Positions 1 through 64,000 of a DNA stretch of 64,000 nucleotides are shown in pieces. Source of the stretch: Rhizobium favelukesii (GTDB lineage Bacteria > Pseudomonadota > Alphaproteobacteria > Rhizobiales > Rhizobiaceae); contig NZ_HG916855.1 in NCBI RefSeq assembly GCF_000577275.2, positions 558,001-622,000 of the forward strand, in the 5' to 3' direction. The stretch's first letter is position 1. Every line of letters begins with the position of its first letter. The translations under genes were made by a program, and so were the position numbers. Below the pieces are notes generated by a model. The model saw only the letters and a list, made by a program, of their open reading frames with translations. It was not told the origin of the DNA and made no database searches.

Positions 1-215
1 TGTAGCTTGGCAGATACTGTGCGGACCAGGGAAACATAGCAAGCGACTTGCGATAGGCGCACCCGAACTCACATGGGCATTCCACACTGGAGGCTGCCTG
101 CGGCGTTCAGTAGAACTGTTGGATGAAACGCGGGTTCCTCAGAAGCGCTGTTGAGGTCTGTCGTTTCATTTAAGTGCGATCAGTCCTATAATCCGGTGGG
201 GGTGAGGCCGAACCA

Positions 216-2105
216 ATGGACCGCAAGCTTTCCGCGATCCTCGCTGCAGATGTCGTGGGCTATTCCGCGCTGATGGAACGCGACGAGGCTGGCACATTCG
301 AGCGCCTTCGTGCGGGACGCAAGGAACTGTTTGAGCCGGAGATTGCTCGCCATCGCGGCCAGATTTTCAAGCTTATGGGCGACGGGATGCTCGCCGAATT
401 TGGCAGCGTGGTGGACGCCGTGGAATGCGCAGTCTCGCTGCAGCGCGGGCTGGTGGAACGGAATGCCGCCGTTCCCGAGGACCAGCGGATCCGGGTCAGG
501 ATCGGGATCAATCTCGGCGAGGTGATCGTTGAGGGCGAGGACCGGTATGGCGAGGGCGTCAATGTCGCGGCCAGGCTTCAGCAGCTGGCCGACCCGGGCG
601 GCATCTGTGTTTCGGGAAAGGTCGCCAGGGAGGTTGAGAAGAAGCTGGCTTTCGGCTTCGAGCCGATGGGCGAGCAGAAGGTGAAGAATATCGCCGAACC
701 GGTGCAGGCCTTCCGCGTCATCCTTGAGGGACAAGCCCCACGCCAACCAGCGCGGTCATTGCCTCCGCGCTGGGTTTGGGCAGCAGCAGCCGTGCCAGTC
801 CTTATTCTGGTTTTGGCCGGGACGGTCTGGCAATTGTGGCCGACTGCGACAGTAAGTGGCAAACCGTCGGTAGCGGTGCTGCCGTTCGACAACTATGGCG
901 GCGACGAGGCGACCGGACGCCTCGCCGACGGCCTCACCGAGGACATAATCACCGATTTGGCGGGCTTCCCTGAATTCCAGGTGATCGCCCGCAACTCGAC
1001 AGAACAATACCGGGACAAACCAGCCAGGCCGAGTGAAGTGGGCAAGGCGCTTGGCGCAGGATTTGTGGTCGAGGGTTCCATCCAGCGTCAGTCTGACCGC
1101 GTAAGAATTACCGCGCAGCTCATCGACGCCAAAACGGGCAAACATCTTTGGTCGCAGCGCTGGGACCGGCCGGACGAGGACTTGTTCGCAATCCAGATCG
1201 AAATTTCCGAGCAGATTTCGAACCGCCTCGGCGGCGGCGCAGGCTTGGTCCAAGAGGCGGGCCGCATCACCGCCCACCGAAAGCCGCCCGAGAATCTCAA
1301 TGCCTACGAACTTTATCTGCTCGGCAGCGAAAAACTCGAGCAAGTCAATCAGGCGGATGTCGAGGAGGCTGTTAGGCTGCTCACCCGCGCGGTCGAACTG
1401 GACCCCGGCCTTGCCCGCGCCTGGGTCGAACTTAGCCATTCCCATGGATTCTTGTCCAACCTCGGCGTCGAACCCGAAAAGAACCGGGCTCTCTCTACCG
1501 AGGCTGCCGAGCGCGCCGTCCAGCTCGATCCAAGTGATGCCGAGGCGCATGCTGTTTATGCCATCACTCTAGGTGACAGAGGCGAATTCGAGCACGCCAA
1601 GGCAGAGTTCGACACAGCGCTGCGCCTTGCTCCCGGCCAATTCGAAGTTCTGACTTTTTACATCGGTTGGGCCTCGACCTTCGGCGAGCCTGAGCGCGGC
1701 GCGCAACTGGTCGACAAGGCGGTCAGTCTCAACCCCGGTTTTCCGATGTGGAGCGCCAGGATTTTCACTTACGCCTACTTCATGGCGGGCCGGTATGAGA
1801 ATGCGATTCGAATGCTCGACCGCGTGACGCCGGAAAGCTATGGAAGGGGGCAGTGGGTGATGCGTTCCGGCGCGCTCGCCGCTCTTGGTCGAAGCGAAGA
1901 GGCGAAGGCTTCATTAACGAACGCAACCAAACGGTTTCCCAATTTGACGGTCGAGGGATTTGTCAATCAGCCCGGATTCAATGACGCGGAGCGCCAGCGG
2001 TTGATCGAAACCATGCGGCTCGCCGGCTTCCCGGATTGCGCCAAGGCTGAAGAGCTCGCGAAGATCGAGAAGCCGCTGCGCCTGCCGGAGTGTGCTTCGC
2101 CGTAA
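216..2105 (+). CDS. Class III adenylate/guanylate cyclase with TolB-like and TPR domains
   Basis: A 629-residue protein. Residues 1-170 form a class III nucleotide cyclase domain: metal aspartates D12 (in ILAADVVGY) and D56 (in MGDGM), an adenine-type lysine K52, and the transition-state pair N116/R120 (VNVAAR) are all present, so it should be catalytically competent. A single hydrophobic segment lies at about 188-212, followed by a TolB-like domain (about 217-345, starting PSVAVLPFDN) and TPR repeats to the C terminus. The family is common in rhizobia and probably makes cAMP in response to an unknown cue; the domain beyond the membrane segment may be periplasmic. GGTGAGG precedes the start. 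It is co-linear with the cyclase at 5264-7033, so the two are paralogues. The physiological signal cannot be read from sequence. Confidence 0.9.
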   Translation: MDRKLSAILAADVVGYSALMERDEAGTFERLRAGRKELFEPEIARHRGQIFKLMGDGMLAEFGSVVDAVECAVSLQRGLVERNAAVPEDQRIRVRIGINLGEVIVEGEDRYGEGVNVAARLQQLADPGGICVSGKVAREVEKKLAFGFEPMGEQKVKNIAEPVQAFRVILEGQAPRQPARSLPPRWVWAAAAVPVLILVLAGTVWQLWPTATVSGKPSVAVLPFDNYGGDEATGRLADGLTEDIITDLAGFPEFQVIARNSTEQYRDKPARPSEVGKALGAGFVVEGSIQRQSDRVRITAQLIDAKTGKHLWSQRWDRPDEDLFAIQIEISEQISNRLGGGAGLVQEAGRITAHRKPPENLNAYELYLLGSEKLEQVNQADVEEAVRLLTRAVELDPGLARAWVELSHSHGFLSNLGVEPEKNRALSTEAAERAVQLDPSDAEAHAVYAITLGDRGEFEHAKAEFDTALRLAPGQFEVLTFYIGWASTFGEPERGAQLVDKAVSLNPGFPMWSARIFTYAYFMAGRYENAIRMLDRVTPESYGRGQWVMRSGALAALGRSEEAKASLTNATKRFPNLTVEGFVNQPGFNDAERQRLIETMRLAGFPDCAKAEELAKIEKPLRLPECASP

Positions 2106-2180
2106 AATGGCGGCCACGGATGACAAACGTCTCGAAGGGGTCCGAAACGCGACCTTCGTTTCACTGACCGCGAAAGCCCA

Positions 2181-2255
2181 GCTGGCTTCCCGTCGTGCGC
2201 CAAGCCCGAGGCGCTGGCGAAGCTCGCCAAACCTGTGCGACTGCCGGAATGCGAG
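2181..2255 (+). pseudogene. Remnant of a second cyclase/TPR gene C terminus
   Basis: About 75 bp downstream of the cyclase stop, one frame reads AGFPSCAKPEALAKL followed by a PVRLPEC tail. This closely mirrors the last 25 residues of the intact gene (AGFPDCAKAEELAKI, then PLRLPEC). It looks like the 3' end of a duplicated paralogue whose body has been lost, possibly by recombination between tandem copies. No start or upstream domain is visible, so it is not expected to be expressed as a functional protein. Confidence 0.6.
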
Positions 2256-2547
2256 GCAGAGAACAACGCCTCTCGGGCAGCGATAGAACGGTCCTTTGCA
2301 ACGCGTTCGCGAGCAGCTGTAGTGGCCGCTTCGCGCCCCACAAGCGGACCCCAATTCGGCAATGCCACACGGACTCGTCGAGCGAGGGTAGGCCACTTTC
2401 GTCACAGCCCTGATCTGTCGGTCTCACAGTGGATTGAGGCACCGTAAAAACCCCCAATAGCGCGTGAACCGCAAGCGTGTGAGAAACCCATTTCCCGTGA
2501 ATTTTTGCGTTCCTGGATCGCGCGTCTTGCCACCGAACGAAGTGTCG

Positions 2548-3048
2548 TTAGTCCGTCGGTCTCTCTGGGCCGGCTTTCCAAACCCGGTACCGGATTTCCA
2601 CCTCGACAGGCGCAAACACCACGAGGGGAAGCCTGCTGTTGTATCGCAAGAGCGGCTCGTCTGAGCTACGCACGAGCGTTTTTTTCTTGGTGTTATCCGG
2701 GCAAGCCATTCTCGTACTCGCGACCACGCCAACCCCGGTAACGACGTAGTAGTCATATCCCCAGCCATCAACCGTACGCTTCTCCAAGCGGGAACTGAAG
2801 GTATGCCGATTGCAGTCCACCAACTCGGTTCGACCTACTATCACTCCAACCCGCCGCGCATCTTCGTCGGTACGCTTTGGCAGGAAGATAACGTGTCGTT
2901 GCTGGCCCGCGGGTGCCTCGGGAAATGCCTTCAACTCGTCCCGCGCCTTGGACTCCGCCGCAGCAACCCCACTGACCGCGAGCGAAAGGAAAACCAAGAC
3001 TCGAATCGAGTATTCCGCAGCTTTACCCGCCCAAAATGAAGTTGCCAT
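2548..3048 (-). CDS. eco: Ecotin-type periplasmic serine protease inhibitor
   Basis: A 166-residue protein with a signal peptide (hydrophobic 15-30, AAA-type cleavage) followed by an ecotin domain. Ecotin hallmarks include VDCNRH (Cys79), the GWGYDYY block (95-101), the reactive loop ending MACPD (Cys116), LRYNSRLP and a terminal YRVWKA. Cys79 and Cys116 should form the family disulfide. Ecotin dimers inhibit chymotrypsin-fold proteases in the periplasm. The reactive-site P1 residue, methionine in the E. coli protein, aligns with Arg113 here (STRMACPD), which predicts a preference for trypsin-like targets. AAGGGTG precedes the start codon. It is a single gene with no obvious operon partner. 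Confidence 0.9.
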   Translation of the reverse strand: MATSFWAGKAAEYSIRVLVFLSLAVSGVAAAESKARDELKAFPEAPAGQQRHVIFLPKRTDEDARRVGVIVGRTELVDCNRHTFSSRLEKRTVDGWGYDYYVVTGVGVVASTRMACPDNTKKKTLVRSSDEPLLRYNSRLPLVVFAPVEVEIRYRVWKAGPERPTD

Positions 3049-3292
3049 TTTTCACCCTTTTGTCCTCAATAGTGGCCGAGGTTGGGTTGCCGATACTGCT
3101 ATCGCTTTGACTTGACGCCCGCCCAGCTTGCGTGCCCAGATCGCGTACCCGTAGATCATCCAGAACGGTCATGTTAGCGTCGGGTTGTATTTCAGCGTCT
3201 TGAGATGGAAAAGCAATGTTCGTTTGGGCCGGACTGCCGCTGCTGCCTGAGTAGTGGGGTCTGTGCCGCCATGTCAATGAGTGAGCCTGCGG

Positions 3293-4084
3293 CTAGAGAG
3301 TGTCGATAACCCCACCGTCAACGCGAACGGACGCGCCAGTGGTTGCGGAAGCGAACGGCGAGGCAAGATAGGTCACCAAGTTTGCGACTTCCTCGACACT
3401 GGCGGCACGTTGAATGATCGAGCTGCCGCGATGCTGCTTGACGAAGGCGGAAGCGATCTCCTCCAGCGGCAACCCGGTCTTGGCTTGCTCGTCGGCAAGC
3501 ATCGCTTCCACGCCGTCGGAAAGCGTGGGGCCAGGGAGTACTGAGTTGACGGTGACGCCCGTGCCTGCCATGCGCTTGGCGAGACCGCGGGCAACCGCGA
3601 TATCGGCAGTCTTGCTGACGCCGTAGTGGATCATCTCGACCGGAATGTTGAAACCGGATTCGGAGGCCAGGAATATCACGCGGCCCCAGTTTAACTTCTG
3701 CATGCCTGGGAGATAGGCACGGGAGAGCCTAACGGCGGACATGACGTTGACCTGCCAGTGCCGATCCCAGACCTCGTCGCCGGCGTCGAAAAAGTCGATC
3801 GGCTGGAAGATGCCCGCGTTGTTGATCAGGATGTCCACCTGAGGAATTTTGGCGACAAGTGCTGCGCACCCCTGCGCGGTTGAGAGGTCCGCGGCAGCAG
3901 ACTTGACGCTGCTCCTTGCACCTTCGCCCTTGAGCCGTTCGGCGGCCTTTGCAGTCTTGTCCTCTGACCGGCCGTTGACCACGACATCCGCTCCAGCCCT
4001 TGAAAGCTGGCGGGCAATTGCGTAGCCGATGCCTTCCGTTGATCCGGTGACCAAGGCCCTCTTACCAGTGAGATCAATTTGCAT
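3293..4084 (-). CDS. SDR family NAD(P)-dependent oxidoreductase
   Basis: Classical short-chain dehydrogenase of 263 residues: cofactor loop TGSTEGIG (13-20), NNAG (88-91), N113, catalytic serine in the FLASESG stretch, and YGVSK giving Y154 and K158. The C-terminal part (RVDGGV) is typical of the family. The start chosen is the ATG at 4084, preceded by CAGGAGCAGAAA. A longer in-frame reading to 4207 adds 41 residues unlike SDR sequence and is rejected. The substrate is unknown; no neighbour suggests a pathway. Confidence 0.88.
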   Translation of the reverse strand: MQIDLTGKRALVTGSTEGIGYAIARQLSRAGADVVVNGRSEDKTAKAAERLKGEGARSSVKSAAADLSTAQGCAALVAKIPQVDILINNAGIFQPIDFFDAGDEVWDRHWQVNVMSAVRLSRAYLPGMQKLNWGRVIFLASESGFNIPVEMIHYGVSKTADIAVARGLAKRMAGTGVTVNSVLPGPTLSDGVEAMLADEQAKTGLPLEEIASAFVKQHRGSSIIQRAASVEEVANLVTYLASPFASATTGASVRVDGGVIDTL

Positions 4085-4468
4085 TTTCTGCTCCTGTCGA
4101 GGTTGGATGACGAAACCTATAGTCAGTTTTGCGGTTCGCAACGTTCGACCGCCGAGAGGTTCAGCGATCTTCACACGACTTCCAGGCTCTACACCTGGTA
4201 CAGTCACACGCTTCTAGTACTCGCTCTACGGATGGCGGCTTTGGGCCCGATAGGAGACACAAACTCCTCGATAGAGCGGATCGTTCATCGTCATCGACTT
4301 CGCTCAGCCAAGCGGTACGTTGCCGGCATAAAACGGGCCGCCGATCGCCCAGCCTCCCATACCGAGGCGGGGAATTTCGCGGCCGCCCCAGAGAGTCACC
4401 AGCGCTTCACGCCGCGCTCAATTCCTGACATATTTGCGAAGAGACCCAACCGTCATGGATATCGCGTC
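4085..4468. other. Intergenic region, no supported gene
   Basis: About 380 bp between the divergent SDR gene and the small membrane protein. It must carry the promoters for both, but I see no convincing -35/-10 pair, repeat or RNA. Short ORFs here are shadows. Confidence 0.4.
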
Positions 4469-4795
4469 ATGAACTTGCAAACACCTGGAAAAAGCAACAC
4501 GCGCGCACCTACCGGGTCCGTTACGGGGCTTTGCTCTGCGTCCGCCACCATGTTTGCAGTGGGAATGGCGTTTCTGGGTTACTGGGGAGTGTATGAACAA
4601 GGGCGCTGGCATACAATCGATTATCTTGTGATGGTTGTCGCTATCATCGGATTTGCAGTACTTGGTTCCGTGCCTTGGATTGTGACCACACCTGTAGCGG
4701 AGGAGGATGCAGACAAAGTCGTCGACGCCAGGCGAGCGATGGCACTGGGGACGGCCCTAATCTGGATGGCCGTCTGTATTGCCGTATTTGCCTGA
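4469..4795 (+). CDS. Small membrane protein of unknown function
   Basis: A 108-residue reading frame with three hydrophobic stretches (about 24-40, 52-74 and 91-108), consistent with a small inner-membrane protein. The ATG at 4469 is chosen because the frame upstream, open to 4079, lacks protein-like composition; the ribosome-binding site is weak. No family recognised. It lies divergently from the SDR gene, with no operon partner. Confidence 0.5.
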   Translation: MNLQTPGKSNTRAPTGSVTGLCSASATMFAVGMAFLGYWGVYEQGRWHTIDYLVMVVAIIGFAVLGSVPWIVTTPVAEEDADKVVDARRAMALGTALIWMAVCIAVFA

Positions 4796-5263
4796 GTTGC
4801 CCTGCACGTGACCCCATACGACCGCAAAATGGATCCATTTGAAGCGATAGCCCAGACCGACGTCCAAAAAATACCTGACGTTAAAGCATTTCACCCTGAC
4901 CCGCTGATGAGCCAAAATCCGTCAACGATATCGTCAAGCGGCGTGCGGCGATGCCCCCAGCGGGGGAGATCACGGAGAAGATCGATGAAGATCCCCGATC
5001 AAAAAGGCGTCCGATCGACTTCATAGACTCGCCAGCCTGCCATCGGTCCCAGATCTCCGATCGCTGAGAAGCAGAAAAAATACATGCGACGCCGTCGCTT
5101 CATGCACACTCCTCTTTGACAAAAGAATAGTGTGTTGCATTCATCCCGTGAGCCCATCGCCAATAACGGTCATTGCCGAGACGAAGTACACATCGCACGG
5201 GCAGTTGCGAACCCAATCGGGCCAAACTTCGAGGCGCCCTATTCGGTACATCCGGAGGGAGCT
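4796..5263. other. Intergenic region, no supported gene
   Basis: Some 470 bp between two converging genes. The short ORFs on both strands have no recognisable homology. I see no repeat, RNA or clear terminator. Confidence 0.4.
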
Positions 5264-7033
5264 CTATTGCACCCGGTGTCGTTCGCTGGCAAGCGCGTCG
5301 TCCGCGCCCGCTTTGACAAGCCCGTCGCGAATGTGCTGCGTGTCGGATTCTCGAGCGTAGTGCAACGTGGCGAGGAAGGACTCGAGGCCGAAGTCGGGGG
5401 CGATCGCTCTGACCTTCTTCAAATGCGCAGAACCAGCAACGTCGTCGCCGAGCCAACCGTAGCAGGCGGCGACGAAGGCGTGCTGGACGTGATCCATCAC
5501 CGAAAGGTGCATGAATGCCTCGATTGCTTCACCGTATTGCCGCGCGGCGAAATACGCCTTCCCGAGATGACTCCAGAATCGTTCCGGGTGATGGGGATTG
5601 AGCCGCATCGCCTTGCGAATCCACTCTACCCCTTCTTCCGGCCGACCAAGCCACGTCAAGAGCTCGCCCTGCTGGACCACCACCAGGTCGTAATTGGGAT
5701 TGAGCGAAAGGGCACGCTCCTGGTGATAGCGGGCCGTCATCAGCTCGTTGTTGTTCACGTTCACGGCGGCGAGGATGCGATGTACGTCGGCATCGTTGTC
5801 GTCGAGCCCCAGCGCCCGTTCCAGCTCGGCAACGATCTCGGCCCAGACAGCATCCTTGTCCTCGCACCAGCCGAGCACCCACGCCTGCCCGAGGATGCAG
5901 GCCCGCCAGGCATGGGCATGCGCATATCCGGGGTCGAGTGCGAGCGCCCTGTCTATCAGGGCCTGGGCCTGCTTATTGTCAGCGACGGTGGCCCGGTGAT
6001 GCAGCACCTTGGCTGTGAGAGCACATTCGTAGGCGGCCATGTTCGCCGGCTTCGTGCGGGCGAGGTGGTCTCGTTGGGCGGCCTCGAGACGCCCTGGCAG
6101 AGTGGCCGCTATCGCTGCCGTCACCTCGTCCTGAATGGCGAAAATGTCGTCCAGCCTTCGGTCGTATCTATCGGCCCAGACATGGGCATCGTTGGCCGCG
6201 TCGATGAGCTGGACCGTCACCCGCACCCTGTCGCCGATCTTCCGGACGCTGCCTTCCACCAGATACTGGGCCCCAAGCTTCTCGGCCACTTCGCGCGCGT
6301 TCACGGGCTGATTCTTGTAGACGAAACTGGAATTGCGCGAGATGACGAAGAGTTCGTGGCGGCGCGACAGCTCGGTGATGATGTCCTCGGTCAAGCCGTC
6401 CGCAAAAAACTCCTGCTCGGGATCGCCGCTCATGTTGTCGAACGGCAGTACGGCGATCGAGGGCTTGGAGACGGCTCGCTTCGCGTCCTTTTCCTCCGGC
6501 GAGGCCGGCAGGACGGAGCCCTCTAGCCCCAACCGATAAAGATGCACGGGACGGCTGATGTTCTTCAGCGTTTTCTCGCCCAGGTCCTCGATCGGGACAT
6601 CGAGACGGTCAGCAATCTGTGTCGCCACCGCAGCCGTGACGCAGATGCCCCCCACATCGGCCAGTTGCTCGATCCGGGCGGCGATATTCACGCCATCGCC
6701 AAAGATGTCGTCGTCGTCGAAAATGATATCGCCGAGATTGATGCCAATCCTGAATTCGATCCGCCGATCCTGAGGCACATCCGAATTGCGCCGCCTCATG
6801 CGCTGCTGGATTTCTACGGCGCATTTCACCGCGTCGGTGACGCTCTGGAATTCCACCAGCATGCCGTCGCCCGTCGTCTTGATGATCCGGCCCCCGTTCT
6901 TTGCGATGGCGGGATCGATCAATTCGATTCGGTGCGTTTTGAGGCGGGCGATCGTGCCTGCTTCGTCGGCCTCCATCAGCCGACTATAGCCTGCCATATC
7001 GGACGCCAGGATTGCGGCGAGTCTTTGTTTCAT
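5264..7033 (-). CDS. Class III adenylate/guanylate cyclase with TolB-like and TPR domains (paralogue)
   Basis: A 589-residue paralogue of the cyclase at 216-2105, aligning without gaps over the first 120 residues. D12 (ILASDMAGY), K52, D56 (TTGDGM) and N116/R120 (VNIAAR) are conserved, so the cyclase should be active. A TolB-like domain starts near PSIAVLPFDN (about 192) and contains a GLTEDIITELS block. TPR repeats fill the C-terminal half. Unlike its paralogue there is no clear hydrophobic segment between the cyclase and TolB parts, so this protein may be soluble. Only a weak ribosome-binding site precedes the ATG. Role: cyclic nucleotide synthesis with an unknown input. Confidence 0.88.
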   Translation of the reverse strand: MKQRLAAILASDMAGYSRLMEADEAGTIARLKTHRIELIDPAIAKNGGRIIKTTGDGMLVEFQSVTDAVKCAVEIQQRMRRRNSDVPQDRRIEFRIGINLGDIIFDDDDIFGDGVNIAARIEQLADVGGICVTAAVATQIADRLDVPIEDLGEKTLKNISRPVHLYRLGLEGSVLPASPEEKDAKRAVSKPSIAVLPFDNMSGDPEQEFFADGLTEDIITELSRRHELFVISRNSSFVYKNQPVNAREVAEKLGAQYLVEGSVRKIGDRVRVTVQLIDAANDAHVWADRYDRRLDDIFAIQDEVTAAIAATLPGRLEAAQRDHLARTKPANMAAYECALTAKVLHHRATVADNKQAQALIDRALALDPGYAHAHAWRACILGQAWVLGWCEDKDAVWAEIVAELERALGLDDNDADVHRILAAVNVNNNELMTARYHQERALSLNPNYDLVVVQQGELLTWLGRPEEGVEWIRKAMRLNPHHPERFWSHLGKAYFAARQYGEAIEAFMHLSVMDHVQHAFVAACYGWLGDDVAGSAHLKKVRAIAPDFGLESFLATLHYARESDTQHIRDGLVKAGADDALASERHRVQ

Positions 7034-7369
7034 TAAGTTGCCACCGGACTGGCAGATCAGCGGTCCGGAGCGATTCTAGCGCACCCCAATGCAATCGCCT
7101 ATCTTTAAGTTGGCACCTTCTTTCGAAGGAAGCTGGGTGCCGCACGGGGAAAAGCGGCTTCATAGCCGGTAATGGCCGCTGTCGCTTCGCGCTTCGATTT
7201 TCGGAGCCTCGGATGGGTTATGACATTTTGCGATGGCAGGAGACCAATTCAGCGTGGCGATCGGAATACTAAGACATTAAGTTTATGGCTTATCCCGTTC
7301 GCACAGGTTTAACTACATTCTGCGTTTGTTCATGACGTGAGTTCCTTGCCCAGGTATAGGGGCGCCGCT
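7034..7369. other. Intergenic region, no supported gene
   Basis: About 335 bp between the cyclase start and a broken reading frame. It should include the cyclase promoter. No repeat, RNA or recognisable motif is seen. Confidence 0.35.
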
Positions 7370-7674
7370 TTCGATGTGGTCATCAAGGCCTACGATCCAA
7401 ACTACCCCCAGCGGCTGCGCCGCATGCCGTCCGTCGTCGCCGCAAACGTGACGGAGGCGACCCCGATGCCATTTTTGAGCTTTTGAAGGATTTCGACCGA
7501 CGTGGTTTCATCCTGCGCACGCTGCGCGAGGCTGGGCGTCCGATCTCAACTGCGCAATGTGCCCAAACTTTCGCCCGCGAGACTGGATTTGGCGAAGACG
7601 ACGCCAGGCTCGGCCAGATCGGCAACGGCTTTTCCCAGACCCTCGACCAGCTTGCGCGGGCGACGTTGTCGTAA
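7370..7674 (+). pseudogene. Frameshifted small gene of unknown function
   Basis: Two adjacent frames read as one protein. The first gives FDVVIKAYDPNYPQRLRRM; the second, after a shift near 7425, gives RRKRDGGDPDAIFELLKDF and continues through a DRRGFILRTLREAGRPIST-type segment to a stop at 7674. The joined product resembles small rhizobial hypothetical proteins I recall only by general appearance. The N terminus is missing or out of frame, so this is most likely a decayed gene. Confidence 0.5.
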
Positions 7675-8007
7675 CGCGAGGTTACCCAGAGGTTTTGCCC
7701 GCCGCGACAGCCGGCGTCGGGCGGGCAAGGACGAGAGAATACCGGCGATCGTCGAACGAGACGTTCGAGACCTCATCGAGGTCGACAAGCTTGAACAGAT
7801 GCCGCAGTTGTCGCGAGCTTTCGCCAGCCATGCAAGTCAACTCACGAACGTCTCGAAGCTCGGCGGTCAACTCCGCCTCGATGACAAGACGGTTCGACAG
7901 AAGATGGCGGTTACGCAGCGGCCGTGTTTTGCTTTGTCTTCCTGTACTTTGTGACCTCAGGGGCGGCCCCTCAGCGTCGATGCGAAAATGGGCAAGGAGT
8001 GAACTCT

Positions 8008-8157
8008 GAGCAGCCCTTTGCCCGAGCCCGAGAGGCCCATGATCACGAAGATCTCGCCGGCGCGGATTCTTCCAGTCTGTCGTTTGAACGGATTTTTCGG
8101 CCGTAAGAATTCGCGGGGACGATGCACCTGGTTGCCAAAAAACCATAATTGCTCCAC
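8008..8157 (-). pseudogene. N-terminal remnant of an ABC transporter ATPase
   Basis: The frame ends in GEIFVIMGLSGSGKG, a Walker A region of the glycine-betaine/proline (ProV/OpuAA) ATPase type, where EIFVIMGLSGSGKST is expected. Similarity stops immediately after GSGK, and no Q-loop, signature or Walker B follows, so the gene is truncated. The ATG at 8157 lies 47 bp from the divergent prc start, suggesting that a rearrangement placed prc here. Confidence 0.55.
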
Positions 8158-8204
8158 CTAGATCGCACATCGACGCTCGGCATTAAGAATTGGATCAACG
8201 CTGA

Positions 8205-10322
8205 ATGCGCATACCATACGTTTTCCTTGGTGCACTTCTTGCAATCGTACAGTCCGCAAATGCTGAAGTCGCATCACCACCTGTTTTGGCGCCGCTAAAG
8301 CAACAGGCACAAGCCGCTCAGTTGAGTGCAAACTTTCTGGCGCGCTTTAGCTACAGGCCCGTTCCACTTGACGACGCCTTGTCGGCCAGGATCATGAACC
8401 GGTTCATCAAATCGCTCGATCCGGACCGCGTGCTCTTCCTGCAAGCGGACATCGACAGGTTCATGTCTCACCGCAGCGAGATCGACGATGCCATCGAACG
8501 GGAGGACTTGAGGATCCCGTTTGAGATCTTCAACCTATATGAACGGCGCGTTGTCGACCGCATGAATTACGCGCGCAACTTGCTTAAGCAGGACTTCGAT
8601 TTCGGTGCGCAGGAAGATTATTCCGCGCTGCGCGATAAAGCGCCTTGGCCGCAGTCGGAATCCGAGAGCAATGAACTTTGGCGCAAGCGCGCCAAAAGCG
8701 ACTGGCTGCGGTTGAAACTGGGCGGCAAAACCGACGCGGCTGTTCGCGAAACGCTCGACAAACGTTATGCAAGCGCTCTCGAGCGCGCTTATAAGTATAA
8801 AAGCGACGACGTTTTCCAGTCGTTCATGGACGCCTATACAGCGTCTATCGACCCGCACACGGACTATTTCGGCGCGACCGCTTCGGCCGACTTCGATATC
8901 TCGATGAAGCTTTCGCTGGTTGGTATCGGTGCGGTACTGCAGGAACGCGACGACTACACGACGGTCCGTGAGTTCGTGCCTGGCGGGCCGGCGCAGTTGT
9001 CCGGCAAGCTCTCGGTCGGAGATCGCGTTACCGGCGTTGGTCAAGGCAGGGATGGGGCGATAAAAGATGTGATGGGCACACGCCTTGATGAAGTCGTGCA
9101 AATGATACGAGGGAAAAAAGGCTCCGTCGTGCGCTTGGATATCCTGCCGGCAGATGCCGGAGCAGACGGCACCCATCGCGTTGTCAGCCTGGTGCGCGAT
9201 AAAATCAACCTCGAAAAGCAGGCTGCCAGGAAGGCCGTGCTGTCCGTGAAAGTGGGCGAAGCCACGCGCAAAATCGGGGTGATTACTCTGCCGGCATTTT
9301 ATGAGGATTTTGAAGCCCGGCGCAAAGGAGACAAGGACTACAGAAGCGCAAGCCGCGATGTCGCCAAGATTCTCGGCGAACTGAAGCAAGAAAAGGTCGA
9401 CAGCGTTCTCATTGACGTGCGCAACAATGGCGGCGGTTCATTGAACGAGGCGATTGATTTGACCGGTCTGTTCATCGGCAATGGCCCGGTCGTTCAGCAA
9501 CGCGGTAGCGACGGTAAGGTCGCGGTAAAAAGCGCTGATTTTCCCGCGCCTGTCTGGACAGGCCCGGTGGGTGTCCTGATCAATCGCGGGTCGGCGTCGG
9601 CTTCGGAGATTTTTGCCGCGGCTATCCAAGATTACGGTCGAGGCGTGATCGTCGGCGAACCCAGTTTCGGTAAGGGTACCGTTCAAACTGTTGTCAATCT
9701 TGACCAGATGGTTCGCAACAGCAAACCCGAATTCGGTGAGCTGAAAGTGACGATTGCCCAGTTTTTTCGCGTCAATGGCGGTACGACACAGCTGCGCGGC
9801 GTGACGCCTGATATCAGCTTGCCGGGATTTGCGGATCCGACGAGCTTTGGTGAGATGAGTTATGACAATGCCCTGCCGTGGACGCAGGTCGAGCCTGCGA
9901 ACTATGCGCCCACCGGTAATATGATGACGTTGCTGCCGACTCTGCAAAGCCGCCATGATGCTCGGGTGCAGAGAGATCCGGACTTCCAACGCATTTTAGA
10001 GGACATTGCCGACCTGAAGGCGCAGCGCCAGAAAGGGGTTGTCTCCCTCAATGAAGCCGAACGTCGTAAAGAAGCGACTGCTCGAGAAGATCGACTCAAG
10101 TCTCGAGCGCAAGTAAGCGATGCCGAAGATCCTGGTGGAGATGATGGCCTGCAGGCAAACGAGCGCAGCCTGAGTGCTGATATTGCCATTGAAAATGCCC
10201 GCAAGAAGGCAAAAGACGTCTTGCTGGACGAGGCCGCCACCATTCTTGCCGATGAGGCGGTTTTGCAGGAAGGCGTGCTAAAGGCAGCCACAAAACAATC
10301 GGGAAACACAGACGGAAAATAG
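8205..10322 (+). CDS. prc: Carboxy-terminal processing protease Prc/Tsp (S41 family)
   Basis: A 705-residue periplasmic tail-specific protease with a signal peptide (1-20, ending QSANA). It has an N-terminal helical region, a PDZ domain (about 240-330) and an S41 protease core. The catalytic dyad is visible: Ser465 in GSASASE and Lys490 in FGKGTV, exactly 25 residues apart as in E. coli Prc. A charged C-terminal extension (about 590-705) matches the long gammaproteobacterial type. Typical rhizobial CtpA proteins are near 440 residues, so this may have been acquired. Prc degrades or trims periplasmic proteins with nonpolar C termini. Both flanks are gene remnants, and no nlpI-like partner is seen. 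Confidence 0.92.
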   Translation: MRIPYVFLGALLAIVQSANAEVASPPVLAPLKQQAQAAQLSANFLARFSYRPVPLDDALSARIMNRFIKSLDPDRVLFLQADIDRFMSHRSEIDDAIEREDLRIPFEIFNLYERRVVDRMNYARNLLKQDFDFGAQEDYSALRDKAPWPQSESESNELWRKRAKSDWLRLKLGGKTDAAVRETLDKRYASALERAYKYKSDDVFQSFMDAYTASIDPHTDYFGATASADFDISMKLSLVGIGAVLQERDDYTTVREFVPGGPAQLSGKLSVGDRVTGVGQGRDGAIKDVMGTRLDEVVQMIRGKKGSVVRLDILPADAGADGTHRVVSLVRDKINLEKQAARKAVLSVKVGEATRKIGVITLPAFYEDFEARRKGDKDYRSASRDVAKILGELKQEKVDSVLIDVRNNGGGSLNEAIDLTGLFIGNGPVVQQRGSDGKVAVKSADFPAPVWTGPVGVLINRGSASASEIFAAAIQDYGRGVIVGEPSFGKGTVQTVVNLDQMVRNSKPEFGELKVTIAQFFRVNGGTTQLRGVTPDISLPGFADPTSFGEMSYDNALPWTQVEPANYAPTGNMMTLLPTLQSRHDARVQRDPDFQRILEDIADLKAQRQKGVVSLNEAERRKEATAREDRLKSRAQVSDAEDPGGDDGLQANERSLSADIAIENARKKAKDVLLDEAATILADEAVLQEGVLKAATKQSGNTDGK

Positions 10323-10432
10323 TCATGCCCGACCGGCGCTGTGGCTTACATCAGACTTGAAGAGCCCTTCTGGTGGGATGTTCGTTCAAAACGAGATTTC
10401 AACCAACGCTGAACCCGGCAAAAAGTCTTCGG

Positions 10433-10451
10433 TTCGATTCCCATCAAGAGC
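10433..10451 (+). repeat. tRNA 3'-end-like repeat, copy A
   Basis: TTCGATTCCCATCAAGAGC. It has a T-loop-like TTCGATT, then CCCAT and CAAGAGC in the positions of a T-stem and acceptor 3' strand. It is nearly identical to the copies at 11270 and 14094. The rest of a tRNA is absent. Confidence 0.55.
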
Positions 10452-10580
10452 TGGATGACTCCTTTGGAGCCCGAGGCGGCCGTCGGCGTCGAAAGAAAGA
10501 TCCTGAGCTTCTTTTGAAGCTCAGGATCTTGCACAGGTGGTCTGATCCGGATTGTGTTTCGGGCGCTTTGGCCTCGACGC

Positions 10581-10727
10581 TCAGATTCCGAGACCAGCGG
10601 CTATATTCACGGTCTCTCCGTTGATGTAGCCCGCATGTGGTCCGGCAAGGAAGCAGATGGTTTCCGCCACTTCTTCGAGGGTTGCAATGCGACGGATCGG
10701 ATGCATGTTCACGGTCCGGAAGCTCAC
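10581..10727 (-). pseudogene. C-terminal remnant of an SDR oxidoreductase
   Basis: The minus strand reads HPIRRIATLEEVAETICFLA then GYINGETVNIAAGLGI and a stop at 10581. This is the standard C-terminal end of acetoacetyl-CoA-reductase-like SDRs (IGRxATxEE, then INGxTxxxxGG). No Rossmann or YxxxK part lies upstream, so only about 48 codons remain. Confidence 0.6.
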
Positions 10728-10995
10728 CGGCAACGTCCGCGGCCATTAGGTCCGAAAACTCCCGAATTCCGTCAATGCAGGAGGATATCGTGATGATTGC
10801 AGTGTAGTGACCACGGCTTATCGTCGTCTCGAACTGCGCAAGGCTAGTGACGGTTGCGGCCGCAAGACCCTCTGCGGTTAAAGCGGTTTCGAGCAAATTG
10901 ATGGTCTGTGTATCCGGCAGGTAGATACAAATTCGCCGCAGCGACGACAAGCCAACGAGGTTAACATCGAGAGGCTCCTTCATTTCCGCAATCAT
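10728..10995 (-). pseudogene. Unrecognised truncated coding fragment
   Basis: From 10995 the frame reads a compact alpha/beta-looking stretch (RRICIYLPDTQTINLLETAL, then TAIITISSCIDGI) loosely like a receiver domain. It then runs out of frame into the SDR remnant. I do not recognise the family; it appears to be an N-terminal fragment fused to unrelated debris. Confidence 0.3.
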
Positions 10996-11269
10996 AAGAT
11001 CGGAAAATTAGGAGTGGCATTCGATTTTGTTTTGTTTTGTTTCGGTGTTCTACGACGCCTTCGGACGGGCTGACCGATTAGTCGCAGTGGCAGGTCAGAT
11101 ACCTCTGCACACGTGTCGAGCTTGTGAGCGACAAATATATGGGACATCGGATCCCGCGTATTCGTTAGACCCGGTCTGGCCCGTTTTTCAAAGCGTATCC
11201 GGGGTATGGAGGCGCTTGTTCAGCAATATGTAGCAAGTCACAGGAATGAAAGTCCCCCAGAGTCGGCGG

Positions 11270-11288
11270 TTCGTATCCCATCAAGAGC
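11270..11288 (+). repeat. tRNA 3'-end-like repeat, copy B
   Basis: TTCGTATCCCATCAAGAGC, two differences from copy A. It is preceded by GGCGG, which could pair as a residual T-stem. It lies in noncoding DNA upstream of vapBC. Confidence 0.55.
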
Positions 11289-11411
11289 AGGCATTCTGTC
11301 AGGTTGAGCCCGCCACGAGGCGCGCAGGCAGAGTGCGATGTATATCCCATTGACATATCCCGTCTGCCGCGATAGGAGAATGTCATTCACACGTAGCTTG
11401 GAGGGACTAAG

Positions 11412-11642
11412 ATGGAGCAAGGAGCCGTGTTTCAGAGCAATCGTAGCCAAGCCGTTCGACTACCGAAGGCCGTCGCGCTTCCCGAGGATGTAAAGCGGGT
11501 TGATATCGTTGCAGTCGGGCGCACGAGGATTATAGCACCCGCGGGTGAAGTCTGGGACAGCTGGTTCGATGGTGAAGGTGCGACGTCCGACTTCATGAAC
11601 GAACGCGATCAGCCGACCTTGCAGGAGCGCGAGGCGTTCTAG
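11412..11642 (+). CDS. vapB: VapB-type antitoxin (AbrB fold)
   Basis: A 76-residue protein with the N-terminal AbrB/VapB signature (FQSNRSQAVRLPK at about 7-19) that binds operator DNA, and an acidic C-terminal tail that would wrap the toxin. The stop codon overlaps the GTG start of vapC by one base (TAGTG), implying translational coupling. It is probably autoregulated. It neutralises the PIN-domain RNase encoded next. Confidence 0.9.
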   Translation: MEQGAVFQSNRSQAVRLPKAVALPEDVKRVDIVAVGRTRIIAPAGEVWDSWFDGEGATSDFMNERDQPTLQEREAF

Positions 11643-12052
11643 TGCTAAAGTACATGCTCGACACGAACATCTGCATTTTCACCGTGAAGAGTCGTCCGCC
11701 GCAGGTCCGCGAAGCATTCAACCGCCACCATGGTCAACTGTGCATCAGCTCAGTCACCTTGATGGAGCTGGTCTACGGTGCGGAAAAGTCGGCCAATCCA
11801 GAACGAAACCTCTCCGTAGTCGAGGGCTTTGCCGCACGGCTTGAGGTGCTTGCCTACGATCAAATGGCAGCGAGCCATACGGGCCAATTGCGTGCCGAGC
11901 TCGCGCGCGGCGGAACTCCGATCGGACCATACGACCAGCTGATTGCCGGTCACGCCCGCTCGAGGGGGCTGATATTGGTCACAAACAACCGACGTGAGTT
12001 CGATCGAGTACCTGGCCTACGCGTCGAAGACTGGACAGTTTCGGCGCCTTGA
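11642..12052 (+). CDS. vapC: VapC PIN-domain ribonuclease toxin
   Basis: A 136-residue PIN protein starting with GTG at 11642. The acidic metal-binding set is present: D7 (MLDTN), E42 (LMELVYG) and D98 (GPYDQLIAGHA), with the VTNNRREF motif at 113-120. It should cleave RNA (in characterised VapCs, initiator tRNA or rRNA) when free of VapB. Full length and intact. Confidence 0.92.
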   Translation: MLKYMLDTNICIFTVKSRPPQVREAFNRHHGQLCISSVTLMELVYGAEKSANPERNLSVVEGFAARLEVLAYDQMAASHTGQLRAELARGGTPIGPYDQLIAGHARSRGLILVTNNRREFDRVPGLRVEDWTVSAP

Positions 12053-12184
12053 ATTGGCCGCCACACTCAGTTGCGCACGCGACAAGCAATGGCCAGCTCC
12101 ATAAATTGTCGCTATCGAGTGGCCTGAATAACGTGGTCATAGCTTCACATCTCATCAAGGCGTTCACCTTAAATCCTAGCGAAC

Positions 12185-12808
12185 TCATTTCTTCGGAACG
12201 GCTTTCGGCTTCGGTTGATACAATCGCCGTTTGACGTTCGATCGCAGAGCATTGTGAAGATCCTTGTCTGCAGTAGAAAGGTCAAACCATTCCCCCTCAA
12301 AGTAGCCACCGCACCACCGAATGGTTTCGGCATATTCGGGATCTTCCTGGTTGGCGATGATCTCCAGAAACCGCTCATAACCCGACACGCCGCCGACATC
12401 CTCGGGCGGTCGGGCTCTCTCGCCAGCGACGCAGGTCCCGTGTTTGGGCGAAGCAGTGAGCGTTAAGAACTCCTCGACCGTGACGGTGTGCCGCCAGCCA
12501 TCCCCGAAATCATAGTGGTAGCTGAAGACAGCACCTTGCTCGAAGTCCAGCAAGCGAACCTCTCTCTGATCGAAGACCCGAGGATCGTCGTCGGTCGCAT
12601 CCTCCGTCAGGATCTCGACGTCCCCATACCGCAGGCCACCGATCCGGAACTCATAGAGATGATAGTTCCACCAGTTGAATGCGGCCTGAATTCCGAGATG
12701 CAGATGCTCCAGATTCCATTGGACCGGCAGGACCAGACGGCGCCAGACGTCCGGCTTGATCTCATCGATGGAAACTCTGATCTGTACAGCGTTTGCGGCT
12801 TTGAACAT
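12185..12808 (-). CDS. Plasmid pRiA4b ORF-3 family protein
   Basis: A 207-residue protein matching the PRiA4_ORF3 family: IKPDVWRRL near residue 20, LHxxIQxAFxWxxxHLYEF at about 36-54, and FSYHYDFGDGWRH (about 94-106). The family was named from an Agrobacterium rhizogenes plasmid, is widespread on mobile DNA and has no established biochemical role. It is a single gene; the 230 bp upstream of it hold nothing recognisable. Confidence 0.85.
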   Translation of the reverse strand: MFKAANAVQIRVSIDEIKPDVWRRLVLPVQWNLEHLHLGIQAAFNWWNYHLYEFRIGGLRYGDVEILTEDATDDDPRVFDQREVRLLDFEQGAVFSYHYDFGDGWRHTVTVEEFLTLTASPKHGTCVAGERARPPEDVGGVSGYERFLEIIANQEDPEYAETIRWCGGYFEGEWFDLSTADKDLHNALRSNVKRRLYQPKPKAVPKK

Positions 12809-13040
12809 TGTCCGAATGAACTGGGTTGGTGGAAGATCGTCAAGGCGGTCGCTCGCGCAACATGCCAGGATATTTTGCGGCGTCGTGTGTTCGTCTCACA
12901 TCAAGAGCTTCGTCCAGCAATATCAAACGAACTTGGGGGCACCCGAATACGGTGGCTGATGGCCAACCTCTGACAACCCGGCAGTTCTCCCAAGCTGTCC
13001 TATACCGCGACTGAGATTCAAGCTCGGATGGCAAGCGACC

Positions 13041-13586
13041 TCAACCGACGAGATCCTTGATCGTTGCAATAGGCAGGAACATTCGCATCGGCATAGAGGG
13101 AAAGGGCTGAAACCCGTATCCGATGTAGAGCTCCTTGCGCTGCTGCGTTTTTCCGGGGTCTCCGCAATCGGGTACATCCAGGACGCCGACGGCCGTGCCG
13201 ATCTGCTCCGCAATCCGGGCTATCCGTTGGAGGCAATCGGCAAGAAGAATGCCGCCGTATCCACCGCCTCTAAATCGCTCGTCGTGACCGATCATGGAGA
13301 TGTACGCGGCAGGGATCGCGCCGTGCTCCGGACGATTGCGGGCGAATTTTTCCGGTAGTTCGTCGTAATTGATCGAATGAGCGTTGATCGCGTAGAAGCC
13401 GATGATCGACTTCTCGTCCTCCGCCGTCAGCACCCAAACACGAAGATTATCTGCCTTCGTGAGCTTGTTGGCCGTCTTCTTGATAAAGTTATCGACTTGT
13501 CTAACGCCACACGAAAAAGCCGCCCGATCGTGTTTGGAAGGATCGAGCGGCTCGATGAGGAGTTTTGGCTTTACGTCTTCTGCCAT
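13041..13586 (-). CDS. GNAT acetyltransferase toxin (TacT/KacT type)
   Basis: A 181-residue GNAT protein with the acetyl-CoA loop RFRGGGYG (104-111) and a C-terminal LYIGYGF (153-159) containing the conserved tyrosine region. Its start overlaps the stop of the DUF1778 gene (TAATG), the standard order for type II TA loci in which the GNAT toxin acetylates charged tRNAs and stops translation. Length fits TacT/KacT. Toxicity is inferred from family and context. Confidence 0.88.
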   Translation of the reverse strand: MAEDVKPKLLIEPLDPSKHDRAAFSCGVRQVDNFIKKTANKLTKADNLRVWVLTAEDEKSIIGFYAINAHSINYDELPEKFARNRPEHGAIPAAYISMIGHDERFRGGGYGGILLADCLQRIARIAEQIGTAVGVLDVPDCGDPGKTQQRKELYIGYGFQPFPSMPMRMFLPIATIKDLVG

Positions 13587-13894
13587 TACTTGGAAACGAC
13601 AGTCTCGCGATGACGCCTGAAAGCGTCCTTCAGGCTGTTCGTCGGCGCAGGCGGATTGTCGAGAGCCTTGAAAAATGCCGTGTGATCAACAGCATTAAGA
13701 CCGGTCGCTTCGTGGGCCGCGATTGTTTCGATTGCAGACTTGTAGGCTGCATTGATCGTAAAGGCGGAATCGTCCATGCCAGAAAGCGCAGCCGCCCGGT
13801 GAATGGCATCCTTGATACGAGGCTTCGTACGGAAATTCATCCGCGCGTTGCTCGGCTCATCGATATCGAGAGTGATGTCTTTGAAAGCAAGCAT
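13586..13894 (-). CDS. DUF1778 ribbon-helix-helix antitoxin
   Basis: A 102-residue antitoxin: N-terminal RHH DNA-binding part (NARMNFRTKPRIKDAIHRAA) and a C-terminal toxin-neutralising helix. The start is the ATG at 13894, with AGGAGG eight bases upstream; a longer frame to 13909 lacks a ribosome-binding site. Cotranscribed with the GNAT toxin. Two inverted repeats lie just upstream and are the likely autoregulatory operator. Confidence 0.88.
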   Translation of the reverse strand: MLAFKDITLDIDEPSNARMNFRTKPRIKDAIHRAAALSGMDDSAFTINAAYKSAIETIAAHEATGLNAVDHTAFFKALDNPPAPTNSLKDAFRRHRETVVSK

Positions 13895-13926
13895 AGTCGC
13901 CTCCTGCACTAGAAATTAGACAGCTT

Positions 13927-13986
13927 TGTACGCCTCATCGACGTACACGTCAAGTTTAATCGTATGCGTACGTCGGTGCGACGTAC
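13927..13986 (-). promoter_or_regulatory. Palindromic operator region of the DUF1778/GNAT locus
   Basis: It contains a perfect inverted repeat GTACGTCG-GTG-CGACGTAC (13968-13986) and a second, TGTACG-N9-CGTACA (13927-13947), with shared CGACGTAC half-sites. It lies 33-92 bp upstream of the antitoxin start. RHH antitoxins of this family bind such repeats with toxin in conditional cooperativity; binding here is inferred. Confidence 0.65.
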
Positions 13987-14093
13987 ACGGTGGGAACCAT
14001 GAGGTGCGGCGAGAAGACCTTGCAGCGCGAATGGAGGTCCGCCCTTGGTGCATTTGAAACATCAACCTTTTGCTAACACGCGTGGGTCGACGG

Positions 14094-14112
14094 TTCGATC
14101 CCCATCAAGAGC
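14094..14112 (+). repeat. tRNA 3'-end-like repeat, copy C
   Basis: TTCGATCCCCATCAAGAGC followed directly by ACCA, exactly as a tRNA discriminator base plus CCA would look. Upstream TTGCTAA could be an anticodon loop (GCT), but I could not fold a full tRNA, so this is a remnant or att-like copy at most. Confidence 0.55.
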
Positions 14113-14301
14113 ACCAGACGGGTGGGGCCATGCGTACCGATTGCTGCGAGTCTTTCTCGCAACACCTGAGCGGGAACCGTAATCTTCGACGGATTTGGCT
14201 GGATTAGAGCTTTTCAGTTACGGTATCGTAGGACTGCAAAGCGATTTGCACGAGCGGGACCGCTAGGAAAGCAGGTCCGCATCTCCTGAAGCAGGACCTT
14301 G

Positions 14302-14550
14302 ATGAACGCGGATATGATAGCCGCCTGGGCGGTGGAGAACGGATTTCATGCGATCGATTCGCGGAATTATCGTCGCCATGACAATACAGGCGTGATCACC
14401 ATCGAGATAAAGAGGATGTCATTCCTCCTCATCGATGAGAGGCAAGGATTGCGACCGCGCCTCGTATCGCGGTTGTTCAAAGACATATCCCTCACAAGCG
14501 GGAGCGGCCGCTTGCAGGGTCTTCTTCTTGACCGCAATCCCAATCATTGA
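14302..14550 (+). CDS. Small hypothetical protein
   Basis: An 82-residue frame starting at the ATG at 14302, five bases after AGGA. The N-terminal 60 residues look like a folded small domain (AAWAVENGFHAIDS, then VITIEIKRMSFLLID), and the C terminus is basic. I do not recognise a family. It is convergent with rsgA and has no partner. Confidence 0.45.
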   Translation: MNADMIAAWAVENGFHAIDSRNYRRHDNTGVITIEIKRMSFLLIDERQGLRPRLVSRLFKDISLTSGSGRLQGLLLDRNPNH

Positions 14551-14641
14551 GTTCTGACGCGGTGACCGCAGCCCAGCCAGTTCACCAAGGCGGCGGATCG
14601 TGGCTAACGCCGATGAGCACCGTCGCAAGCGCTCAAAACTT

Positions 14642-15694
14642 TCAATATTTCTTCTTGCGAACGATCTTGTTGCCACGTGGTCCACTCACGACCGGTGTTC
14701 GGTCGCGGTTTTCTGCGAGCAGGTTCCGCCAGCGTTCCACGCGATCGGCAACCAGGGCACCGCTTGCGACAGCTGCCTGGACGGCGCAGCCCGGTTCATG
14801 GGCGTGGGTGCAATCGCGAAAGCGGCATAGCGGCGCCAGTTCGATTATTTCAGCAAAGAGGGTGTCTATGCCGTCGACAACATCACTCACGTAAAGCGTT
14901 CTTATTCCCGGTGTATCGATGACCCAGCCGCCGCCTGAAATTGCATGCAGCGATCGCGCCGTGGTTGTGTGTCGGCCTTGCGCGTCGTATTGGCGGATGG
15001 TGCCTGTTTTTTGCTTTGTGTCAGATTCAGGCCCGGTCATTGTGTTCACAAGCGTCGATTTTCCGACACCGGAGGATCCCACCAGCGCAACCGTCTGGCC
15101 GATGCCGCACCAGGGCCTCAACAGGGACACGGCGTCCGCGGAACGCCCATTCAAGGCAATGACAGGCAGGTCCCGTTGCAAAGCCTCAGCTTGCCCCTGG
15201 AACAGGCCAGCATCTTCGGCGGTGTCAGCCTTCGTCAGCACAATTACGGGATTGCTTCCGGCCTGGTTGGCCATGATCAGGTAACGTTCCAGCCGAGCAA
15301 GATTAAAATCGGCGTTGCACGAGGTCACGATCAACAGGGTGTCGACGTTGGCGGCAACAAGTTGCTGGCCACGCCCCCCTTCCGTGCGTCGTTGAAAGAC
15401 GCTTTTTCGGTCGAGACGGCTCATAAGCATGTCGGTCAGCGGATCCGCAAGAACCCAGTCGCCCACCGCGAAGTCAGCAGTATTGGGATTGGCTGGAAGT
15501 TCCAGTCCGACCGGCCCGGTAACATCGATCGCCTCGATGCGTGCCCGGTGAACTGAAGCGACGCGTCTGGGGATCAGGTCCGCTTCGCCGGGTTGGACCT
15601 GGTCCGCGAAGAATTCAGACCACCCAAGCAGTTCCAGCGGTGAAAAAAGGGGGGAGCTGGTCAAATCTTGATCCGCATCCGGTAAGGTTGCCAT
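14642..15694 (-). CDS. rsgA: Ribosome small subunit-dependent GTPase RsgA
   Basis: A 350-residue circularly permuted GTPase. An N-terminal OB-fold is followed by motifs in permuted order: G4 TKAD (about 154-157), G1 GSSGVGKST, G3 DTPG, and then a zinc knuckle (C-x4-C-x-H-x-H-x3-C) near the C terminus, plus a basic tail (KIVRKKK). RsgA helps late 30S maturation. Longer than E. coli RsgA only at the N terminus. It is a second-class rhizobial copy or the sole copy; the window cannot tell. Confidence 0.92.
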   Translation of the reverse strand: MATLPDADQDLTSSPLFSPLELLGWSEFFADQVQPGEADLIPRRVASVHRARIEAIDVTGPVGLELPANPNTADFAVGDWVLADPLTDMLMSRLDRKSVFQRRTEGGRGQQLVAANVDTLLIVTSCNADFNLARLERYLIMANQAGSNPVIVLTKADTAEDAGLFQGQAEALQRDLPVIALNGRSADAVSLLRPWCGIGQTVALVGSSGVGKSTLVNTMTGPESDTKQKTGTIRQYDAQGRHTTTARSLHAISGGGWVIDTPGIRTLYVSDVVDGIDTLFAEIIELAPLCRFRDCTHAHEPGCAVQAAVASGALVADRVERWRNLLAENRDRTPVVSGPRGNKIVRKKKY

Positions 15695-15729
15695 AACGGG
15701 TTTCTCAATGATTTTTCGCGGCTTCTCGC

Positions 15730-15906
15730 CTAGCGGCGTGAAGGATCCCGCTTTGGCAATGAGGTGGCGTAAGCAGCAGCCTCGCCGGGATAGGAGAAAT
15801 TATCCCCGCGCTGACGGTCACCATCGTAGACTTTGAAGGTAGGCCCATCAACTTCAACGATCTTATAACCATTCACGTATTCGATCTTCGGTGTTTTCCA
15901 GCCCAT
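15730..15906 (-). CDS. Small hypothetical protein (58 aa)
   Basis: A 58-codon frame starting at the ATG at 15906 with GGAGAG seven bases upstream. It begins MGWKTPKIEY and contains KVYDGDRQRGDNFSYP, with a basic C-terminal end. Composition and ribosome-binding site support translation. No family recognised. It lies just upstream of, and in the same direction as, rsgA, 35 bp away, so may be cotranscribed. Confidence 0.5.
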   Translation of the reverse strand: MGWKTPKIEYVNGYKIVEVDGPTFKVYDGDRQRGDNFSYPGEAAAYATSLPKRDPSRR

Positions 15907-16330
15907 CAAAAGCTCTCCAGTCCGGTCCGAGGTTTCTCTCTGAAGATGATGCTCGACAGCTCATACTCAGCAGGCTGTGATCTATCACTTGCTTACGCAA
16001 AATGCGATTAGCCAACGCCGGTTCGATCCCGTTCACATCAGGATTTTTGTCAATGGTTCATTCACGTGGTATCGAATTGCTCCTTCGTAAGTGGATCCAC
16101 GGTCTGAGCCCATAGCATTTACCGGCCCGTCCCGGGCCTGTACAATCTCACATCCGGTCGCCGCTTGTTACGGCTGCACCACTAACCCGCTTTCGACGGG
16201 AACGGGTTCAAGAGAACGGGACCAAACTCAAGATCGGCAGCTAAAGGCAAAAGGATTCCCAGTCCGTTCACCTGGATCCGTCAGGACTGATCAGGCCCTT
16301 TAGAAACTGTGTTTCTCAGCGGTTGTTGGC
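15907..16330. other. Intergenic region with a further T-loop-like motif
   Basis: About 420 bp without a supported gene. GGTTCGATCCC at 16020-16030 again resembles a tRNA T-loop but is not followed by CATCAAGAGC. Otherwise nothing recognisable. Confidence 0.35.
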
Positions 16331-16600
16331 TCAGGCGACTCTCATGATTGCGCCTTCGATCACGACGCCGGAGTTCACATACTTCCAGAGTGCGACGAGC
16401 AGCTTGCGGGCCAGCGCCACGATCATCGGTCTTTTGGACGGCCGGCGTTGCGTGCGCCGCGCTCTTTGAACCATTACGTTAACGTCGATTTCGGTTGATG
16501 CCGCGCAACCATCGCCAGGCGAGTTCGACCATGTCGCTCGCAGTCCGGATTGCCCGCCCTCGAGACACCTGGCTCGCGATTGATGTTGCCGCTTTGCCAA
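16331..16600 (-). pseudogene. IS110/IS1111-type transposase C-terminal remnant
   Basis: The minus strand ends RPMIVALARKLLVALWKYVN and then SGVVIEGAIMRVA with a stop at 16331, the characteristic C terminus of IS110-group transposases. Upstream in another frame are SRAGNPDCERDMVELAWRWL, the matching conserved block (SKAGNxxxRxxxxELAWxWL). At least one frameshift (near 16480) separates them, and the N-terminal DEDD catalytic part is not seen, so the element is dead. Confidence 0.7.
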
Positions 16601-17104
16601 GCGATTACTCACACGCTCTTTCGGAGCGCTGCCCTCTCAATGTCTTGCTCGATCTCGCGCAGGTTGTCTCAACGCTTCTTACGCTGCCTGCCGGCATCCA
16701 TGCCACGGCGATTGCTCCGGGACGACTGGCGGACGTATTCGCGAGGGCGGGTCGGCTGCCGTTCGGAGCTGCGGTGGGCGTCACCGCCGACACCTTTGCA
16801 GATGGTCTGGCACCATCGGACACGAGCCGGCGCATTCCCGGCTACGGTCGAAGCTCCAAGACGCAGCCCAGACGATGGAGATGGTCACGCGGTCGAAGAC
16901 GGCGAACCTGCGCAGCCAAAACTATCGGTTGACTTCCTCGCCCATGTCGCTATTGATGGTTTATCGATCTTTTGCTTGCCGAGCTTTGTCTACCGCGCGA
17001 TTGGCACCGCGCTCTAAACGAACTTCCTTTCAAAATAGTCGTTACCACCGTCCGCAAAGCGTCGCTTCCGCGGTTCTTCACTCTATGCTTTGAAAGGGTT
17101 CATC
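16601..17104. other. Decayed sequence and cold-shock gene leader
   Basis: About 500 bp with possible further IS110 transposase debris on the minus strand (NLREIEQDIERAAL near 16650). The last 100 bp should be the 5' leader of the cold-shock gene. No complete gene. Confidence 0.35.
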
Positions 17105-17314
17105 ATGACCACTGGCACAGTAAAATGGTTCAATTCCACCAAAGGCTTCGGCTTTATCCAGCCTGATAACGGCGGCGCAGACGCTTTCGTGCATATCTCG
17201 GCTGTCGAACGCGCTGGTATGCGCGAAATCGTCGAAGGCCAGAAGATCGGCTACGACCTTGAGCGCGACATGAAGTCGGGCAAAATGTCGGCCTGCAATC
17301 TGCAGTCCGCTTAA
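17105..17314 (+). CDS. Cold-shock domain protein (CspA family)
   Basis: A 69-residue single CSD protein. RNP1 is KGFGFIQ (13-19) and RNP2 is DAFVHIS (26-32), with the N-terminal TGTVKWFN. It binds single-stranded RNA/DNA and acts as an RNA chaperone. The start is the ATG at 17105 with AAGGG upstream, rather than the TTG at 17090. A rho-independent terminator follows at 17379-17403, so it is likely monocistronic. Rhizobia carry many csp paralogues. Confidence 0.93.
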   Translation: MTTGTVKWFNSTKGFGFIQPDNGGADAFVHISAVERAGMREIVEGQKIGYDLERDMKSGKMSACNLQSA

Positions 17315-17378
17315 TTGATATCTGCTTCCCTTTGACCACGGATGTACTGGCACTGCCGGAAGCGCATATTCAATCGAG

Positions 17379-17403
17379 GCCAGGCATCTTGCCTGGCTTT
17401 TTT
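17379..17403 (+). terminator. Rho-independent terminator after the csp gene
   Basis: Perfect 7-bp stem GCCAGGC / GCCTGGC with a five-base loop, followed by six T residues. It ends about 90 bp after the csp stop codon. Confidence 0.9.
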
Positions 17404-17440
17404 CGTTCCGGGTCACCGGTCGAAGCCGTCAGGAGTTTCA

Positions 17441-17665
17441 ATGACTGAAACATATAGTAGATCCCGCCAACAGGCTGAAATCGCATTCGGCAACGTCCAG
17501 ATGCAGTTCTTTGCGAAGAATAACGCAGTTGAAGAGCTCGAATCTGAGGCCGAGCGCCGAGATGCCAAGACGGCCAGGCTGCGAGAGGCTCGTCTGGCGA
17601 AGGAACTGGCCGACCGAACCTCAGCAACTTCTGCCCTCCTCGCCAAACGGGCCAAAACGCGCTGA
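17441..17665 (+). CDS. Small charged hypothetical protein
   Basis: A 74-residue Ala/Glu/Arg/Lys-rich, probably helical protein starting at the ATG at 17441, with AGGAG eight bases upstream. The central part (ELESEAERRDAKTARLREAR) suggests a coiled coil or an RNA-binding helix. Such small proteins recur beside rhizobial cold-shock genes. No known function. Confidence 0.7.
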   Translation: MTETYSRSRQQAEIAFGNVQMQFFAKNNAVEELESEAERRDAKTARLREARLAKELADRTSATSALLAKRAKTR

Positions 17666-17699
17666 TCACTGCGCCAACACCGATTATCAGGATAAAGAT

Positions 17700-18080
17700 T
17701 TGAAGAACGCTAGAAACAATCAGCTCTCTGACCGACGAGCCGCATCCGCAGACGCCAAGACTTCTCTGCTCAACGCCTACCGTGCAGCAAAAACCGGGGC
17801 GGAACCTGCTAGAATGGCAAGGCAGGCAGAACGCACGGCTATTGTCTCGGCTCGCGAGGAACGACGCGTTGAACGCGAGCGCCTGAAGCACGGGGAGCGC
17901 GTGCGCGTTGAGACCCAGGCGGCAGAGCAGCGAGCAGCCGCGGAGGCCGAAGCGCTGGCCGAAACTGAAGCCCGCGAGGGCGCCGAAAAGGCCCGTATAG
18001 CGCGCGTGATCGAAGATGAGGCGGCGCGAAAGGCCGAGCGCGACCGGCGCTACGCCAACCGCAAGGCGCGACAAGCTTAG
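17700..18080 (+). CDS. DUF6481-like charged alpha-helical protein
   Basis: About 126 residues from the TTG at 17700 (AGGA upstream), reading LKNARNNQLSDRRAA and ending AERDRRYANRKARQA. Nearly all Ala/Glu/Arg, predicted as one long helix. The ends match what I recall of the rhizobial DUF6481 family. A longer frame open to 17511 lacks family resemblance. It follows the csp and 74-residue genes, suggesting a cold or RNA stress locus; that is inference. Confidence 0.65.
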   Translation: MKNARNNQLSDRRAASADAKTSLLNAYRAAKTGAEPARMARQAERTAIVSAREERRVERERLKHGERVRVETQAAEQRAAAEAEALAETEAREGAEKARIARVIEDEAARKAERDRRYANRKARQA

Positions 18081-18160
18081 CCTCCGGCATCGGTTGTCGG
18101 CACCCCGATTCCGCAGCGTGACAACGTCATGCTGAGGTTCGCTTACACCTAGGAGCCTCC

Positions 18161-18436
18161 ATGGCACCGGATACGAACGAACTCCAGTCGATCAACACGT
18201 CCTGGCAAATCGCGATCCAGGAAATCCTGCGCATGGTCATCCGTGACATGTACCATGCCGGCGGCGAGGCTACCTTCAAGGCGCATATCAAACGCATCGA
18301 AGAAGCAGCCGTCGATAGCATCTATACGGACCTGAGGCTCCGGGGCACGGATGAATGGACGGAAGTGCTCGTCAAGGAAAGGGCGAGCAATTTCGTGACC
18401 ACGCTGCTGACGTCATTCACCTACGACCGAGCTTGA
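18161..18436 (+). CDS. Hypothetical protein (91 aa)
   Basis: A 91-residue protein with AGGAG upstream of the ATG. It is soluble, mixed alpha/beta in appearance (SWQIAIQEILRMVIRDMYHA and FKAHIKRIEEAAVDSI). Unknown family; composition and start signal support a real gene. Same strand and about 80 bp after the DUF6481-like gene. Confidence 0.65.
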   Translation: MAPDTNELQSINTSWQIAIQEILRMVIRDMYHAGGEATFKAHIKRIEEAAVDSIYTDLRLRGTDEWTEVLVKERASNFVTTLLTSFTYDRA

Positions 18437-18512
18437 CCCTGCTGTCGAGCGGGACTGAACAACCTCACTCAGTTCTCAGCGCCCTCGCGTCTGATGGACC
18501 ACGGAAACGGGT

Positions 18513-18837
18513 TCAACGGCGTGAGATCAACAGGTGGATTGTCGCTCTTTGACGCGTCTTCGATAGGCAGACGGCGGTGCAGAACATCGCGAAGAGCCTG
18601 TCCTGGGGGTGATCGCCGGCGATCTTAAGAAAACTGGCGATTGCCCACCTCGCTCCGTTCCTCCAGGTTCGGGGTTGGCGCGGTGCATGACGATGTGTTC
18701 CCCGGTAGCCTCATCCTGCTCGAGAAATCATCTGCCGCCTGCGCGGCGACAATCAAGGTGAGATTCGTCTTATCCTGATCGCCGCGCCATATGCCGCCAT
18801 TCGCGCTTGCGAAAACCTGTGTCTGAATCCCGGGCAT
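18513..18837 (-). pseudogene. Broken small gene with two frameshifts
   Basis: Three frames in series read like one protein. First MPGIQTQVFASANGG with DKTNLTLIV, from the ATG at 18837; then DEATGEHIVMHRANPEPGGT; then RWAIASFLKIAGDHPQDRLF, to a stop at 18513. Each piece is protein-like and they follow in the right order, implying two indels (near 18728 and 18658). Family unknown. Confidence 0.5.
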
Positions 18838-19605
18838 TTTTCTACTCCTCGCGTGTCGCAGCGCGGAGAGCGCGCATGTCGGCCTCCAAGCTGACCTCTG
18901 CCGTGGACGTCATCGGGCGCCATTGATTGCCAGCCAAAGCGCCTCGCCGCTTTTCTCCCGAAAATGTGCGGGCCGCGGACGTAGGTGATCATGCTGGTGA
19001 TCGTCGCCGGAGTTTTCACTATTACCAGCAAGTCGCTCTGCCTTGTACGTTAGCACCTGCTGCGTCGAAACCGGAAGGAGCCGCCCGCCGCGTCTCCCCG
19101 GCCGATTAAAAGAACTCGGTGCTGTTTGCAGCCGGTCTCAGGCCGGGACAGGGACGCTGCTCCAAAGTAACCGGTCGTCGAGTCTCGTCACGGGTCATAT
19201 TGACGGGCGCGGCCAGACACGGGCCAGTACTCAAGTTTACGACCATGGTCGCCACCGATGCTTGCGCCAATGATGGGTATTTGCGGTAGCGTCGCCTTAA
19301 CTTGGGTCGGACACAGGATGGCCACGATGGGGCCGGTTTATGCTGCGGTCGACAGGGTGATTTCGCGCCACGTGTTCATGGCGGCGTTTCGCAGTTTGCG
19401 ATGTTCAGTAGTGCTCTTCGGGCTGCGAAGAAGATGGAAAAGGTTGGCGATCGGGCCATGGATGGAGACGAAGCGCTGGCATTGTCGTGCCGACTTGAAC
19501 GCATCCTGCCTCGCTCTCGTCGTCGATTGGGTATTCCCTCGCGCGGGGGGCGTCGATTGAAATCGACGATTGTCGATCAATTCCGGCGTGTAGGTCCCAT
19601 TGTCT
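18838..19605. other. Gene-poor region with a short inverted repeat
   Basis: About 770 bp without a credible gene. Short fragments on the minus strand near 18840-18970 (HFREKSGEALWLAINGAR) look protein-like but stop. A perfect inverted repeat CGTCGATT-GA-AATCGACG lies at 19551-19568, with a related CGTCGATT at 19521. Confidence 0.35.
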
Positions 19606-19927
19606 TCATTCCTCAGAGAGCTCCCGTAGAACCCTTAGCGCATCCTTCAAAACGGCATCAGGCACCTGCCGGAGATGCTTCACCAGGCGGCGCTTCTCAA
19701 GGGCGCGCGTCTGCTCTAGCAGGATGAGGCCGGCCACCCCCTGAAACGACACAGAGACTCTGAAACCGGCCGGACGGCTTCCTGATGTCATCGGCGCGGC
19801 GATGACGGTACGCAGATGATCATGGATCTCAGGGGGCGAAACGATCAGGCAGGGCCTGGTCTTCTGGATCTCACATGCCAACCGTTGGATCAAGCGCGGC
19901 AAGCCACACATCACCGCGCTTTACCAT
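19606..19927 (-). pseudogene. mazF: MazF/PemK-type toxin gene, frameshifted
   Basis: From the ATG at 19927, the frame reads MVKRGDVWLAALDPTVG, the canonical MazF N terminus, and hits a stop at 19871-19873. A second frame carries the rest: EIQKTRPCLIVSPPE, then TVIAAPMTSGSRPAGFRV and the C-terminal helix, to 19606. The joined protein would be a normal-length MazF endoribonuclease (about 106 aa), so an indel around 19870-19880 has inactivated it, unless it is a sequence error. The start overlaps the mazE stop by seven bases. Confidence 0.75.
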
Positions 19928-20175
19928 GCGATCGTCTCGTCCTCGTCATTGCCGAACTCGGGCCAGACCAGACCATCGTCGCGCTCAGCAGCAAGACGCT
20001 GCGCGTCCGCGGCCCAGCCTTTCCGCATAGGTCGTGCCACGCGCTCGATCACGATCCTGCCGTTTTCGACGCGCAGATCGACATCGTCGCCGGCTTGCGC
20101 GCCTAGCTCGGAAAGCAAAGGCTTGGGAATTATCACGCCGGCAGAATTGCCGAACTTCTTGACTGCGCTCAACAT
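19921..20175 (-). CDS. mazE: MazE-type antitoxin (AbrB family)
   Basis: 84 residues. N-terminal swapped-hairpin AbrB domain: VKKFGNSAGVIIPKPLLSEL, then a D-rich VDLRVENGRIVIER, and an acidic C-terminal tail (NDEDETIAW). The start ATG at 20175 has AAGGAG seven bases upstream; an upstream in-frame ATG at 20199 is not supported. It is intact although its toxin partner is frameshifted. Confidence 0.85.
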   Translation of the reverse strand: MLSAVKKFGNSAGVIIPKPLLSELGAQAGDDVDLRVENGRIVIERVARPMRKGWAADAQRLAAERDDGLVWPEFGNDEDETIAW

Positions 20176-20748
20176 CAGCGACTCCTTCAGGATGATCAAC
20201 CTATAAGTATCGGCAGAAGCGTTACAACAATGTTAGTACAATCTGAGGGCGCTCATCTCACGCAAATAGCGCTTTGAAGAAGCAACATCAGGGGCCGTCC
20301 ACGTTATAAGGTGGATTTGCCCAATGCCATCGAGCTACTTGGACCAGAGATCGCAACAACAAAATGGCATAAACAGGCGTTATGCCGTGAATTTGGGTTT
20401 ATCAGGCACTTAGCTTATCTGAGTTAAGGCGCCGCCGGTTCAGATCGCCTTCAAGGCGAGCATATCTCCCGGTTGCGGAAGGATGGTCACGCAAGTGCGC
20501 GGAAACCGGTCAGGGTTCCGGACGCTTAGCAAGCCAGCGAAATAGAGCGTGGTCTGGATGAAGAGAACAAAAGTTGTCGTTATCGCGCGCTTTCTGACAG
20601 TCCGAGCAATCAGAGAGAAACAAAAGATTTCAGCAACGGCAATCCCAAACGCCTGACAATCGGCCCTATCGCGCTGAGATCGCCTTCCCGGCCCTGTCCA
20701 TGCTTGAAAAACGGGCGCATCGACGAGGGCGTTTTGTTGCTGAAGCAT
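20176..20748. other. Gene-poor region
   Basis: About 570 bp. A 102-codon frame on the minus strand (20440-20748) has one hydrophobic stretch but no recognisable family and begins right at the end of the monooxygenase remnant, so I do not call it a gene. The mazE promoter must lie at the left edge. Confidence 0.35.
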
Positions 20749-21428
20749 TCACGAGCGATGATGGGTCGGCCGGTTCGCCGCACCCGACCATGCCAAGGCT
20801 ACATCTAGCATAGCAGGACGTATCAGGCCAAGATGGTCACGCAAGGTTGAGTCGCTGTATTCAGTGCGGAATAGGCCGCGTTCCTGCAGGACCGGTACGA
20901 CCAAATGCGTGAAGTCTTCGAGGCCGTCCGGGAAGAACGGCGGCATGACGTTGAAACCGTCGGCGGCACGTCCCTCGAACCATTGCTCCATTCGATCGGC
21001 AATCTCAACCGGCGTGCCGAGCATGATGTGATGGCCGCGGCCGGCCGCAACACGCAATGCCAGCTGGCGGATGGTCAGGTTCTCGCGCCGCGCGAGCGCT
21101 GTCAGAAGGTCGGCGCGGCTACGCAACTGGTCGGAAATCGGCAGGTGCGGGAGCGGGCCATCTAGGTCGTAGTCGGCAAGGGGATGACCGATCCGTTCTT
21201 CCAGCAGCGGCATGGCGCTCTTCAGTTCCGTCCACTGGTCGAGTTCGGCCAGCTTGTCCGCAGCTTCCTTGACCGTGCGCCCGATCACCGGCAGGAAACC
21301 TGGCATCACCGCGACGTCGTCAGCCCGCCGACCAGCACGTACGACGCGTTCCTTCAGGCTCTTATAAAAGGCCCGCGCCTCCCACCCTGCAGGAACAGGC
21401 CCAGGTGGATTTGTCTTTTAGTGCTCAT
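20749..21428 (-). pseudogene. NtaA/SnaA/DszA-type flavin monooxygenase with internal deletion
   Basis: The ATG at 21428 begins MSTKRQIHLGLFLQG, the normal N terminus of LLM-class FMNH2-dependent monooxygenases. Sequence then jumps directly to EARAFYKSLKERVVRAGRRA in another frame and the C-terminal region VMPGFLPVIGRTV... ending at 20749. Most of the TIM barrel (roughly 200+ residues) is missing, so the enzyme is lost. The C-terminal end also diverges from the family. Confidence 0.75.
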
Positions 21429-21453
21429 GGCAAGGATCTTTCGTCAATTCGGT

Positions 21454-22280
21454 TTAAACCACGTTCTGGTTCAACAGCGCCAGAAGCTGGCGAAGATCGT
21501 CGGCGCTGCTCATGCGGCGGATGAGTAGAGGAATATCGGCACAGGCAGGATTGCGGTTGGTTGCGTCGCGAAACTTCTCGGTCGGATCCGTAACGCCGGG
21601 CAGACCATCGAAGCGCCGCGTGATCGCGCTGCCGTCGCGTAGCGCAATATCGAGGATCACGAAACGGGTCTTTGGGTCGCTCGACATGCGCGGCGCGCTA
21701 TCGTCGTGGCGACGGCTGGCGCGTTCGGCGGTCGCCATCAAGCGCGGCTCCACCGGCCGCTCGTCAAAATGGTCGAGCCGAAGCCCGCCATCGATCAGGG
21801 CAGCGGAAAAGACGTATTCCGGGCTGAAGCGGGCCTCGATGCCATTGTTCGACGTGCTCACCACCAGTGCGGCATCGGCGCCGGGTGGATAGGTGAATGT
21901 GATCGTTTCGATCTCATCCGCGCGAAGACCGGCCCGGTGTAGTCGATGCCGAGTGAAGCGACGGGATGGCCGGCTGTGCAACAGGGGTAAGCCTTCAGCG
22001 TCAGGCCGGGCGAAACGATCTGCCACGGTACGCCCCAGTCTTGCGTTACGGCAGAGAGACGTTCCGCGCCAAAAGCATAAGCCGCGTGGAAGCCGATCTG
22101 ATTGCCGAGGAAATCCGGTGCGCCGCCAAAGTCCGCCGCCGCCAGCCGAGCAGAGAGGAACCCGGATCGCGCCGCCATGCCGGCATGATAGGGTTTGGCG
22201 TCATAACCGAACTGCAACCGCAGACCCGACGATTGCGTCGCCGCCAGGCCGAGCGCGACGCTTCGCGCTGCCAGTCCCAC
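21454..22280 (-). pseudogene. MmgE/PrpD family protein, truncated and frameshifted
   Basis: Two frames join into the C-terminal two thirds of an MmgE/PrpD (2-methylcitrate dehydratase-like) protein. The first (22280 down to about 21940) has ALGLAATQSSGLRLQFGYD, KPYHAGMAARSGF and LKAYPCCTAGHP. The second has GLRADEIETITFTYPPG through RFDGLPGVTDPT to 21454. The N-terminal about 200 residues are absent. It neighbours the broken monooxygenase on the same strand; both may be relics of one catabolic operon. Confidence 0.75.
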
Positions 22281-22540
22281 GTGTTACTCGAACTTGGGCG
22301 CAGGCCAGGGAGATGACGCGGGTTACTCTCGGGAAGAGCCGGGTGCGGGAAATCCGCCCGCCCGGATCTGTGAGGGCGAAGCCGAATGGCATAGCTACTC
22401 GACCACGATCTACGCGATCGAGTGCGTGGTGCGTCATGTGTGGTGAATAAACCTGCCCGGGCCGTACCTCCGTGTCCAAAGTGATCGAGTTTGACAAACT
22501 TTGCCAAGTTGAGCCAACTTCCGCGCAATATGGAGCTCGA

Positions 22541-22780
22541 ATGGCTATGATGAACGCATCTTTACCGGACCCAATGAAAGAGTGGGTCGAGGCGCAAGCG
22601 ATGACCGGGCTATATTCCAATGCTGGTGACTATGTGCGCGACCTGATTGGGAGCGACCAAGCGCGCAGTGATAAGATTCCCGCCATGCAACGTTTCGACG
22701 ATGACGGTCTCAAAAGTGGTGCTGGCGGCCGGTCGACGGACGAACCCTTTGCCGCGGCAGTCGCGCGCGCGGAAACGTAG
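22541..22780 (+). CDS. ParD-type antitoxin without its toxin
   Basis: A 79-residue CopG/RHH antitoxin: MMNASLPDPMKEWVEAQAMT followed by GLYSNAGDYVRDLIG, then an acidic/basic tail. GGAG lies seven bases before the ATG at 22541. The toxin gene (parE) expected directly downstream is not present in 22781-23066, so this is an orphan, perhaps retained as a regulator or a relic. Confidence 0.8.
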   Translation: MAMMNASLPDPMKEWVEAQAMTGLYSNAGDYVRDLIGSDQARSDKIPAMQRFDDDGLKSGAGGRSTDEPFAAAVARAET

Positions 22781-23066
22781 CAAGAACGTCTCGAACGTTA
22801 TGGGAACCATGAGGTAGAAGTCCAACGATGGCTCCACGATCGGATTGTAAATTCCACGTCTCGTAAAAGTCGTCTGGTCATATGCGGCGTCTTTGCTCGT
22901 AGCCTTTACGGTCTTAACAAAAAAAGCGGCCCGATCAGGGAGCCTGTCGTCCGTCGACCGAGAGGTTGGCGACTCGGCCGAGACAGCACGAGAAGCGGAA
23001 CACGCGGCCGTGGGCCATTCGGTTCCGCTTCTCGTGCCGACTACGTTATTGAGGCTTTGTGGTGGC

Positions 23067-24249
23067 TCAGCCGTCGAGATAGCGTTCGGTCAAGCGTGCC
23101 CACATCGCAGCACCGACCGTCAGGGATTTGTCGGCAAAGTCGTATTTCGCACTGTGCAGGATCGCGGATTCCACACCGTTGCCGAGCCGCAGGAAGCTGC
23201 CGGGCTTGTGCTCGAGGAAATGCGAGAAGTCCTCACTGCCGGGGATGAGGTTGCACAAGGCCACCTTCTCTGGACCGACGAGTTCCTCGGCGACCGTGCG
23301 AGCGAATTCGGTTTCCGCTTCCGAATTGACAACCACGGGGTGTCCGTGGGCGTATTCGATTTCCGTGGTTGCGCCGTAACCATCGGCAATCGTTTCGGCG
23401 AGCCTGCGGATCCTGGCCTCTAACGTCTCGCGCACCTTTGGGTCGAATGATCGGATGCTGAGCAGTAGTTTTGCGCTTTCGGGGATGACGTTTGCGGCTT
23501 CGCCGGCATGGATCGCCCCGACCGTGACGACGGCGGTCTGCGTCGGATCGATGCTGCGGGAGACGACCGATTGCAGGCTGACGACGAGGTTGCACGCAAC
23601 GACCACCGGATCCACGGTGAGATGCGGCCGCGAGGCGTGGCCACCTTTGCCCTTGATGATGATCTCGGCGCTGTCGGCAGCTGCCATCAGCGGTCCCGAG
23701 CGTATCAGCCAGGTGCCCTCGGGCGCGCCGGGATGATTGTGCAGACCGAAGATAACGTCGAAGGGAAAGCGTTCGAACAGCCCGTCGGCGATCATCGCGG
23801 GCGCGCCACTCAGCGCACCCGCTTCTTCGGCCGGTTGGAAAATGAGACTGACGGTACCATTGAAGCGGCGCGTGCGGGCCAGATATTCGGCCGCACCGAG
23901 AAGTATCGTCGTGTGGCCGTCATTGTCCGCACGCATGCATCTTGCCGGTAACCGTGCTGGCATAGGGGCGGCCGGTCTCCTCGGTGATCGGCAGGGCGTC
24001 CATGTCTGCGCGGATGGCAATGCTCTTTTTTCCGGCGCCGACCGTCATACGCGCAACCACGCCATGGCCGCCGACGTTGCGGGTCACCTCATAGCCCCAG
24101 GATTCGAGCTTTTCGGCAACGAAACGCGCGGTCTCGGCCTCTTCGAAGGAGAGCTCGGGATGGGCGTGGAGATGCCGGCGGATGGCCGTCAACTCTGCTT
24201 CCATCGGTTCGAAATCGGAGAGGCGGGCAAAATCATTGTCGAGGGGCAT
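23067..24249 (-). pseudogene. M20 amidohydrolase (hippurate hydrolase-like), one-base frameshift
   Basis: Residues from the ATG at 24249 read a normal M20 peptidase/amidohydrolase: IRRHLHAHPELSFEE, then MDALPITEETG. The frame breaks at MHACG where HDGHT is expected: the DNA carries one extra T (plus strand, 23923-23924). The remaining 280 codons, in the next frame, are complete: LIFQPAEEAG, GLHNHPG, GKGGHASRPH and the terminal region. The break falls in the metal-binding motif. Family members cleave N-acyl amino acids. It lies just downstream of the ABC transporter genes, same strand. Either decayed, or intact if the extra base is an error. Confidence 0.8.
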
Positions 24250-24335
24250 GGCAGTTCCAGTTTTACGGGCGCGGTATCGCCGGCCGGCTTACGGTAAAGC
24301 CAGCCCGCAGGGGCAAGGGCAGGGGGACCGCCGCG

Positions 24336-25115
24336 CTAGATGTAGCGCGACAGGAAGCTTCTGGTGCGAGGGTGCTGCGGGTTGCCGATTACGTCCTCCG
24401 GCTTGCCCTGTTCCACGACCTTGCCGCCATCCATGAAGACGACGCGGTCGGCCGCTTCCCGAGCAAATCCGATCTCGTGGGTGACGACGATCATCGTCAA
24501 ACCCTGATTTGCAAGATCCCGCATGGTGGCGAGTACCTCGCCGACCAGCTCGGGGTCGAGTGCCGAGGTCGGCTCGTCGAAGAGCATCAGCTTCGGCTTG
24601 ATGGCCAGCGCGCGGGCAATCGCCACGCGCTGTTGCTGGCCGCCGGAAAGCTGGCGCGGGTAGTTGTCGGCCTTGATCGAAAGGCCAACCCGTTCCAAAA
24701 GCCTCAGCGCATTTTCGGTCGCCGCCTTGCGGCTTTCGCCATGGACACCGACCGGCGCCTCGATGATGTTCTGCAGCGCTGTCATATGCGGGTAGAGGTT
24801 GAACTGCTGAAAGACCATGCCGATCTTGCGGCGCTGCAGGGCGATCGCTTGGTTCGACAGCTGCAGCAGCCGGTCCTTGTGCAGGCGGTAGCCGATCTGC
24901 TCGCCATCCACTTCGATCGAACCCTGGTTGATGGATTCGAGGTGGTTGATACAGCGCAGGAACGTCGACTTGCCGGAGCCGGAGGGTCCAAGGACGACGA
25001 CGACCTCACCAGGCGCGACGTCGAGATCGATGCCCCTCAGCACTTCCAGGTCTGCGAAGGACTTATGGACATTGCGTGCCTTGACGAGAGGCTCGATGGT
25101 GGAGATCTCGTTCAT
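24336..25115 (-). CDS. Polar amino-acid-type ABC transporter ATP-binding protein
   Basis: 259-residue GlnQ-type ATPase: Walker A GPSGSGKS (43-50), Q-loop QQFNLYPH, signature LSGGQQQR (156-163), Walker B LMLFDE, D-loop SALDP, and the switch His in VTHEIGFA. It energises import with the permease encoded just upstream; their genes overlap by four bases (ATGA). Second-last of a cluster reading 27960 to 23067. Confidence 0.93.
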
Positions 25116-26053
25116 GCGCCTGCCTCCGTTGCCTGTGCCATGACAGCCGCTTCCTTTGCAGCCTTGGCGGCGCCCGTGCGGCGATCGCCGCGGCTGTAGT
25201 AGCGCTCGATATAGGCCTGGCCGACGTTCAGGACCGACGTGATGAGCAGGTACCAGAGGACCGCGACGAGCAGCATCGGCACGATCTCGAAGGTGCGGTT
25301 GTAGATCGACTGAACCGAATAGAGCAGATCGGCCATGGCGATGACGCTGACAAGCGAGGTCGCCTTGATCATGCTGATCAGCTGGTTCCCGGTCGGCGGA
25401 ACGATCGAGCGCATGGCCTGCGGAATGATGATGCGGCGAAGCGCGCGGATGCGCGTCATGCCGAAGGCCTCCGCCGTCTCGAACTGGCCCTTGTCCACCG
25501 AAAGCAGGCCACCGCGGATGATTTCCGCCATGTAGGCGGACTCATTGAGCGCAAGACCGGCGATCGCGGCCGTCATCGGGCTGATCACAGAGTTTGTATC
25601 CCAACTCATGAAGGTTGGGCCGAAGGGAATGCCGACCGACAGCGTCGGAAACAGAGTGGAAAGATTGTACCAAAAGATCAGCTGCACCAAGAGCGGCGTT
25701 CCGCGGAAGAACCAGATGAACAGCGAGGCGAGCGAACTCGCCAGCCGATCGCTAGACATTCTCGCGATGGCCAGCACGAGGCCGAGCGCGATGCCGATGA
25801 TCATCGCGACGACCGTCAGGCCGAGCGAGACATAAAGGCCGCTGATGACGGTCGGGTCGAAGAAATATTGAGCGACGACCGGCCAGCCGAAATTCTCGTT
25901 ATGCGCGACCGAAAAGGCCCAGTAGGCGGCGATCGCGAGCGTGATGACCCAAGCCGCGACGCGACCCTTGGGGAAGGGCTTGTGGGCGTGGGCCACGTCC
26001 CGGCTTCTCACATCGCCGGAGGGCGATGCGAGTATTTGCGTTTGTGTGCTCAT
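25112..26053 (-). CDS. Polar amino-acid-type ABC transporter permease
   Basis: 313-residue inner-membrane permease of the HisM/GlnP family. It has a longer cytoplasmic N terminus (about 1-30) and then five or so membrane helices. The EAA loop reads EAFGMTRIRALRRIIIPQAM. A single permease gene suggests a homodimer. Operon with the ATPase (overlap) and binding protein. Confidence 0.92.
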   Translation of the reverse strand: MSTQTQILASPSGDVRSRDVAHAHKPFPKGRVAAWVITLAIAAYWAFSVAHNENFGWPVVAQYFFDPTVISGLYVSLGLTVVAMIIGIALGLVLAIARMSSDRLASSLASLFIWFFRGTPLLVQLIFWYNLSTLFPTLSVGIPFGPTFMSWDTNSVISPMTAAIAGLALNESAYMAEIIRGGLLSVDKGQFETAEAFGMTRIRALRRIIIPQAMRSIVPPTGNQLISMIKATSLVSVIAMADLLYSVQSIYNRTFEIVPMLLVAVLWYLLITSVLNVGQAYIERYYSRGDRRTGAAKAAKEAAVMAQATEAGA

Positions 26054-26104
26054 TTCGGAAGCGTCCCACCGAGGTTGATGCCGGGCTCCTTGATCATGTT
26101 GTTC

Positions 26105-26941
26105 TCAAAGGCCCCACTTCTTCATGATCGCGGCATAGGTGCCGTTGTCCATCAACACCTTGATCGCATCGCGCAGGACCGGGCCAAGCCGAGAGCCCTT
26201 CGCCACGACGGCGCCCTGATAGAGATCCTCGAAGCCGTTCTTCTGCCCGACGCCGGTCAGTTCCAGCTGGCCGTTAGCCTGCGAAACGAAATAGGTGAGC
26301 GGCGCCTGGGAGGAGAAGAAGGCATCCGAACGCTTGGAGCGGACGGCAAGGATCGAGCTCGGCTGGTCGGTGAAGGACTGCACCTCGATCGCGCCCTTGC
26401 CGTCGGCCTTGCACTTTTCGGCCTGCACCTGGATGACCTTTTCAGCCGAGCCTCCAGCCATGACCGCGAGGCGGTTGCCGCAGGCGGTGTCGAGCGAGGT
26501 GATGCCCTTGGGATTGCCCTTTTGCACCGAAAAGACAACAAATTCCTGCACCCAGTCGACGAAGTCGTTGGATTCTTCTCGGCTCTTGAAATCGCCGACG
26601 GGACCGAAGGCAAACTGGTAACGGCCGGAGTTGACGCCGGCCAGCAGCGCCGGCAGACCACCCACAGTCTCATGCTCGATCTTGACGCCGAGAACCTGGC
26701 CGAGTGCGTCGGTCAGATCGGCGCTGGCGCCGCTCATCTCGGTGCCTGTGACGATTTCATAAGGGGGAAATGAGCCGTTGTTGACGGAGATCATCTTGCC
26801 GGACGTGCGGATCGCTTCGGGCAATTGCGCATGAAGCGCGTCGTTGACGGAAAGCTTGGGCAGGGCCGCATCTTCAGCGAAGACCGTTCCCGAGATCACC
26901 ACGCTCGTCAGAGCAAGGCATGCAATTTTCCTGATCGACAT
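26105..26941 (-). CDS. ABC transporter substrate-binding protein (SBP family 3)
   Basis: 278 residues from the ATG at 26941 (an upstream frame start at 26992 would precede the signal peptide). Signal peptide 1-22 (ending GTVFA), then a family 3 fold: ISVNNGSFPPYEIVTG, SGASADLTDALGQVLG, and a C-terminal LMDNGTYAAIMKKWGL. The family binds amino acids and related small solutes; the M20 amidohydrolase neighbour suggests an acylated amino acid or amide, as inference. Confidence 0.9.
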   Translation of the reverse strand: MSIRKIACLALTSVVISGTVFAEDAALPKLSVNDALHAQLPEAIRTSGKMISVNNGSFPPYEIVTGTEMSGASADLTDALGQVLGVKIEHETVGGLPALLAGVNSGRYQFAFGPVGDFKSREESNDFVDWVQEFVVFSVQKGNPKGITSLDTACGNRLAVMAGGSAEKVIQVQAEKCKADGKGAIEVQSFTDQPSSILAVRSKRSDAFFSSQAPLTYFVSQANGQLELTGVGQKNGFEDLYQGAVVAKGSRLGPVLRDAIKVLMDNGTYAAIMKKWGL

Positions 26942-26988
26942 TTTTCCATTTCCCCTGTTTGGTTCGACTGATGCGTTTCGTGTTGCGC

Positions 26989-27960
26989 TCACCCGATGCG
27001 GCTACCGTCCACATCGAAGGAGAAGAGGTCTTCCGGGGTGATCAGCTGCGGCAGGATGCCCTGGACGTGAAGCTCGTTGGCGAAGTCAGCGATCATCTTG
27101 CGATTGACCGCAAAGCCGCTGGCCTCCCAGCCGACTGGAAGCTCGGCCGCCGACTTCAACAGCTCGTCCATCATGAAGGGCGAGGTGTCCGCATATTTGC
27201 GGCGTTTGCTCAGCCATAGGCGCTGCGATTCATCGATCAGCTTGCTGAGTTCCTCGATCACCCACGGGTTCTGCGCGACGATGCCCGCTTTGATGCCGAT
27301 CAGATGCATGCCGGGAACATAGCCCACATCATCGAAATATCGACGTTCGGCGCCTCTGAAATCGGAAATGACTTGCCGGAACGGCAGTCCTCCACCGAAG
27401 TAGCCGTCTGGCATGAAAGGGGTGAAGATCGCATCGAGGGAGCCTTCCTTGAGCAGATCGACCATGGGACGCTCGCCAGGAGCCGCTTCGATACGGCCGG
27501 GCCGGCCGAAGCCGTCGAGGCGATCGACGATTGGATGCGCTTCTGTCAGGCGGCCTGCATACCACATGGCATCCTCGACGCCGACGCCCTCGCGACGCAG
27601 AGCCGCTCTGGTCCAGGTATTTCCGGAGTCGCGCCATCCGGTCACGCCGATGCGCTTTCCGGCCAGCTGGCCGAGTTCGGTGATGGGGCCGTCCTTGCGG
27701 GTAATGATGCAGCGGTGACGGAAGCCGCGCATGATGAAGTTCGGAATGCCGACGATGCTCACGTCGCCGTCAATGCGCAGCTGCGTATAGCGGCTGAAGG
27801 ACATTTCGGCGACATCGTAGTCTTCGCTCTTGCCGAGATGCGTGAGCAATGTGCCGACCCGGTCGACCTTGATGTCAAGCTTGGGAGAGGAGACATCGCC
27901 GAGAACCAGGGGCGTCATGTAATCCCAGTCGCGGAGGGCAAGTCGGAGACTAAGGGGCAT
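26989..27960 (-). CDS. 4,5-dihydroxyphthalate decarboxylase-like / periplasmic-binding-fold protein
   Basis: A 323-residue protein without signal peptide. The N-terminal LRLALRDWDYMTPLVLGDV and the DVAEMSFSRYTQLRIDGD block match proteins annotated 4,5-dihydroxyphthalate decarboxylase, which share the type 2 periplasmic-binding fold. Whether it decarboxylates or binds a ligand cannot be told. It is the first gene of the operon divergent from the MocR regulator and is followed within 50 bp by the SBP gene. Confidence 0.75.
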   Translation of the reverse strand: MPLSLRLALRDWDYMTPLVLGDVSSPKLDIKVDRVGTLLTHLGKSEDYDVAEMSFSRYTQLRIDGDVSIVGIPNFIMRGFRHRCIITRKDGPITELGQLAGKRIGVTGWRDSGNTWTRAALRREGVGVEDAMWYAGRLTEAHPIVDRLDGFGRPGRIEAAPGERPMVDLLKEGSLDAIFTPFMPDGYFGGGLPFRQVISDFRGAERRYFDDVGYVPGMHLIGIKAGIVAQNPWVIEELSKLIDESQRLWLSKRRKYADTSPFMMDELLKSAAELPVGWEASGFAVNRKMIADFANELHVQGILPQLITPEDLFSFDVDGSRIG

Positions 27961-27999
27961 TGGCAGTCACTCGCAAAGACCTTGTTTTCTGAATAATTA

Positions 28000-28045
28000 A
28001 ATGTTCAAATTTCTCCGATCAAATGTTATTATGTTATTGAACATT
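28000..28045. promoter_or_regulatory. Palindromic operator between the transporter operon and the MocR gene
   Basis: AATGTTCAA at 28000-28008 and its exact complement TTGAACATT at 28037-28045 flank an AATGTTAT element at 28022. The half-sites sit in the only 100 bp between divergent starts, where MocR-type regulators usually bind. AT-rich promoter elements probably lie inside. Binding is inferred. Confidence 0.65.
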
Positions 28046-28060
28046 AAAAGTGGCGATTAA

Positions 28061-29389
28061 ATGAGCGATACTGTTGATGCGGCTTGGTTTGCTCAAACAT
28101 TGACCGATCGGACAATTCGAGGAATTGCGATTGAAACCAGTGCCTTAATCCGGGCCGGGGCACTTCCCGTCGGAACGAAGCTGCCGCCGATCCGCGATCT
28201 CGCCTTTGCGCTGGGGATCAGTCCGGCGACGATCTCCGAGGCCTGGAGCGAGCTAAGACGTCAGAAAATCATTACCGGCAGGGGACGGAATGGCACTTGG
28301 GTGAGCGGCGACCGTTTCGTGGCGAAGCCTGAACGGCTCGGCAGTTCCGGCCGTTATGGAGCCGATGTCCTCGACCTCACATCGGCAGTGCCGGATGTTC
28401 GGCTTTTGCCGAAACTTGCGGAAGCCATGGCCTATGGAGCCTCAGCGGAAAATCTCAACAGCTACGAGCGAAGCCGCATACTTCCGGAACTCGAAGAGGC
28501 TGTCCGAAAGACGTGGCCATACGAGCCTGAGGCATACCTGGCGACGAACGGGGGGTATAACGCGGTCTACACACTCATCCAGGCGCTCGTCATGCCCGGT
28601 GCATCTGTTGCAATCGAAGATCCGACCGCCATGCGCCTTCTTGATATTCTGGAAGACCGCGGCGTGCGGATCATTCCGGTCCAGTGCGATCGGGAAGGAC
28701 CGCTGCCTTCGTCGCTGGAAGCTGCAATGAAGCTGCGGCCTGTCGCCTTCATTTTTCAGCCGAGGCTTCACTCGGTGACCGGTCAGAGCCTCAGCAGCGA
28801 GCGGTTGCAACGTCTCGGAGACATTCTCGAGGGCACGGACACGTTGATCGTCGAGGATGACGGCATAGCCGATATTTCCACGGCTCCACGTCACTCGCTC
28901 GGCGGCCGGTTTGCCGACCGGACAATTCACATTCTCTCCTATTCAAAGACGCATGGTCCGGATCTCAGACTTGCCGTCATGTCGAGCTCGCGTGCGATCG
29001 TTGAACAGATCCAGTCTTACCGTAGCTTCAGCGCCGGCTGGACAAGCCGCATCCTTCAGGCGGCCACCGCGTGGCTTCTGCGGGATCCCGCGACGCAAAC
29101 CTCGCTGCAACGCTCTCGCGACATCTACTTCCAGCGTCGGGCCGATCTGGTTGATGCCCTGGTAGAGCGTGGGATCGAAGCGCAGCACGGCAGCGGCCTG
29201 TGCGCCTGGGTCCCGGTCGCATCGGAACCTTTTGGGATGGTCACCCTGGCGGCGCGAGGCATTGCGGTTCATCCCGGCGCCAAATTTTCTATTCTTCCAA
29301 GCGCACATCTTCGCGTAGCGACGGCCATGTTGTCTGATCGGGTAAACGACGTGGCGGAATCGATCGCCCTGGCGGCCAAACCAGGTTAG
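28061..29389 (+). CDS. MocR/PdxR-type transcriptional regulator (GntR + aminotransferase domains)
   Basis: 442 residues. Winged HTH of the GntR type at 1-80 (LPPIRDLAFALGISPATISE), then a fold-type I aminotransferase domain with the PLP lysine K296 (ILSYSKTHGPDLRL) and the pyridine-nitrogen aspartate in VEDDGIAD. Such proteins usually regulate the adjacent divergent operon in response to PLP and an amino compound. Divergent from the ABC/amidohydrolase operon. Confidence 0.9.
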   Translation: MSDTVDAAWFAQTLTDRTIRGIAIETSALIRAGALPVGTKLPPIRDLAFALGISPATISEAWSELRRQKIITGRGRNGTWVSGDRFVAKPERLGSSGRYGADVLDLTSAVPDVRLLPKLAEAMAYGASAENLNSYERSRILPELEEAVRKTWPYEPEAYLATNGGYNAVYTLIQALVMPGASVAIEDPTAMRLLDILEDRGVRIIPVQCDREGPLPSSLEAAMKLRPVAFIFQPRLHSVTGQSLSSERLQRLGDILEGTDTLIVEDDGIADISTAPRHSLGGRFADRTIHILSYSKTHGPDLRLAVMSSSRAIVEQIQSYRSFSAGWTSRILQAATAWLLRDPATQTSLQRSRDIYFQRRADLVDALVERGIEAQHGSGLCAWVPVASEPFGMVTLAARGIAVHPGAKFSILPSAHLRVATAMLSDRVNDVAESIALAAKPG

Positions 29390-30202
29390 CTTCGTGATCG
29401 TCCTGCGAAGGAGTCGACTGTCCTTGAAGAGCGAGATCGATATCCAGAATCTGCGCTCGGAAGAGATCATCTCATCGTCCCGCCACAACCTCTCCTACAG
29501 CGAGCGCTATTTCGCCGAGAAGTTCGAGGGACACGATCTGACGAAAAACATCGGCTATAGCTGCGACGACGCCTTTTTATCGCCAAATCTCTGACAAGCG
29601 TTGTCGTGCGGATGGAGCCAGCGAGACTGATCGTGGCTCCATTGGCAAGCGCGAGCAGCCGAGCCTGACAGGCTGAACCTGGACGCAGCACACTTCCAAT
29701 CCCAGCGGTGATCTACATTCGCCGAGAGGCCAAAATTGCATCACCAGCGATAGGGCCGTTTAGGATCCAATGACATGTCCGCGTTCCGCAGATTTGTCGA
29801 CATGTCATGCTGAAATGTCGATGAAATTGCCTTTTATCGCCATATTGTCGCGAGCAAGGATCGCGACAAAAGGAAGGGCTACAAAACCGCGAATTTGCCA
29901 AGCTACGCCGAACCTGTCGCTCCGTTGCAGGTATTTCATTCCTACTGGCAGGGTAGCGGAACGAGCAGCGAGTGGAGCAACTTCATCGACAACTTCGCCT
30001 GCGACCAGACCTAGAGCGGGACGGTCGACAAAAACCAGCCAGGGCATCAACATAACGCCATCGGGCGAAAGCTTCTCTGAAATACCGGGAGACCGCCACG
30101 GCGTCAGCGAGAATGCCAGCGAGACCGAACCGGCGAAGCTACCGGCGGTCTCGTCGTCGATTCCGATCTGATGGACCTGACCTTCCCGATCAAGAAGTAG
30201 GC
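29390..30202. other. Gene-poor region with ambiguous short frames
   Basis: About 800 bp with no firm gene. A 66-codon frame (29394-29594, plus) and a minus-strand frame of about 120 codons ending at 29805 (containing LMPWLVFVDRPALGLVAGEV) both look partly protein-like, but competing readings on the plus strand do too. I do not call any. Confidence 0.3.
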
Positions 30203-30241
30203 GAAAGGGCCAGCTGCCGCCTGCGGCATCCGGCCCTTTTC
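30203..30241 (+). terminator. Rho-independent terminator-like hairpin
   Basis: AAAGGGCC (30204-30211) pairs with GGCCCTTT (30232-30239), with an inner TGCCGC/GCGGCA stem, followed by T residues. Just before it a frame ends DLMDLTFPIKK with a stop at 30200, suggesting the tail of a lost plus-strand gene. Confidence 0.65.
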
Positions 30242-30276
30242 CTGATCGTTGAAAGTCACTGCTGGTGAGCTCTGCT

Positions 30277-30384
30277 ATGTTCGGCGAAGATCATTTCCTA
30301 CCGCTCGTCCTGATCAACCTCATGGGGCTTGCCGGCATTCTCGTGTGGCACATTCAGGGGAGCAGCCGTCCGACCGGCCCCTGA
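30277..30384 (+). CDS. Possible 35-residue membrane peptide
   Basis: A 35-codon frame starting MFGEDHFLPL with one hydrophobic stretch (LVLINLMGLAGILVW). No clear ribosome-binding site; it might be a small membrane protein or chance. Low confidence. Confidence 0.2.
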   Translation: MFGEDHFLPLVLINLMGLAGILVWHIQGSSRPTGP

Positions 30385-30414
30385 TCAGAGGTCATGCTGC
30401 ATGATCCCATCACT

Positions 30415-31947
30415 CTAGGCTTTGTTCTGCTCCATCGCCAGTTCTGCCTGGAGGCTTTCGGTATCGCGGAAGATCGTGGCAACCGCCAGAACGCGTCCGC
30501 CGCGCTTGAAGCGCAGGAGGCAGTCCCTCGCGGCAACGTCCCCCTCGACCTCGATCGCGTCCCATTCCTCGGCATGGCCGACATAGTTGATCGGAATGTC
30601 GTAATGCTGGCTCCAGAAGAACGGCACATCCGTGAACTTCTTCCGGCGTCCGAGCATATTGAGGGCCGCGGCAGCCCCCTGCCGCTGCGCCACCACCCAG
30701 TGCTCCACCCTGATGTTCTCGCCGCTGTGAGGGTCGGGCCACCGCGCGATATCGCCGGCCGCATATATCCCTGGCACGCTGGTCTCGAGATAGGCATCGA
30801 CCAGGACGCCCCGATCGGTGGCGAGACCGGCTGCTTTGGCGAGATCGACCCGCGGCCGCACGCCGATACCAGCAACGACGATGTCGGCGGCCAGGGTGCC
30901 GCCGCTGCTCAGCCGGACCTCGCTCGCGTCGATGCTCGCCGCAGTATCCCCGAGGTGGAAGACGACGCCATTTTCCTCATGCAGGGCGCGGATGAAGTCG
31001 CCCATCTGGGGGCCCAGAACCCGTCCCATCGGGCGTTCGTCGGGCGCCACCACATGCACTTTAACACCGCGGGTCCGAAGAGCGGCGGCAACCTCGAGGC
31101 CGATGAAGCTGGCGCCGAGCACGACAGCGTGCCGCGCCGCGCCGGTCTGCGCGATAATCCTGCGGCTGTCGGCAAGCGAGCGCAACGTGTGGACATGAGG
31201 CTGGCCGGCGCCGGGGATGGTCAGGCGCACCGGTTCGGCGCCGGTCGCGAGCAGCAATTTGTCGAAGGCGACCCGAGCTCCATCGGCGAGCACGACCTCG
31301 CTGGCACGGACATCGATGGCGGCAACCTTGGTTCCGAGGCGCAGGTCGATGCCGTTCCTGGCATAAAAGCCTTCCTTGCGCAGCGGGATCCAGTCTTCGG
31401 GCGCCTTGCCCGCGAGATAGTCCTTCGAAAGGTTTGGGCGGTCGACGGGCAGTGCCTCGTCGTCGCTAATCATGACGATGGCGCCCTGATATTGTACACG
31501 CCGCAATCTCTCGGCTGCGGCAAAGCCTGCCGCGCCACCGCCGACGAGGACGATCCTTTCTGGGAGCAGCCCGGCATTGTTTTGGCGCGGGGCGGGCGAC
31601 TGTTTCTTTCGCTTCTCGCCAACGAGAATCCTTTCGCCGCGCTGCTCGACGGGCCAGCAAGCGAGCGGTGATAGCGCAGGCGCACCCAGGGCCTCTCCGG
31701 TGCGCAAGTCGAAGCAGGCGTGATGCCAGGGGCAGCGGACGCCGTACTCGGCCACGAGACCGTCGACCAGCGGCCCGCCATAGTGCGAACAGGTGGCAGC
31801 GACGGCGAATATCTCTGCGCCGCGACGCACCAGAAGCACGGGCTCGCCGTCGCGATGGCCGACCAGCTTGCCGCCATCAGGAAGATCGGTGAGCGCAATG
31901 CCGAGGGCAAGATCGGGCCCGCTCGGGTCTGAACGGTTATCCGCCAT
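30415..31947 (-). CDS. Rieske [2Fe-2S]/FAD-dependent pyridine nucleotide-disulfide oxidoreductase
   Basis: 510 residues from the ATG at 31947 (GGGAGAAG upstream; a TTG 15 bases earlier is rejected). The N-terminal Rieske domain has C53-x-H55 (CSHYGG) and C72-x2-H75 (CPWHH). Then follow an FAD-binding GGGAAG (136-141), an NAD(P)H-binding region around LGASFIGLEVA (about 285) and the FAD-contacting YAAGDIARW. The architecture matches AIFM3/NirD-ferredoxin-reductase-like proteins. It probably passes electrons from NAD(P)H to an unknown partner. It lies downstream of the guanidine operon on the same strand but 466 bp away, so a functional link is unproven. Confidence 0.88.
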   Translation of the reverse strand: MADNRSDPSGPDLALGIALTDLPDGGKLVGHRDGEPVLLVRRGAEIFAVAATCSHYGGPLVDGLVAEYGVRCPWHHACFDLRTGEALGAPALSPLACWPVEQRGERILVGEKRKKQSPAPRQNNAGLLPERIVLVGGGAAGFAAAERLRRVQYQGAIVMISDDEALPVDRPNLSKDYLAGKAPEDWIPLRKEGFYARNGIDLRLGTKVAAIDVRASEVVLADGARVAFDKLLLATGAEPVRLTIPGAGQPHVHTLRSLADSRRIIAQTGAARHAVVLGASFIGLEVAAALRTRGVKVHVVAPDERPMGRVLGPQMGDFIRALHEENGVVFHLGDTAASIDASEVRLSSGGTLAADIVVAGIGVRPRVDLAKAAGLATDRGVLVDAYLETSVPGIYAAGDIARWPDPHSGENIRVEHWVVAQRQGAAAALNMLGRRKKFTDVPFFWSQHYDIPINYVGHAEEWDAIEVEGDVAARDCLLRFKRGGRVLAVATIFRDTESLQAELAMEQNKA

Positions 31948-32413
31948 ATTCTTCTCCCTCAAAGGCGGCTGCCGGTGTCGTCCCTTGCGACACTCGGCTG
32001 CCCAGAAGCAAGCTTCCCTTCAATTTTCCGCTATTCCAACTCTTAGGCAAATGAATTTGGTGTGCAGTTGAGTGGAATTTTCCTGATGAAGTCAGGTGCG
32101 GTCGCTCTCGCAGTACAAATGAACGGCATCGATTTCGGGCTGAGGGAGCCGTCCCTACACTGCCGCGATCCAGCGACAACGCCGCGAAAAGTGTAGGCTC
32201 GGCGAAATGGTCGGTGGTCGCAATGTTTGTGCCATCGCACCGCCACCCGTCCAATCAAGATCACCAATTACCGCGACAGCATCTTTCGTCCCCCTTACGG
32301 CTGTCGGAGGCGGCCAAAGGAGGCAGCCCGATAGCGAGCTTTCGGGCAACGACACCATCGCGGATCACATGGAACGTCGTCAGTAGAAATGCCTTCATTT
32401 TACCGCTCTTGTC
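31948..32413. other. Intergenic region downstream of the guanidine operon
   Basis: About 465 bp, presumably the promoter of the Rieske/FAD gene and the end of the guanidine operon. No convincing terminator, gene or RNA seen. Confidence 0.35.
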
Positions 32414-34231
32414 TCAGGAAGCTGTTGTTTTGGCCTTGGCACGGAGATAGTTTCGCCAACCGCCGAAGTCGGTGATATCCAGCGCATCAACAATGGCATG
32501 GGCTTCGCACAGGAAGCCCGAGACCGCGGTGCCGTCATCCAGTGAGATCTTGCCGATGCCAAGCGGTGCAGGGATTTTCTGGACGAAGCGACCGAAGGCT
32601 TCGGGTGACAGTGCCCAGACCTCGACCTCCACACCCTTGCCCGCAAAGCTTGGATCGCGCACCAATCCTGGTTTGGGGGGGACGGTTCCAGACAGCGCGA
32701 AGAGACGGTAGTCGCCCGCCGTTCGGCAAGTTTTCAGCCGGTATCCGCCCGAAGAGGCGAGTTCGTGGTTGAGCGGCATGCCGCTCAGATGTGCCCCGAC
32801 GACGACAATCGGCACCGAGCCGTCATCGGCTTGCGGCACACGACTTGCCTCGGGTATTTTGGCCACACGATCCTTGCCCATTCCCGCATTCAACGTCCGG
32901 TGCATGGCGTCGGCGAATGAGGCAAGGGCATCGTCGGTAAACGCCGGGCCGATCAGTGTCACACCGGCCGGCAGGTGGCCGTGCGCGTCAAAACCGGCCG
33001 GAACGGCGATTGCCGCGCAATCGAGCAGATTGACGAAGTTGGTGTATCGCCCGAAATGACCGTTTTTCACGATTGGATCCGCCTTCATCTCTTCGACCGT
33101 GTAGGTGGTCGGCGAGGTCGGCAGCATCAGGATATCCGCCTTCCCCCACTCTTCCCTGGTCTTCTGGCGTAGCGCTTCGAGCTTGTATCGGCCCTCGAAG
33201 GCGTCAACGGCGTCGTAGGCTTTGGCGCCCTCGATGATGGTGTGCACGGTGGGATCGAAGTCGCCGGCGTTCGTTGCGAGAAAATCCTTCACGGCCGCCA
33301 GCCGTTCGGCGACCCAGGGGCCGTTGTAGAGCAGTTCGGCCGCCTGCCGGAACGGCGCATAGTCGAAGGCAACGATGGTGGCGCCGAGCACGCGTGCTCT
33401 TTCGATTGCGGCGTCATAGAGGGCTTCGACCTGCCTGTTGCCGAAGAATTCCCGCTCGGCCCCGTCAAGCACGCCGATCCGGAGGCCCGAGGCGGGCAGG
33501 CTGGCGGGAGCCGCTTTGCGCGAGAACGGATCGGCGGCGTCATAGCCTTCCATCACCTTGCGGATCGCAACGCCATCGCCAACCGTCGCGGCAAAAATGG
33601 TGACGACGTCGACGCTGCGGCAGGCAGGCACGACGCCGACGTTCGGCACCAGCCCAGGCGTCGGCTTGATGCCAACGAGATTGTTGAAGGCCGCCGGCAC
33701 GCGGCCGGAACCGGCCGTGTCGGTGCCGAGCGCGAAGCTCGCCAGGCCCGAAGCGACGGCAACCGCCGAGCCGGAACTCGAGCCGCCCGACACATAGTCC
33801 TTGTCGAAAACCGAGCGCGGCGCGCCGTGGGGCGAGCGCGTGCCGTTGAGGCCGGTGGCGAACTGGTCGAGATTGGTCTTGCCGATCACCAGCGCGCCGG
33901 CGGCTTTGAGCCGTGCCACCACCGTTGCGTCCATGTCGGGATGATAGGCGAAGGCCGGGCAGGCGGCCGTCGTCGGAAGCCCGGCCACATCGATATTGTC
34001 CTTGACCGCAAAAGGGATGCCCCAGAGCGGAAGACTGTTGGGATTGGGCGCGCGGGCCATCAGCGCCTTGGCGGCGTCGCGCAGCATATCGTCCGGCGTC
34101 GGCATGATGAAGATCGCCGGATCGTCGGAAGCATTGCGGCGGATGATCACTTCCTCGACGAGATCGAGAGGTGACAATCCCGATGCATAGGTGGATTTGA
34201 GCGAAGCGAGATCGAGAATAGCAGGGAGCAT
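32414..34231 (-). CDS. atzF: Allophanate hydrolase
   Basis: 605 residues. The N-terminal amidase-signature domain has K77 (AVKDN), the glycine/serine loop GGSSSGS (149-155) and nucleophile S175 (DTAGSGR). A C-terminal domain of about 140 residues (from about 460) is typical of AtzF-type allophanate hydrolases, which hydrolyse allophanate to ammonia and CO2 with the C-terminal domain acting on N-carboxycarbamate. Its start overlaps the carboxylase stop by one base (TGATG). It is the last step of guanidine or urea assimilation. Confidence 0.95.
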   Translation of the reverse strand: MLPAILDLASLKSTYASGLSPLDLVEEVIIRRNASDDPAIFIMPTPDDMLRDAAKALMARAPNPNSLPLWGIPFAVKDNIDVAGLPTTAACPAFAYHPDMDATVVARLKAAGALVIGKTNLDQFATGLNGTRSPHGAPRSVFDKDYVSGGSSSGSAVAVASGLASFALGTDTAGSGRVPAAFNNLVGIKPTPGLVPNVGVVPACRSVDVVTIFAATVGDGVAIRKVMEGYDAADPFSRKAAPASLPASGLRIGVLDGAEREFFGNRQVEALYDAAIERARVLGATIVAFDYAPFRQAAELLYNGPWVAERLAAVKDFLATNAGDFDPTVHTIIEGAKAYDAVDAFEGRYKLEALRQKTREEWGKADILMLPTSPTTYTVEEMKADPIVKNGHFGRYTNFVNLLDCAAIAVPAGFDAHGHLPAGVTLIGPAFTDDALASFADAMHRTLNAGMGKDRVAKIPEASRVPQADDGSVPIVVVGAHLSGMPLNHELASSGGYRLKTCRTAGDYRLFALSGTVPPKPGLVRDPSFAGKGVEVEVWALSPEAFGRFVQKIPAPLGIGKISLDDGTAVSGFLCEAHAIVDALDITDFGGWRNYLRAKAKTTAS

Positions 34232-37200
34232 CAGATTTCCTCCAAGACGACGAGGACATCGCCGGCTTTCACGTTGCGGCCGGGGCCCGCGCGCAGATCG
34301 CGGACGCGCCCGGCGGCATGGGCGGTCACATTGATTTCCATCTTCATGGATTCGATGATGGCAAGCGTCTCGCCGGAGGCGACCGGCTGGCCTTCTTCGA
34401 CGAGGATCTTCCAGACGTTGCCGGGCACGGCGCTTTCGATGCCGAAGCAGCCTTCTGGAATATCGCCCCCAAGCCCAGGACCGGTGCCGGCCTCGTCGAC
34501 GACAAAACTGTCGAGGCCGAAATCCTTCCAGCGCTGGCGTTCGGCCTCGAAGGCCAATTGCTGGTTGGCCTTAAAGGCGCCGATGGCCTGCGCGTTGACG
34601 GCAAGCTCCGCTTCATAGGCCGCATAGCTGAATTCGGTCTCCTCGATGCGGATCGGATAGCCGCCGTGAGGGAAGGCGGCGCGCGCCTCGGTCAGTTCCT
34701 CATGGCTCACGGGGAAGAAGCGGATCTGATCGAAGAAGTCGAGCAGCCAGGGCTTTTCCTTGGAAAAGACTGGCGTCTGGTGCCAGGTGTTCCAGACCTG
34801 GATCGTGCGGCCGAAAAGCTGATAGCCGCCCGGACCTTCCATGCCGTAGATACACATATAGGCGCCGCCGATGCCGACGGCGTTTTCCGGCGTCCAGGTT
34901 CGGGCCGGATTATATTTGGTCGTCACCAGACGATGGCGCGGGTCCATCGGTGTGGCCACCGGCGCGCCGAGATAGACGTCGCCGAGCCCGAGGACGATAT
35001 AGCTGGCGTCGAAGACGATGTTGCGCACCGCCTGTTCGTCGGCCAGGCCGTTGATGCGGCGGATGAACTCGATATTCGACGGGCACCATGGCGCATTGGG
35101 GCGGACAAGCTCCTGGTATTTGCGCATCGCAAGTTCGGCGTCGGGATCGTTCCAGGAGAGCGGCAGATGCACGACCCGGCTCGGGACCTTCACCGCCTGC
35201 GCCGGCGGCAGGCAAGCCTCGATCTCGGTCAAGAGGCCAACGAGGCGCGTGCGGGTAAGACCGGTTCCATCATAGTGGATCTGCAGCGACCGTATGCCGG
35301 GCGTGAGATCGACGAGCCCCGGAAGCTTCGCGTCCGTGATCGCCTGCATCAGCAGATGCACGCGCAGGCGCAGCGCGATATCGAGCTGCATCGGTCCGTA
35401 CTCGACCAGCAGATTGTCGTCGCCCTGGCGGCGATAGACCACGGGGACCGGTCCCACCTCGTTGCGTCCGATGATCGCGGCACCGGCATCGTCGCCGATG
35501 CGCTTCACCATCGGCCCGGCGATCGGGTCCTCGGCGCGTTTTAGAGCACGGAAGCGGATCTTGTCGCCCGGTTTGAACTGACCCATCTTCCATTGCTCGT
35601 CGCGAGCAATCACCGCCGGGCAGACGAAGCCGCCGAGGCTTGGGCCGTCGGGGCCGAGAATGATCGGCATGTCGCCGGTGAAGTCGATTGCGCCCACCGC
35701 ATAGGCATTATCGTGCAGGTTGGATGGATGAAGTCCCGCTTCGCCGCCGTCGGCGCGCGCCCATTTTGGCGCGGGGCCGATCAGGCGCACGCCGGTGCGG
35801 GCGCTGTTGAAATGAACCTCGTATTCGGTGGCAAACAGCGTTTCGATATCTTCCTCCAGAAAGAAATCGGGAGCGCCATGGGGACCGTAGAGCACGCCGA
35901 CCTCCCAGTCGCGCGTGAGCCGGACTGGCTCATTAGCCGGCTTTGATACTGACTGCGGAACACGCGCCAGCCGCAGCACATGTCCGGCGCGAAGCGTTCC
36001 CGTGGCATGACCACCGAACTTGCCCAGGCCGAAGGTTGCGCGCGAACCGAGCACTTCCGGGGCCGCGAACCCGCCCGCGACGGCGAGATAGGAGCGCTGC
36101 CCGGCACCGGCGATCGCCCCGATCGCAAGCGTTTGGCCCGCCTTTACGAGGATTGCCATGCCGTGCTGAACCGGCGTGCCGTCGAGTGTCATCGGCATTT
36201 GTGCGCCGGCCAGTGCGACCGTGACATCCGAGAAGAATTTGAGCACAGGGCCGGAGACGGTAATCTCGAGTGCCGCCGTTTCGTCGGCGTTTCCGAGCAC
36301 CCGGTTGGCATGGCGGAAGGATCGTTCGTCCATCGGTCCGCTTGGCGGCACCCCGACATGCCAGAGACCCAGCCGTCCGGGCAGTTCCTGCAGGCTCGAT
36401 TGAGCGCCCGGCGCTATTACTTCGACGACATCCGGCACGAAGACAAAATCCTTGAGTGCCGTCGTTGCCACATTGCCGCTCGCCAGCAGATCGGAAGCCG
36501 CGATCGCTTTCAGATAATCGAGATTGGTCTCGATCCCGGAAATCGCGCTGTCCTCGAGCGCCTTGCCGAGTGCCTCGATTGCGGCGGGGCGATCCTTAGC
36601 CTTCACGATCACCTTGGCGAGCATGGGATCGTAATAGGAGCTTACCTCTGTGCCCGTCTCGATCCAACCGTCGACACGCACGTTTTCGGGAAAGACAACC
36701 TCGGTCAGAAGTCCAGCACTTGGCCTGAACCCGGCATGCGGCATTTCGGCATAGATGCGCGCCTCGATGGCAGCACCCTTGGGAACGAGATTCTCCTTGC
36801 CGGCGAGCACGTCTTCGCCCGCGGCCTGGCGGATCATCCACTCGACGAGATCGATGCCGAAGACCGCTTCGGTGACCGGATGCTCGACCTGCAGCCGGGT
36901 GTTGACCTCAAGGAAATAAAATTCCTCGCCAGCCGGATCATAGATGAATTCGACCGTTCCCGCCGACCGGTAGTGGGCGGAGGCGCCGAGGGCGACGGCC
37001 GCTGCATGCAGGCGGGTTCGAACGGCGTCGGACAACCCCGGCGCTGGCGTCTCCTCGATCACCTTCTGGTTCCGGCGCTGCAAAGAGCAGTCGCGTTCGC
37101 CAAGCGCGATCACCCGGCCATTGCCGTCGCCGAAAATCTGCACTTCGACATGGCGGGCCCTGGCGACAAAGCGTTCAAGATAGACGCGGGCATCGCCGAA

Positions 37201-37770
37201 GCTTGCGCGCGCGGTACGCTGCACGCTCTCGAAGGCTGCCTTCAGGCTTTCGGGGTTGTCGCAAAGCTGCATGCCGATGCCACCGCCGCCGGCGGTCGAT
37301 TTCAGCATCAGCGGATAGCCGATGTCGGTCGCGGCCGTGAGCGCGTCGTCGCTCGTCTCCAACAGTGTGCTGCCGCGAAGTAGCGGCACACCGCTTTCGC
37401 GCGCCAGCTCGCGGGCAGTATGTTTCAGCCCGAAGGCGGCGATATTGCCGGGCGTCGGGCCGATGAAGGCAATGCCTTCCTTCGCCAGCCGCTCGGCAAA
37501 GCCGATATTCTCCGACAGGAAGCCGTAGCCCGGATGCACGGCTTCGGCACCGGTCGCCTTGCAGGCAGCGATGACGGCGTCGACGTCGAGGTAGCTTTCG
37601 GACGCCGGTGCCGGACCGAGCCGTACCGCCTCGTCCGCCATCAGTACAGCCTTGGAAAAGCGGTCGGCATCCGAATAGACGGCGACGGAGGCAATACCCA
37701 TGCGCTGCAACGTCTTGATGATCCGGACAGCGATTTCGCCCCGGTTTGCGATCAGAACCTTCTTGAACAT
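34231..37770 (-). CDS. Guanidine carboxylase (annotated as urea carboxylase), biotin-dependent
   Basis: 1179 residues from the ATG at 37770 (the frame runs further upstream without similarity). Order: biotin carboxylase with ATP-grasp (1-450, FKKVLIANRGEIAVRI; STAGGGGIGM), KipA-like carboxyltransferase domain (about 470-790), KipI-like domain (about 800-1010), and biotin carrier domain with K1143 in ESMKM. It carboxylates urea or guanidine with ATP and bicarbonate. The riboswitch and the DUF1989 partners point to guanidine as the physiological substrate; published work shows that enzymes in this context prefer it. The sequence alone does not settle specificity. Confidence 0.93.
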   Translation of the reverse strand: MFKKVLIANRGEIAVRIIKTLQRMGIASVAVYSDADRFSKAVLMADEAVRLGPAPASESYLDVDAVIAACKATGAEAVHPGYGFLSENIGFAERLAKEGIAFIGPTPGNIAAFGLKHTARELARESGVPLLRGSTLLETSDDALTAATDIGYPLMLKSTAGGGGIGMQLCDNPESLKAAFESVQRTARASFGDARVYLERFVARARHVEVQIFGDGNGRVIALGERDCSLQRRNQKVIEETPAPGLSDAVRTRLHAAAVALGASAHYRSAGTVEFIYDPAGEEFYFLEVNTRLQVEHPVTEAVFGIDLVEWMIRQAAGEDVLAGKENLVPKGAAIEARIYAEMPHAGFRPSAGLLTEVVFPENVRVDGWIETGTEVSSYYDPMLAKVIVKAKDRPAAIEALGKALEDSAISGIETNLDYLKAIAASDLLASGNVATTALKDFVFVPDVVEVIAPGAQSSLQELPGRLGLWHVGVPPSGPMDERSFRHANRVLGNADETAALEITVSGPVLKFFSDVTVALAGAQMPMTLDGTPVQHGMAILVKAGQTLAIGAIAGAGQRSYLAVAGGFAAPEVLGSRATFGLGKFGGHATGTLRAGHVLRLARVPQSVSKPANEPVRLTRDWEVGVLYGPHGAPDFFLEEDIETLFATEYEVHFNSARTGVRLIGPAPKWARADGGEAGLHPSNLHDNAYAVGAIDFTGDMPIILGPDGPSLGGFVCPAVIARDEQWKMGQFKPGDKIRFRALKRAEDPIAGPMVKRIGDDAGAAIIGRNEVGPVPVVYRRQGDDNLLVEYGPMQLDIALRLRVHLLMQAITDAKLPGLVDLTPGIRSLQIHYDGTGLTRTRLVGLLTEIEACLPPAQAVKVPSRVVHLPLSWNDPDAELAMRKYQELVRPNAPWCPSNIEFIRRINGLADEQAVRNIVFDASYIVLGLGDVYLGAPVATPMDPRHRLVTTKYNPARTWTPENAVGIGGAYMCIYGMEGPGGYQLFGRTIQVWNTWHQTPVFSKEKPWLLDFFDQIRFFPVSHEELTEARAAFPHGGYPIRIEETEFSYAAYEAELAVNAQAIGAFKANQQLAFEAERQRWKDFGLDSFVVDEAGTGPGLGGDIPEGCFGIESAVPGNVWKILVEEGQPVASGETLAIIESMKMEINVTAHAAGRVRDLRAGPGRNVKAGDVLVVLEEI

Positions 37771-37771
37771 G

Positions 37772-38422
37772 TCAGACCTCGCTGTCCCAGACCAGCACTC
37801 GGATCGGTGTCGGATCAAAACCGTTGCAAGGATTGTTGATCTGCGGGCAATTGGAGATGACGAGCAGGACATCCATTTCCGCTTTCAGCTCCACATAGTC
37901 GCCCGGTGCGGAAATCCCGTCGACGATCGTCATCTCGCCGCTCGGCTCGATGGGTACGTTCATGAAGAAATTGATGTTGGGGACGACATCGCGCTTGCTC
38001 ATGCCGTGCCTGCATACTTCGAGAACGAAATTGTCCCGGCAGGCATGGAGATATTTGGTGCCATTGCCGAAGCGGACTGTATTACTCTCGCAGGAGCAGG
38101 CGCCGGCTGAGGTATCGTGGCGACCGCAACTGTCGGCGGCCATGGTCAGCATCACCCGGCCTTCATTGGAGATGATTTTGGTGCCGGTCGAGATATAGGC
38201 CGCGCCCTGTTCGCGCATCGTGTCCTGGTTGGAATAGCGCTCGCAATAGTCTTCCGCGCTATAGAAGAGCGTGTCGATCGCCTGCTGGCCGTATGTGTCC
38301 TCGATGCGCAACATCTGGCCCTTGCGGATAACCGTCGAGAACGGTGCTTCGGCGGCAATGAAGTGATCCTGCACGGCGTTCTCGAGCGTGCGGAAGGGTG
38401 CTGTCTGGATGAAATCGGTCAT
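37772..38422 (-). CDS. Carboxyguanidine deiminase subunit, DUF1989 (urea carboxylase-associated protein 1)
   Basis: 216 residues, start ATG at 38422 with GGGGAG upstream. DUF1989 protein with the conserved block SCGRHDTSAGACSCESN (HD plus cysteine-rich loop) and the tail ISNCPQINNPCNGFDPTPI. Together with the next DUF1989 protein it forms a heteromer (CgdAB in the literature) that deiminates carboxyguanidine to allophanate and ammonia. It starts 13 bp after its partner's stop, and its own stop lies just before the carboxylase start. Confidence 0.9.
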   Translation of the reverse strand: MTDFIQTAPFRTLENAVQDHFIAAEAPFSTVIRKGQMLRIEDTYGQQAIDTLFYSAEDYCERYSNQDTMREQGAAYISTGTKIISNEGRVMLTMAADSCGRHDTSAGACSCESNTVRFGNGTKYLHACRDNFVLEVCRHGMSKRDVVPNINFFMNVPIEPSGEMTIVDGISAPGDYVELKAEMDVLLVISNCPQINNPCNGFDPTPIRVLVWDSEV

Positions 38423-38435
38423 GGTCTTGCTCCCC

Positions 38436-39254
38436 TCACAATGCCGCCAGCGTGTTGTTTTCAAAACCGCGTACGGCTTCAGCAGTCGCGGTCCGGCAAA
38501 GGTCGTCGGCAGGAGGCTCGACCGCTGCGACGCGGGTGACGGTCACCGGATTCGGCCGGTAAACCTTGTCCGGATCGAACGGGTGAGGGCAGTTGGAAAA
38601 GCCGACGATCATATCCATCTCGGCGCGCAGCTCGACATAATCGCCTCCATGCAGAAGTTCCGGCTTCCACAGGAAGGCGCCGTCCTGATCGACGCGGACG
38701 GGGGCAAAGAGCGCCAGCGCCGGCGGAATGTCACGCTTGTCGAACCCGGCCTTGGTCGCAAGCAGGATCAAGTTGTCACGGGTATTGCGCGTGCCGTCTG
38801 CGTATTTTGCCGCGTTCGACGCAGAGGTCGAGCCGCCCATCAGTCCATCATGGGCGCCGCAGGAGTCTTCCGTCACCGAAAACATCACCCGGCCCATGTC
38901 GGAGAAGATCACCCGGCCCTTGCCGAGAGCAGTCGTCCACTGCACCTTCACCGTGTCAGGCAGATTCAGCCGCTCGCTCGTATCGGCAGCGCTCCAGGCG
39001 ACGAGGGAGATCGTCGAGAAGCCGTGATCGAGGCTGACGCGTAACACTTCGTTCTTCTTGACACGGGTCGACCAGTACCAGCCCCCGGGGATCACTTCGC
39101 GGTGGACGATCTTGTCGGGCGCGATCTCGGGCGCAGGCAATCGGCTTGCTCCCGGTAAGGCCTTCGGCGCGAATTCGAGCCCCTTCCTTTGATGTTCCTC
39201 GTAGCGCGCGCGGTTGGCGGCTATTTCTTCCGGCGAACGTCTGACATGTGTCAC
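38436..39254 (-). CDS. Carboxyguanidine deiminase subunit, DUF1989 (urea carboxylase-associated protein 2)
   Basis: 272 residues from a GTG at 39254, which overlaps the ATPase stop as GTGA and has AGGAG nine bases upstream; the longer frame to 39293 is rejected. DUF1989 fold with SCGAHDGLMGGSTSASN. Compared with its partner, the cysteines of the HD loop are replaced by Gly/Ser, suggesting division of labour, with the metal or catalytic site in the other subunit (inference). Forms the deiminase with the product of 37772-38422. Confidence 0.9.
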   Translation of the reverse strand: MTHVRRSPEEIAANRARYEEHQRKGLEFAPKALPGASRLPAPEIAPDKIVHREVIPGGWYWSTRVKKNEVLRVSLDHGFSTISLVAWSAADTSERLNLPDTVKVQWTTALGKGRVIFSDMGRVMFSVTEDSCGAHDGLMGGSTSASNAAKYADGTRNTRDNLILLATKAGFDKRDIPPALALFAPVRVDQDGAFLWKPELLHGGDYVELRAEMDMIVGFSNCPHPFDPDKVYRPNPVTVTRVAAVEPPADDLCRTATAEAVRGFENNTLAAL

Positions 39255-40078
39255 AGTTGGATTTCTCCTGACGAAGCCAGGTCGTCCCGGCAATGCCCCA
39301 GGGAAGCGACCGGGCCGTCCCGGTCGGGGCTGAAGATCGATGGCGTGCCGGCAAGGCGTGGCGGCCAGATGGAAATGTCCTTGGTGATGGTTGCGCCGTA
39401 GCGCTCCTTTTCCTCTGGACGGTCGCGGCGACGCTCGAAGGCGACGACGCGCGTCGCAAGCGTGAAGGCCTCGCGCATGTCGTGCGTCACCATGACGACG
39501 GTCATCTGCGTTTCGTGCCAGAGCCGCTTCATCAGTGCGTGGATTTCGGCGCGGATGCCCGGATCAAGCGCGCCGAAAGGCTCGTCGAGTAGCAACACCT
39601 TCGGCTTCATGATAAGGGCCTGCGCCAGCGCCAGGCGCTGCTGCATGCCGCCCGAAAGCTGCGCCGGATATTTGTCCTCGGCGCCGGAAAGGCCGACTTC
39701 GCCGATCAGCCGCCGGGCTTCGTCGACCGCGCGGCTACGGGCAGTACCGAAAAGCTTAGCCTTATAGCGGGAAGCGGAGAATTCGCGACCGAGCAGTACG
39801 TTGCCGAGTACGCTCAGATGCGGAAACACCGAGTAGCGCTGGAAGACAACGCCGCGGTCCGGCCCGGGCTCGGGCGGCAGCGGTTCGCCGTCGAGCAGGA
39901 TTGCGCCCCGGGTCGGCCGCTCCTGGCCGAGCAGCATGCGCAGGAACGTCGTCTTCCCACAGCCGGACGGACCGACGAGGGCGACGAAGGCACGCGAGGC
40001 AACTGTCAGCGACACATCCTCAAGCACGATCTGGTCGCCATATTCCTTCCAGACCTTTTCGATCACAAGTTCGCTCAT
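39251..40078 (-). CDS. NitT/TauT-type ABC transporter ATP-binding protein
   Basis: 275 residues from the ATG at 40078 (overlapping the permease stop as ATGA; an upstream ATG at 40102 is out of place). Walker A GPSGCGKT, signature LSGGMQQR, Walker B VLLLDEP, and VTHDMREA. The C-terminal extension is typical of ATPases in urea-carboxylase-linked transporters. It powers guanidine (or related) uptake. Confidence 0.93.
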   Translation of the reverse strand: MSELVIEKVWKEYGDQIVLEDVSLTVASRAFVALVGPSGCGKTTFLRMLLGQERPTRGAILLDGEPLPPEPGPDRGVVFQRYSVFPHLSVLGNVLLGREFSASRYKAKLFGTARSRAVDEARRLIGEVGLSGAEDKYPAQLSGGMQQRLALAQALIMKPKVLLLDEPFGALDPGIRAEIHALMKRLWHETQMTVVMVTHDMREAFTLATRVVAFERRRDRPEEKERYGATITKDISIWPPRLAGTPSIFSPDRDGPVASLGHCRDDLASSGEIQL

Positions 40079-40893
40079 GCCTGCTTCTCCAACTCCGACC
40101 AAGGGAAGAGAGCGATCCGGATGCGATCGAGGATATAATTCATGACCACGGCGAGCAGCGTGATCCAGACGACATAGGGAAAGATGATGTCCATCGAGAG
40201 ATAACGGCGCACGAGGAAGATACGGTAGCCGAGGCCGGAATCCGACGAGATTGCCTCGGCTGCAATCAGGAATAGCCAGGCGGGACCGAGCTGAAGTCTG
40301 AGGCAGGTGATCAGTCGCGGAAGGATCTGCGGCAGAACGACGCGAAGGCCGATCTGCCAGGAAGAGCCGCCGAGCGATTCAGCCTTGACGATCTGTTCGC
40401 GCGGCAGTTCCAGCGCCTTCAGCGCAAGGTCGCGGATCATCGTCGGCGCAACGCCGATGACGATGAGCGCGATCTTGGAGGCTTCCCCAAGCCCCATGGC
40501 GATGAAGAGGATCGGCAGCAGCGCCAGCGGCGGCACCATGGAGATCACGGCGATGAAAGGCGAAAGCAGCGCTCGCAGATAAGGCAGCATGCCGATCAGC
40601 ATGCCAATGACGAGCGCAGTGACGGTCGAAATGCCGAGGCCTGCAAACAGGCGCACCAGGCTCGCCCCCGTATCGGACCAGAGCAGGTATTCGCCTGTGC
40701 GCGGATCAGCGACGAAGGCCAGGCGATCGATCGCCTCGGCAAAACCTGTAAGACCGGGCAGCAGCTTGTCATTGGCGTTTTCCGCCAGCCGCGCCGCCGA
40801 GCCAAAAGTGTAGCTGACGATCAGCAGCAAGAAGGGCAGCAGCATCAAGGCAAGCTGCGCACCTCGGCTCGGCCTCGTGTTGATCCAACGCAT
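40075..40893 (-). CDS. NitT/TauT-type ABC transporter permease
   Basis: 272-residue inner-membrane permease of the SsuC/TauC class with about six helices. The EAA-type loop reads KAESLGGSSWQIGLRVVLPQ. Located between the binding protein and ATPase genes of the guanidine operon. Confidence 0.92.
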   Translation of the reverse strand: MRWINTRPSRGAQLALMLLPFLLLIVSYTFGSAARLAENANDKLLPGLTGFAEAIDRLAFVADPRTGEYLLWSDTGASLVRLFAGLGISTVTALVIGMLIGMLPYLRALLSPFIAVISMVPPLALLPILFIAMGLGEASKIALIVIGVAPTMIRDLALKALELPREQIVKAESLGGSSWQIGLRVVLPQILPRLITCLRLQLGPAWLFLIAAEAISSDSGLGYRIFLVRRYLSMDIIFPYVVWITLLAVVMNYILDRIRIALFPWSELEKQA

Positions 40894-40956
40894 AGGGAAG
40901 CTCCGCAGATGAAGAATGGCGGCGCGGGCAAGGCCACGCCGTTGCTTAAACGTCGC

Positions 40957-42030
40957 TCAGAGCGAACCGTCGGCGGCTGCTTTCATGTAGGTCTCGGTGA
41001 AGCGCAGCTTGACGTTGCCACTGTCGCCGAGAATCTTGCCGTCCGGCATTTCGATGCCGATCACGTCCGCGGACGGCGCGCCATTGCCAAGCAAGCCCTT
41101 CTCGAACAGGAAGTTGCGGACGAGATCCATCGTCTTCGGCAGGCTCCCAGATGCGGTAAAAGCGACAGCATCGGCCGGCTTGGCAAACAGTTTGGTGGCC
41201 GCAAGCTGGGACTCGAAACCCTTGAGATCGGTGCCCGATGCCGAACCCATCGCCTCGCGCGCGGCTTTGCCGTCGGCGCTGTCGGCAGTCAGGAGGGCTG
41301 CGGTCTCATACCAGATACCGGCAAGCGCCTTGCCGAAATTCGGATTGTCCTTCAGCACGCCCGTATTGGCGGCCATCAGGTCGATGATCTCGCCCGGCAC
41401 CTGCGAACTATCGAACACCTTCTTGGCGGAGGGGTCCTCGAGAATGGTCGAGACCAGCGGGTTCCAGGTAACGACTGCGGTCACGTCAGCTGTCTTATAG
41501 GCGGCGACCATGTCGGCATCGGAGGTGTTGACCACCTTCACGTCGCGCTCGGTCATCTTGCTGCTCTCGAGCGCGCGGGCAAGCAGATAGTGCGAGACGG
41601 AAAATTCGACGAGATTGACGTTCTGGCCCTTGATGTCGGCAAGCGCGCTCTTGTCCTTGAGAATGACGGCATCATTGCCGTTCGAGAAGTCGCCGACAAT
41701 GACGGCCGTCGTATCGACGCCGCCGGCGGCCGGGATCGAGAGACCGTCCATATTGGTGAGCGTCACAGCATCGAAGGCGCCGGCCGTATACTGGTTCATC
41801 GATTCGACGTAGTCGTTGAACTGCGTGACCTCGATCTTGATGCCGTATTTATCGGCCCATTTCTTGACGATGCCGTGATCGGCCGCATAACCCCAGGGCA
41901 TCCATCCGACATAGATCGACCAGGCAACCTTGAACTCGGTCTTCTGCGCGGCATCGGCGGAGGTGCCAAAGCCAAGCATCAGGGAAGCTGACAGGGCGGT
42001 GATGGAAAGAAGCTTCGAAAAAGTCTGCAT
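40957..42030 (-). CDS. NitT/TauT-type periplasmic substrate-binding protein
   Basis: 357 residues with a signal peptide (1-28, ending SADAA). Type 2 periplasmic-binding fold: FKVAWSIYVGWMPWGYA and YVESMNQYTAGAFDAVTLTN. Homologues sit in urea-carboxylase-associated operons. First gene after the guanidine-I riboswitch and probably the transporter's guanidine receptor, inferred from the riboswitch. Confidence 0.92.
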   Translation of the reverse strand: MQTFSKLLSITALSASLMLGFGTSADAAQKTEFKVAWSIYVGWMPWGYAADHGIVKKWADKYGIKIEVTQFNDYVESMNQYTAGAFDAVTLTNMDGLSIPAAGGVDTTAVIVGDFSNGNDAVILKDKSALADIKGQNVNLVEFSVSHYLLARALESSKMTERDVKVVNTSDADMVAAYKTADVTAVVTWNPLVSTILEDPSAKKVFDSSQVPGEIIDLMAANTGVLKDNPNFGKALAGIWYETAALLTADSADGKAAREAMGSASGTDLKGFESQLAATKLFAKPADAVAFTASGSLPKTMDLVRNFLFEKGLLGNGAPSADVIGIEMPDGKILGDSGNVKLRFTETYMKAAADGSL

Positions 42031-42103
42031 TTGAAATTCCCCTTTTGCTTTTTTTCAAAAAGGGATCGGCAAAGACCATCGCGCCGCCAATCCCTTGGCT
42101 TAC

Positions 42104-42213
42104 GAGGTCTCCCGGGCTTTTGTCCCGCCGTGCATCCAGTGGGATTTCTCCCCACCAGCGGCAGCTCTCGGACCAGCACGCTTTTTGAAGCGCCGGAACC
42201 CTAGCCACCAACT
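42104..42213 (-). promoter_or_regulatory. Guanidine-I (ykkC) riboswitch
   Basis: On the minus strand, the hallmark blocks appear in order: CTAGGGTTCCG (about 42203-42193), GGTCCGAGAG (42173-42164), then ACGGCGGGACAAAAGCCC followed by GGGAGA (about 42132-42108). These match the ykkC consensus, including the conserved ACGR and GGGAGA segments. The aptamer ends about 75 bp before the binding-protein ATG. Binding of guanidinium normally turns expression on; the expression platform was not resolved. Confidence 0.92.
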
Positions 42214-42225
42214 CAGCAATTTCGA

Positions 42226-42241
42226 AGCAAGAGGCGTGCCA
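42226..42241 (-). promoter_or_regulatory. Sigma-54 (RpoN) promoter of the guanidine operon
   Basis: TGGCACGcctcTTGCT on the minus strand is an exact match to the -24/-12 consensus TGGCACG-N4-TTGCW. Transcription would start about 12 bp after the -12 GC, near 42214, right at the 5' edge of the riboswitch. Confidence 0.85.
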
Positions 42242-42312
42242 AATTATAAACTATTGATTTCTATCATTTCTGTTCGCGCAAGAATCTAGGACTGTCTACA
42301 GTTGATAGCATC

Positions 42313-42329
42313 TGCTCAATGTTTGAGCA
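42313..42329. promoter_or_regulatory. Putative NtrC-type enhancer site
   Basis: TGCTCAATGTTTGAGCA is a 17-bp inverted repeat of the TGC-N11-GCA form recognised by NtrC, with six paired bases per arm. It lies about 100 bp upstream of the predicted start, the usual distance for a sigma-54 enhancer. Binding not shown. Confidence 0.55.
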
Positions 42330-42997
42330 CTGATCGGCGAGGATGTAACCGGAAAACTCTAACCAAAAACGGTCCAGTTTGAAGGGTTCAGATCAATATA
42401 TCCCGAATTGATGCAAGGCCGCTCTCCGCCTCGCGGAGGTGACATCGGGGAATGGACGCGGCTATGCGCTTTAAGCGACCCCGACACCGGGATGGCGACA
42501 TTCCTCGGGATTCTTAAGGTCGTTGACTAAACTCCGCAGGGTACTATCGGGGGCCAAAGTGGAGAGCGTAAACTCGAAGCGCGGCCTTCGTGCCACTAAC
42601 TGGCCCGTCACCATTTTAAGGGACTCCACAATATCGTTGGTCCGAAGAATAAGAGGCCGCCTGCGGCATCGTCGTAGACCACGGCGGGTGGCTATGGCAT
42701 CGGCCTCGACTATGCCCGCGAAATGATCAAGCCTGCGTGAGGATCGCGAACAATGCCCTTGCAATTCGATGCTACCGACTGCCAGATCGTCCCGGCCAGG
42801 ACGCTCGCCGAGCTCAAGGACGGCGAGATCAGGACATAAAAGTCGGGGCAGGAGGCGAGGTTCGTTGCACAATGAGGCCCGTTCATAGAATCGGTATGCC
42901 TGCCTGCTCTGATTTGAAGTGCTGTTTGCGAACGAAAGGACAAGGAGCTATGGCGTAACTCTCGGTTGCTTGAAAGCTCGAGCAAAGGGATGCGGGC
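42330..42997. other. Decayed region with short coding fragments
   Basis: About 670 bp. On the plus strand a fragment reads GGYGIGLDYAREMIKPA and stops near 42740; another starts MPLQFDATDCQIVPARTLAE at 42752 and stops. Both are protein-like but too short to assign. No complete gene. Confidence 0.35.
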
Positions 42998-43510
42998 TCA
43001 CTGTTTAACCGCGCGGGCAGTGTCCACGACATTGCTAACAAACGAGGCTTTCGCTGCCGTGTAACCATCGCCGTCATAGGCGAACTCCTTGGCCAGACTA
43101 AGTTTCAGCGCTTCGTAGGCGGCTGACGTTTCCGGATGCGCGATCAAGTAATTTCGAAACACGATTCGACGGCGGTGCGTCTCGCTTCCTTCAGGGCATA
43201 GATAGATGCGCTGTTTCGGGACGGTGGCTCGCTTCATGAACGCGAATACATCCTTGTCGTAGCGGTTGCCTCGAGGCTCATATCCTGCAATGACCATTAG
43301 GCTGTTCGCTTGAAGCACATCGCCAACCGTTGGCAAGATAACATCGACGTCGATCATGGGCTTGGCTGATAAGCCAGGGATTGCCGTGCTGCCGATGTGC
43401 TCGATAGCGATAACAGCACTCCCCAACAGGCTCTTCAGAGCGTCCGCGATCCTCAAGAAATGATCAGGCCAGCTGGCGTCGTAAGGTACCAGTTCGACCA
43501 ATTCGGGCAT
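42998..43510 (-). CDS. GrpB/UPF0157 family nucleotidyltransferase-fold protein
   Basis: 170 residues: ELVPYDASWPDHF, HIGSTAIPGLSAKPMIDVDVIL, and the terminal AYEALKLSLAKEFAYDGDGYTAAK are the GrpB family hallmarks. GSTAIPGLSAKPxIDV resembles a nucleotidyltransferase loop. Cellular role unknown; some homologues are linked to CoA biosynthesis enzymes. Single gene. Confidence 0.9.
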   Translation of the reverse strand: MPELVELVPYDASWPDHFLRIADALKSLLGSAVIAIEHIGSTAIPGLSAKPMIDVDVILPTVGDVLQANSLMVIAGYEPRGNRYDKDVFAFMKRATVPKQRIYLCPEGSETHRRRIVFRNYLIAHPETSAAYEALKLSLAKEFAYDGDGYTAAKASFVSNVVDTARAVKQ

Positions 43511-43669
43511 ATCCGCTTCCCTTTTCCGGCGAAAGTGCGATTGTGAGCGTCCTTAACCACCGCCGCCTTGATACTGGTTGATGCAATGCCGCCAATGGAA
43601 GATGGCGCGCCGACCTATCGGCAAAGGTCGGCACTGCGAGGAGGAGTTCGTACGGCCGCAAGTGCCACC

Positions 43670-44833
43670 TCAGATCTCCGTTGGACCTTTTGCCGGCGTC
43701 GTGAACCAATGTGGACCGTCTTCGGTCATATAGATGTGATCCTCTAGTCGAATGCCGAATGCACCGGGAAAGACGATCATTGGCTCGTTCGAAAAGCACA
43801 TGCCGGGAGCAAGTGGTGTTCTGTTACCGCGGACGATGAACGGAGCCTCATGGATTTCGAGGCCAAGGCCATGACCGGCGCGGTGCGGCAAGCCGGGCAG
43901 GCGATAATCCGGGCCAAGGCCATGCTGGGCAAATGCGTTGCGAGCGGCAGCGTCAAGGCTTTCGCAGGGTGCCTCCAGCTTTGCTGCCTCGAACACAGCC
44001 TCCTGCCCCTCACGCTCTATTGCCCAGGCACGCTCGAATTCGCCATCGCCGCCGTCAAGCATGTAAGTGCGCGTCAGATCGGAGTGATATCCGTCAATGC
44101 GGCAGCCTGTATCGACGAGGATGACGTCTCCCGGCTCCAAGATCTGCTCACCATCGGCGCCATGCGGCAGCGATGTCGCCGATCCAAATGACACTATGCA
44201 GAAATTGGAGCCATTGTCGGCACCCGCATCGCGATGCTTTTGGTCGATGAAGCGGGCGACTTCCGACGCGGCAATGCCGGGCGTGATTGTGTCGCGGACT
44301 TCACGGTGGACGCCCAAAGTAATGTTCATCGCATACTGTATCAGCGCAATCTCGCCCGGCGACTTGACCGCCCGTAGCGTGCGCAGGATGGGCCCGCCGT
44401 CGATAAGCCGTGCTGCACCCATCTCTTCGGCGAATGCGTGATAGAAGGCCAAGGGGAGTGCGTCGTCGAGTGAAAGCTTGCCGGATGGGCCGACCAATCG
44501 CGCAACGAGCCCAACGCTATTTTCTTCCTCTTCCCAACTGAGGATGTCGCCGGGCAGGTGGGGCAGTGCTTCAACGCGACTACGTTCGAAGCCGGGGACG
44601 ATGTAGGTGAGTTTCTCGTCCGTCACAACTGCACCGAGCAGCCTCTCGCTAAGATGCCAGACGAGGCCGGTGAAGTAACGCAGGCTCTCACCTGGCCCAA
44701 GGAAGGTAGCCGCAACGCCATTCGCCTGCATGCGGTCACGAAGGCGCGACAGGCGACTGTGACGCTCGCCTTCCTTAATTGCTGCGACGGGATGAGACCA
44801 GACCGAATGTAACACGCTATTATCTACCTGCAA
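43670..44833 (-). CDS. Xaa-Pro aminopeptidase-like M24 metallopeptidase
   Basis: 387 residues. N-terminal creatinase-like domain (about 25-160) and C-terminal pita-bread domain with all five metal ligands visible: D241 (VDTG), D252 (YHSDLTRT), H321 (HRAGHGLG), E350 (SNEPM) and E364 (IRLEDH). It should remove N-terminal residues before proline or act on a related substrate. The start is uncertain: TTG at 44833, or GTG at 44815 after an AGGTAGA. Confidence 0.88.
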   Translation of the reverse strand: MQVDNSVLHSVWSHPVAAIKEGERHSRLSRLRDRMQANGVAATFLGPGESLRYFTGLVWHLSERLLGAVVTDEKLTYIVPGFERSRVEALPHLPGDILSWEEEENSVGLVARLVGPSGKLSLDDALPLAFYHAFAEEMGAARLIDGGPILRTLRAVKSPGEIALIQYAMNITLGVHREVRDTITPGIAASEVARFIDQKHRDAGADNGSNFCIVSFGSATSLPHGADGEQILEPGDVILVDTGCRIDGYHSDLTRTYMLDGGDGEFERAWAIEREGQEAVFEAAKLEAPCESLDAAARNAFAQHGLGPDYRLPGLPHRAGHGLGLEIHEAPFIVRGNRTPLAPGMCFSNEPMIVFPGAFGIRLEDHIYMTEDGPHWFTTPAKGPTEI

Positions 44834-45003
44834 TCAATGCCGAAATGAGACACTCGATTCCAAGCATAGGTCAATTGTAGGCAAATTGTCGACAAGCTTA
44901 TCCCGGGTTGCAACATCCTCATCGGCCAATACACCATCCCCGGTGTCCTTATCGGTAGCCAGACGAGAACCGACTTCGAACGCGGCTATCAGGCGAAATT
45001 CGG

Positions 45004-45424
45004 TCAGAAACCAACGCATTTGCTCGGGGCTTTCTGAGCTGCGTTGTCGGCCTTGTTCGTGTCACCGGACTCTTCGGGGGGCGGCCGCAAGGGGCGTGGC
45101 TTGGTGATCCGCTTGGGGGCAGCGTCTTTCATCTGCATCATCGTAACATGATCGTTCGCCGCATCTGCGATGTTCGCCAAGGCATCCAGTCGGCCAAGCG
45201 CGCGCAGCGCCATCGCCAGAGTGTTGAACGCGATACCTGGGGTCCCCGTTCTCCAATCGGTGCAAGGTGGCCCGAGAGATTCCGATACGTCGTGCAAAGT
45301 CGTCGGCCGCGATCCTCCTGATGCGACGGGCAACGGAGATGTCCTCCCCGATCTTCCGCATGACGCGTTCGATCTGGGGATGGATTGCCCCACCCTTCGT
45401 TTTCCTGATTCCACGGTCATTCAT
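45004..45424 (-). pseudogene. Xre-family HTH regulator, one-base frameshift
   Basis: The first frame, from the ATG at 45424, reads an HTH (SVARRIRRIAADDFARRIG, ISRATLHRLENGDP). After DP the frame should continue GIAFNTLAMALRALGRLDAL, which is present in the next frame: the DNA has one extra C in GACCCC (about 45240). The joined product, about 139 residues, is a normal Xre protein with a Lys/Pro-rich tail ending at 45004. Located 14 bp after the nucleotidyltransferase-fold gene, same strand. Confidence 0.75.
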
Positions 45425-45438
45425 GTCTCACACGCGTG

Positions 45439-46014
45439 CTACGCCTTGACCTTGCCGAGTTCTTCTACCGGAACGCTCATGGCCGCCGCCAGTGCCGCCT
45501 TGCCATGGTCGGGCATGGCCGACCGTCCGGCGATAATGGCCTCCTGCCACGCTTTCCCGCGATCCCATGCCTCTTTGTAGGCATCGGCAAGGAGGCCGCT
45601 TTGCCGCGTCTCTGCGAGCGCCTGTGTGAGCAGCGAGGCTTGCAGGAGGTCCTTTTCCCGCTTTGCCCGCCCGAGCGCGTCTGGGAGCCGTCTGGAGGCC
45701 ACGATGAGCTCGTGGACGGCATACCGTTCGGGAGCCGGGACAATTACGCTCACGCCTTCCCTGTGCAGCAGGACGGTCCTCACAGGCTCGTAGATCAGGT
45801 AATCGAGGAACCGGAGGTTTTCCGCCGACGCCCCGCCGAGGGTGGGCATGTTGTCGAAGTCGAGCATCGTGCGGAGATCTGCTTGACGGACTGCACCGTA
45901 CAACGAGGCGGTCATAGGAGGCTGGCGTCGTATGACGGGTTGGGAATTGCCGCTCGTGGAATACTTTCCGCCTGCCGCTCCAGCACTGGTAGAGGTGTAG
46001 GCGAGTGTGGTCAT
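45439..46014 (-). CDS. GSU2403-type nucleotidyltransferase-fold protein (C-terminal part)
   Basis: 191 residues from the ATG at 46014 (AGGAG upstream). Residues from about 60 match the C-terminal domain of GSU2403-like nucleotidyltransferase proteins: LRFLDYLIYEPVRTVLLHRE, VSVIVPAPERYAVHELIVAS and AKREKDLLQASLLTQALAET. The N-terminal nucleotidyltransferase core with its catalytic GSxxD is not visible, so it may be truncated. Paired with an Xre regulator, the arrangement resembles an AbiE-like toxin-antitoxin locus; that is inference. Confidence 0.65.
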   Translation of the reverse strand: MTTLAYTSTSAGAAGGKYSTSGNSQPVIRRQPPMTASLYGAVRQADLRTMLDFDNMPTLGGASAENLRFLDYLIYEPVRTVLLHREGVSVIVPAPERYAVHELIVASRRLPDALGRAKREKDLLQASLLTQALAETRQSGLLADAYKEAWDRGKAWQEAIIAGRSAMPDHGKAALAAAMSVPVEELGKVKA

Positions 46015-46302
46015 TGATTGAGCGCTCCTATCGGCTTGTCCAAGCAAGCCTCGTAAAAACTTCTGCATCCAGATGGGCAACGCGGCGAGGCCGGCACGCA
46101 GGTCGTCGCGGATCGCGTTTCCATGCTGGGCGCAGATGCCAACAACTGCGCGCCCGCCAGCTTTTGATCGCTCCGGGCTTAAAAACAGGCATTTCCCCGC
46201 GAAAAAGGAAGATCCTATGCGTTGTGCGCATAGGTGGGGTGAGGGATTGTCGCTGTTTTGAACCGATTGAAACATCTATATTCGAATCATCGAAACGACG
46301 CC

Positions 46303-46327
46303 GGAACCAAGCAAGGTTGCTGGCGTC
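46303..46327 (+). promoter_or_regulatory. EcfG-type general stress promoter
   Basis: GGAAC (46303-46307), 16 bp, CGTC (46324-46327): a close match to the alphaproteobacterial EcfG/RpoE4 consensus GGAAC-N16/17-CGTT. It lies 28 bp upstream of the DUF1127 start. Confidence 0.6.
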
Positions 46328-46354
46328 AGACAAGCCTCAGGAAAGGGGATCATC

Positions 46355-46501
46355 ATGAACGTAGCACGCTCTTTCAACAACTGGCGCAAGTTCCGTCAGA
46401 CCGTTACCGAACTTGGCCGCATGTCCAGCCGCGAACTGCAGGACCTCGGTATTGACCGCGCCGACATCCGCAGCGTTGCCCGCGCATCGATCGCGCGCTA
46501 A
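46355..46501 (+). CDS. DUF1127 small protein
   Basis: 48 residues: FNNWRKFRQTVTELGRMSSR, then ELQDLGIDRADI, the YjiS-like DUF1127 signature, Arg-rich. AAAGGGG precedes the ATG. In Rhodobacter a DUF1127 protein (CcaF1) is cotranscribed with CCUCCUCCC-loop sRNAs and binds RNA; here the same order is seen, with the RNA cluster 190 bp downstream. Expression probably follows the EcfG-like promoter just upstream. Confidence 0.85.
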   Translation: MNVARSFNNWRKFRQTVTELGRMSSRELQDLGIDRADIRSVARASIAR

Positions 46502-46532
46502 CCGCACAGCATTTGGTCTTTAAGACTGCTCG

Positions 46533-46559
46533 ACGCCCGCTGATGACGCGGGCGTTTTT
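46533..46559 (+). terminator. Rho-independent terminator after DUF1127 gene
   Basis: 8-bp perfect stem ACGCCCGC / GCGGGCGT with a seven-base loop, followed by TTTT. Ends 58 bp after the stop codon, so the RNA cluster beyond would need read-through or its own promoter. Confidence 0.88.
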
Positions 46560-46690
46560 GCGTTGATCGTCCGCGTCTAAGATCGGTTGGATCCTTGCTC
46601 TGTTCGTCAGCCTTTCCGACTTGTATTTTTTGCATAGCTGCAGTGCAGCATAAGGCATTGGCACGGTTTATGGTCGGTGTATGATGACAG

Positions 46691-46850
46691 CCATCGAAGC
46701 GATGCACCTCCTCCCGCAAAGCTTCGAGTTTCAGACGGCCCACTCCTCCTCCCAAGGGCGTCTGTAGGAACGGCGGCACTCCTCCTCCCAGTCGCTGTTC
46801 GGTTCTTTTCGAAAAGCCTGCCGCACCTCCTCCCGCGGCAGGCTTTTTCG
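46691..46850 (+). ncRNA. Cuckoo-type RNA cluster with four anti-Shine-Dalgarno loops
   Basis: Four consecutive hairpins each present CCTCCTCCC in the loop: stems TCGAAGC/GCTTCGA (46694-46727), CAGACG/CGTCTG (46732-46764), AACGGCG/CGCTGTT (46769-46799) and a 13-bp AAAAGCCTGCCGC stem (46812-46847) ending in T residues, which doubles as terminator. Loops at 46707, 46745, 46781 and 46826. This matches alphaproteobacterial cuckoo/CcsR RNAs, which are stress-induced and can pair with Shine-Dalgarno or anti-SD-like targets. Whether it is one transcript or two cannot be told. Confidence 0.88.
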
Positions 46851-47424
46851 TTTTCGGAGCCTTGGTTCCCGCACTAGGTTGCGATCGAGTTGTCGCTGTT
46901 CCTGCGTCGCGTCGCGGGCTGAGGTTGTGTGTTCGGAAAGCGCATTCGGATCTGCAGATTATTCTGGGTCCCGGCTATGCCGATCGGCCACCCGGAGCCG
47001 ATCGTTATCTCGTGAGGCTTTCCAAACCTTTCACTCAAGGCCAATCGGAAAGCGCTATTTTCGGGAGCCGTCAAAAGCAAGCGGCCGTTTGCCCTGCCAA
47101 GCGCTGTTCAATAAATCGAGGGATTGCGCTTGCCCAGCGACGGGCCTGGCCGCTCAAGCCTTGTCAGCGCAGCAGATCGCTATAATCCATTTACGTGATG
47201 ATATGATCGGTCATCAAACACCCTCATGGCTTTGCATCATGTCGCCGGCTCGGCCGTCGCAAGAACCTTCAGCGGAGAGACCATTGAAGCAATCTGGAAA
47301 CGTTAAGCCGTTGTACCGAGAGTCGGGACATTCGGCGGAGGAGCGCGGTGCTCTTTTCGACTACGCGTTTGAAGCTGCGCTGGTTGGCTAGTCCTTCTGG
47401 CAAGATCATCAAGGATCGACTTCC
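46851..47424. other. Gene-poor region
   Basis: About 570 bp. A short plus-strand frame at 47285-47391 (ESGHSAEERGALFDYAFEAA) is protein-like but has no family. No repeat or RNA recognised beyond the cuckoo cluster. Confidence 0.3.
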
Positions 47425-47604
47425 CTAATAGCGAAAGGAGAGCGTAATTGAGTCGAAATTTGCGATCGGGACTTGAAATCGCGTGTTTCCGAAGCCCATG
47501 CCCAGCGGACTCGCCATATAAGCAAGGGGCATTGCGCGAAGATAAGATTGCGGCTGGAACTGGAGGGCGAGTGCGTTGACGATCTTCGGATCGAGCTTCA
47601 CGAC
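47425..47604 (-). pseudogene. Possible outer-membrane protein C-terminal remnant
   Basis: The minus strand reads VKLDPKIVNALALQFQPQSY and later a terminal strand ITLSFRY with an aromatic last residue, the usual end of a beta-barrel outer-membrane protein. No upstream barrel is present, so at best a fragment. Confidence 0.3.
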
Positions 47605-47904
47605 TGATCGAAATCCCGCGGAGCAGCCTCAATGACTTCATCGATTCTGCCTTGAGCGCATCGAGGGGCGATCCGCCGATGCTCGGTCATTTTTGAATCA
47701 GCCATTGCTACGCCGCGCCCGATCGTCATCGCTGCCGCTCCCGTCGACCACCGAAGCGCAAGGTGACGGGCAGCGGCGCCGTTCCAGGGCCGATTTTTGA
47801 TGCGGTGCAGCAACGAACCTGTCTTGACTGGTCATATTTTTCGCGGCTCCATGAGAACTGATCTGCTGGACCAACCAGTGGGTCAGTTGGGGGTGAAGAC
47901 GGTG
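47605..47904. other. Upstream region of the GntR regulator
   Basis: About 300 bp with the promoter of the carbon operon. A direct/inverted motif CTGGACCAACCAG at about 47868-47880 could be an operator. No gene supported. Confidence 0.35.
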
Positions 47905-48681
47905 ATGGACGACAGCCCGATACTCACGCAGATGCCAAAGGTCGGGCAGAGTCTCGACCGGCGCACGGCTCGTGACCTCATCGCCGACAAGCTGATGGTG
48001 CTAATCGCCACCAACATGCTGCGCCCCGGCGACGTCTTGCCGGGTGAACGGGAACTCGCCAATGTGCTTCATGTCAGCCGCGAGACTGTGCGCGGTGCCA
48101 TCCAGACGCTCGCCGCGCGCGGCTTCGTCGAGGTGTCTCAGGGCAGCCGCACGCGGGTCTGCGATGTCGATCTGAGCCATCTGACCGTTACCATCGCTTC
48201 GCCCAACGCCATCGACAGCTATGATCTCGACGATGTTCATGCGGCCCGGCTGCATATCGAGCTGAAGGTCGTCGGCGATGCGGCCGATCGGATTGATGAA
48301 GAGACGCTGGGCAAGCTCAAAAGCCTGCTCGAAGCGCAGAAGCTTTGTGGCGATGACGCCATGCGCTTCCTGATCTGCGACCGCGAATTCCACATCGGGA
48401 TCTATCGGGCTTGCGGAAACCCGCTGCTCTCCGATTTCGTCACCGATCTCTACACGTACATGATGGACTACCGGCGCAGCGCGATGTCACGGCCGGGCGC
48501 TATCGATGCCAGCTATGACGACCACGCCGAGATCGTGAAGGCACTGGAGCGGCGCGACCGGGAGACGGTGATCGCCGCATTTCGCCAGCATCTCACCCGG
48601 ATCTACGACACGACGAAGGAACTGGTTGGCGGCAGTGCGCAGAAAAAACGGGAAAAGAACAAGAGCGGGACGGCAGGCTGA
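47905..48681 (+). CDS. FadR/GntR-family transcriptional regulator
   Basis: 258 residues from the ATG at 47905 (upstream ATGs at 47851 and 47797 are in frame but less supported). Winged HTH at about 25-90 (LRPGDVLPGERELANVLHVS, RETVRGAIQTLAARGFVEV), then an FCD effector domain with the metal/ligand histidines in REFHIGIYRACGNP and DDHAEIVKAL. First gene of the operon that runs to 55067; probably its repressor, released by a sugar acid. Confidence 0.88.
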   Translation: MDDSPILTQMPKVGQSLDRRTARDLIADKLMVLIATNMLRPGDVLPGERELANVLHVSRETVRGAIQTLAARGFVEVSQGSRTRVCDVDLSHLTVTIASPNAIDSYDLDDVHAARLHIELKVVGDAADRIDEETLGKLKSLLEAQKLCGDDAMRFLICDREFHIGIYRACGNPLLSDFVTDLYTYMMDYRRSAMSRPGAIDASYDDHAEIVKALERRDRETVIAAFRQHLTRIYDTTKELVGGSAQKKREKNKSGTAG

Positions 48682-48721
48682 TGCGGCTGAGCCGGGCAGC
48701 AGACGGGGAGGTTCGCCGGAA

Positions 48722-49705
48722 ATGCATGTGATGGTGATTGGAGCGGCCGGGATGGTCGGCCGCAAGCTGGTGGAGAAGTTCGCCTCAGAGGAAGGCGCGC
48801 TTGGCTACGATATTTCCAGGCTAACGCTGGTGGATGTGATCGAGCCGCCAGTGCCTCAAGGGCTGTCGCCGGTCGCGAAGGCACTCGCGCTTGATCTTTC
48901 AACCGAGGACGCCGCCGGGAAACTGGTCGCTTTGCGCCCCGACGTGATCTTCCATCTCGCGGCGATCGTTTCCGGTGAGGCCGAGGCTGATTTCGACAAG
49001 GGCTACAAGGTCAATCTTGACGGAACGCGGGCGCTCTTCGAGGCGATCCGCCATGAGGGTTTGCGAGAGCCCTATGTTCCGCGCGTCATCTTCGCCTCGT
49101 CGATCGCCGTTTTCGGAAAGCCTTTCCCTGAAAAGATCGGCGACGAGTTCTTTACCACGCCACTGACGAGCTACGGCACGCAAAAGGCGATCTGCGAACT
49201 GCTTCTCGCCGACTATTCGAGGCGCGGCATTTTCGATGGCGTCGGCATCCGCCTGCCGACGATCTGCATCCGCCCCGGCAAACCCAACAAGGCGGCGTCC
49301 GGCTTCTTTTCCAATATTCTCCGCGAGCCGCTGGCAGGTCAGGAGGCGGTATTGCCGGTGGACGAGAACGTGCGCCACTGGTTTGCAAGCCCGCGTTCGG
49401 CGGTCGATTTCTTCATTCATGCCGCGCGGATGGATACGTCCGCGATCGGCCCGAGACGCAATCTGACTATGCCTGGCCTTTCTGCCCTTGTTGGTGAAGA
49501 GATCGAGGCGCTCCGGCGTGTGGCCGGTGAGAAGGCGGTCAAGCTCATCCGCCGTGAGCCCGACCCGGTTATCCGCTCGATTGTTTCAGGCTGGGCGACC
49601 GATTTCGACGCGCGGCGTGCTTGCGAACTGGGTTTCAAAGCCGAAACCAACTTCGACGAGATCATCAGGATACATATCGAAGACGAACTCGCAGGAGATA
49701 TCTGA
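48722..49705 (+). CDS. denD: D-erythronate dehydrogenase-like NAD-dependent epimerase/dehydratase
   Basis: 327 residues from the ATG at 48722. Extended [13 protein letters not shown] (7-16), [20 protein letters not shown], then [13 protein letters not shown] giving the YxxxK pair. The whole sequence follows the DenD family, which oxidises D-erythronate or related four-carbon acids. Coupled with a second SDR (stop and start one base apart) and a CUT1 transporter. The substrate is inferred from family. Confidence 0.85.
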
Positions 49706-49706
49706 G

Positions 49707-50483
49707 ATGGTCCGCGCTTTGAAATCCGGCGAAGGCAAGATCGCATTGGTGACGGGCGGCGGCACGGGCGTGGGACGCGGCATCGCCGAGGCCTTAAGCG
49801 CGGAGGGGTATACCGTCGTCATCACCGGCCGGCGCGCCGACGTGCTCGATAAAGCCGCTGGCGACATAGCAGCGCAAACGGGAGGAGCCGTGCAGGCGAT
49901 AGTCGCAGATATCGGCGACCCGGCTGCGGTCGCTCGCCTTTTCGAAGCGATCCGCACGCAGTTCGGCCGGCTCGACCTCTTGGTCAACAATGCCGGTTCC
50001 ACCGTGCCGCCAGTGTCGCTGGAAGATGTGACCTTCGAGCAATGGAGCGGTATTCTTGCCGCCAACCTCACGGGTGCCTTTCTCTGCACACAGCAGGCGT
50101 TCCGGCTGATGAAGGCGCAGGCGCCGCGCGGCGGGCGGATTATCAATAACGGCTCGATTTCGGCCCAGACGCCACGGCCGAACTCCGCGCCTTACACCGC
50201 AACCAAACATGCGATCACCGGGCTGACCAAGTCGACCGCACTCGACGGGCGCAAATATGACATCGCCTGCGGCCAGATCGATATCGGCAATGCCGCAACC
50301 GACATGACGTCGAAGATGAATTCCGGGGTGTTGCAGGCCAATGGCGAGACCGCCAGTGAGCCGACGATCCCGGTCGCGCATATCGCCGAGGCCGTTGTCT
50401 ACATGGCAAGCCTGCCGCTCGAAGCGAATGTGCTGACGATGACGGTCATGGCGACGAAGATGCCGTTGGTGGGGCGAGGGTAA
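49707..50483 (+). CDS. SDR family oxidoreductase
   Basis: 258 residues from the ATG at 49707 (AGGAG upstream). Motifs [10 protein letters not shown] (15-24), [18 protein letters not shown] terminus MPLVGRG unusual but complete. Probably acts on the same carbon source as the dehydrogenase before it; substrate unknown. Confidence 0.85.
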
Positions 50484-50581
50484 GGGCAGTCGAGAGGGAA
50501 CCGGACGGTGTCTGAGAACGGCATGAGGAAGCCGCCGGACAATCCGCCGATTGCAGATGAAATTCACAGGGAGGAAAGCAT

Positions 50582-51649
50582 ATGGCAGGCGTTGACTTCG
50601 TCGATGTCAGAAAATCATTCGGAGCCATTCCCGTCATCAAGGGCGTGAACATCGAAATCGAGGATGGCGAATTCGTCATCCTTGTCGGCCCCTCGGGCTG
50701 CGGGAAATCGACGCTTCTGCGAATGCTGGCCGGGCTTGAAAACATTTCGGCAGGCGAGATCCTCATCGGCGACAAGGTGGTCAACGCCCTGCCGCCCAAA
50801 AATCGGGATATCGCCATGGTGTTCCAGAACTATGCGCTCTACCCGCATATGACGGTCGCCGACAATATGGCTTTCTCCCTGATGCTGAACGGCTCGCCGA
50901 AAGCCGAGATCGAGAAGCGCGTCGGTACCGCGGCCGGAATTTTGGGACTTTCCAAGCTGCTCGACCGCTATCCGCGCCAGCTCTCCGGCGGCCAGCGCCA
51001 GCGCGTGGCCATGGGCAGGGCGATCGTGCGTGATCCGCAGGTGTTTCTCTTCGACGAACCGCTGTCCAACCTCGATGCGAAACTGCGCGTAGCAATGCGC
51101 GCCGAGATCAAGGAACTGCACCAGCGGCTGAAAACGACGACCGTCTACGTCACGCATGACCAGATCGAGGCGATGACCATGGCCGACAAGATCGTCGTCA
51201 TGCATGACGGCATTGTCGAGCAGATCGGTTCCCCGCTTGATCTCTATGACAGCCCCGCCAATCTTTTCGTCGCCGGTTTTATTGGCTCGCCGGCGATGAA
51301 CATGATCAAGGGCCGGCTCGATCCGCAAAATCCAAACAGCTTCATCGCAACCGATGGCACGGCGCTGCCGGTCGCGCGGCCGCCCTCGGCGGGACGAGGG
51401 CGCGATCTCATTTACGGCCTGCGGCCGGAATATATGTCGCTCGACCCGAACGGGTTTGCCGCCAGTGTCGCGGTTATCGAGCCCACCGGCTACGAAACGC
51501 AGATGATCGTGCGCTTCGGCGGAACCGACGTCACCTGTATTTTCCGCGAACGCGTGAACGTGCGGCCGGGAGAGGCAATCCACCTGTCGATCGATGCCAA
51601 TCACGTTCACCTGTTCGATGCCGAAACCGGAGCCCGGCTGATCGACTGA
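50582..51649 (+). CDS. CUT1 ABC transporter ATP-binding protein (MalK/UgpC-like)
   Basis: 355 residues. ATPase domain with Walker A GPSGCGKS, signature LSGGQRQR, Walker B FLFDEPLSNLDA and the long C-terminal TOBE/OB domain (about 240-355) that marks sugar-type MalK proteins. Energises the transporter encoded by the next three genes. Confidence 0.93.
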   Translation: MAGVDFVDVRKSFGAIPVIKGVNIEIEDGEFVILVGPSGCGKSTLLRMLAGLENISAGEILIGDKVVNALPPKNRDIAMVFQNYALYPHMTVADNMAFSLMLNGSPKAEIEKRVGTAAGILGLSKLLDRYPRQLSGGQRQRVAMGRAIVRDPQVFLFDEPLSNLDAKLRVAMRAEIKELHQRLKTTTVYVTHDQIEAMTMADKIVVMHDGIVEQIGSPLDLYDSPANLFVAGFIGSPAMNMIKGRLDPQNPNSFIATDGTALPVARPPSAGRGRDLIYGLRPEYMSLDPNGFAASVAVIEPTGYETQMIVRFGGTDVTCIFRERVNVRPGEAIHLSIDANHVHLFDAETGARLID

Positions 51650-51805
51650 TACCGCCCCGTTTCCGCTGCGCGAGGGAAGAGGAGCCCTGACGCATCCGGT
51701 TTCGGGGCCGGCGTTTCCGGCAGTGCCGGAAGCCATTGCCGCCGCATTCGCCAAACGGGACGGCGGGTGCCGGTACGGACATGTCCCGTGCCACGAAGGA
51801 GGAGC

Positions 51806-53125
51806 ATGATGACTTTCAAGAGACGTGATTTTCTTACCGCATCCGCCGCGGTCGCGGGCATGGCCGGTCTTTCGCCTTTCGGCATCCGTCCGTCTTTCGC
51901 TCAAGGGGCGGAACCGGCTTACAAGCCGGAGGAAGGCGCAAGCCTGAGGCTGTTGCGCTGGACGCCCTTCGTCAAGGGCGACGAGGATGCATGGCTTGCC
52001 AATACCGCGAAATTCACGGAAACGACCGGGGTTGCGGTCCGCATCGACAAGGAAAGCTGGGAGGACATTCGCCCGAAGGCCGCGGTCGCCGCGAATGTCG
52101 GGTCCGGGCCGGATCTGGTGATGTGCTGGTTTGACGACGCCCACCAATACCCGGATAAACTTGTCGATCTGACCGAGCTCGCCAACTATCTCGGCGGCAA
52201 ATATGGCGGATGGTACGATGGCGTGAAGGGCTATGCTTCACGCGGCGACAAGTTCATCGCCATGCCGCTGACGGCCATCGGCAACGCGGTGTGCTACCGC
52301 GACAGTCATATGAAGGCGGCCGGCTTCAGCGACTTCCCGAAGGATACCGATGGCTTCCTCGAACTCTGCAAGGCCATGAAGGCCAAGGGAACGCCCGCCG
52401 GATTTCCGCACGGCAAGGCCGTCGGCGACGGCAACAATTATGCCCATTGGCTGCTCTGGAGCCATGGCGGCAAGATGGTCGACGAGGGCGGCAAGGTCGT
52501 TATCAACAGTCCCGAAACGGTGAAGGCGGTCAACTACGCCAAGGCGCTTTACGAGACCTTCATTCCCGGCACCGAGAGCTGGCTCGACATCAACAACAAC
52601 CGCGCTTTCCTCGCAGGCCAGGTATCGCTGACGGCCAACGGCGTCTCGCTCTACTATGCGTCGAAGAAGGATCCGGCAATGGCGGAACTCTCCGCCGACA
52701 TCCGTACCACGAACTTCCCCGTCGGTCCGGTCGGCCAGAGCGTCGAACTGCATCAGACGAGCTCGCTGCTTTTGTTCAACCACACGAAATATCCCGAGGC
52801 GGCCAAGGCCTACATCAAGTTCATGATGGAGGCCGACCAGATGAATGCCTGGATCACAGGTTCCAGCGCCTATTGCTGCCAGCCGCTCAAGGCCTTCGCC
52901 AGCAATCCCGTCTGGACGTCCGACCCGATCCACGCGCCCTATGCGCGCGCTTCCGAAACGCTGCGTCCCAACGGCTATGCCGGGCCGCTCGGCTATGCCT
53001 CCGCCGGTGTGATGGCCGACTATGTGCTGGTCGACATGTTCGCGACCGCCGTCACGGGGCAGAAGACACCGGAAGAGGCGATAGCCGAGGCTGAGCGCCG
53101 GGCAAACCGCTATTACCGGGTCTGA
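51806..53125 (+). CDS. CUT1 extracellular sugar-binding protein, Tat-type signal
   Basis: 439 residues from the ATG at 51806 (AAGGAGG upstream). Twin-arginine-like N terminus (FKRRDFLTASAAVAG) with hydrophobic segment and FAQG cleavage site. Then a sugar-binding family 1 fold (LRLLRWTPFVKGDEDAW, DLVMCWFDDAHQYPDK, YKA/FIPGTESWLD). Delivers ligand to the two permeases encoded next. Confidence 0.9.
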   Translation: MMTFKRRDFLTASAAVAGMAGLSPFGIRPSFAQGAEPAYKPEEGASLRLLRWTPFVKGDEDAWLANTAKFTETTGVAVRIDKESWEDIRPKAAVAANVGSGPDLVMCWFDDAHQYPDKLVDLTELANYLGGKYGGWYDGVKGYASRGDKFIAMPLTAIGNAVCYRDSHMKAAGFSDFPKDTDGFLELCKAMKAKGTPAGFPHGKAVGDGNNYAHWLLWSHGGKMVDEGGKVVINSPETVKAVNYAKALYETFIPGTESWLDINNNRAFLAGQVSLTANGVSLYYASKKDPAMAELSADIRTTNFPVGPVGQSVELHQTSSLLLFNHTKYPEAAKAYIKFMMEADQMNAWITGSSAYCCQPLKAFASNPVWTSDPIHAPYARASETLRPNGYAGPLGYASAGVMADYVLVDMFATAVTGQKTPEEAIAEAERRANRYYRV

Positions 53126-53218
53126 ACCGGCGGCAGCCGCATGGCCGCCCAGATAGGGTATCGGCGGAATTGCTCCCGCCGGTCCCCATTCCCCAATTCG
53201 TCATACGGGAGATGACCG

Positions 53219-54151
53219 ATGCCCACAGTATCGTCCAGGAAGCCGCCTTCGGCGATGGCTTCGCTCATGCAGAACAGGAATATGATCGGCTTCCTCTTCA
53301 TGCTGCCGGCCGCCGTCTTCCTTGTCTGCTTCCTGACCTATCCGCTCGGCCTCGGCGTCTGGCTCGGCTTCACCGATACGCGCATCGGCCGTGACGGAGT
53401 ATTCATCGGGCTCGAAAATTACATCTTCCTTTCCGAGGACTCGGTCTTCTGGCTCTCGGTCTTCAACACGCTTCTCTACACGATCGTCGCATCAATCCTG
53501 AAATTCGTCTTCGGGCTCTGGCTGGCGCTGCTGTTGAACGAGAACCTGCCGTTCAAATCCTTCTTCCGGGCGATCGTGCTTTTGCCCTGGGTCGTTCCGA
53601 CGGTGCTTTCGGCGCTGGCCTTCTGGTGGATCTACGATGCACAGTTCTCGATCATCTCCTGGTCGCTGATGCAGCTCGGCGTGATCGACAGCCCGATTAA
53701 TTTCCTCGGCGATCCAACAAATGCCCGCGCCTCGGTGATCGCCGCCAATGTCTGGCGCGGCATTCCCTTCGTCGCCATTTCGTTGCTGGCTGGTCTCCAG
53801 ACCATTCCGGCCTCACTGCACGAGGCGGCGTCGCTAGACGGCGCGACGAGCTGGCAGCGCTTTCGCTATGTGACGTTGCCGATGCTGACACCGATCATCG
53901 CCGTCGTCATGACCTTCTCGGTGCTGTTCACGTTCACGGACTTCCAGCTGATCTATGTGCTCACCAAGGGCGGGCCGGTGAATGCGACGCATCTGATGGC
54001 GACGCTCTCCTTCCAGCGCGGCATTCCCGGCGGACAACTGGGCGAGGGGGCGGCGATCGCCGTGGCGATGATCCCCTTCCTGCTTGCCGCCATCATGTTC
54101 AGCTTCTTCGGCCTGCAACGCCGCAAATGGCAGCAGGGCGGCCAGGATTGA
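53219..54151 (+). CDS. CUT1 ABC transporter permease 1 (MalF-like)
   Basis: 310 residues with six hydrophobic segments; EAA loop EAASLDGATSWQRFRYVTLP. Start ATG at 53219 with GGGAG upstream. Forms the membrane heterodimer with the product of 54162-55067. Confidence 0.92.
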   Translation: MPTVSSRKPPSAMASLMQNRNMIGFLFMLPAAVFLVCFLTYPLGLGVWLGFTDTRIGRDGVFIGLENYIFLSEDSVFWLSVFNTLLYTIVASILKFVFGLWLALLLNENLPFKSFFRAIVLLPWVVPTVLSALAFWWIYDAQFSIISWSLMQLGVIDSPINFLGDPTNARASVIAANVWRGIPFVAISLLAGLQTIPASLHEAASLDGATSWQRFRYVTLPMLTPIIAVVMTFSVLFTFTDFQLIYVLTKGGPVNATHLMATLSFQRGIPGGQLGEGAAIAVAMIPFLLAAIMFSFFGLQRRKWQQGGQD

Positions 54152-54161
54152 TGAGGGGAAA

Positions 54162-55067
54162 ATGACGATGACCACGACCGCGAAATCCGAAAACGCCGTT
54201 CTGACCGACGATGTACAGGGCATGAGCTATCTCAATCGCCTGCCGCGCCGGATCGTGATGGTTTATCTGCCGATGGCGGTGTTCGTCTTCGTGCTGCTCT
54301 TTCCGTTCTACTGGATGGCGATCACGGCGATAAAGCCAAATTCGCAGCTGACCGACTATACGAACTACAGCCCCTTCTGGGTGGTCGGCCCGACGCTCGA
54401 TCATATCAAGTACCTGCTGTTTGAGACCTCCTATCCGGGCTGGCTGTGGAACACGATGCTGGTGGCCACCTGCGCGACGTTCCTGTCGCTGGCGGCATCG
54501 GTCTTTGCGGCCTACGCGATCGAGCGCGTGCGGTTCTCGGGCTCGCGGCCGGTGGGGCTGATGATCTTTCTCGCCTACCTCGTGCCGCCGTCAATCCTGT
54601 TCATTCCGCTCGCCTTCATCGTCTTCAAGTTCGGCATCTACGATTCCAGGCTGGCGCTGATCTTCACCTATCCGACGTTCCTCATTCCCTTCTGCACCTG
54701 GCTGCTGATGGGCTATTTCCGGTCGATCCCGTTCGAGCTCGAGGAGAGCGCGCTGGTGGATGGCGCGACGCGCTGGCAGATTCTGATCAAGATCATCCTG
54801 CCGCTTGCCGTTCCCGGACTGATATCAGCCGGCATCTTTGCCTTCACGCTATCCTGGAACGAGTTCATCTATGCGCTGACCTTCATCCAGTCTTCGGAAA
54901 ACAAGACCGTGCCGGTTGGCGTTCTGACGGAACTGGTCCGCGGCGACGTGTTCGAATGGGGCGCACTGATGGCGGGCGCGCTGTTCGGCTCGCTGCCGGT
55001 GGTGATCCTCTATTCCTTCTTCGTCGATTATTACGTGTCATCCATGACCGGTGCGGTGAAGGAATAA
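54162..55067 (+). CDS. CUT1 ABC transporter permease 2 (MalG-like)
   Basis: 301 residues, start ATG at 54162 (GAGGGG upstream), 10 bp after the first permease. EAA loop ESALVDGATRWQILIKIILP. About six helices. Last gene of the operon, convergent with the LysR-regulated operon. Confidence 0.92.
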   Translation: MTMTTTAKSENAVLTDDVQGMSYLNRLPRRIVMVYLPMAVFVFVLLFPFYWMAITAIKPNSQLTDYTNYSPFWVVGPTLDHIKYLLFETSYPGWLWNTMLVATCATFLSLAASVFAAYAIERVRFSGSRPVGLMIFLAYLVPPSILFIPLAFIVFKFGIYDSRLALIFTYPTFLIPFCTWLLMGYFRSIPFELEESALVDGATRWQILIKIILPLAVPGLISAGIFAFTLSWNEFIYALTFIQSSENKTVPVGVLTELVRGDVFEWGALMAGALFGSLPVVILYSFFVDYYVSSMTGAVKE

Positions 55068-55094
55068 ATGTCCGTTGCGCGGGCAGCGCCGCAC

Positions 55095-55316
55095 TCAATC
55101 GTGATGGTCGTGGTCGTGGTCGTGATGAGATGGAAGGTCGAGGCCGACGATCTTGATGAGATCATTTACCTGCGCCGGGCTGAGACAACGGGGGTTGAGG
55201 TTGCGCAGCAGCAGATAGAGCTTCGCCGTCTCCTCCAACTCCTCGGTTACGAAAAACCCAGCCTCCAGGCTGTCACCGGCGACGACCGGTCCGTGATTGG
55301 ATGGATATCCCGTCAT
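55095..55316 (-). CDS. Small protein with His/Asp-rich C-terminal tail
   Basis: 73 residues. Residues 1-60 are an ordinary soluble sequence (AKLYLLLRNLNPRCLSP); the tail HHDHDHDHHD would bind Ni2+, Zn2+ or Cu2+. It follows the MFS gene by 8 bp and is the last gene of the LysR-divergent operon, so is probably cotranscribed. No family recognised. Confidence 0.7.
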   Translation of the reverse strand: MTGYPSNHGPVVAGDSLEAGFFVTEELEETAKLYLLLRNLNPRCLSPAQVNDLIKIVGLDLPSHHDHDHDHHD

Positions 55317-55324
55317 GTCCAGCT

Positions 55325-56926
55325 TCAGACCGCCATTCCAGGCTTGTTGATCGACAGCAGATGTCGAACGACAGGCTTGTCAGGGCCGCTGTGGAAAGCC
55401 AGGACCTTGCTCTGCAGGTCGGCATCCGCATTCGAGACGCGCTTGTGCTGCCTAAGGTGTTCAGCCCAGGATTCGACCATGAACCACTCCGTGATTTTTT
55501 CAGGATCGGCAGAGTCTTCCGTCACGCCCCAGCCATAAGCTCCGTCCCGTCGACGCTCCGAGGACATGTCGTCGAGAGCATGCAGGAATTTGGCGCGGTT
55601 GTGTTTCTCGACGCGGTAGTCGATCAGGATGAGCACGGGGCCGCGGTCGTTTGCGACCGGCTGGGCAACGAGAGGCTCCGGCCAATGGTTGGACGATACC
55701 AGATCGGCCTCGCCGGACGGAAGCTTGATCCGGTGCATGATGAAGCCTGCGACGAGCAATCCGGCGGCACCGACTAACAGCGTGCCAGGCACGCCGGCCG
55801 CTTCCCCGACGGCACCCCATCCGAGACTGCCGGCCGTCATCGCACCGTTGAACACGGTCAGATAGACGGCAAGGCCACGGCCCCGTACCCAATTCGGCAG
55901 GACAGCCTGCGCCGCCCCGTTCAGGGTGGTAAGGGCGGTAATCCAGGCAGCACCAAGGAAAAGAAGGACGACGACTGCCAGCCATTGCGGCGGAGCGAGC
56001 GAGAGTGCGGCCATGACGAGAGCCGTCACGAGTGCCGAGCCCAGAAGAAGACCGTCGGAATCGAAGCGCTGACGCAAACGCGGCATCACCAGAGCCCCAC
56101 CGATGGCGCCTGCACCGACCGAACCGAGCAGAAGTCCGTAGAAGCCTGCATCCCCGCCCAGAAGCTGACGGGCGACCAGCGGAAGAAGCGCCCAGACCGC
56201 GCTGGCAAAGGCGAAGAAAATCGCCGCCCGCAAAAGCACGACGTGAAGCGGCTTGCTGGCTCGGGTGTAGCGCAGTCCGGCACGGAACCCGCCGAAGAAG
56301 TTCTCCGACAATGCGTCATCGGCGTCTTTGGCACGCGGCCACCAGACGAGCGCCGCGATGACGACGATGTAACTTGCAACGTCTGCGCCGTAGGTCAAGG
56401 CAGCTCCGAACGCGGCGAGCAGCAGGCCACCGGCAGCGGGGCCGATCGAGCGTGCGATGTTGATCCCAAGCGAGTTCAGGGCAACCGCGCTCTTCACGTC
56501 CTCGCGCGCTACCAGTTCAGGCACGATCGCCTGCCATGTCGGGCCCATCAGGGCGGCTCCGATACCGCCCAGAAAGGTCAACCCGATCAAAGCGCTGACC
56601 GAAAGCATACCCATGTAGGACAGTACCATCAGCGATATGCTGACGGTGGCGAGCAGGAGCTGGACAGCGATCAGGAACTTGCGTCGGTCGAGGATGTCCG
56701 AGAGCACGCCCGCCGGGATCGCCAGAAGGAAGATCGGCAGGGTGCCGGCTGCCTGAACCATGGCGACGGTCGCGGGTGCCGCCGAGAGATCGGTCATCAG
56801 CCAGGAACTGGCCACATCGCGCATGAAGCTGCCGGTGTTGCCCAGGACCGTTGCCGTCCAGAGGACAGCGAAGACAGGCTGGCGTAGCGGCGCGAAACTG
56901 CCGCCTGAAGATTTTGCGGCGCTCAT
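55325..56926 (-). CDS. MFS exporter (EntS/MFS_3 type) with C-terminal ABM-like domain
   Basis: 533 residues. Residues 1-400 are a 12-helix MFS_3 transporter (FAPLRQPVFAVLWTATVLGN; the A-motif-like GVLSDILDRRKF). Residues 400-533 are a soluble domain resembling antibiotic biosynthesis monooxygenase folds (ILIDYRVEKHNRAKFLHALD, EWFMVESWAEHLRQHKRVSN). The fusion is known in proteobacterial MFS proteins. Likely exports an organic compound. Overlaps the DoxX gene by four bases. Confidence 0.88.
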   Translation of the reverse strand: MSAAKSSGGSFAPLRQPVFAVLWTATVLGNTGSFMRDVASSWLMTDLSAAPATVAMVQAAGTLPIFLLAIPAGVLSDILDRRKFLIAVQLLLATVSISLMVLSYMGMLSVSALIGLTFLGGIGAALMGPTWQAIVPELVAREDVKSAVALNSLGINIARSIGPAAGGLLLAAFGAALTYGADVASYIVVIAALVWWPRAKDADDALSENFFGGFRAGLRYTRASKPLHVVLLRAAIFFAFASAVWALLPLVARQLLGGDAGFYGLLLGSVGAGAIGGALVMPRLRQRFDSDGLLLGSALVTALVMAALSLAPPQWLAVVVLLFLGAAWITALTTLNGAAQAVLPNWVRGRGLAVYLTVFNGAMTAGSLGWGAVGEAAGVPGTLLVGAAGLLVAGFIMHRIKLPSGEADLVSSNHWPEPLVAQPVANDRGPVLILIDYRVEKHNRAKFLHALDDMSSERRRDGAYGWGVTEDSADPEKITEWFMVESWAEHLRQHKRVSNADADLQSKVLAFHSGPDKPVVRHLLSINKPGMAV

Positions 56927-57354
56927 TTGCCCGCTCCCTTAGTGAGGTCGGTGATGGCGACAATGACGAAGGCGCCGACAAGACCAAGATGCTCAAAGAA
57001 GGCGTTGGTCGCCATCATCCGTTCCATGCCGGAGGGCATCTCCCAGAACCGGACGGCGACGAACGTCGCAAGAAGCGTGAAGACGGCGAGCGCCAGTGCG
57101 CCAAGCCATCGAAGGAAGCCAGACAGGATCATTGCCGAAGCTGCCAGTTCGAACACGATGACGGCGACCGCGAAGAGGGCGGCCGGATGAAGACCGAAAT
57201 GCTCCATCTCACCAATCGCACTCTGGAAATCGAAAAGCTTGGCAAGCGGTCCCTGGATATAGGCCGCGCACAGGCCAAGGAGCGCCACGAAAGCGACCAC
57301 GGGGGAGGCGGCGAGCGAAGCGAGGCCGTTACGGCGTTGGGTTACGGAAATCAT
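56923..57354 (-). CDS. DoxX family membrane protein
   Basis: 143 residues, four hydrophobic segments, DoxX-like (IQGPLAKLFDFQSAIGEMEH, FGLHPAALFAVAVIVFELAA). DoxX proteins are small membrane proteins linked to redox stress and aromatic/quinone metabolism. Same operon. Confidence 0.85.
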   Translation of the reverse strand: MISVTQRRNGLASLAASPVVAFVALLGLCAAYIQGPLAKLFDFQSAIGEMEHFGLHPAALFAVAVIVFELAASAMILSGFLRWLGALALAVFTLLATFVAVRFWEMPSGMERMMATNAFFEHLGLVGAFVIVAITDLTKGAGK

Positions 57355-57364
57355 GATCTTGTCC

Positions 57365-59347
57365 TCACACGGCCCAGCATGCGCAACCGAGCGCGCCGAA
57401 AAAGCCCTTGAGATCGGCGATCGGCAGGTTCGATGTCCAGGCTCCGGCGTGGTCGTGGCCGTGGACGTTGCAGGAGCTGGTGCAGCTGCAGGTCGAGATC
57501 GCGGTCCGGCGCAGAGAGTTCATGCCTGCGCCTTGCGGTTCACCCCATGCCGCATAGCCGCCGAACGTGCGAACGGGAGACCAGTCCGGCATGGCGGGCG
57601 GTACGTCGTTGTCGTCGAGCGCTGAGAAGTCGCCCGCACCATAGACGATCTTGCCGCCGACCATGGTCAACTGCGAGGACAGGAACGAGATCTCGTCTTC
57701 GGCGCAGGCAAAGAAGTCCTTGTCCGGCACGACGAGGTCGGCGAACTGGCCTTTTTCGATCCGACCTTTCTTGCCTTCCTCATTGGAGAACCAGGTGACC
57801 TTCTCTGTCCACATGCGCAGCGCCGTCTCGCGGTCGAGGCAGTTGGCGCGCGGGTAGAGCTGCATGCCGCCAACCGTCTTTCCGGTCACCATCCAGGCGA
57901 GAGAAACCCATGGATTGTAGGAAGCGACGCGTGTCGCATCCGTACCTGCCGATACGTTGACGCCCTTCTCAAGCATGCGCTTGATCGGGGGCGTTGCTTC
58001 AGCGACACCATGACCGTAGCGCTCGACAAAATATTCGCCCTGATAGGCCATTCGGTGCTGTGTCGCGATGCCGCCGCCGAGCGCCGCGATCCGGTCGATC
58101 GAACGATCCGAGATAGTCTCGGCATGGTCGAAGAACCAGTTGAGACCCTCGAGCGGGATGTCCTTGTTGACCTTTTCGAAGACATCGAGGGAACGAGAGA
58201 TGGTCTCGTCATAGGTGGCGTGCATCCGCCAGGGCCAGCGGTTTTCGGCAAGCACGCGAACCACCTCCTCGAGCTCGCCTTCCATCTCCGGCGCCATCTC
58301 GGGCCTTGGCTGACGGAAATCCTCAAAGTCTGCCGCCGAGAAGACGAGCATTTCGCCAGCGCCGTTGTGCCGGAAGTAATCGTTTCCCTGCTTGTATTTG
58401 ACCGACTGCGTCCAGTTGAGGAAGTCCTGTTTTTCTTCCTTCGGCTTCTGCGTGAACAGATTGTAGGCCAGGCGCACAGTGAGCTGATCCTCATCCGACA
58501 ATTTCTGGATTACGGCATAGTCGTCCGGGTAGTTCTGAAAGCCGCCGCCAGCGTCGATCACGCCGGTGATGCCCAGCCGGTTGAGCTCGCGCATGAAGTG
58601 GCGGGTGGAATTGACCTGGTATTCAAACGGAAGCTTAGGCCCCTTCGACAAAGTCGAATAGAGAATGCCCGCATTCGGCTTGGCGAGCAGAAGGCCTGTC
58701 GGATTGCCGTTGGAATCGCGGGTGATCTCTCCGCCCGGAGGGTTTGGAGTGTCCTTGGTATAGCCGACGGCGCGAAGGGCTGCGCCGTTCAGCAGCGCGC
58801 GGTCATAAAGGTGGAGCAGGAAGACAGGGGTATCGGGTGCAATAGCGTTGATTTCGTCGATCGTCGGCAGGCGTTTTTCGGCAAACTGGTGCTCGGTGAA
58901 ACCGCCGACCACGCGGACCCATTGCGGGGCCGGCGTGATCGCCACCTGTCGCTTCAGCATGTCCATCGCATCGGCGAGTGACCGAATGCCATCCCAGCGA
59001 AGCTCCATGTTGAAGTTGAGGCCACCGCGCACGACGTGGGTGTGGTTGTCGATGAGGCCCGGCAACATCCGCTTGCCCTTCAGGTCGATGATCGTCGTAT
59101 CCGGTCCGGCGAGCGCCATTATTTCGCTGTCGGTTCCCACATCCATGAACAGGCCGTCCTTGATGGCGACCGCGGTGGCGTTTGGATTTGCGCGATCAAG
59201 CGTCGTGATTAATCCGTTGTGAAAAACGATGTCTGCGCGCATGGAAGCGGCTCCGGTCTTGGTGGGATCGCCGGCATTGGCCGGAGAAAAAAGATTTGAA
59301 AAGGCGAAGGTCGATGCTGCGCCCAGGAATGTGCGGCGCGTGGTCAT
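57365..59347 (-). CDS. Exported amidohydrolase (YtcJ-like) with Cys/His-rich C-terminal tail
   Basis: 660 residues. Tat-like N terminus TRRTFLGAASTFAF, cleavage near ANAG. Amidohydrolase_3 core with HxH ligands H102/H104 (LIDNHTH), WFFDHAETIS, and TDATR. After about residue 610 comes an extension ISTCSCTSSCNVHGHDHAGA, then a hydrophobic GCACWAV end, with seven cysteines in about 45 residues. The tail could bind metal or thiol ligands and is not part of the normal family. Substrate unknown; operon context is quinone or xenobiotic stress. Confidence 0.85.
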   Translation of the reverse strand: MTTRRTFLGAASTFAFSNLFSPANAGDPTKTGAASMRADIVFHNGLITTLDRANPNATAVAIKDGLFMDVGTDSEIMALAGPDTTIIDLKGKRMLPGLIDNHTHVVRGGLNFNMELRWDGIRSLADAMDMLKRQVAITPAPQWVRVVGGFTEHQFAEKRLPTIDEINAIAPDTPVFLLHLYDRALLNGAALRAVGYTKDTPNPPGGEITRDSNGNPTGLLLAKPNAGILYSTLSKGPKLPFEYQVNSTRHFMRELNRLGITGVIDAGGGFQNYPDDYAVIQKLSDEDQLTVRLAYNLFTQKPKEEKQDFLNWTQSVKYKQGNDYFRHNGAGEMLVFSAADFEDFRQPRPEMAPEMEGELEEVVRVLAENRWPWRMHATYDETISRSLDVFEKVNKDIPLEGLNWFFDHAETISDRSIDRIAALGGGIATQHRMAYQGEYFVERYGHGVAEATPPIKRMLEKGVNVSAGTDATRVASYNPWVSLAWMVTGKTVGGMQLYPRANCLDRETALRMWTEKVTWFSNEEGKKGRIEKGQFADLVVPDKDFFACAEDEISFLSSQLTMVGGKIVYGAGDFSALDDNDVPPAMPDWSPVRTFGGYAAWGEPQGAGMNSLRRTAISTCSCTSSCNVHGHDHAGAWTSNLPIADLKGFFGALGCACWAV

Positions 59348-59637
59348 CAGCTTTTCCCCGATGTCGGATCTTCATGGGGCGGGCTCACCTCCACCACGTT
59401 TGTCGCGCCTTTCGGGAGGTGCCCGAACATGTGAGGCTTTACCTGATGAAGCCAGGAGGCGGCAGCAGGCTCGCGAGCCCAGATGCTTTTTGCCAGCGGC
59501 ACCAGCTGCTCGCCGACAAGGATTCCAAGCAGACCGATAAGAGCGACAACGGGCGGGGCGGGCGAACGGACATTGAGCAGGCTGTAGATCACGCCCACCA
59601 GCAGGCCGGCACCGAGTGACAGGAGATAGATTTTCAT
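59347..59637 (-). CDS. XapX domain (DUF1427) small membrane protein
   Basis: 96 residues from the ATG at 59637. Two hydrophobic helices (YLLSLGAGLLVGVIYSLLNV and VVALIGLLGILVGEQLVPL) match XapX domain proteins. The soluble tail ends in PTSGKS. Start/stop overlaps the amidohydrolase gene by one base. Role unknown; often beside isochorismatase-like genes. Confidence 0.88.
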   Translation of the reverse strand: MKIYLLSLGAGLLVGVIYSLLNVRSPAPPVVALIGLLGILVGEQLVPLAKSIWAREPAAASWLHQVKPHMFGHLPKGATNVVEVSPPHEDPTSGKS

Positions 59638-59706
59638 CGAGGATGACCTTCGCTTGGGGGAAGCATTCACTCCGGCAGATGGCGGCCTGCCGGAGCGATG
59701 ACGGTT

Positions 59707-60396
59707 TTACTTCGCGGGGTTCGGGCCGATCCGCTTGCCATGGCTGACCCGCTCGGCGCCGCCGTGAACGTGGGTGACGGCATAGTCGATGCCCATGCCG
59801 TAGGCGCCGGAATGCTCCTTCACCAGCGACGTGACCGCGTCATAGGTTTCCTTGCGGGCCCAGTCGCGCTGCCATTCGAGCAGGACCTGCTGCCAGGTGA
59901 CCGGAACGACACCCGCCTGCACCATGCGGTCCATCGCATATTTGTGCGCATCGGCGGACGTGCCACCGGAAGCATCCGCAACCATGTAAATTTCGTAGTC
60001 GGTGTCGTTCATGCAGGAGAGGGCGAAGGTCGTGTTGCAAACCTCGGTCCACAGGCCGGCGACGACGACCTTCTTGCGGCCGTCAACAGCATTTTTGGCA
60101 AGCGCGTCGCGGACGTTCTGGTCGTCCCAGGAATTCATCGATGTGCGCTCGAGGATATCATTGTCGGGGACGACGGCGAGCAGTTCCGGGAAAGTGTTGC
60201 CCGAGAAGCTATCGGTCTCGACAGTGGTGATGGTGGTCGGGACGTTGAAGATCCTGGCCGCCTTGGCAAGGCCGACGACGTTGTTCTTCAAGACCTGGCG
60301 GTCGATCGACTGAACGCCGAAAGCCATCTGCGGTTGCTGGTCGATGAAGATGATCTGGCTGTTCTGCGGGGTGAGGACCTGAAGCTTGCTGGACAT
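59707..60396 (-). CDS. Isochorismatase-family hydrolase (YcaC-like)
   Basis: 229 residues from the ATG at 60396 (AAGGAAG upstream). Cysteine hydrolase fold: IIFIDQQPQMAFG (Asp nucleophile activator), TTVETDSFSGNTFPELL, and catalytic-type Cys in VVVAGLWTEVCNTTFA. Such enzymes act on amides or chorismate-like molecules. Operon with the dioxygenase gene. Confidence 0.88.
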   Translation of the reverse strand: MSSKLQVLTPQNSQIIFIDQQPQMAFGVQSIDRQVLKNNVVGLAKAARIFNVPTTITTVETDSFSGNTFPELLAVVPDNDILERTSMNSWDDQNVRDALAKNAVDGRKKVVVAGLWTEVCNTTFALSCMNDTDYEIYMVADASGGTSADAHKYAMDRMVQAGVVPVTWQQVLLEWQRDWARKETYDAVTSLVKEHSGAYGMGIDYAVTHVHGGAERVSHGKRIGPNPAK

Positions 60397-60491
60397 CTCG
60401 TGTCTTCCTTTGGTTGGGTTGAAGCAAGGTAATGGGGCAGGCAAAGCGGCACGTCTTGAACGTTATGCCGCCCTATTGTTGGAAAGCGACG

Positions 60492-61424
60492 TCAGGCCGC
60501 CAGTGGTGTCAGCCCGGCCTCGATCTGGTCACGATAAGGCTCGTAGCGTGTTGGCAGTTTCAAAACCTCGCCGAGGTGTGCCGTGTCTTCGTCGCGGTCG
60601 AAACCGGGTTCGTTCGTGGCGATTTCGAACAGTACGCCGCCGGGTGTCCTGAAGTAGATGGCCCAGAAGTAATCGCGGTCGATCACCGGAGTCACCTGGT
60701 ATCCCGTATCCATCAGGGCCTTGCGAACTTCGAGCTGCTTTGCGCGGTTGTCGACAGCGAAAGCGATGTGATGCACCGAACCTGCGCCCTGCCTTGCGAA
60801 AGGCGTTTTCGAAAGCACCTCGAGGTCTATGGTATCAGCGCCGTTGCCGCCTGGGATGATGAAGCGGGTAACATCCCCATCAGTCTCGGCGCGCTGGTAG
60901 CCCATGAAGCCTAGCAGTTCGGAAGTGGCGGCGGTGTCATGCAGGCGGAACTTGGCACCGGAAAAGCCGCGGATACCGACGCTTTCGTCGATGCCGGCAC
61001 CGTTCCAGGCTTTGCGGCCATCGTCGTCTGATTCGACAAGGGCGAACGCTTCGCCGTCCGTCCCTTTGAACAGGAGGCGGTCAGCACCGAAGGCAATGTC
61101 GGCATGCAGGTTGCTGGCTCCCTTTGCTGACAGGCGATCCTGCCAGTAGGAGAGTGAGCCCTTGGGAACTGCGAACTGCGTTTCGCTGACTTCGCCGACG
61201 CCGGGGCGGCCGCGCATCACGTCGGGAAAAGGGAAGTAGGTCATGACGGAGCCGGGGGTGCCGGCCTCATCACCGTAGTAGAGGTGGTAGACGTTGGGGT
61301 CGTCGAAATTCACGGTCTTCTTCACGCGGCGCAGGCCAAGTGTGTCCGTGAAAAACGCGTTGTTCTGGCGGGCATCCGATGCCATCGACGTGATGTGATG
61401 CAGTCCTTTGATATCCTTGATCAT
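60492..61424 (-). CDS. Ring-cleaving dioxygenase-like VOC protein (MhqO type)
   Basis: 310 residues from the ATG at 61424. Two vicinal oxygen chelate halves: GLHHITSMASDARQNNAFF and later SVHHIAFAVDNRAKQ, with LFEIATNEPGFD carrying the third ligand. Metal ligands (His10-type, HH, E) intact. MhqO-like enzymes detoxify quinones/hydroquinones. First gene of the operon divergent from LysR. Confidence 0.88.
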   Translation of the reverse strand: MIKDIKGLHHITSMASDARQNNAFFTDTLGLRRVKKTVNFDDPNVYHLYYGDEAGTPGSVMTYFPFPDVMRGRPGVGEVSETQFAVPKGSLSYWQDRLSAKGASNLHADIAFGADRLLFKGTDGEAFALVESDDDGRKAWNGAGIDESVGIRGFSGAKFRLHDTAATSELLGFMGYQRAETDGDVTRFIIPGGNGADTIDLEVLSKTPFARQGAGSVHHIAFAVDNRAKQLEVRKALMDTGYQVTPVIDRDYFWAIYFRTPGGVLFEIATNEPGFDRDEDTAHLGEVLKLPTRYEPYRDQIEAGLTPLAA

Positions 61425-61497
61425 GACGTTTGCCCTTCCGCGGCTGCTTTCGTTTGTCTGGTGTGATTGGAAACTTACGCCCGTTGATCGGCGGCCG

Positions 61498-61515
61498 GAA
61501 TTGCAATAATAATTC
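61498..61515. promoter_or_regulatory. Putative LysR-binding inverted repeat
   Basis: GAATT-GCAATAAT-AATTC in the 120-bp intergenic region, with a further GAATTGC at 61521. Placed 30 bp before the lysR start; LysR proteins typically bind such AT-rich dyads between divergent promoters. Binding inferred. Confidence 0.5.
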
Positions 61516-61544
61516 TCAGTGAATTGCTCTGGGTGAAATAATAA

Positions 61545-62444
61545 ATGAACGACTACAAGCTGCTTCGAACCTTTCTGCTGGCCGCCGAGAAGCGGAATTT
61601 CGCGCAGGTCGCGCGCGAGCTCGATATGACTCCAGCAGCCGTCACGCGGGCGATCGCTGCCTTGGAAGAAGACCTTGGTGTGCAACTCTTTGTGCGGACC
61701 ACGCGTCAGGTGTCGCTGACGACCGATGGCGCGATCTTCGCCGCTCAGATACAGCCGGCGGTGCAGGTGCTCGACAACGCACGCAAGGATGTGATGAATA
61801 CCCACAAGGCGGATCATGGCCGCCTGCGGATCAGCGCGCCGACCTGGTTCGGGCAGCAGGTCCTGCCACCCATCCTCTCCGCATTCAAGGAACGCTACCC
61901 GAAGATCAGCTTCGAAATCTCGCTCGCGGATGGGCTCGTGAACATCATCGATGACGACTATGATCTGGCGATCCGTATTTCCGCGGCCCCCTCAGACAAG
62001 TTCACGATCTGGCGCAAGATCAGCATCGTTCGCCGTATTCTCGTCGCCGCGCCGGGCAGCCGGTTTTCCGACATGAAGCACGCCAATGAACTCATTCCTG
62101 ACGATTGCCTGGCCTACAGCGGCGACAGCAAACGGGAGACCTGGACGCTATCGGACGGCAGTGGCAGCGCTACGATTTCTGCGGGCCGCGCATTCAGCGC
62201 CAATAGTGGGGAGGTACTGGCGAGCATGGCTGCCGACGGAGTCGGGGTCGCCATGCTGCCCAAGTTCCATGTGGCCGAGTATCTGCGTACCGGACGGCTC
62301 GTTCACGTCCTGCGGGACTGGTCGCCGCCGGACTTATGGCTGACCCTGTACTACCCCCCGTACCAGGCGCTGCCGCCGCGTATCGCCTCGTTCTCGAAGT
62401 TCTTCGAACAACAAATCCCGGCGTTTATATCAGCGATCGAATGA
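61545..62444 (+). CDS. LysR-family transcriptional regulator
   Basis: 299 residues. N-terminal winged HTH (LRTFLLAAEKRNFAQVAREL, TPAAVTRAIAALEEDLGVQL) and a C-terminal substrate-binding domain. Divergent from the quinone-stress operon at 55095-61424, which it probably activates. Confidence 0.9.
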   Translation: MNDYKLLRTFLLAAEKRNFAQVARELDMTPAAVTRAIAALEEDLGVQLFVRTTRQVSLTTDGAIFAAQIQPAVQVLDNARKDVMNTHKADHGRLRISAPTWFGQQVLPPILSAFKERYPKISFEISLADGLVNIIDDDYDLAIRISAAPSDKFTIWRKISIVRRILVAAPGSRFSDMKHANELIPDDCLAYSGDSKRETWTLSDGSGSATISAGRAFSANSGEVLASMAADGVGVAMLPKFHVAEYLRTGRLVHVLRDWSPPDLWLTLYYPPYQALPPRIASFSKFFEQQIPAFISAIE

Positions 62445-62532
62445 ACTATCGCCGATAGAGGAGGTGCCGCTGCCGTTACAACGTCTGCGAAGACGATATC
62501 ACAGCACCCTGGGCGCAAAGGAGGGGAATGAA

Positions 62533-62846
62533 ATGAGGTTGTTGCACATCGACACAAACATTCAAACGGTCGGTTCGCTGACCCGCGAGATGTCTCGCTG
62601 CGGTCGAGCGGCTCAAGAAGGGCATCGCAGGCATTGAAGTTCAGTACAAGGATTTCGCGGTGGAGCCGCTGTCGCCCATTTCAGCGTCCGTCTTTTCGGC
62701 ACATGCCCAAGCGCGGACGTTTCGGACCACGACCAGACCGCGCTAGATGATATCGTCGAGAGCAGGAAGGCGCTGGCTGAATTCCTCGCCGCTGACATCC
62801 TCGTTCTCGGTGTCCCCTTCTTCAATTATTCGGTTTCCGTCGCGTA
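62533..62846 (+). pseudogene. azoR: FMN-dependent NADH-azoreductase (AzoR) remnant
   Basis: Begins MRLLHIDTNIQTVGSLTREM with AGGAGG upstream. Later frames carry VERLKKGIAGIEVQYKDFAV and then DDIVESRKALAEFLAADILV followed by GVPFFNYSVSV, matching AzoR up to about residue 95. At least two frameshifts, and the flavin-binding C-terminal half is lost. Sits behind lysR, so azoreductase may once have belonged to this divergon. Confidence 0.75.
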
Positions 62847-63129
62847 ACAAGCTGATGATGTTGGCGACGAGACAGAGGGCAGAGCATGAGGATGCGGCCG
62901 GAGGTGCCGAGAAGGCCGGGACCTACGAACCGATTTTTCTCGCGTTTCCGGTGGGGCAATTGATTGCGACTGCAGTGCTGCAGTCGCTCCTACTTGTGGT
63001 TTCTCTGTCCACTGTACTGGGCCTAGAGACAGTAAGGTCAATGGAAAGGCGACTCGGTGATGGAGGCGACCACCTCAGAATCGAACGTTTGGTTTAAATC
63101 GACGGGCCATGAATTAAGATTGGACGCAT
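62847..63129. other. Noncoding region
   Basis: About 280 bp with no gene, repeat or RNA that I can recognise. Confidence 0.3.
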
Positions 63130-63355
63130 CTTCACTTTAAATTGGTCGGGACATGCATCCGCTCGAAGTCATCGCTGAGCATCCGCTCAAGCGAAACACG
63201 CCGGCGGCGCGCGCCCATGCGGTGTCCTCGACAATGTTTTCCTCTTCCCCTCGTTAAGGTCACGGCGGTGCGAGATCCATGTCTGAAGCAGTCCATCTCG
63301 CTCTTGCCGCTCAAGGAGTGTTGCGTCCCTCAGGCTCCTGAAATAGGTCCGTCAT
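63130..63355 (-). pseudogene. Mobile mystery protein B remnant
   Basis: From the ATG at 63355, the reading MTDLFQEPEGRNTP matches the start of mobile mystery protein B (Fic-domain, MTDLFxEPEGATPL). Shifted frames then give GLLQTWISHRRDLNE and ENIVEDTAWARAAG. The Fic core is gone. Its start overlaps the end of the A gene (ATGA), as in intact A/B pairs. Confidence 0.65.
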
Positions 63356-63718
63356 GTCTCGTTCCAGAGGTCGCTCTCAGAGAGTTTGTCGCGAATGTAT
63401 GCCTGGACATGGGATTCGAAATCCACATCGTCCGTGCCCTGCGCTTCGAGGCGCATCGTATGCGTGACGCGTCGAAGCCCGCGCTTTGCGAGTTTCCGTG
63501 CGCGGGCATCGATGACATCCTCGAGTGAACTGTTTGGGACGAGGGCGTAGACGAGCGCACAATCCAGCGCCTGCGCTGCGCGCCTGTCATCGCGAGCGCG
63601 TCGCGCAGTGCCCGCACCTATCCCTTTGGCGGTGCTGTGAACCGGTCAAAATCGGTTGGAGCCCCTGCAATCCTTCATCGAGGCGCAAGCGCCCCCTCTT
63701 TCGACTGTCGCTCTTCAT
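63352..63718 (-). pseudogene. Mobile mystery protein A remnant with HTH deletion
   Basis: From the ATG at 63718, a basic N terminus (RGRLRLDEGLQGLQP) leads to ALRDALAMTGAQ and then, in another frame, directly to QALDCALVYALVPNSSLEDV and the C-terminal DFESHVQAYIRDKLSESDLW with a stop at 63352. The HTH core that should separate these parts is missing and frames change, so the gene is dead. Confidence 0.65.
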
Positions 63719-64000
63719 CCCTGGTCGCTGGCAAGGCCGAGGCGGCGAGGGCGCTGCTAACCCGTCACCGGCTCCGCTGTTGAGCGCTGCGGTTAGTGGT
63801 GCCCGCCAGCCGTCGAACAATCCCCGCCTTGCCAGCGACCATTGCGTCCTGCCCCGGCTTCAGGTCCTGCCGGGCCCCGCGCCGCCCCGCAACGGCGTTG
63901 CCGTCCTCCACCTGCGTTGCGGCCCTATCGGGTGCGGGCCGGCCCTTGCAGCCCGGCATTCGGACCGCCGTAGCAGGTCGCGATGGTCGCGACCTCAAAA
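63719..64000. other. Window-edge region
   Basis: About 280 bp. A minus-strand frame (77 codons, 63765-63998) enters from beyond the window edge, is Arg/Gly/Ala-rich and has no recognised family; it could be the C terminus of a gene that starts outside. Not called. Confidence 0.25.

Follow-up and report, generated by a model that had tools for sequence, protein, structure and literature searches.

A predicted sigma-54 promoter and an NtrC-like enhancer dyad in series with the guanidine-I riboswitch of a guanidine-assimilation operon in Rhizobium favelukesii

Introduction

The physiological meaning of guanidine sensing is described as still elusive in the available passages of PMC12186494. A 64,000-nucleotide stretch of the Rhizobium favelukesii genome (NZ_HG916855.1, positions 558,001 to 622,000; here called the window) raises this question in a specific form: is its riboswitch-preceded operon opened by guanidine alone, or must nitrogen limitation be sensed as well? 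A first-pass annotation of this DNA had proposed the latter, with a sigma-54 (RpoN) promoter and an NtrC-like palindrome stacked on the riboswitch. Our comparison with related loci bears on that proposal and adds to it a genus-conserved IHF-like site, a terminator behind the aptamer, the spread of the layout, and a contrast between assimilation and efflux genes.

Results and Discussion

The operon and its riboswitches

The features of the locus are collected in Table 1. In the available passages of PMC12186494, the same gene set constitutes the guanidine carboxylase pathway, and the guanidine carboxylation operons described there and in the available part of PMC12508155 have a similar set of genes with a guanidine-I riboswitch in front and a guanidine-II riboswitch inside, so the presence of both classes in one operon is known from other bacteria. 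The riboswitches and the UAAP genes together indicate that the TIGR02712 protein is probably a guanidine carboxylase. The start of the UAAP1 open reading frame is probably placed too far upstream, since it lies inside the guanidine-II match.

TABLE 1 Features of the locus in window coordinates, with minus-sign positions counted from the predicted transcription start
Feature	Positions	Strand	Details
Putative NtrC-like enhancer dyad, TGCTCAAACATTGAGCA	42313-42329	-	TGC-N11-GCA; centre -106; 7/7 arm pairs
IHF-like site, AATCAATAGTTTA	42247-42259	-	-44 to -32; matches WATCAANNNNTTR, which we take to be the IHF consensus
Predicted sigma-54 (RpoN) -24/-12 promoter, TGGCACGCCTCTTGCT	42226-42241	-	Exact match to TGGCACG-N4-TTGCW
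Predicted transcription start	42215	-	From C of GC (42227) = -12; purines at +2 and +3
Guanidine-I riboswitch aptamer (RF00442)	42107-42215	-	83.5 bits (gathering score 63); model positions 1-107
Predicted intrinsic terminator, AAGGGATTGGC..GCCGATCCCTTTTT	42057-42096	-	13 pairs counting G-T; loop 11; T run
ABC transporter substrate-binding protein (TIGR03427)	40957-42030	-	550.7 bits; first gene
ABC transporter permease	40075-40893	-	
ABC transporter ATP-binding protein	39251-40102	-	
Internal guanidine-II riboswitch (RF01068)	39277-39326	-	39.7 bits; ATPase/UAAP1 junction
UAAP1 (TIGR03425)	38436-39293	-	Profile match
UAAP2 (TIGR03424)	37772-38464	-	Profile match
Urea carboxylase family (TIGR02712)	34231-37872	-	Profile match
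Allophanate hydrolase (TIGR02713)	32414-34231	-	Next gene of the set

The terminator behind the aptamer is the likely expression platform of the riboswitch. Riboswitches of this class are transcriptional ON switches according to PMC12186494, in the passages available. A stock scan of 41900-42700 listed no terminator because its loops were limited to at most 8 nucleotides, and a scan permitting longer loops found this one. Folding of the leader, computed without ligand, gave no clear two-state picture. Terminator-like stems were found at 70 of 165 loci in the order (20 in one shuffle) and at 4 of 35 outside it (3 in the shuffle), so attenuation is not claimed for all of these riboswitches.

Predicted promoter at the guanidine-I riboswitch

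Immediately upstream of the aptamer, TGGCACGCCTCTTGCT agrees with the sigma-54 consensus at all 12 specified bases, with GG at -24 and GC at -12 at the fixed spacing, and the exact match claimed in the first-pass annotation therefore stands. The predicted +1 coincides with the first position of the RF00442 model, which accords with the further expectation that transcription would start at the first bases of the riboswitch. Only 8 perfect TGGCACGN4TTGCW sites are listed for both strands of the 7.57-Mb genome, which also encodes RpoN (418.4 bits against a cut-off of 277.35). A sigma-70 promoter at the locus was rejected, a simple scan of 41900-42700 having returned no sigma-70-like candidate. 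A sigma-54 promoter is almost certainly present at this guanidine-I riboswitch.

Conservation within the order

The sample for the order (Rhizobiales) comprised 206 guanidine-I riboswitches from 185 genomes. It left out 38 RF00442 matches of at most 53 bits, below the gathering score, and took in four of 58 to 62 bits; of 110 matches in the genus, 64 were used, consisting of the best-scoring loci, those already in the set, and a manually chosen range of the others. One locus (L014) has almost no sequence downstream. We searched the 30 positions directly upstream of each riboswitch and called a sigma-54 element where at least 10 of the 12 consensus bases were present with GG and GC intact.

This slot scored at least 10 at 184 of the 206 loci, and the element was kept in place, with GG and GC intact, at 179 of them. 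Chance would give 0.34 in 206 slots, as calculated from 62 such matches in 1,120,112 background flank positions, although the relatives within the order are not independent events and the shuffles used in this study carry no correction for kinship. Neighbouring upstream control windows reached a score of 10 in 3 of 2,266 cases. A chance match of the promoter was rejected on the basis of these counts and of the few perfect sites listed genome-wide. The distance from the predicted +1 to the aptamer start is likewise preserved (-1 to +3 in 172 of the 184 loci). Where a binding-protein gene is the best downstream match, which is the case for 176 riboswitches, 160 have the full element and 165 score at least 9. 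The comparison across related rhizobia that the first-pass annotation had suggested places the promoter and the aptamer among the conserved islands of 57 genus loci, thinned for redundancy; upstream, conservation is clear only at about -120 to -81, at -50 to -31, and at the promoter itself.

Loci that lack the element

The element falls below the threshold at 27 of the 206 loci, 22 of which score less than 10. At five binding-protein loci (L026, L086, L154, L186, and L190), a sigma-70-like -10 element can be recognized by eye in place of the sigma-54 element despite rpoN matches in their genomes (that of G358 below the cut-off), and the nitrogen gate is therefore not universal. These five are guanidine import operons and appear to be natural guanidine-only versions. 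Five other riboswitches without the promoter (L015, L018, L119, L129, and L134) stand in front of UAAP genes. In two of these genomes (G193 and G034), a further guanidine-I riboswitch does have the promoter, a pattern that fits an internal switch without need of its own; in the remaining three, a second guanidine-I match is absent among the matches listed. UAAP genes are also the best match at six loci that possess the element. Absence of rpoN was rejected as the cause of the exceptions, since all 20 genomes queried have a match, 19 of them above the cut-off and one (G358) in three pieces below it.

Spread outside the order

Among other Pseudomonadota, 44 of 46 guanidine-I riboswitch matches were used. 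The element lies in the same 30-position slot at 2 of the 44 and within 110 nt upstream at 36, mostly at 49 to 99 nt. On the same strand, the 700 nt downstream contain no such element at any of the 44. The predicted RNA ahead of the aptamer is 23 to 73 nt long at 34 of the 36. Only 1 of 5 loci from the host's class but outside its order has the element. In the outside-order loci numbered L237 to L290, the 23- to 73-nt leader that separates the predicted sigma-54 start from the aptamer often shows a small hairpin by eye. The motif ACAATnTG was seen near the aptamer at 14 of 44 loci outside the order and at 1 of 206 within it.

Guanidine-II riboswitches as a contrast set

From 68 RF01068 matches, 50 guanidine-II riboswitches were taken, 20 of them chosen away from guanidine-I operons. 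None of the 50 has a sigma-54 element reaching 9 of 12 within 150 nt upstream. Ten precede a carboxylase or UAAP1 gene, and 40 have no assimilation-gene match; the first open reading frames of these 40, judged by eye, are small multidrug resistance-like (30), chlorhexidine-type-like (3), or not classed (7). Of three first open reading frames of guanidine-II loci searched against Pfam, two were confirmed as small multidrug resistance proteins and the third as a chlorhexidine-type efflux protein. The counts of 179/206 inside the order and 36/44 outside it, set against 0/50 for guanidine-II, indicate that the predicted nitrogen-type promoter belongs to assimilation operons under guanidine-I and is absent from efflux genes under guanidine-II. 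The host's own genome has a guanidine-II riboswitch (L413, C59:165481-165528) before a chlorhexidine-type efflux transporter (PF05232), unlike the small multidrug resistance type.

These data also bear on the reading that the -24/-12 match and the palindrome are chance matches or relics and that transcription starts elsewhere. A bare TGC-N11-GCA is common enough to lend that reading something, but the conservation of the slot and the empty guanidine-II set make it exceedingly improbable, and we retain the sigma-54 promoter in what follows.

The upstream dyad and its conservation

The 17-bp TGC-N11-GCA palindrome that had been placed about 100 bp upstream was recovered with every arm pair matched, and a weaker 4/6 dyad is centred near it at -87; the palindrome falls in the genus-conserved island at about -120 to -81. 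The locus palindrome alone would prove little, because stretches of about 190 bp hold a bare TGC-N11-GCA by chance with some frequency (on average 16.1 of 166 after shuffling); its weight would come from conservation and position in relatives. Dyads were counted in a redundancy-thinned set of 166 upstream regions from the order, and TGC-N11-GCA ranks first among 1,216 dyads (65 against 15.3; z = 12.4). The 65 regions also exceed the maximum of 26 reached in 100 shuffles. Versions with N10 or N12 are not enriched in these regions, and outside the order TGC-N11-GCA is fifth in the list with a modest enrichment (11 of 35 against 4.4 to 4.7). For other activators, we assumed the consensuses TGT-N10-ACA (NifA type) and CAA-N3..5-TTG (NtrX type); both are at chance in the 166 regions (3 against 3.3 and 35 against 31.2 expected, respectively), and sites of either type were rejected.

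Position is more telling than the exact motif. Dyads of at least 5/6 occur at -135 to -80 in 136 of the 166 regions, compared with 66, 60, and 47 in three control windows, and exact dyads occur there in 47, compared with 12, 9, and 4. The exact TGC-N11-GCA near -100 is thus a minority feature of the orthologous promoters. Outside the genus, the spacing of dyad centres has a 10.5-bp period (R = 0.47, n = 155), and a control stretch gives R = 0.14 (n = 70). Such phasing would be expected if the activator has to bind on one face of the helix.

The glnK-amtB promoter of the host, an NtrC/sigma-54 promoter, is similar in having a sigma-54 element (TGGCACGCCCTTTGAA) and a TGC-N11-GCA-like dyad (TGCGCGATTATTGGGCA) centred at -108. 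Rhizobial promoters of the glnK-amtB type differ from the guanidine promoter, which runs straight into a riboswitch, within the order with almost no leader. As a control, we examined glnK at 30 loci of the genus, whose species are close relatives. All 30 have the sigma-54 element and a 5/6 dyad at -129 to -107, and further 5/6 dyads occur in nearly every one at about -166 and -148. The exact dyad is found at only 3, twice at -148 and near -108 only in the host genome. As a positive control, the exact dyad therefore failed at 27 of 30 loci: even at a well-established nitrogen promoter it has little diagnostic value, while the relaxed form is not very specific, so that position and phasing carry the argument for NtrC.

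Identity of the activator

The host genome has one ntrC match above the cut-off (697.1 bits against 558.6), and five further proteins match the ntrC model over the AAA+ region, below the cut-off. A dedicated activator beside the operon was rejected, as no gene for an enhancer-binding protein was found within the window or within the flanks, of up to 8 kb, at 80 named loci. With no activator gene close by, the best candidate is the global regulator NtrC, which we consider very likely.

In the available part of PMC10746234, a footprinted NtrC site of S. meliloti is TGC-N11-GCA at -101 to -116. In an ntrC mutant of B. cenocepacia H111 under nitrogen limitation, the urea carboxylase gene BCAS0272 is reduced 6.0-fold, and BCAS0269 (a related transporter) and BCAS0271 appear in the same lists, entered as na(m) (PMC5491218, in the portions available). 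That regulon resembles the arrangement predicted here in placing a urea carboxylase operon under nitrogen control, although a riboswitch is not mentioned in the main text of PMC5491218.

A plasmid record from a B. cenocepacia strain other than H111 (L453) carries divergent guanidine-I riboswitches at 6050-6181 and 6614-6738, each with an 11/12 sigma-54 element, 49 and 54 nt upstream. One faces UAAP1, UAAP2, and the carboxylase, and the other faces a binding-protein relative (28% identity). Gene names and order suggest that this operon is the H111 operon. The TGC-N11-GCA dyad was not found at either of the two promoters. The guanidine pathway of L453 is predicted to be split over two transcripts, each with its own sigma-54 element.

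For the activator, then, the proposal of NtrC gains from the top-ranked dyad, its phasing, its agreement in position with the footprinted site, the absence of a nearby activator gene, and the Burkholderia mutant; what does not carry over to most relatives is the exact dyad. That the sigma-54 promoter is real and is served by NtrX, NifA, or some other enhancer-binding protein would be compatible with the five additional AAA+ matches and with the absence of the exact dyad from many orthologous promoters, from glnK in most relatives, and from Burkholderia. We nevertheless regard this as quite improbable, given that NifA-type and NtrX-type dyads are at chance, that the flanks of 80 loci lack an activator gene, that the glnK promoters, with one mismatch tolerated, carry a similar dyad at comparable distances, and that ntrC has an effect in the available Burkholderia data. 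NtrC is therefore retained as the candidate below.

The IHF-like site

Between the dyad and the promoter, the IHF-like site coincides with the conserved island at -50 to -31 and recurs at 31 of the 51 loci compared in the genus, where shuffling gives 0.1 on average. As a general feature of these promoters, it was rejected, since it is found at only 3 of 115 loci elsewhere in the order and at none of 35 outside it.

A proposed pair of gates in series

From the elements, their positions, and their conservation in the sequence, we infer the use of sigma-54, the participation of NtrC, a role for IHF, and an AND logic, and we propose with high confidence in the explanation as a whole that two gates in series control the guanidine-assimilation operon. 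Phosphorylated NtrC, formed under nitrogen limitation, would bind the dyad at -106 and perhaps also the weaker dyad at -87, some two turns of the helix nearer the promoter. IHF would bend the DNA at -44 to -32, and NtrC would open the sigma-54 polymerase held at -24/-12. RNA synthesis would begin right at the 5' end of the guanidine-I aptamer, and the transcript would stop at the terminator (42096-42057) unless the aptamer has guanidine bound. Nitrogen limitation and guanidine would both be needed for production of the importer, UAAP1/2, the carboxylase, and allophanate hydrolase, with the internal guanidine-II riboswitch as a second guanidine check ahead of UAAP1. Efflux genes on guanidine-II riboswitches, lacking a nitrogen gate, would provide detoxification on guanidine alone.

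AND logic is the best-supported reading of the output and appears likely, because the predicted sigma-54 promoter feeds a riboswitch whose class is reported to turn transcription on. Both gates could exist without a strict AND if incomplete termination, an additional promoter, or the guanidine-II switch gave useful expression on a single input. The sigma-70-like promoters of five relatives, by which guanidine-only control seems viable, point in that direction, as does the ntrC effect in Burkholderia, reported with guanidine unmentioned in the available portions of PMC5491218. Against this stand the empty sigma-70 scan at the locus, the strong terminator behind the aptamer, and the Vreelandella proteomes, in which the operon proteins are induced on guanidine relative to ammonium and mostly undetected on ammonium, both inputs having changed at once (PMC12508155, available part). 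On balance, single-input expression of this kind is unlikely, and the AND gate remains our preferred reading.

More broadly, it seems probable that across much of Pseudomonadota assimilation is governed by sigma-54/NtrC feeding a guanidine-I riboswitch, an AND gate within one 5' region, that efflux is gated by guanidine alone, and that guanidine is an emergency nitrogen source. If true, guanidine would be handled in two ways, as food only when nitrogen is short and as poison at any time. Experiments with guanidine versus ammonium as the sole nitrogen source would then mix both gates, and induction could not be assigned to the riboswitches alone, because that comparison changes both inputs. The arrangement would also be a switch found naturally in soil bacteria, with two inputs that are both known.

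Relation to earlier reports

Passages of PMC12186494 and PMC12508155 credit induction to the riboswitches, to which the host promoter would add a predicted sigma-54 gate. In the main text of PMC12186494, sigma and RpoN are absent and the only "Ntr" word is an author's name; NtrC is absent from PMC12508155. A sigma-54 prediction is shared by the COG3665 regulon of PMC12316311, in the available part of which 102 genes have predicted sigma-54 control and 59% are named urea carboxylase, but no link to a riboswitch is made there and the word occurs only in one reference title. In the main texts, as available, of papers on nitrogen starvation, NtrC, and sigma-54, a term look-up found urea carboxylase, urea amidolyase, allophanate, and riboswitch to be absent. 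The parts are thus known; what appears new, relative to a searched literature that included few subscription journals, is their joining in one 5' region, the spread of this layout, and its absence from guanidine-II efflux genes.

Other features of the window

Elsewhere in the window, on the plus strand, we found an alphaproteobacterial ar14 small RNA (RF02344; 46726-46850; 104.3 bits) with three CUCCUCC-type loops and a group II intron match (RF00029; 22334-22403; 50.5 bits).
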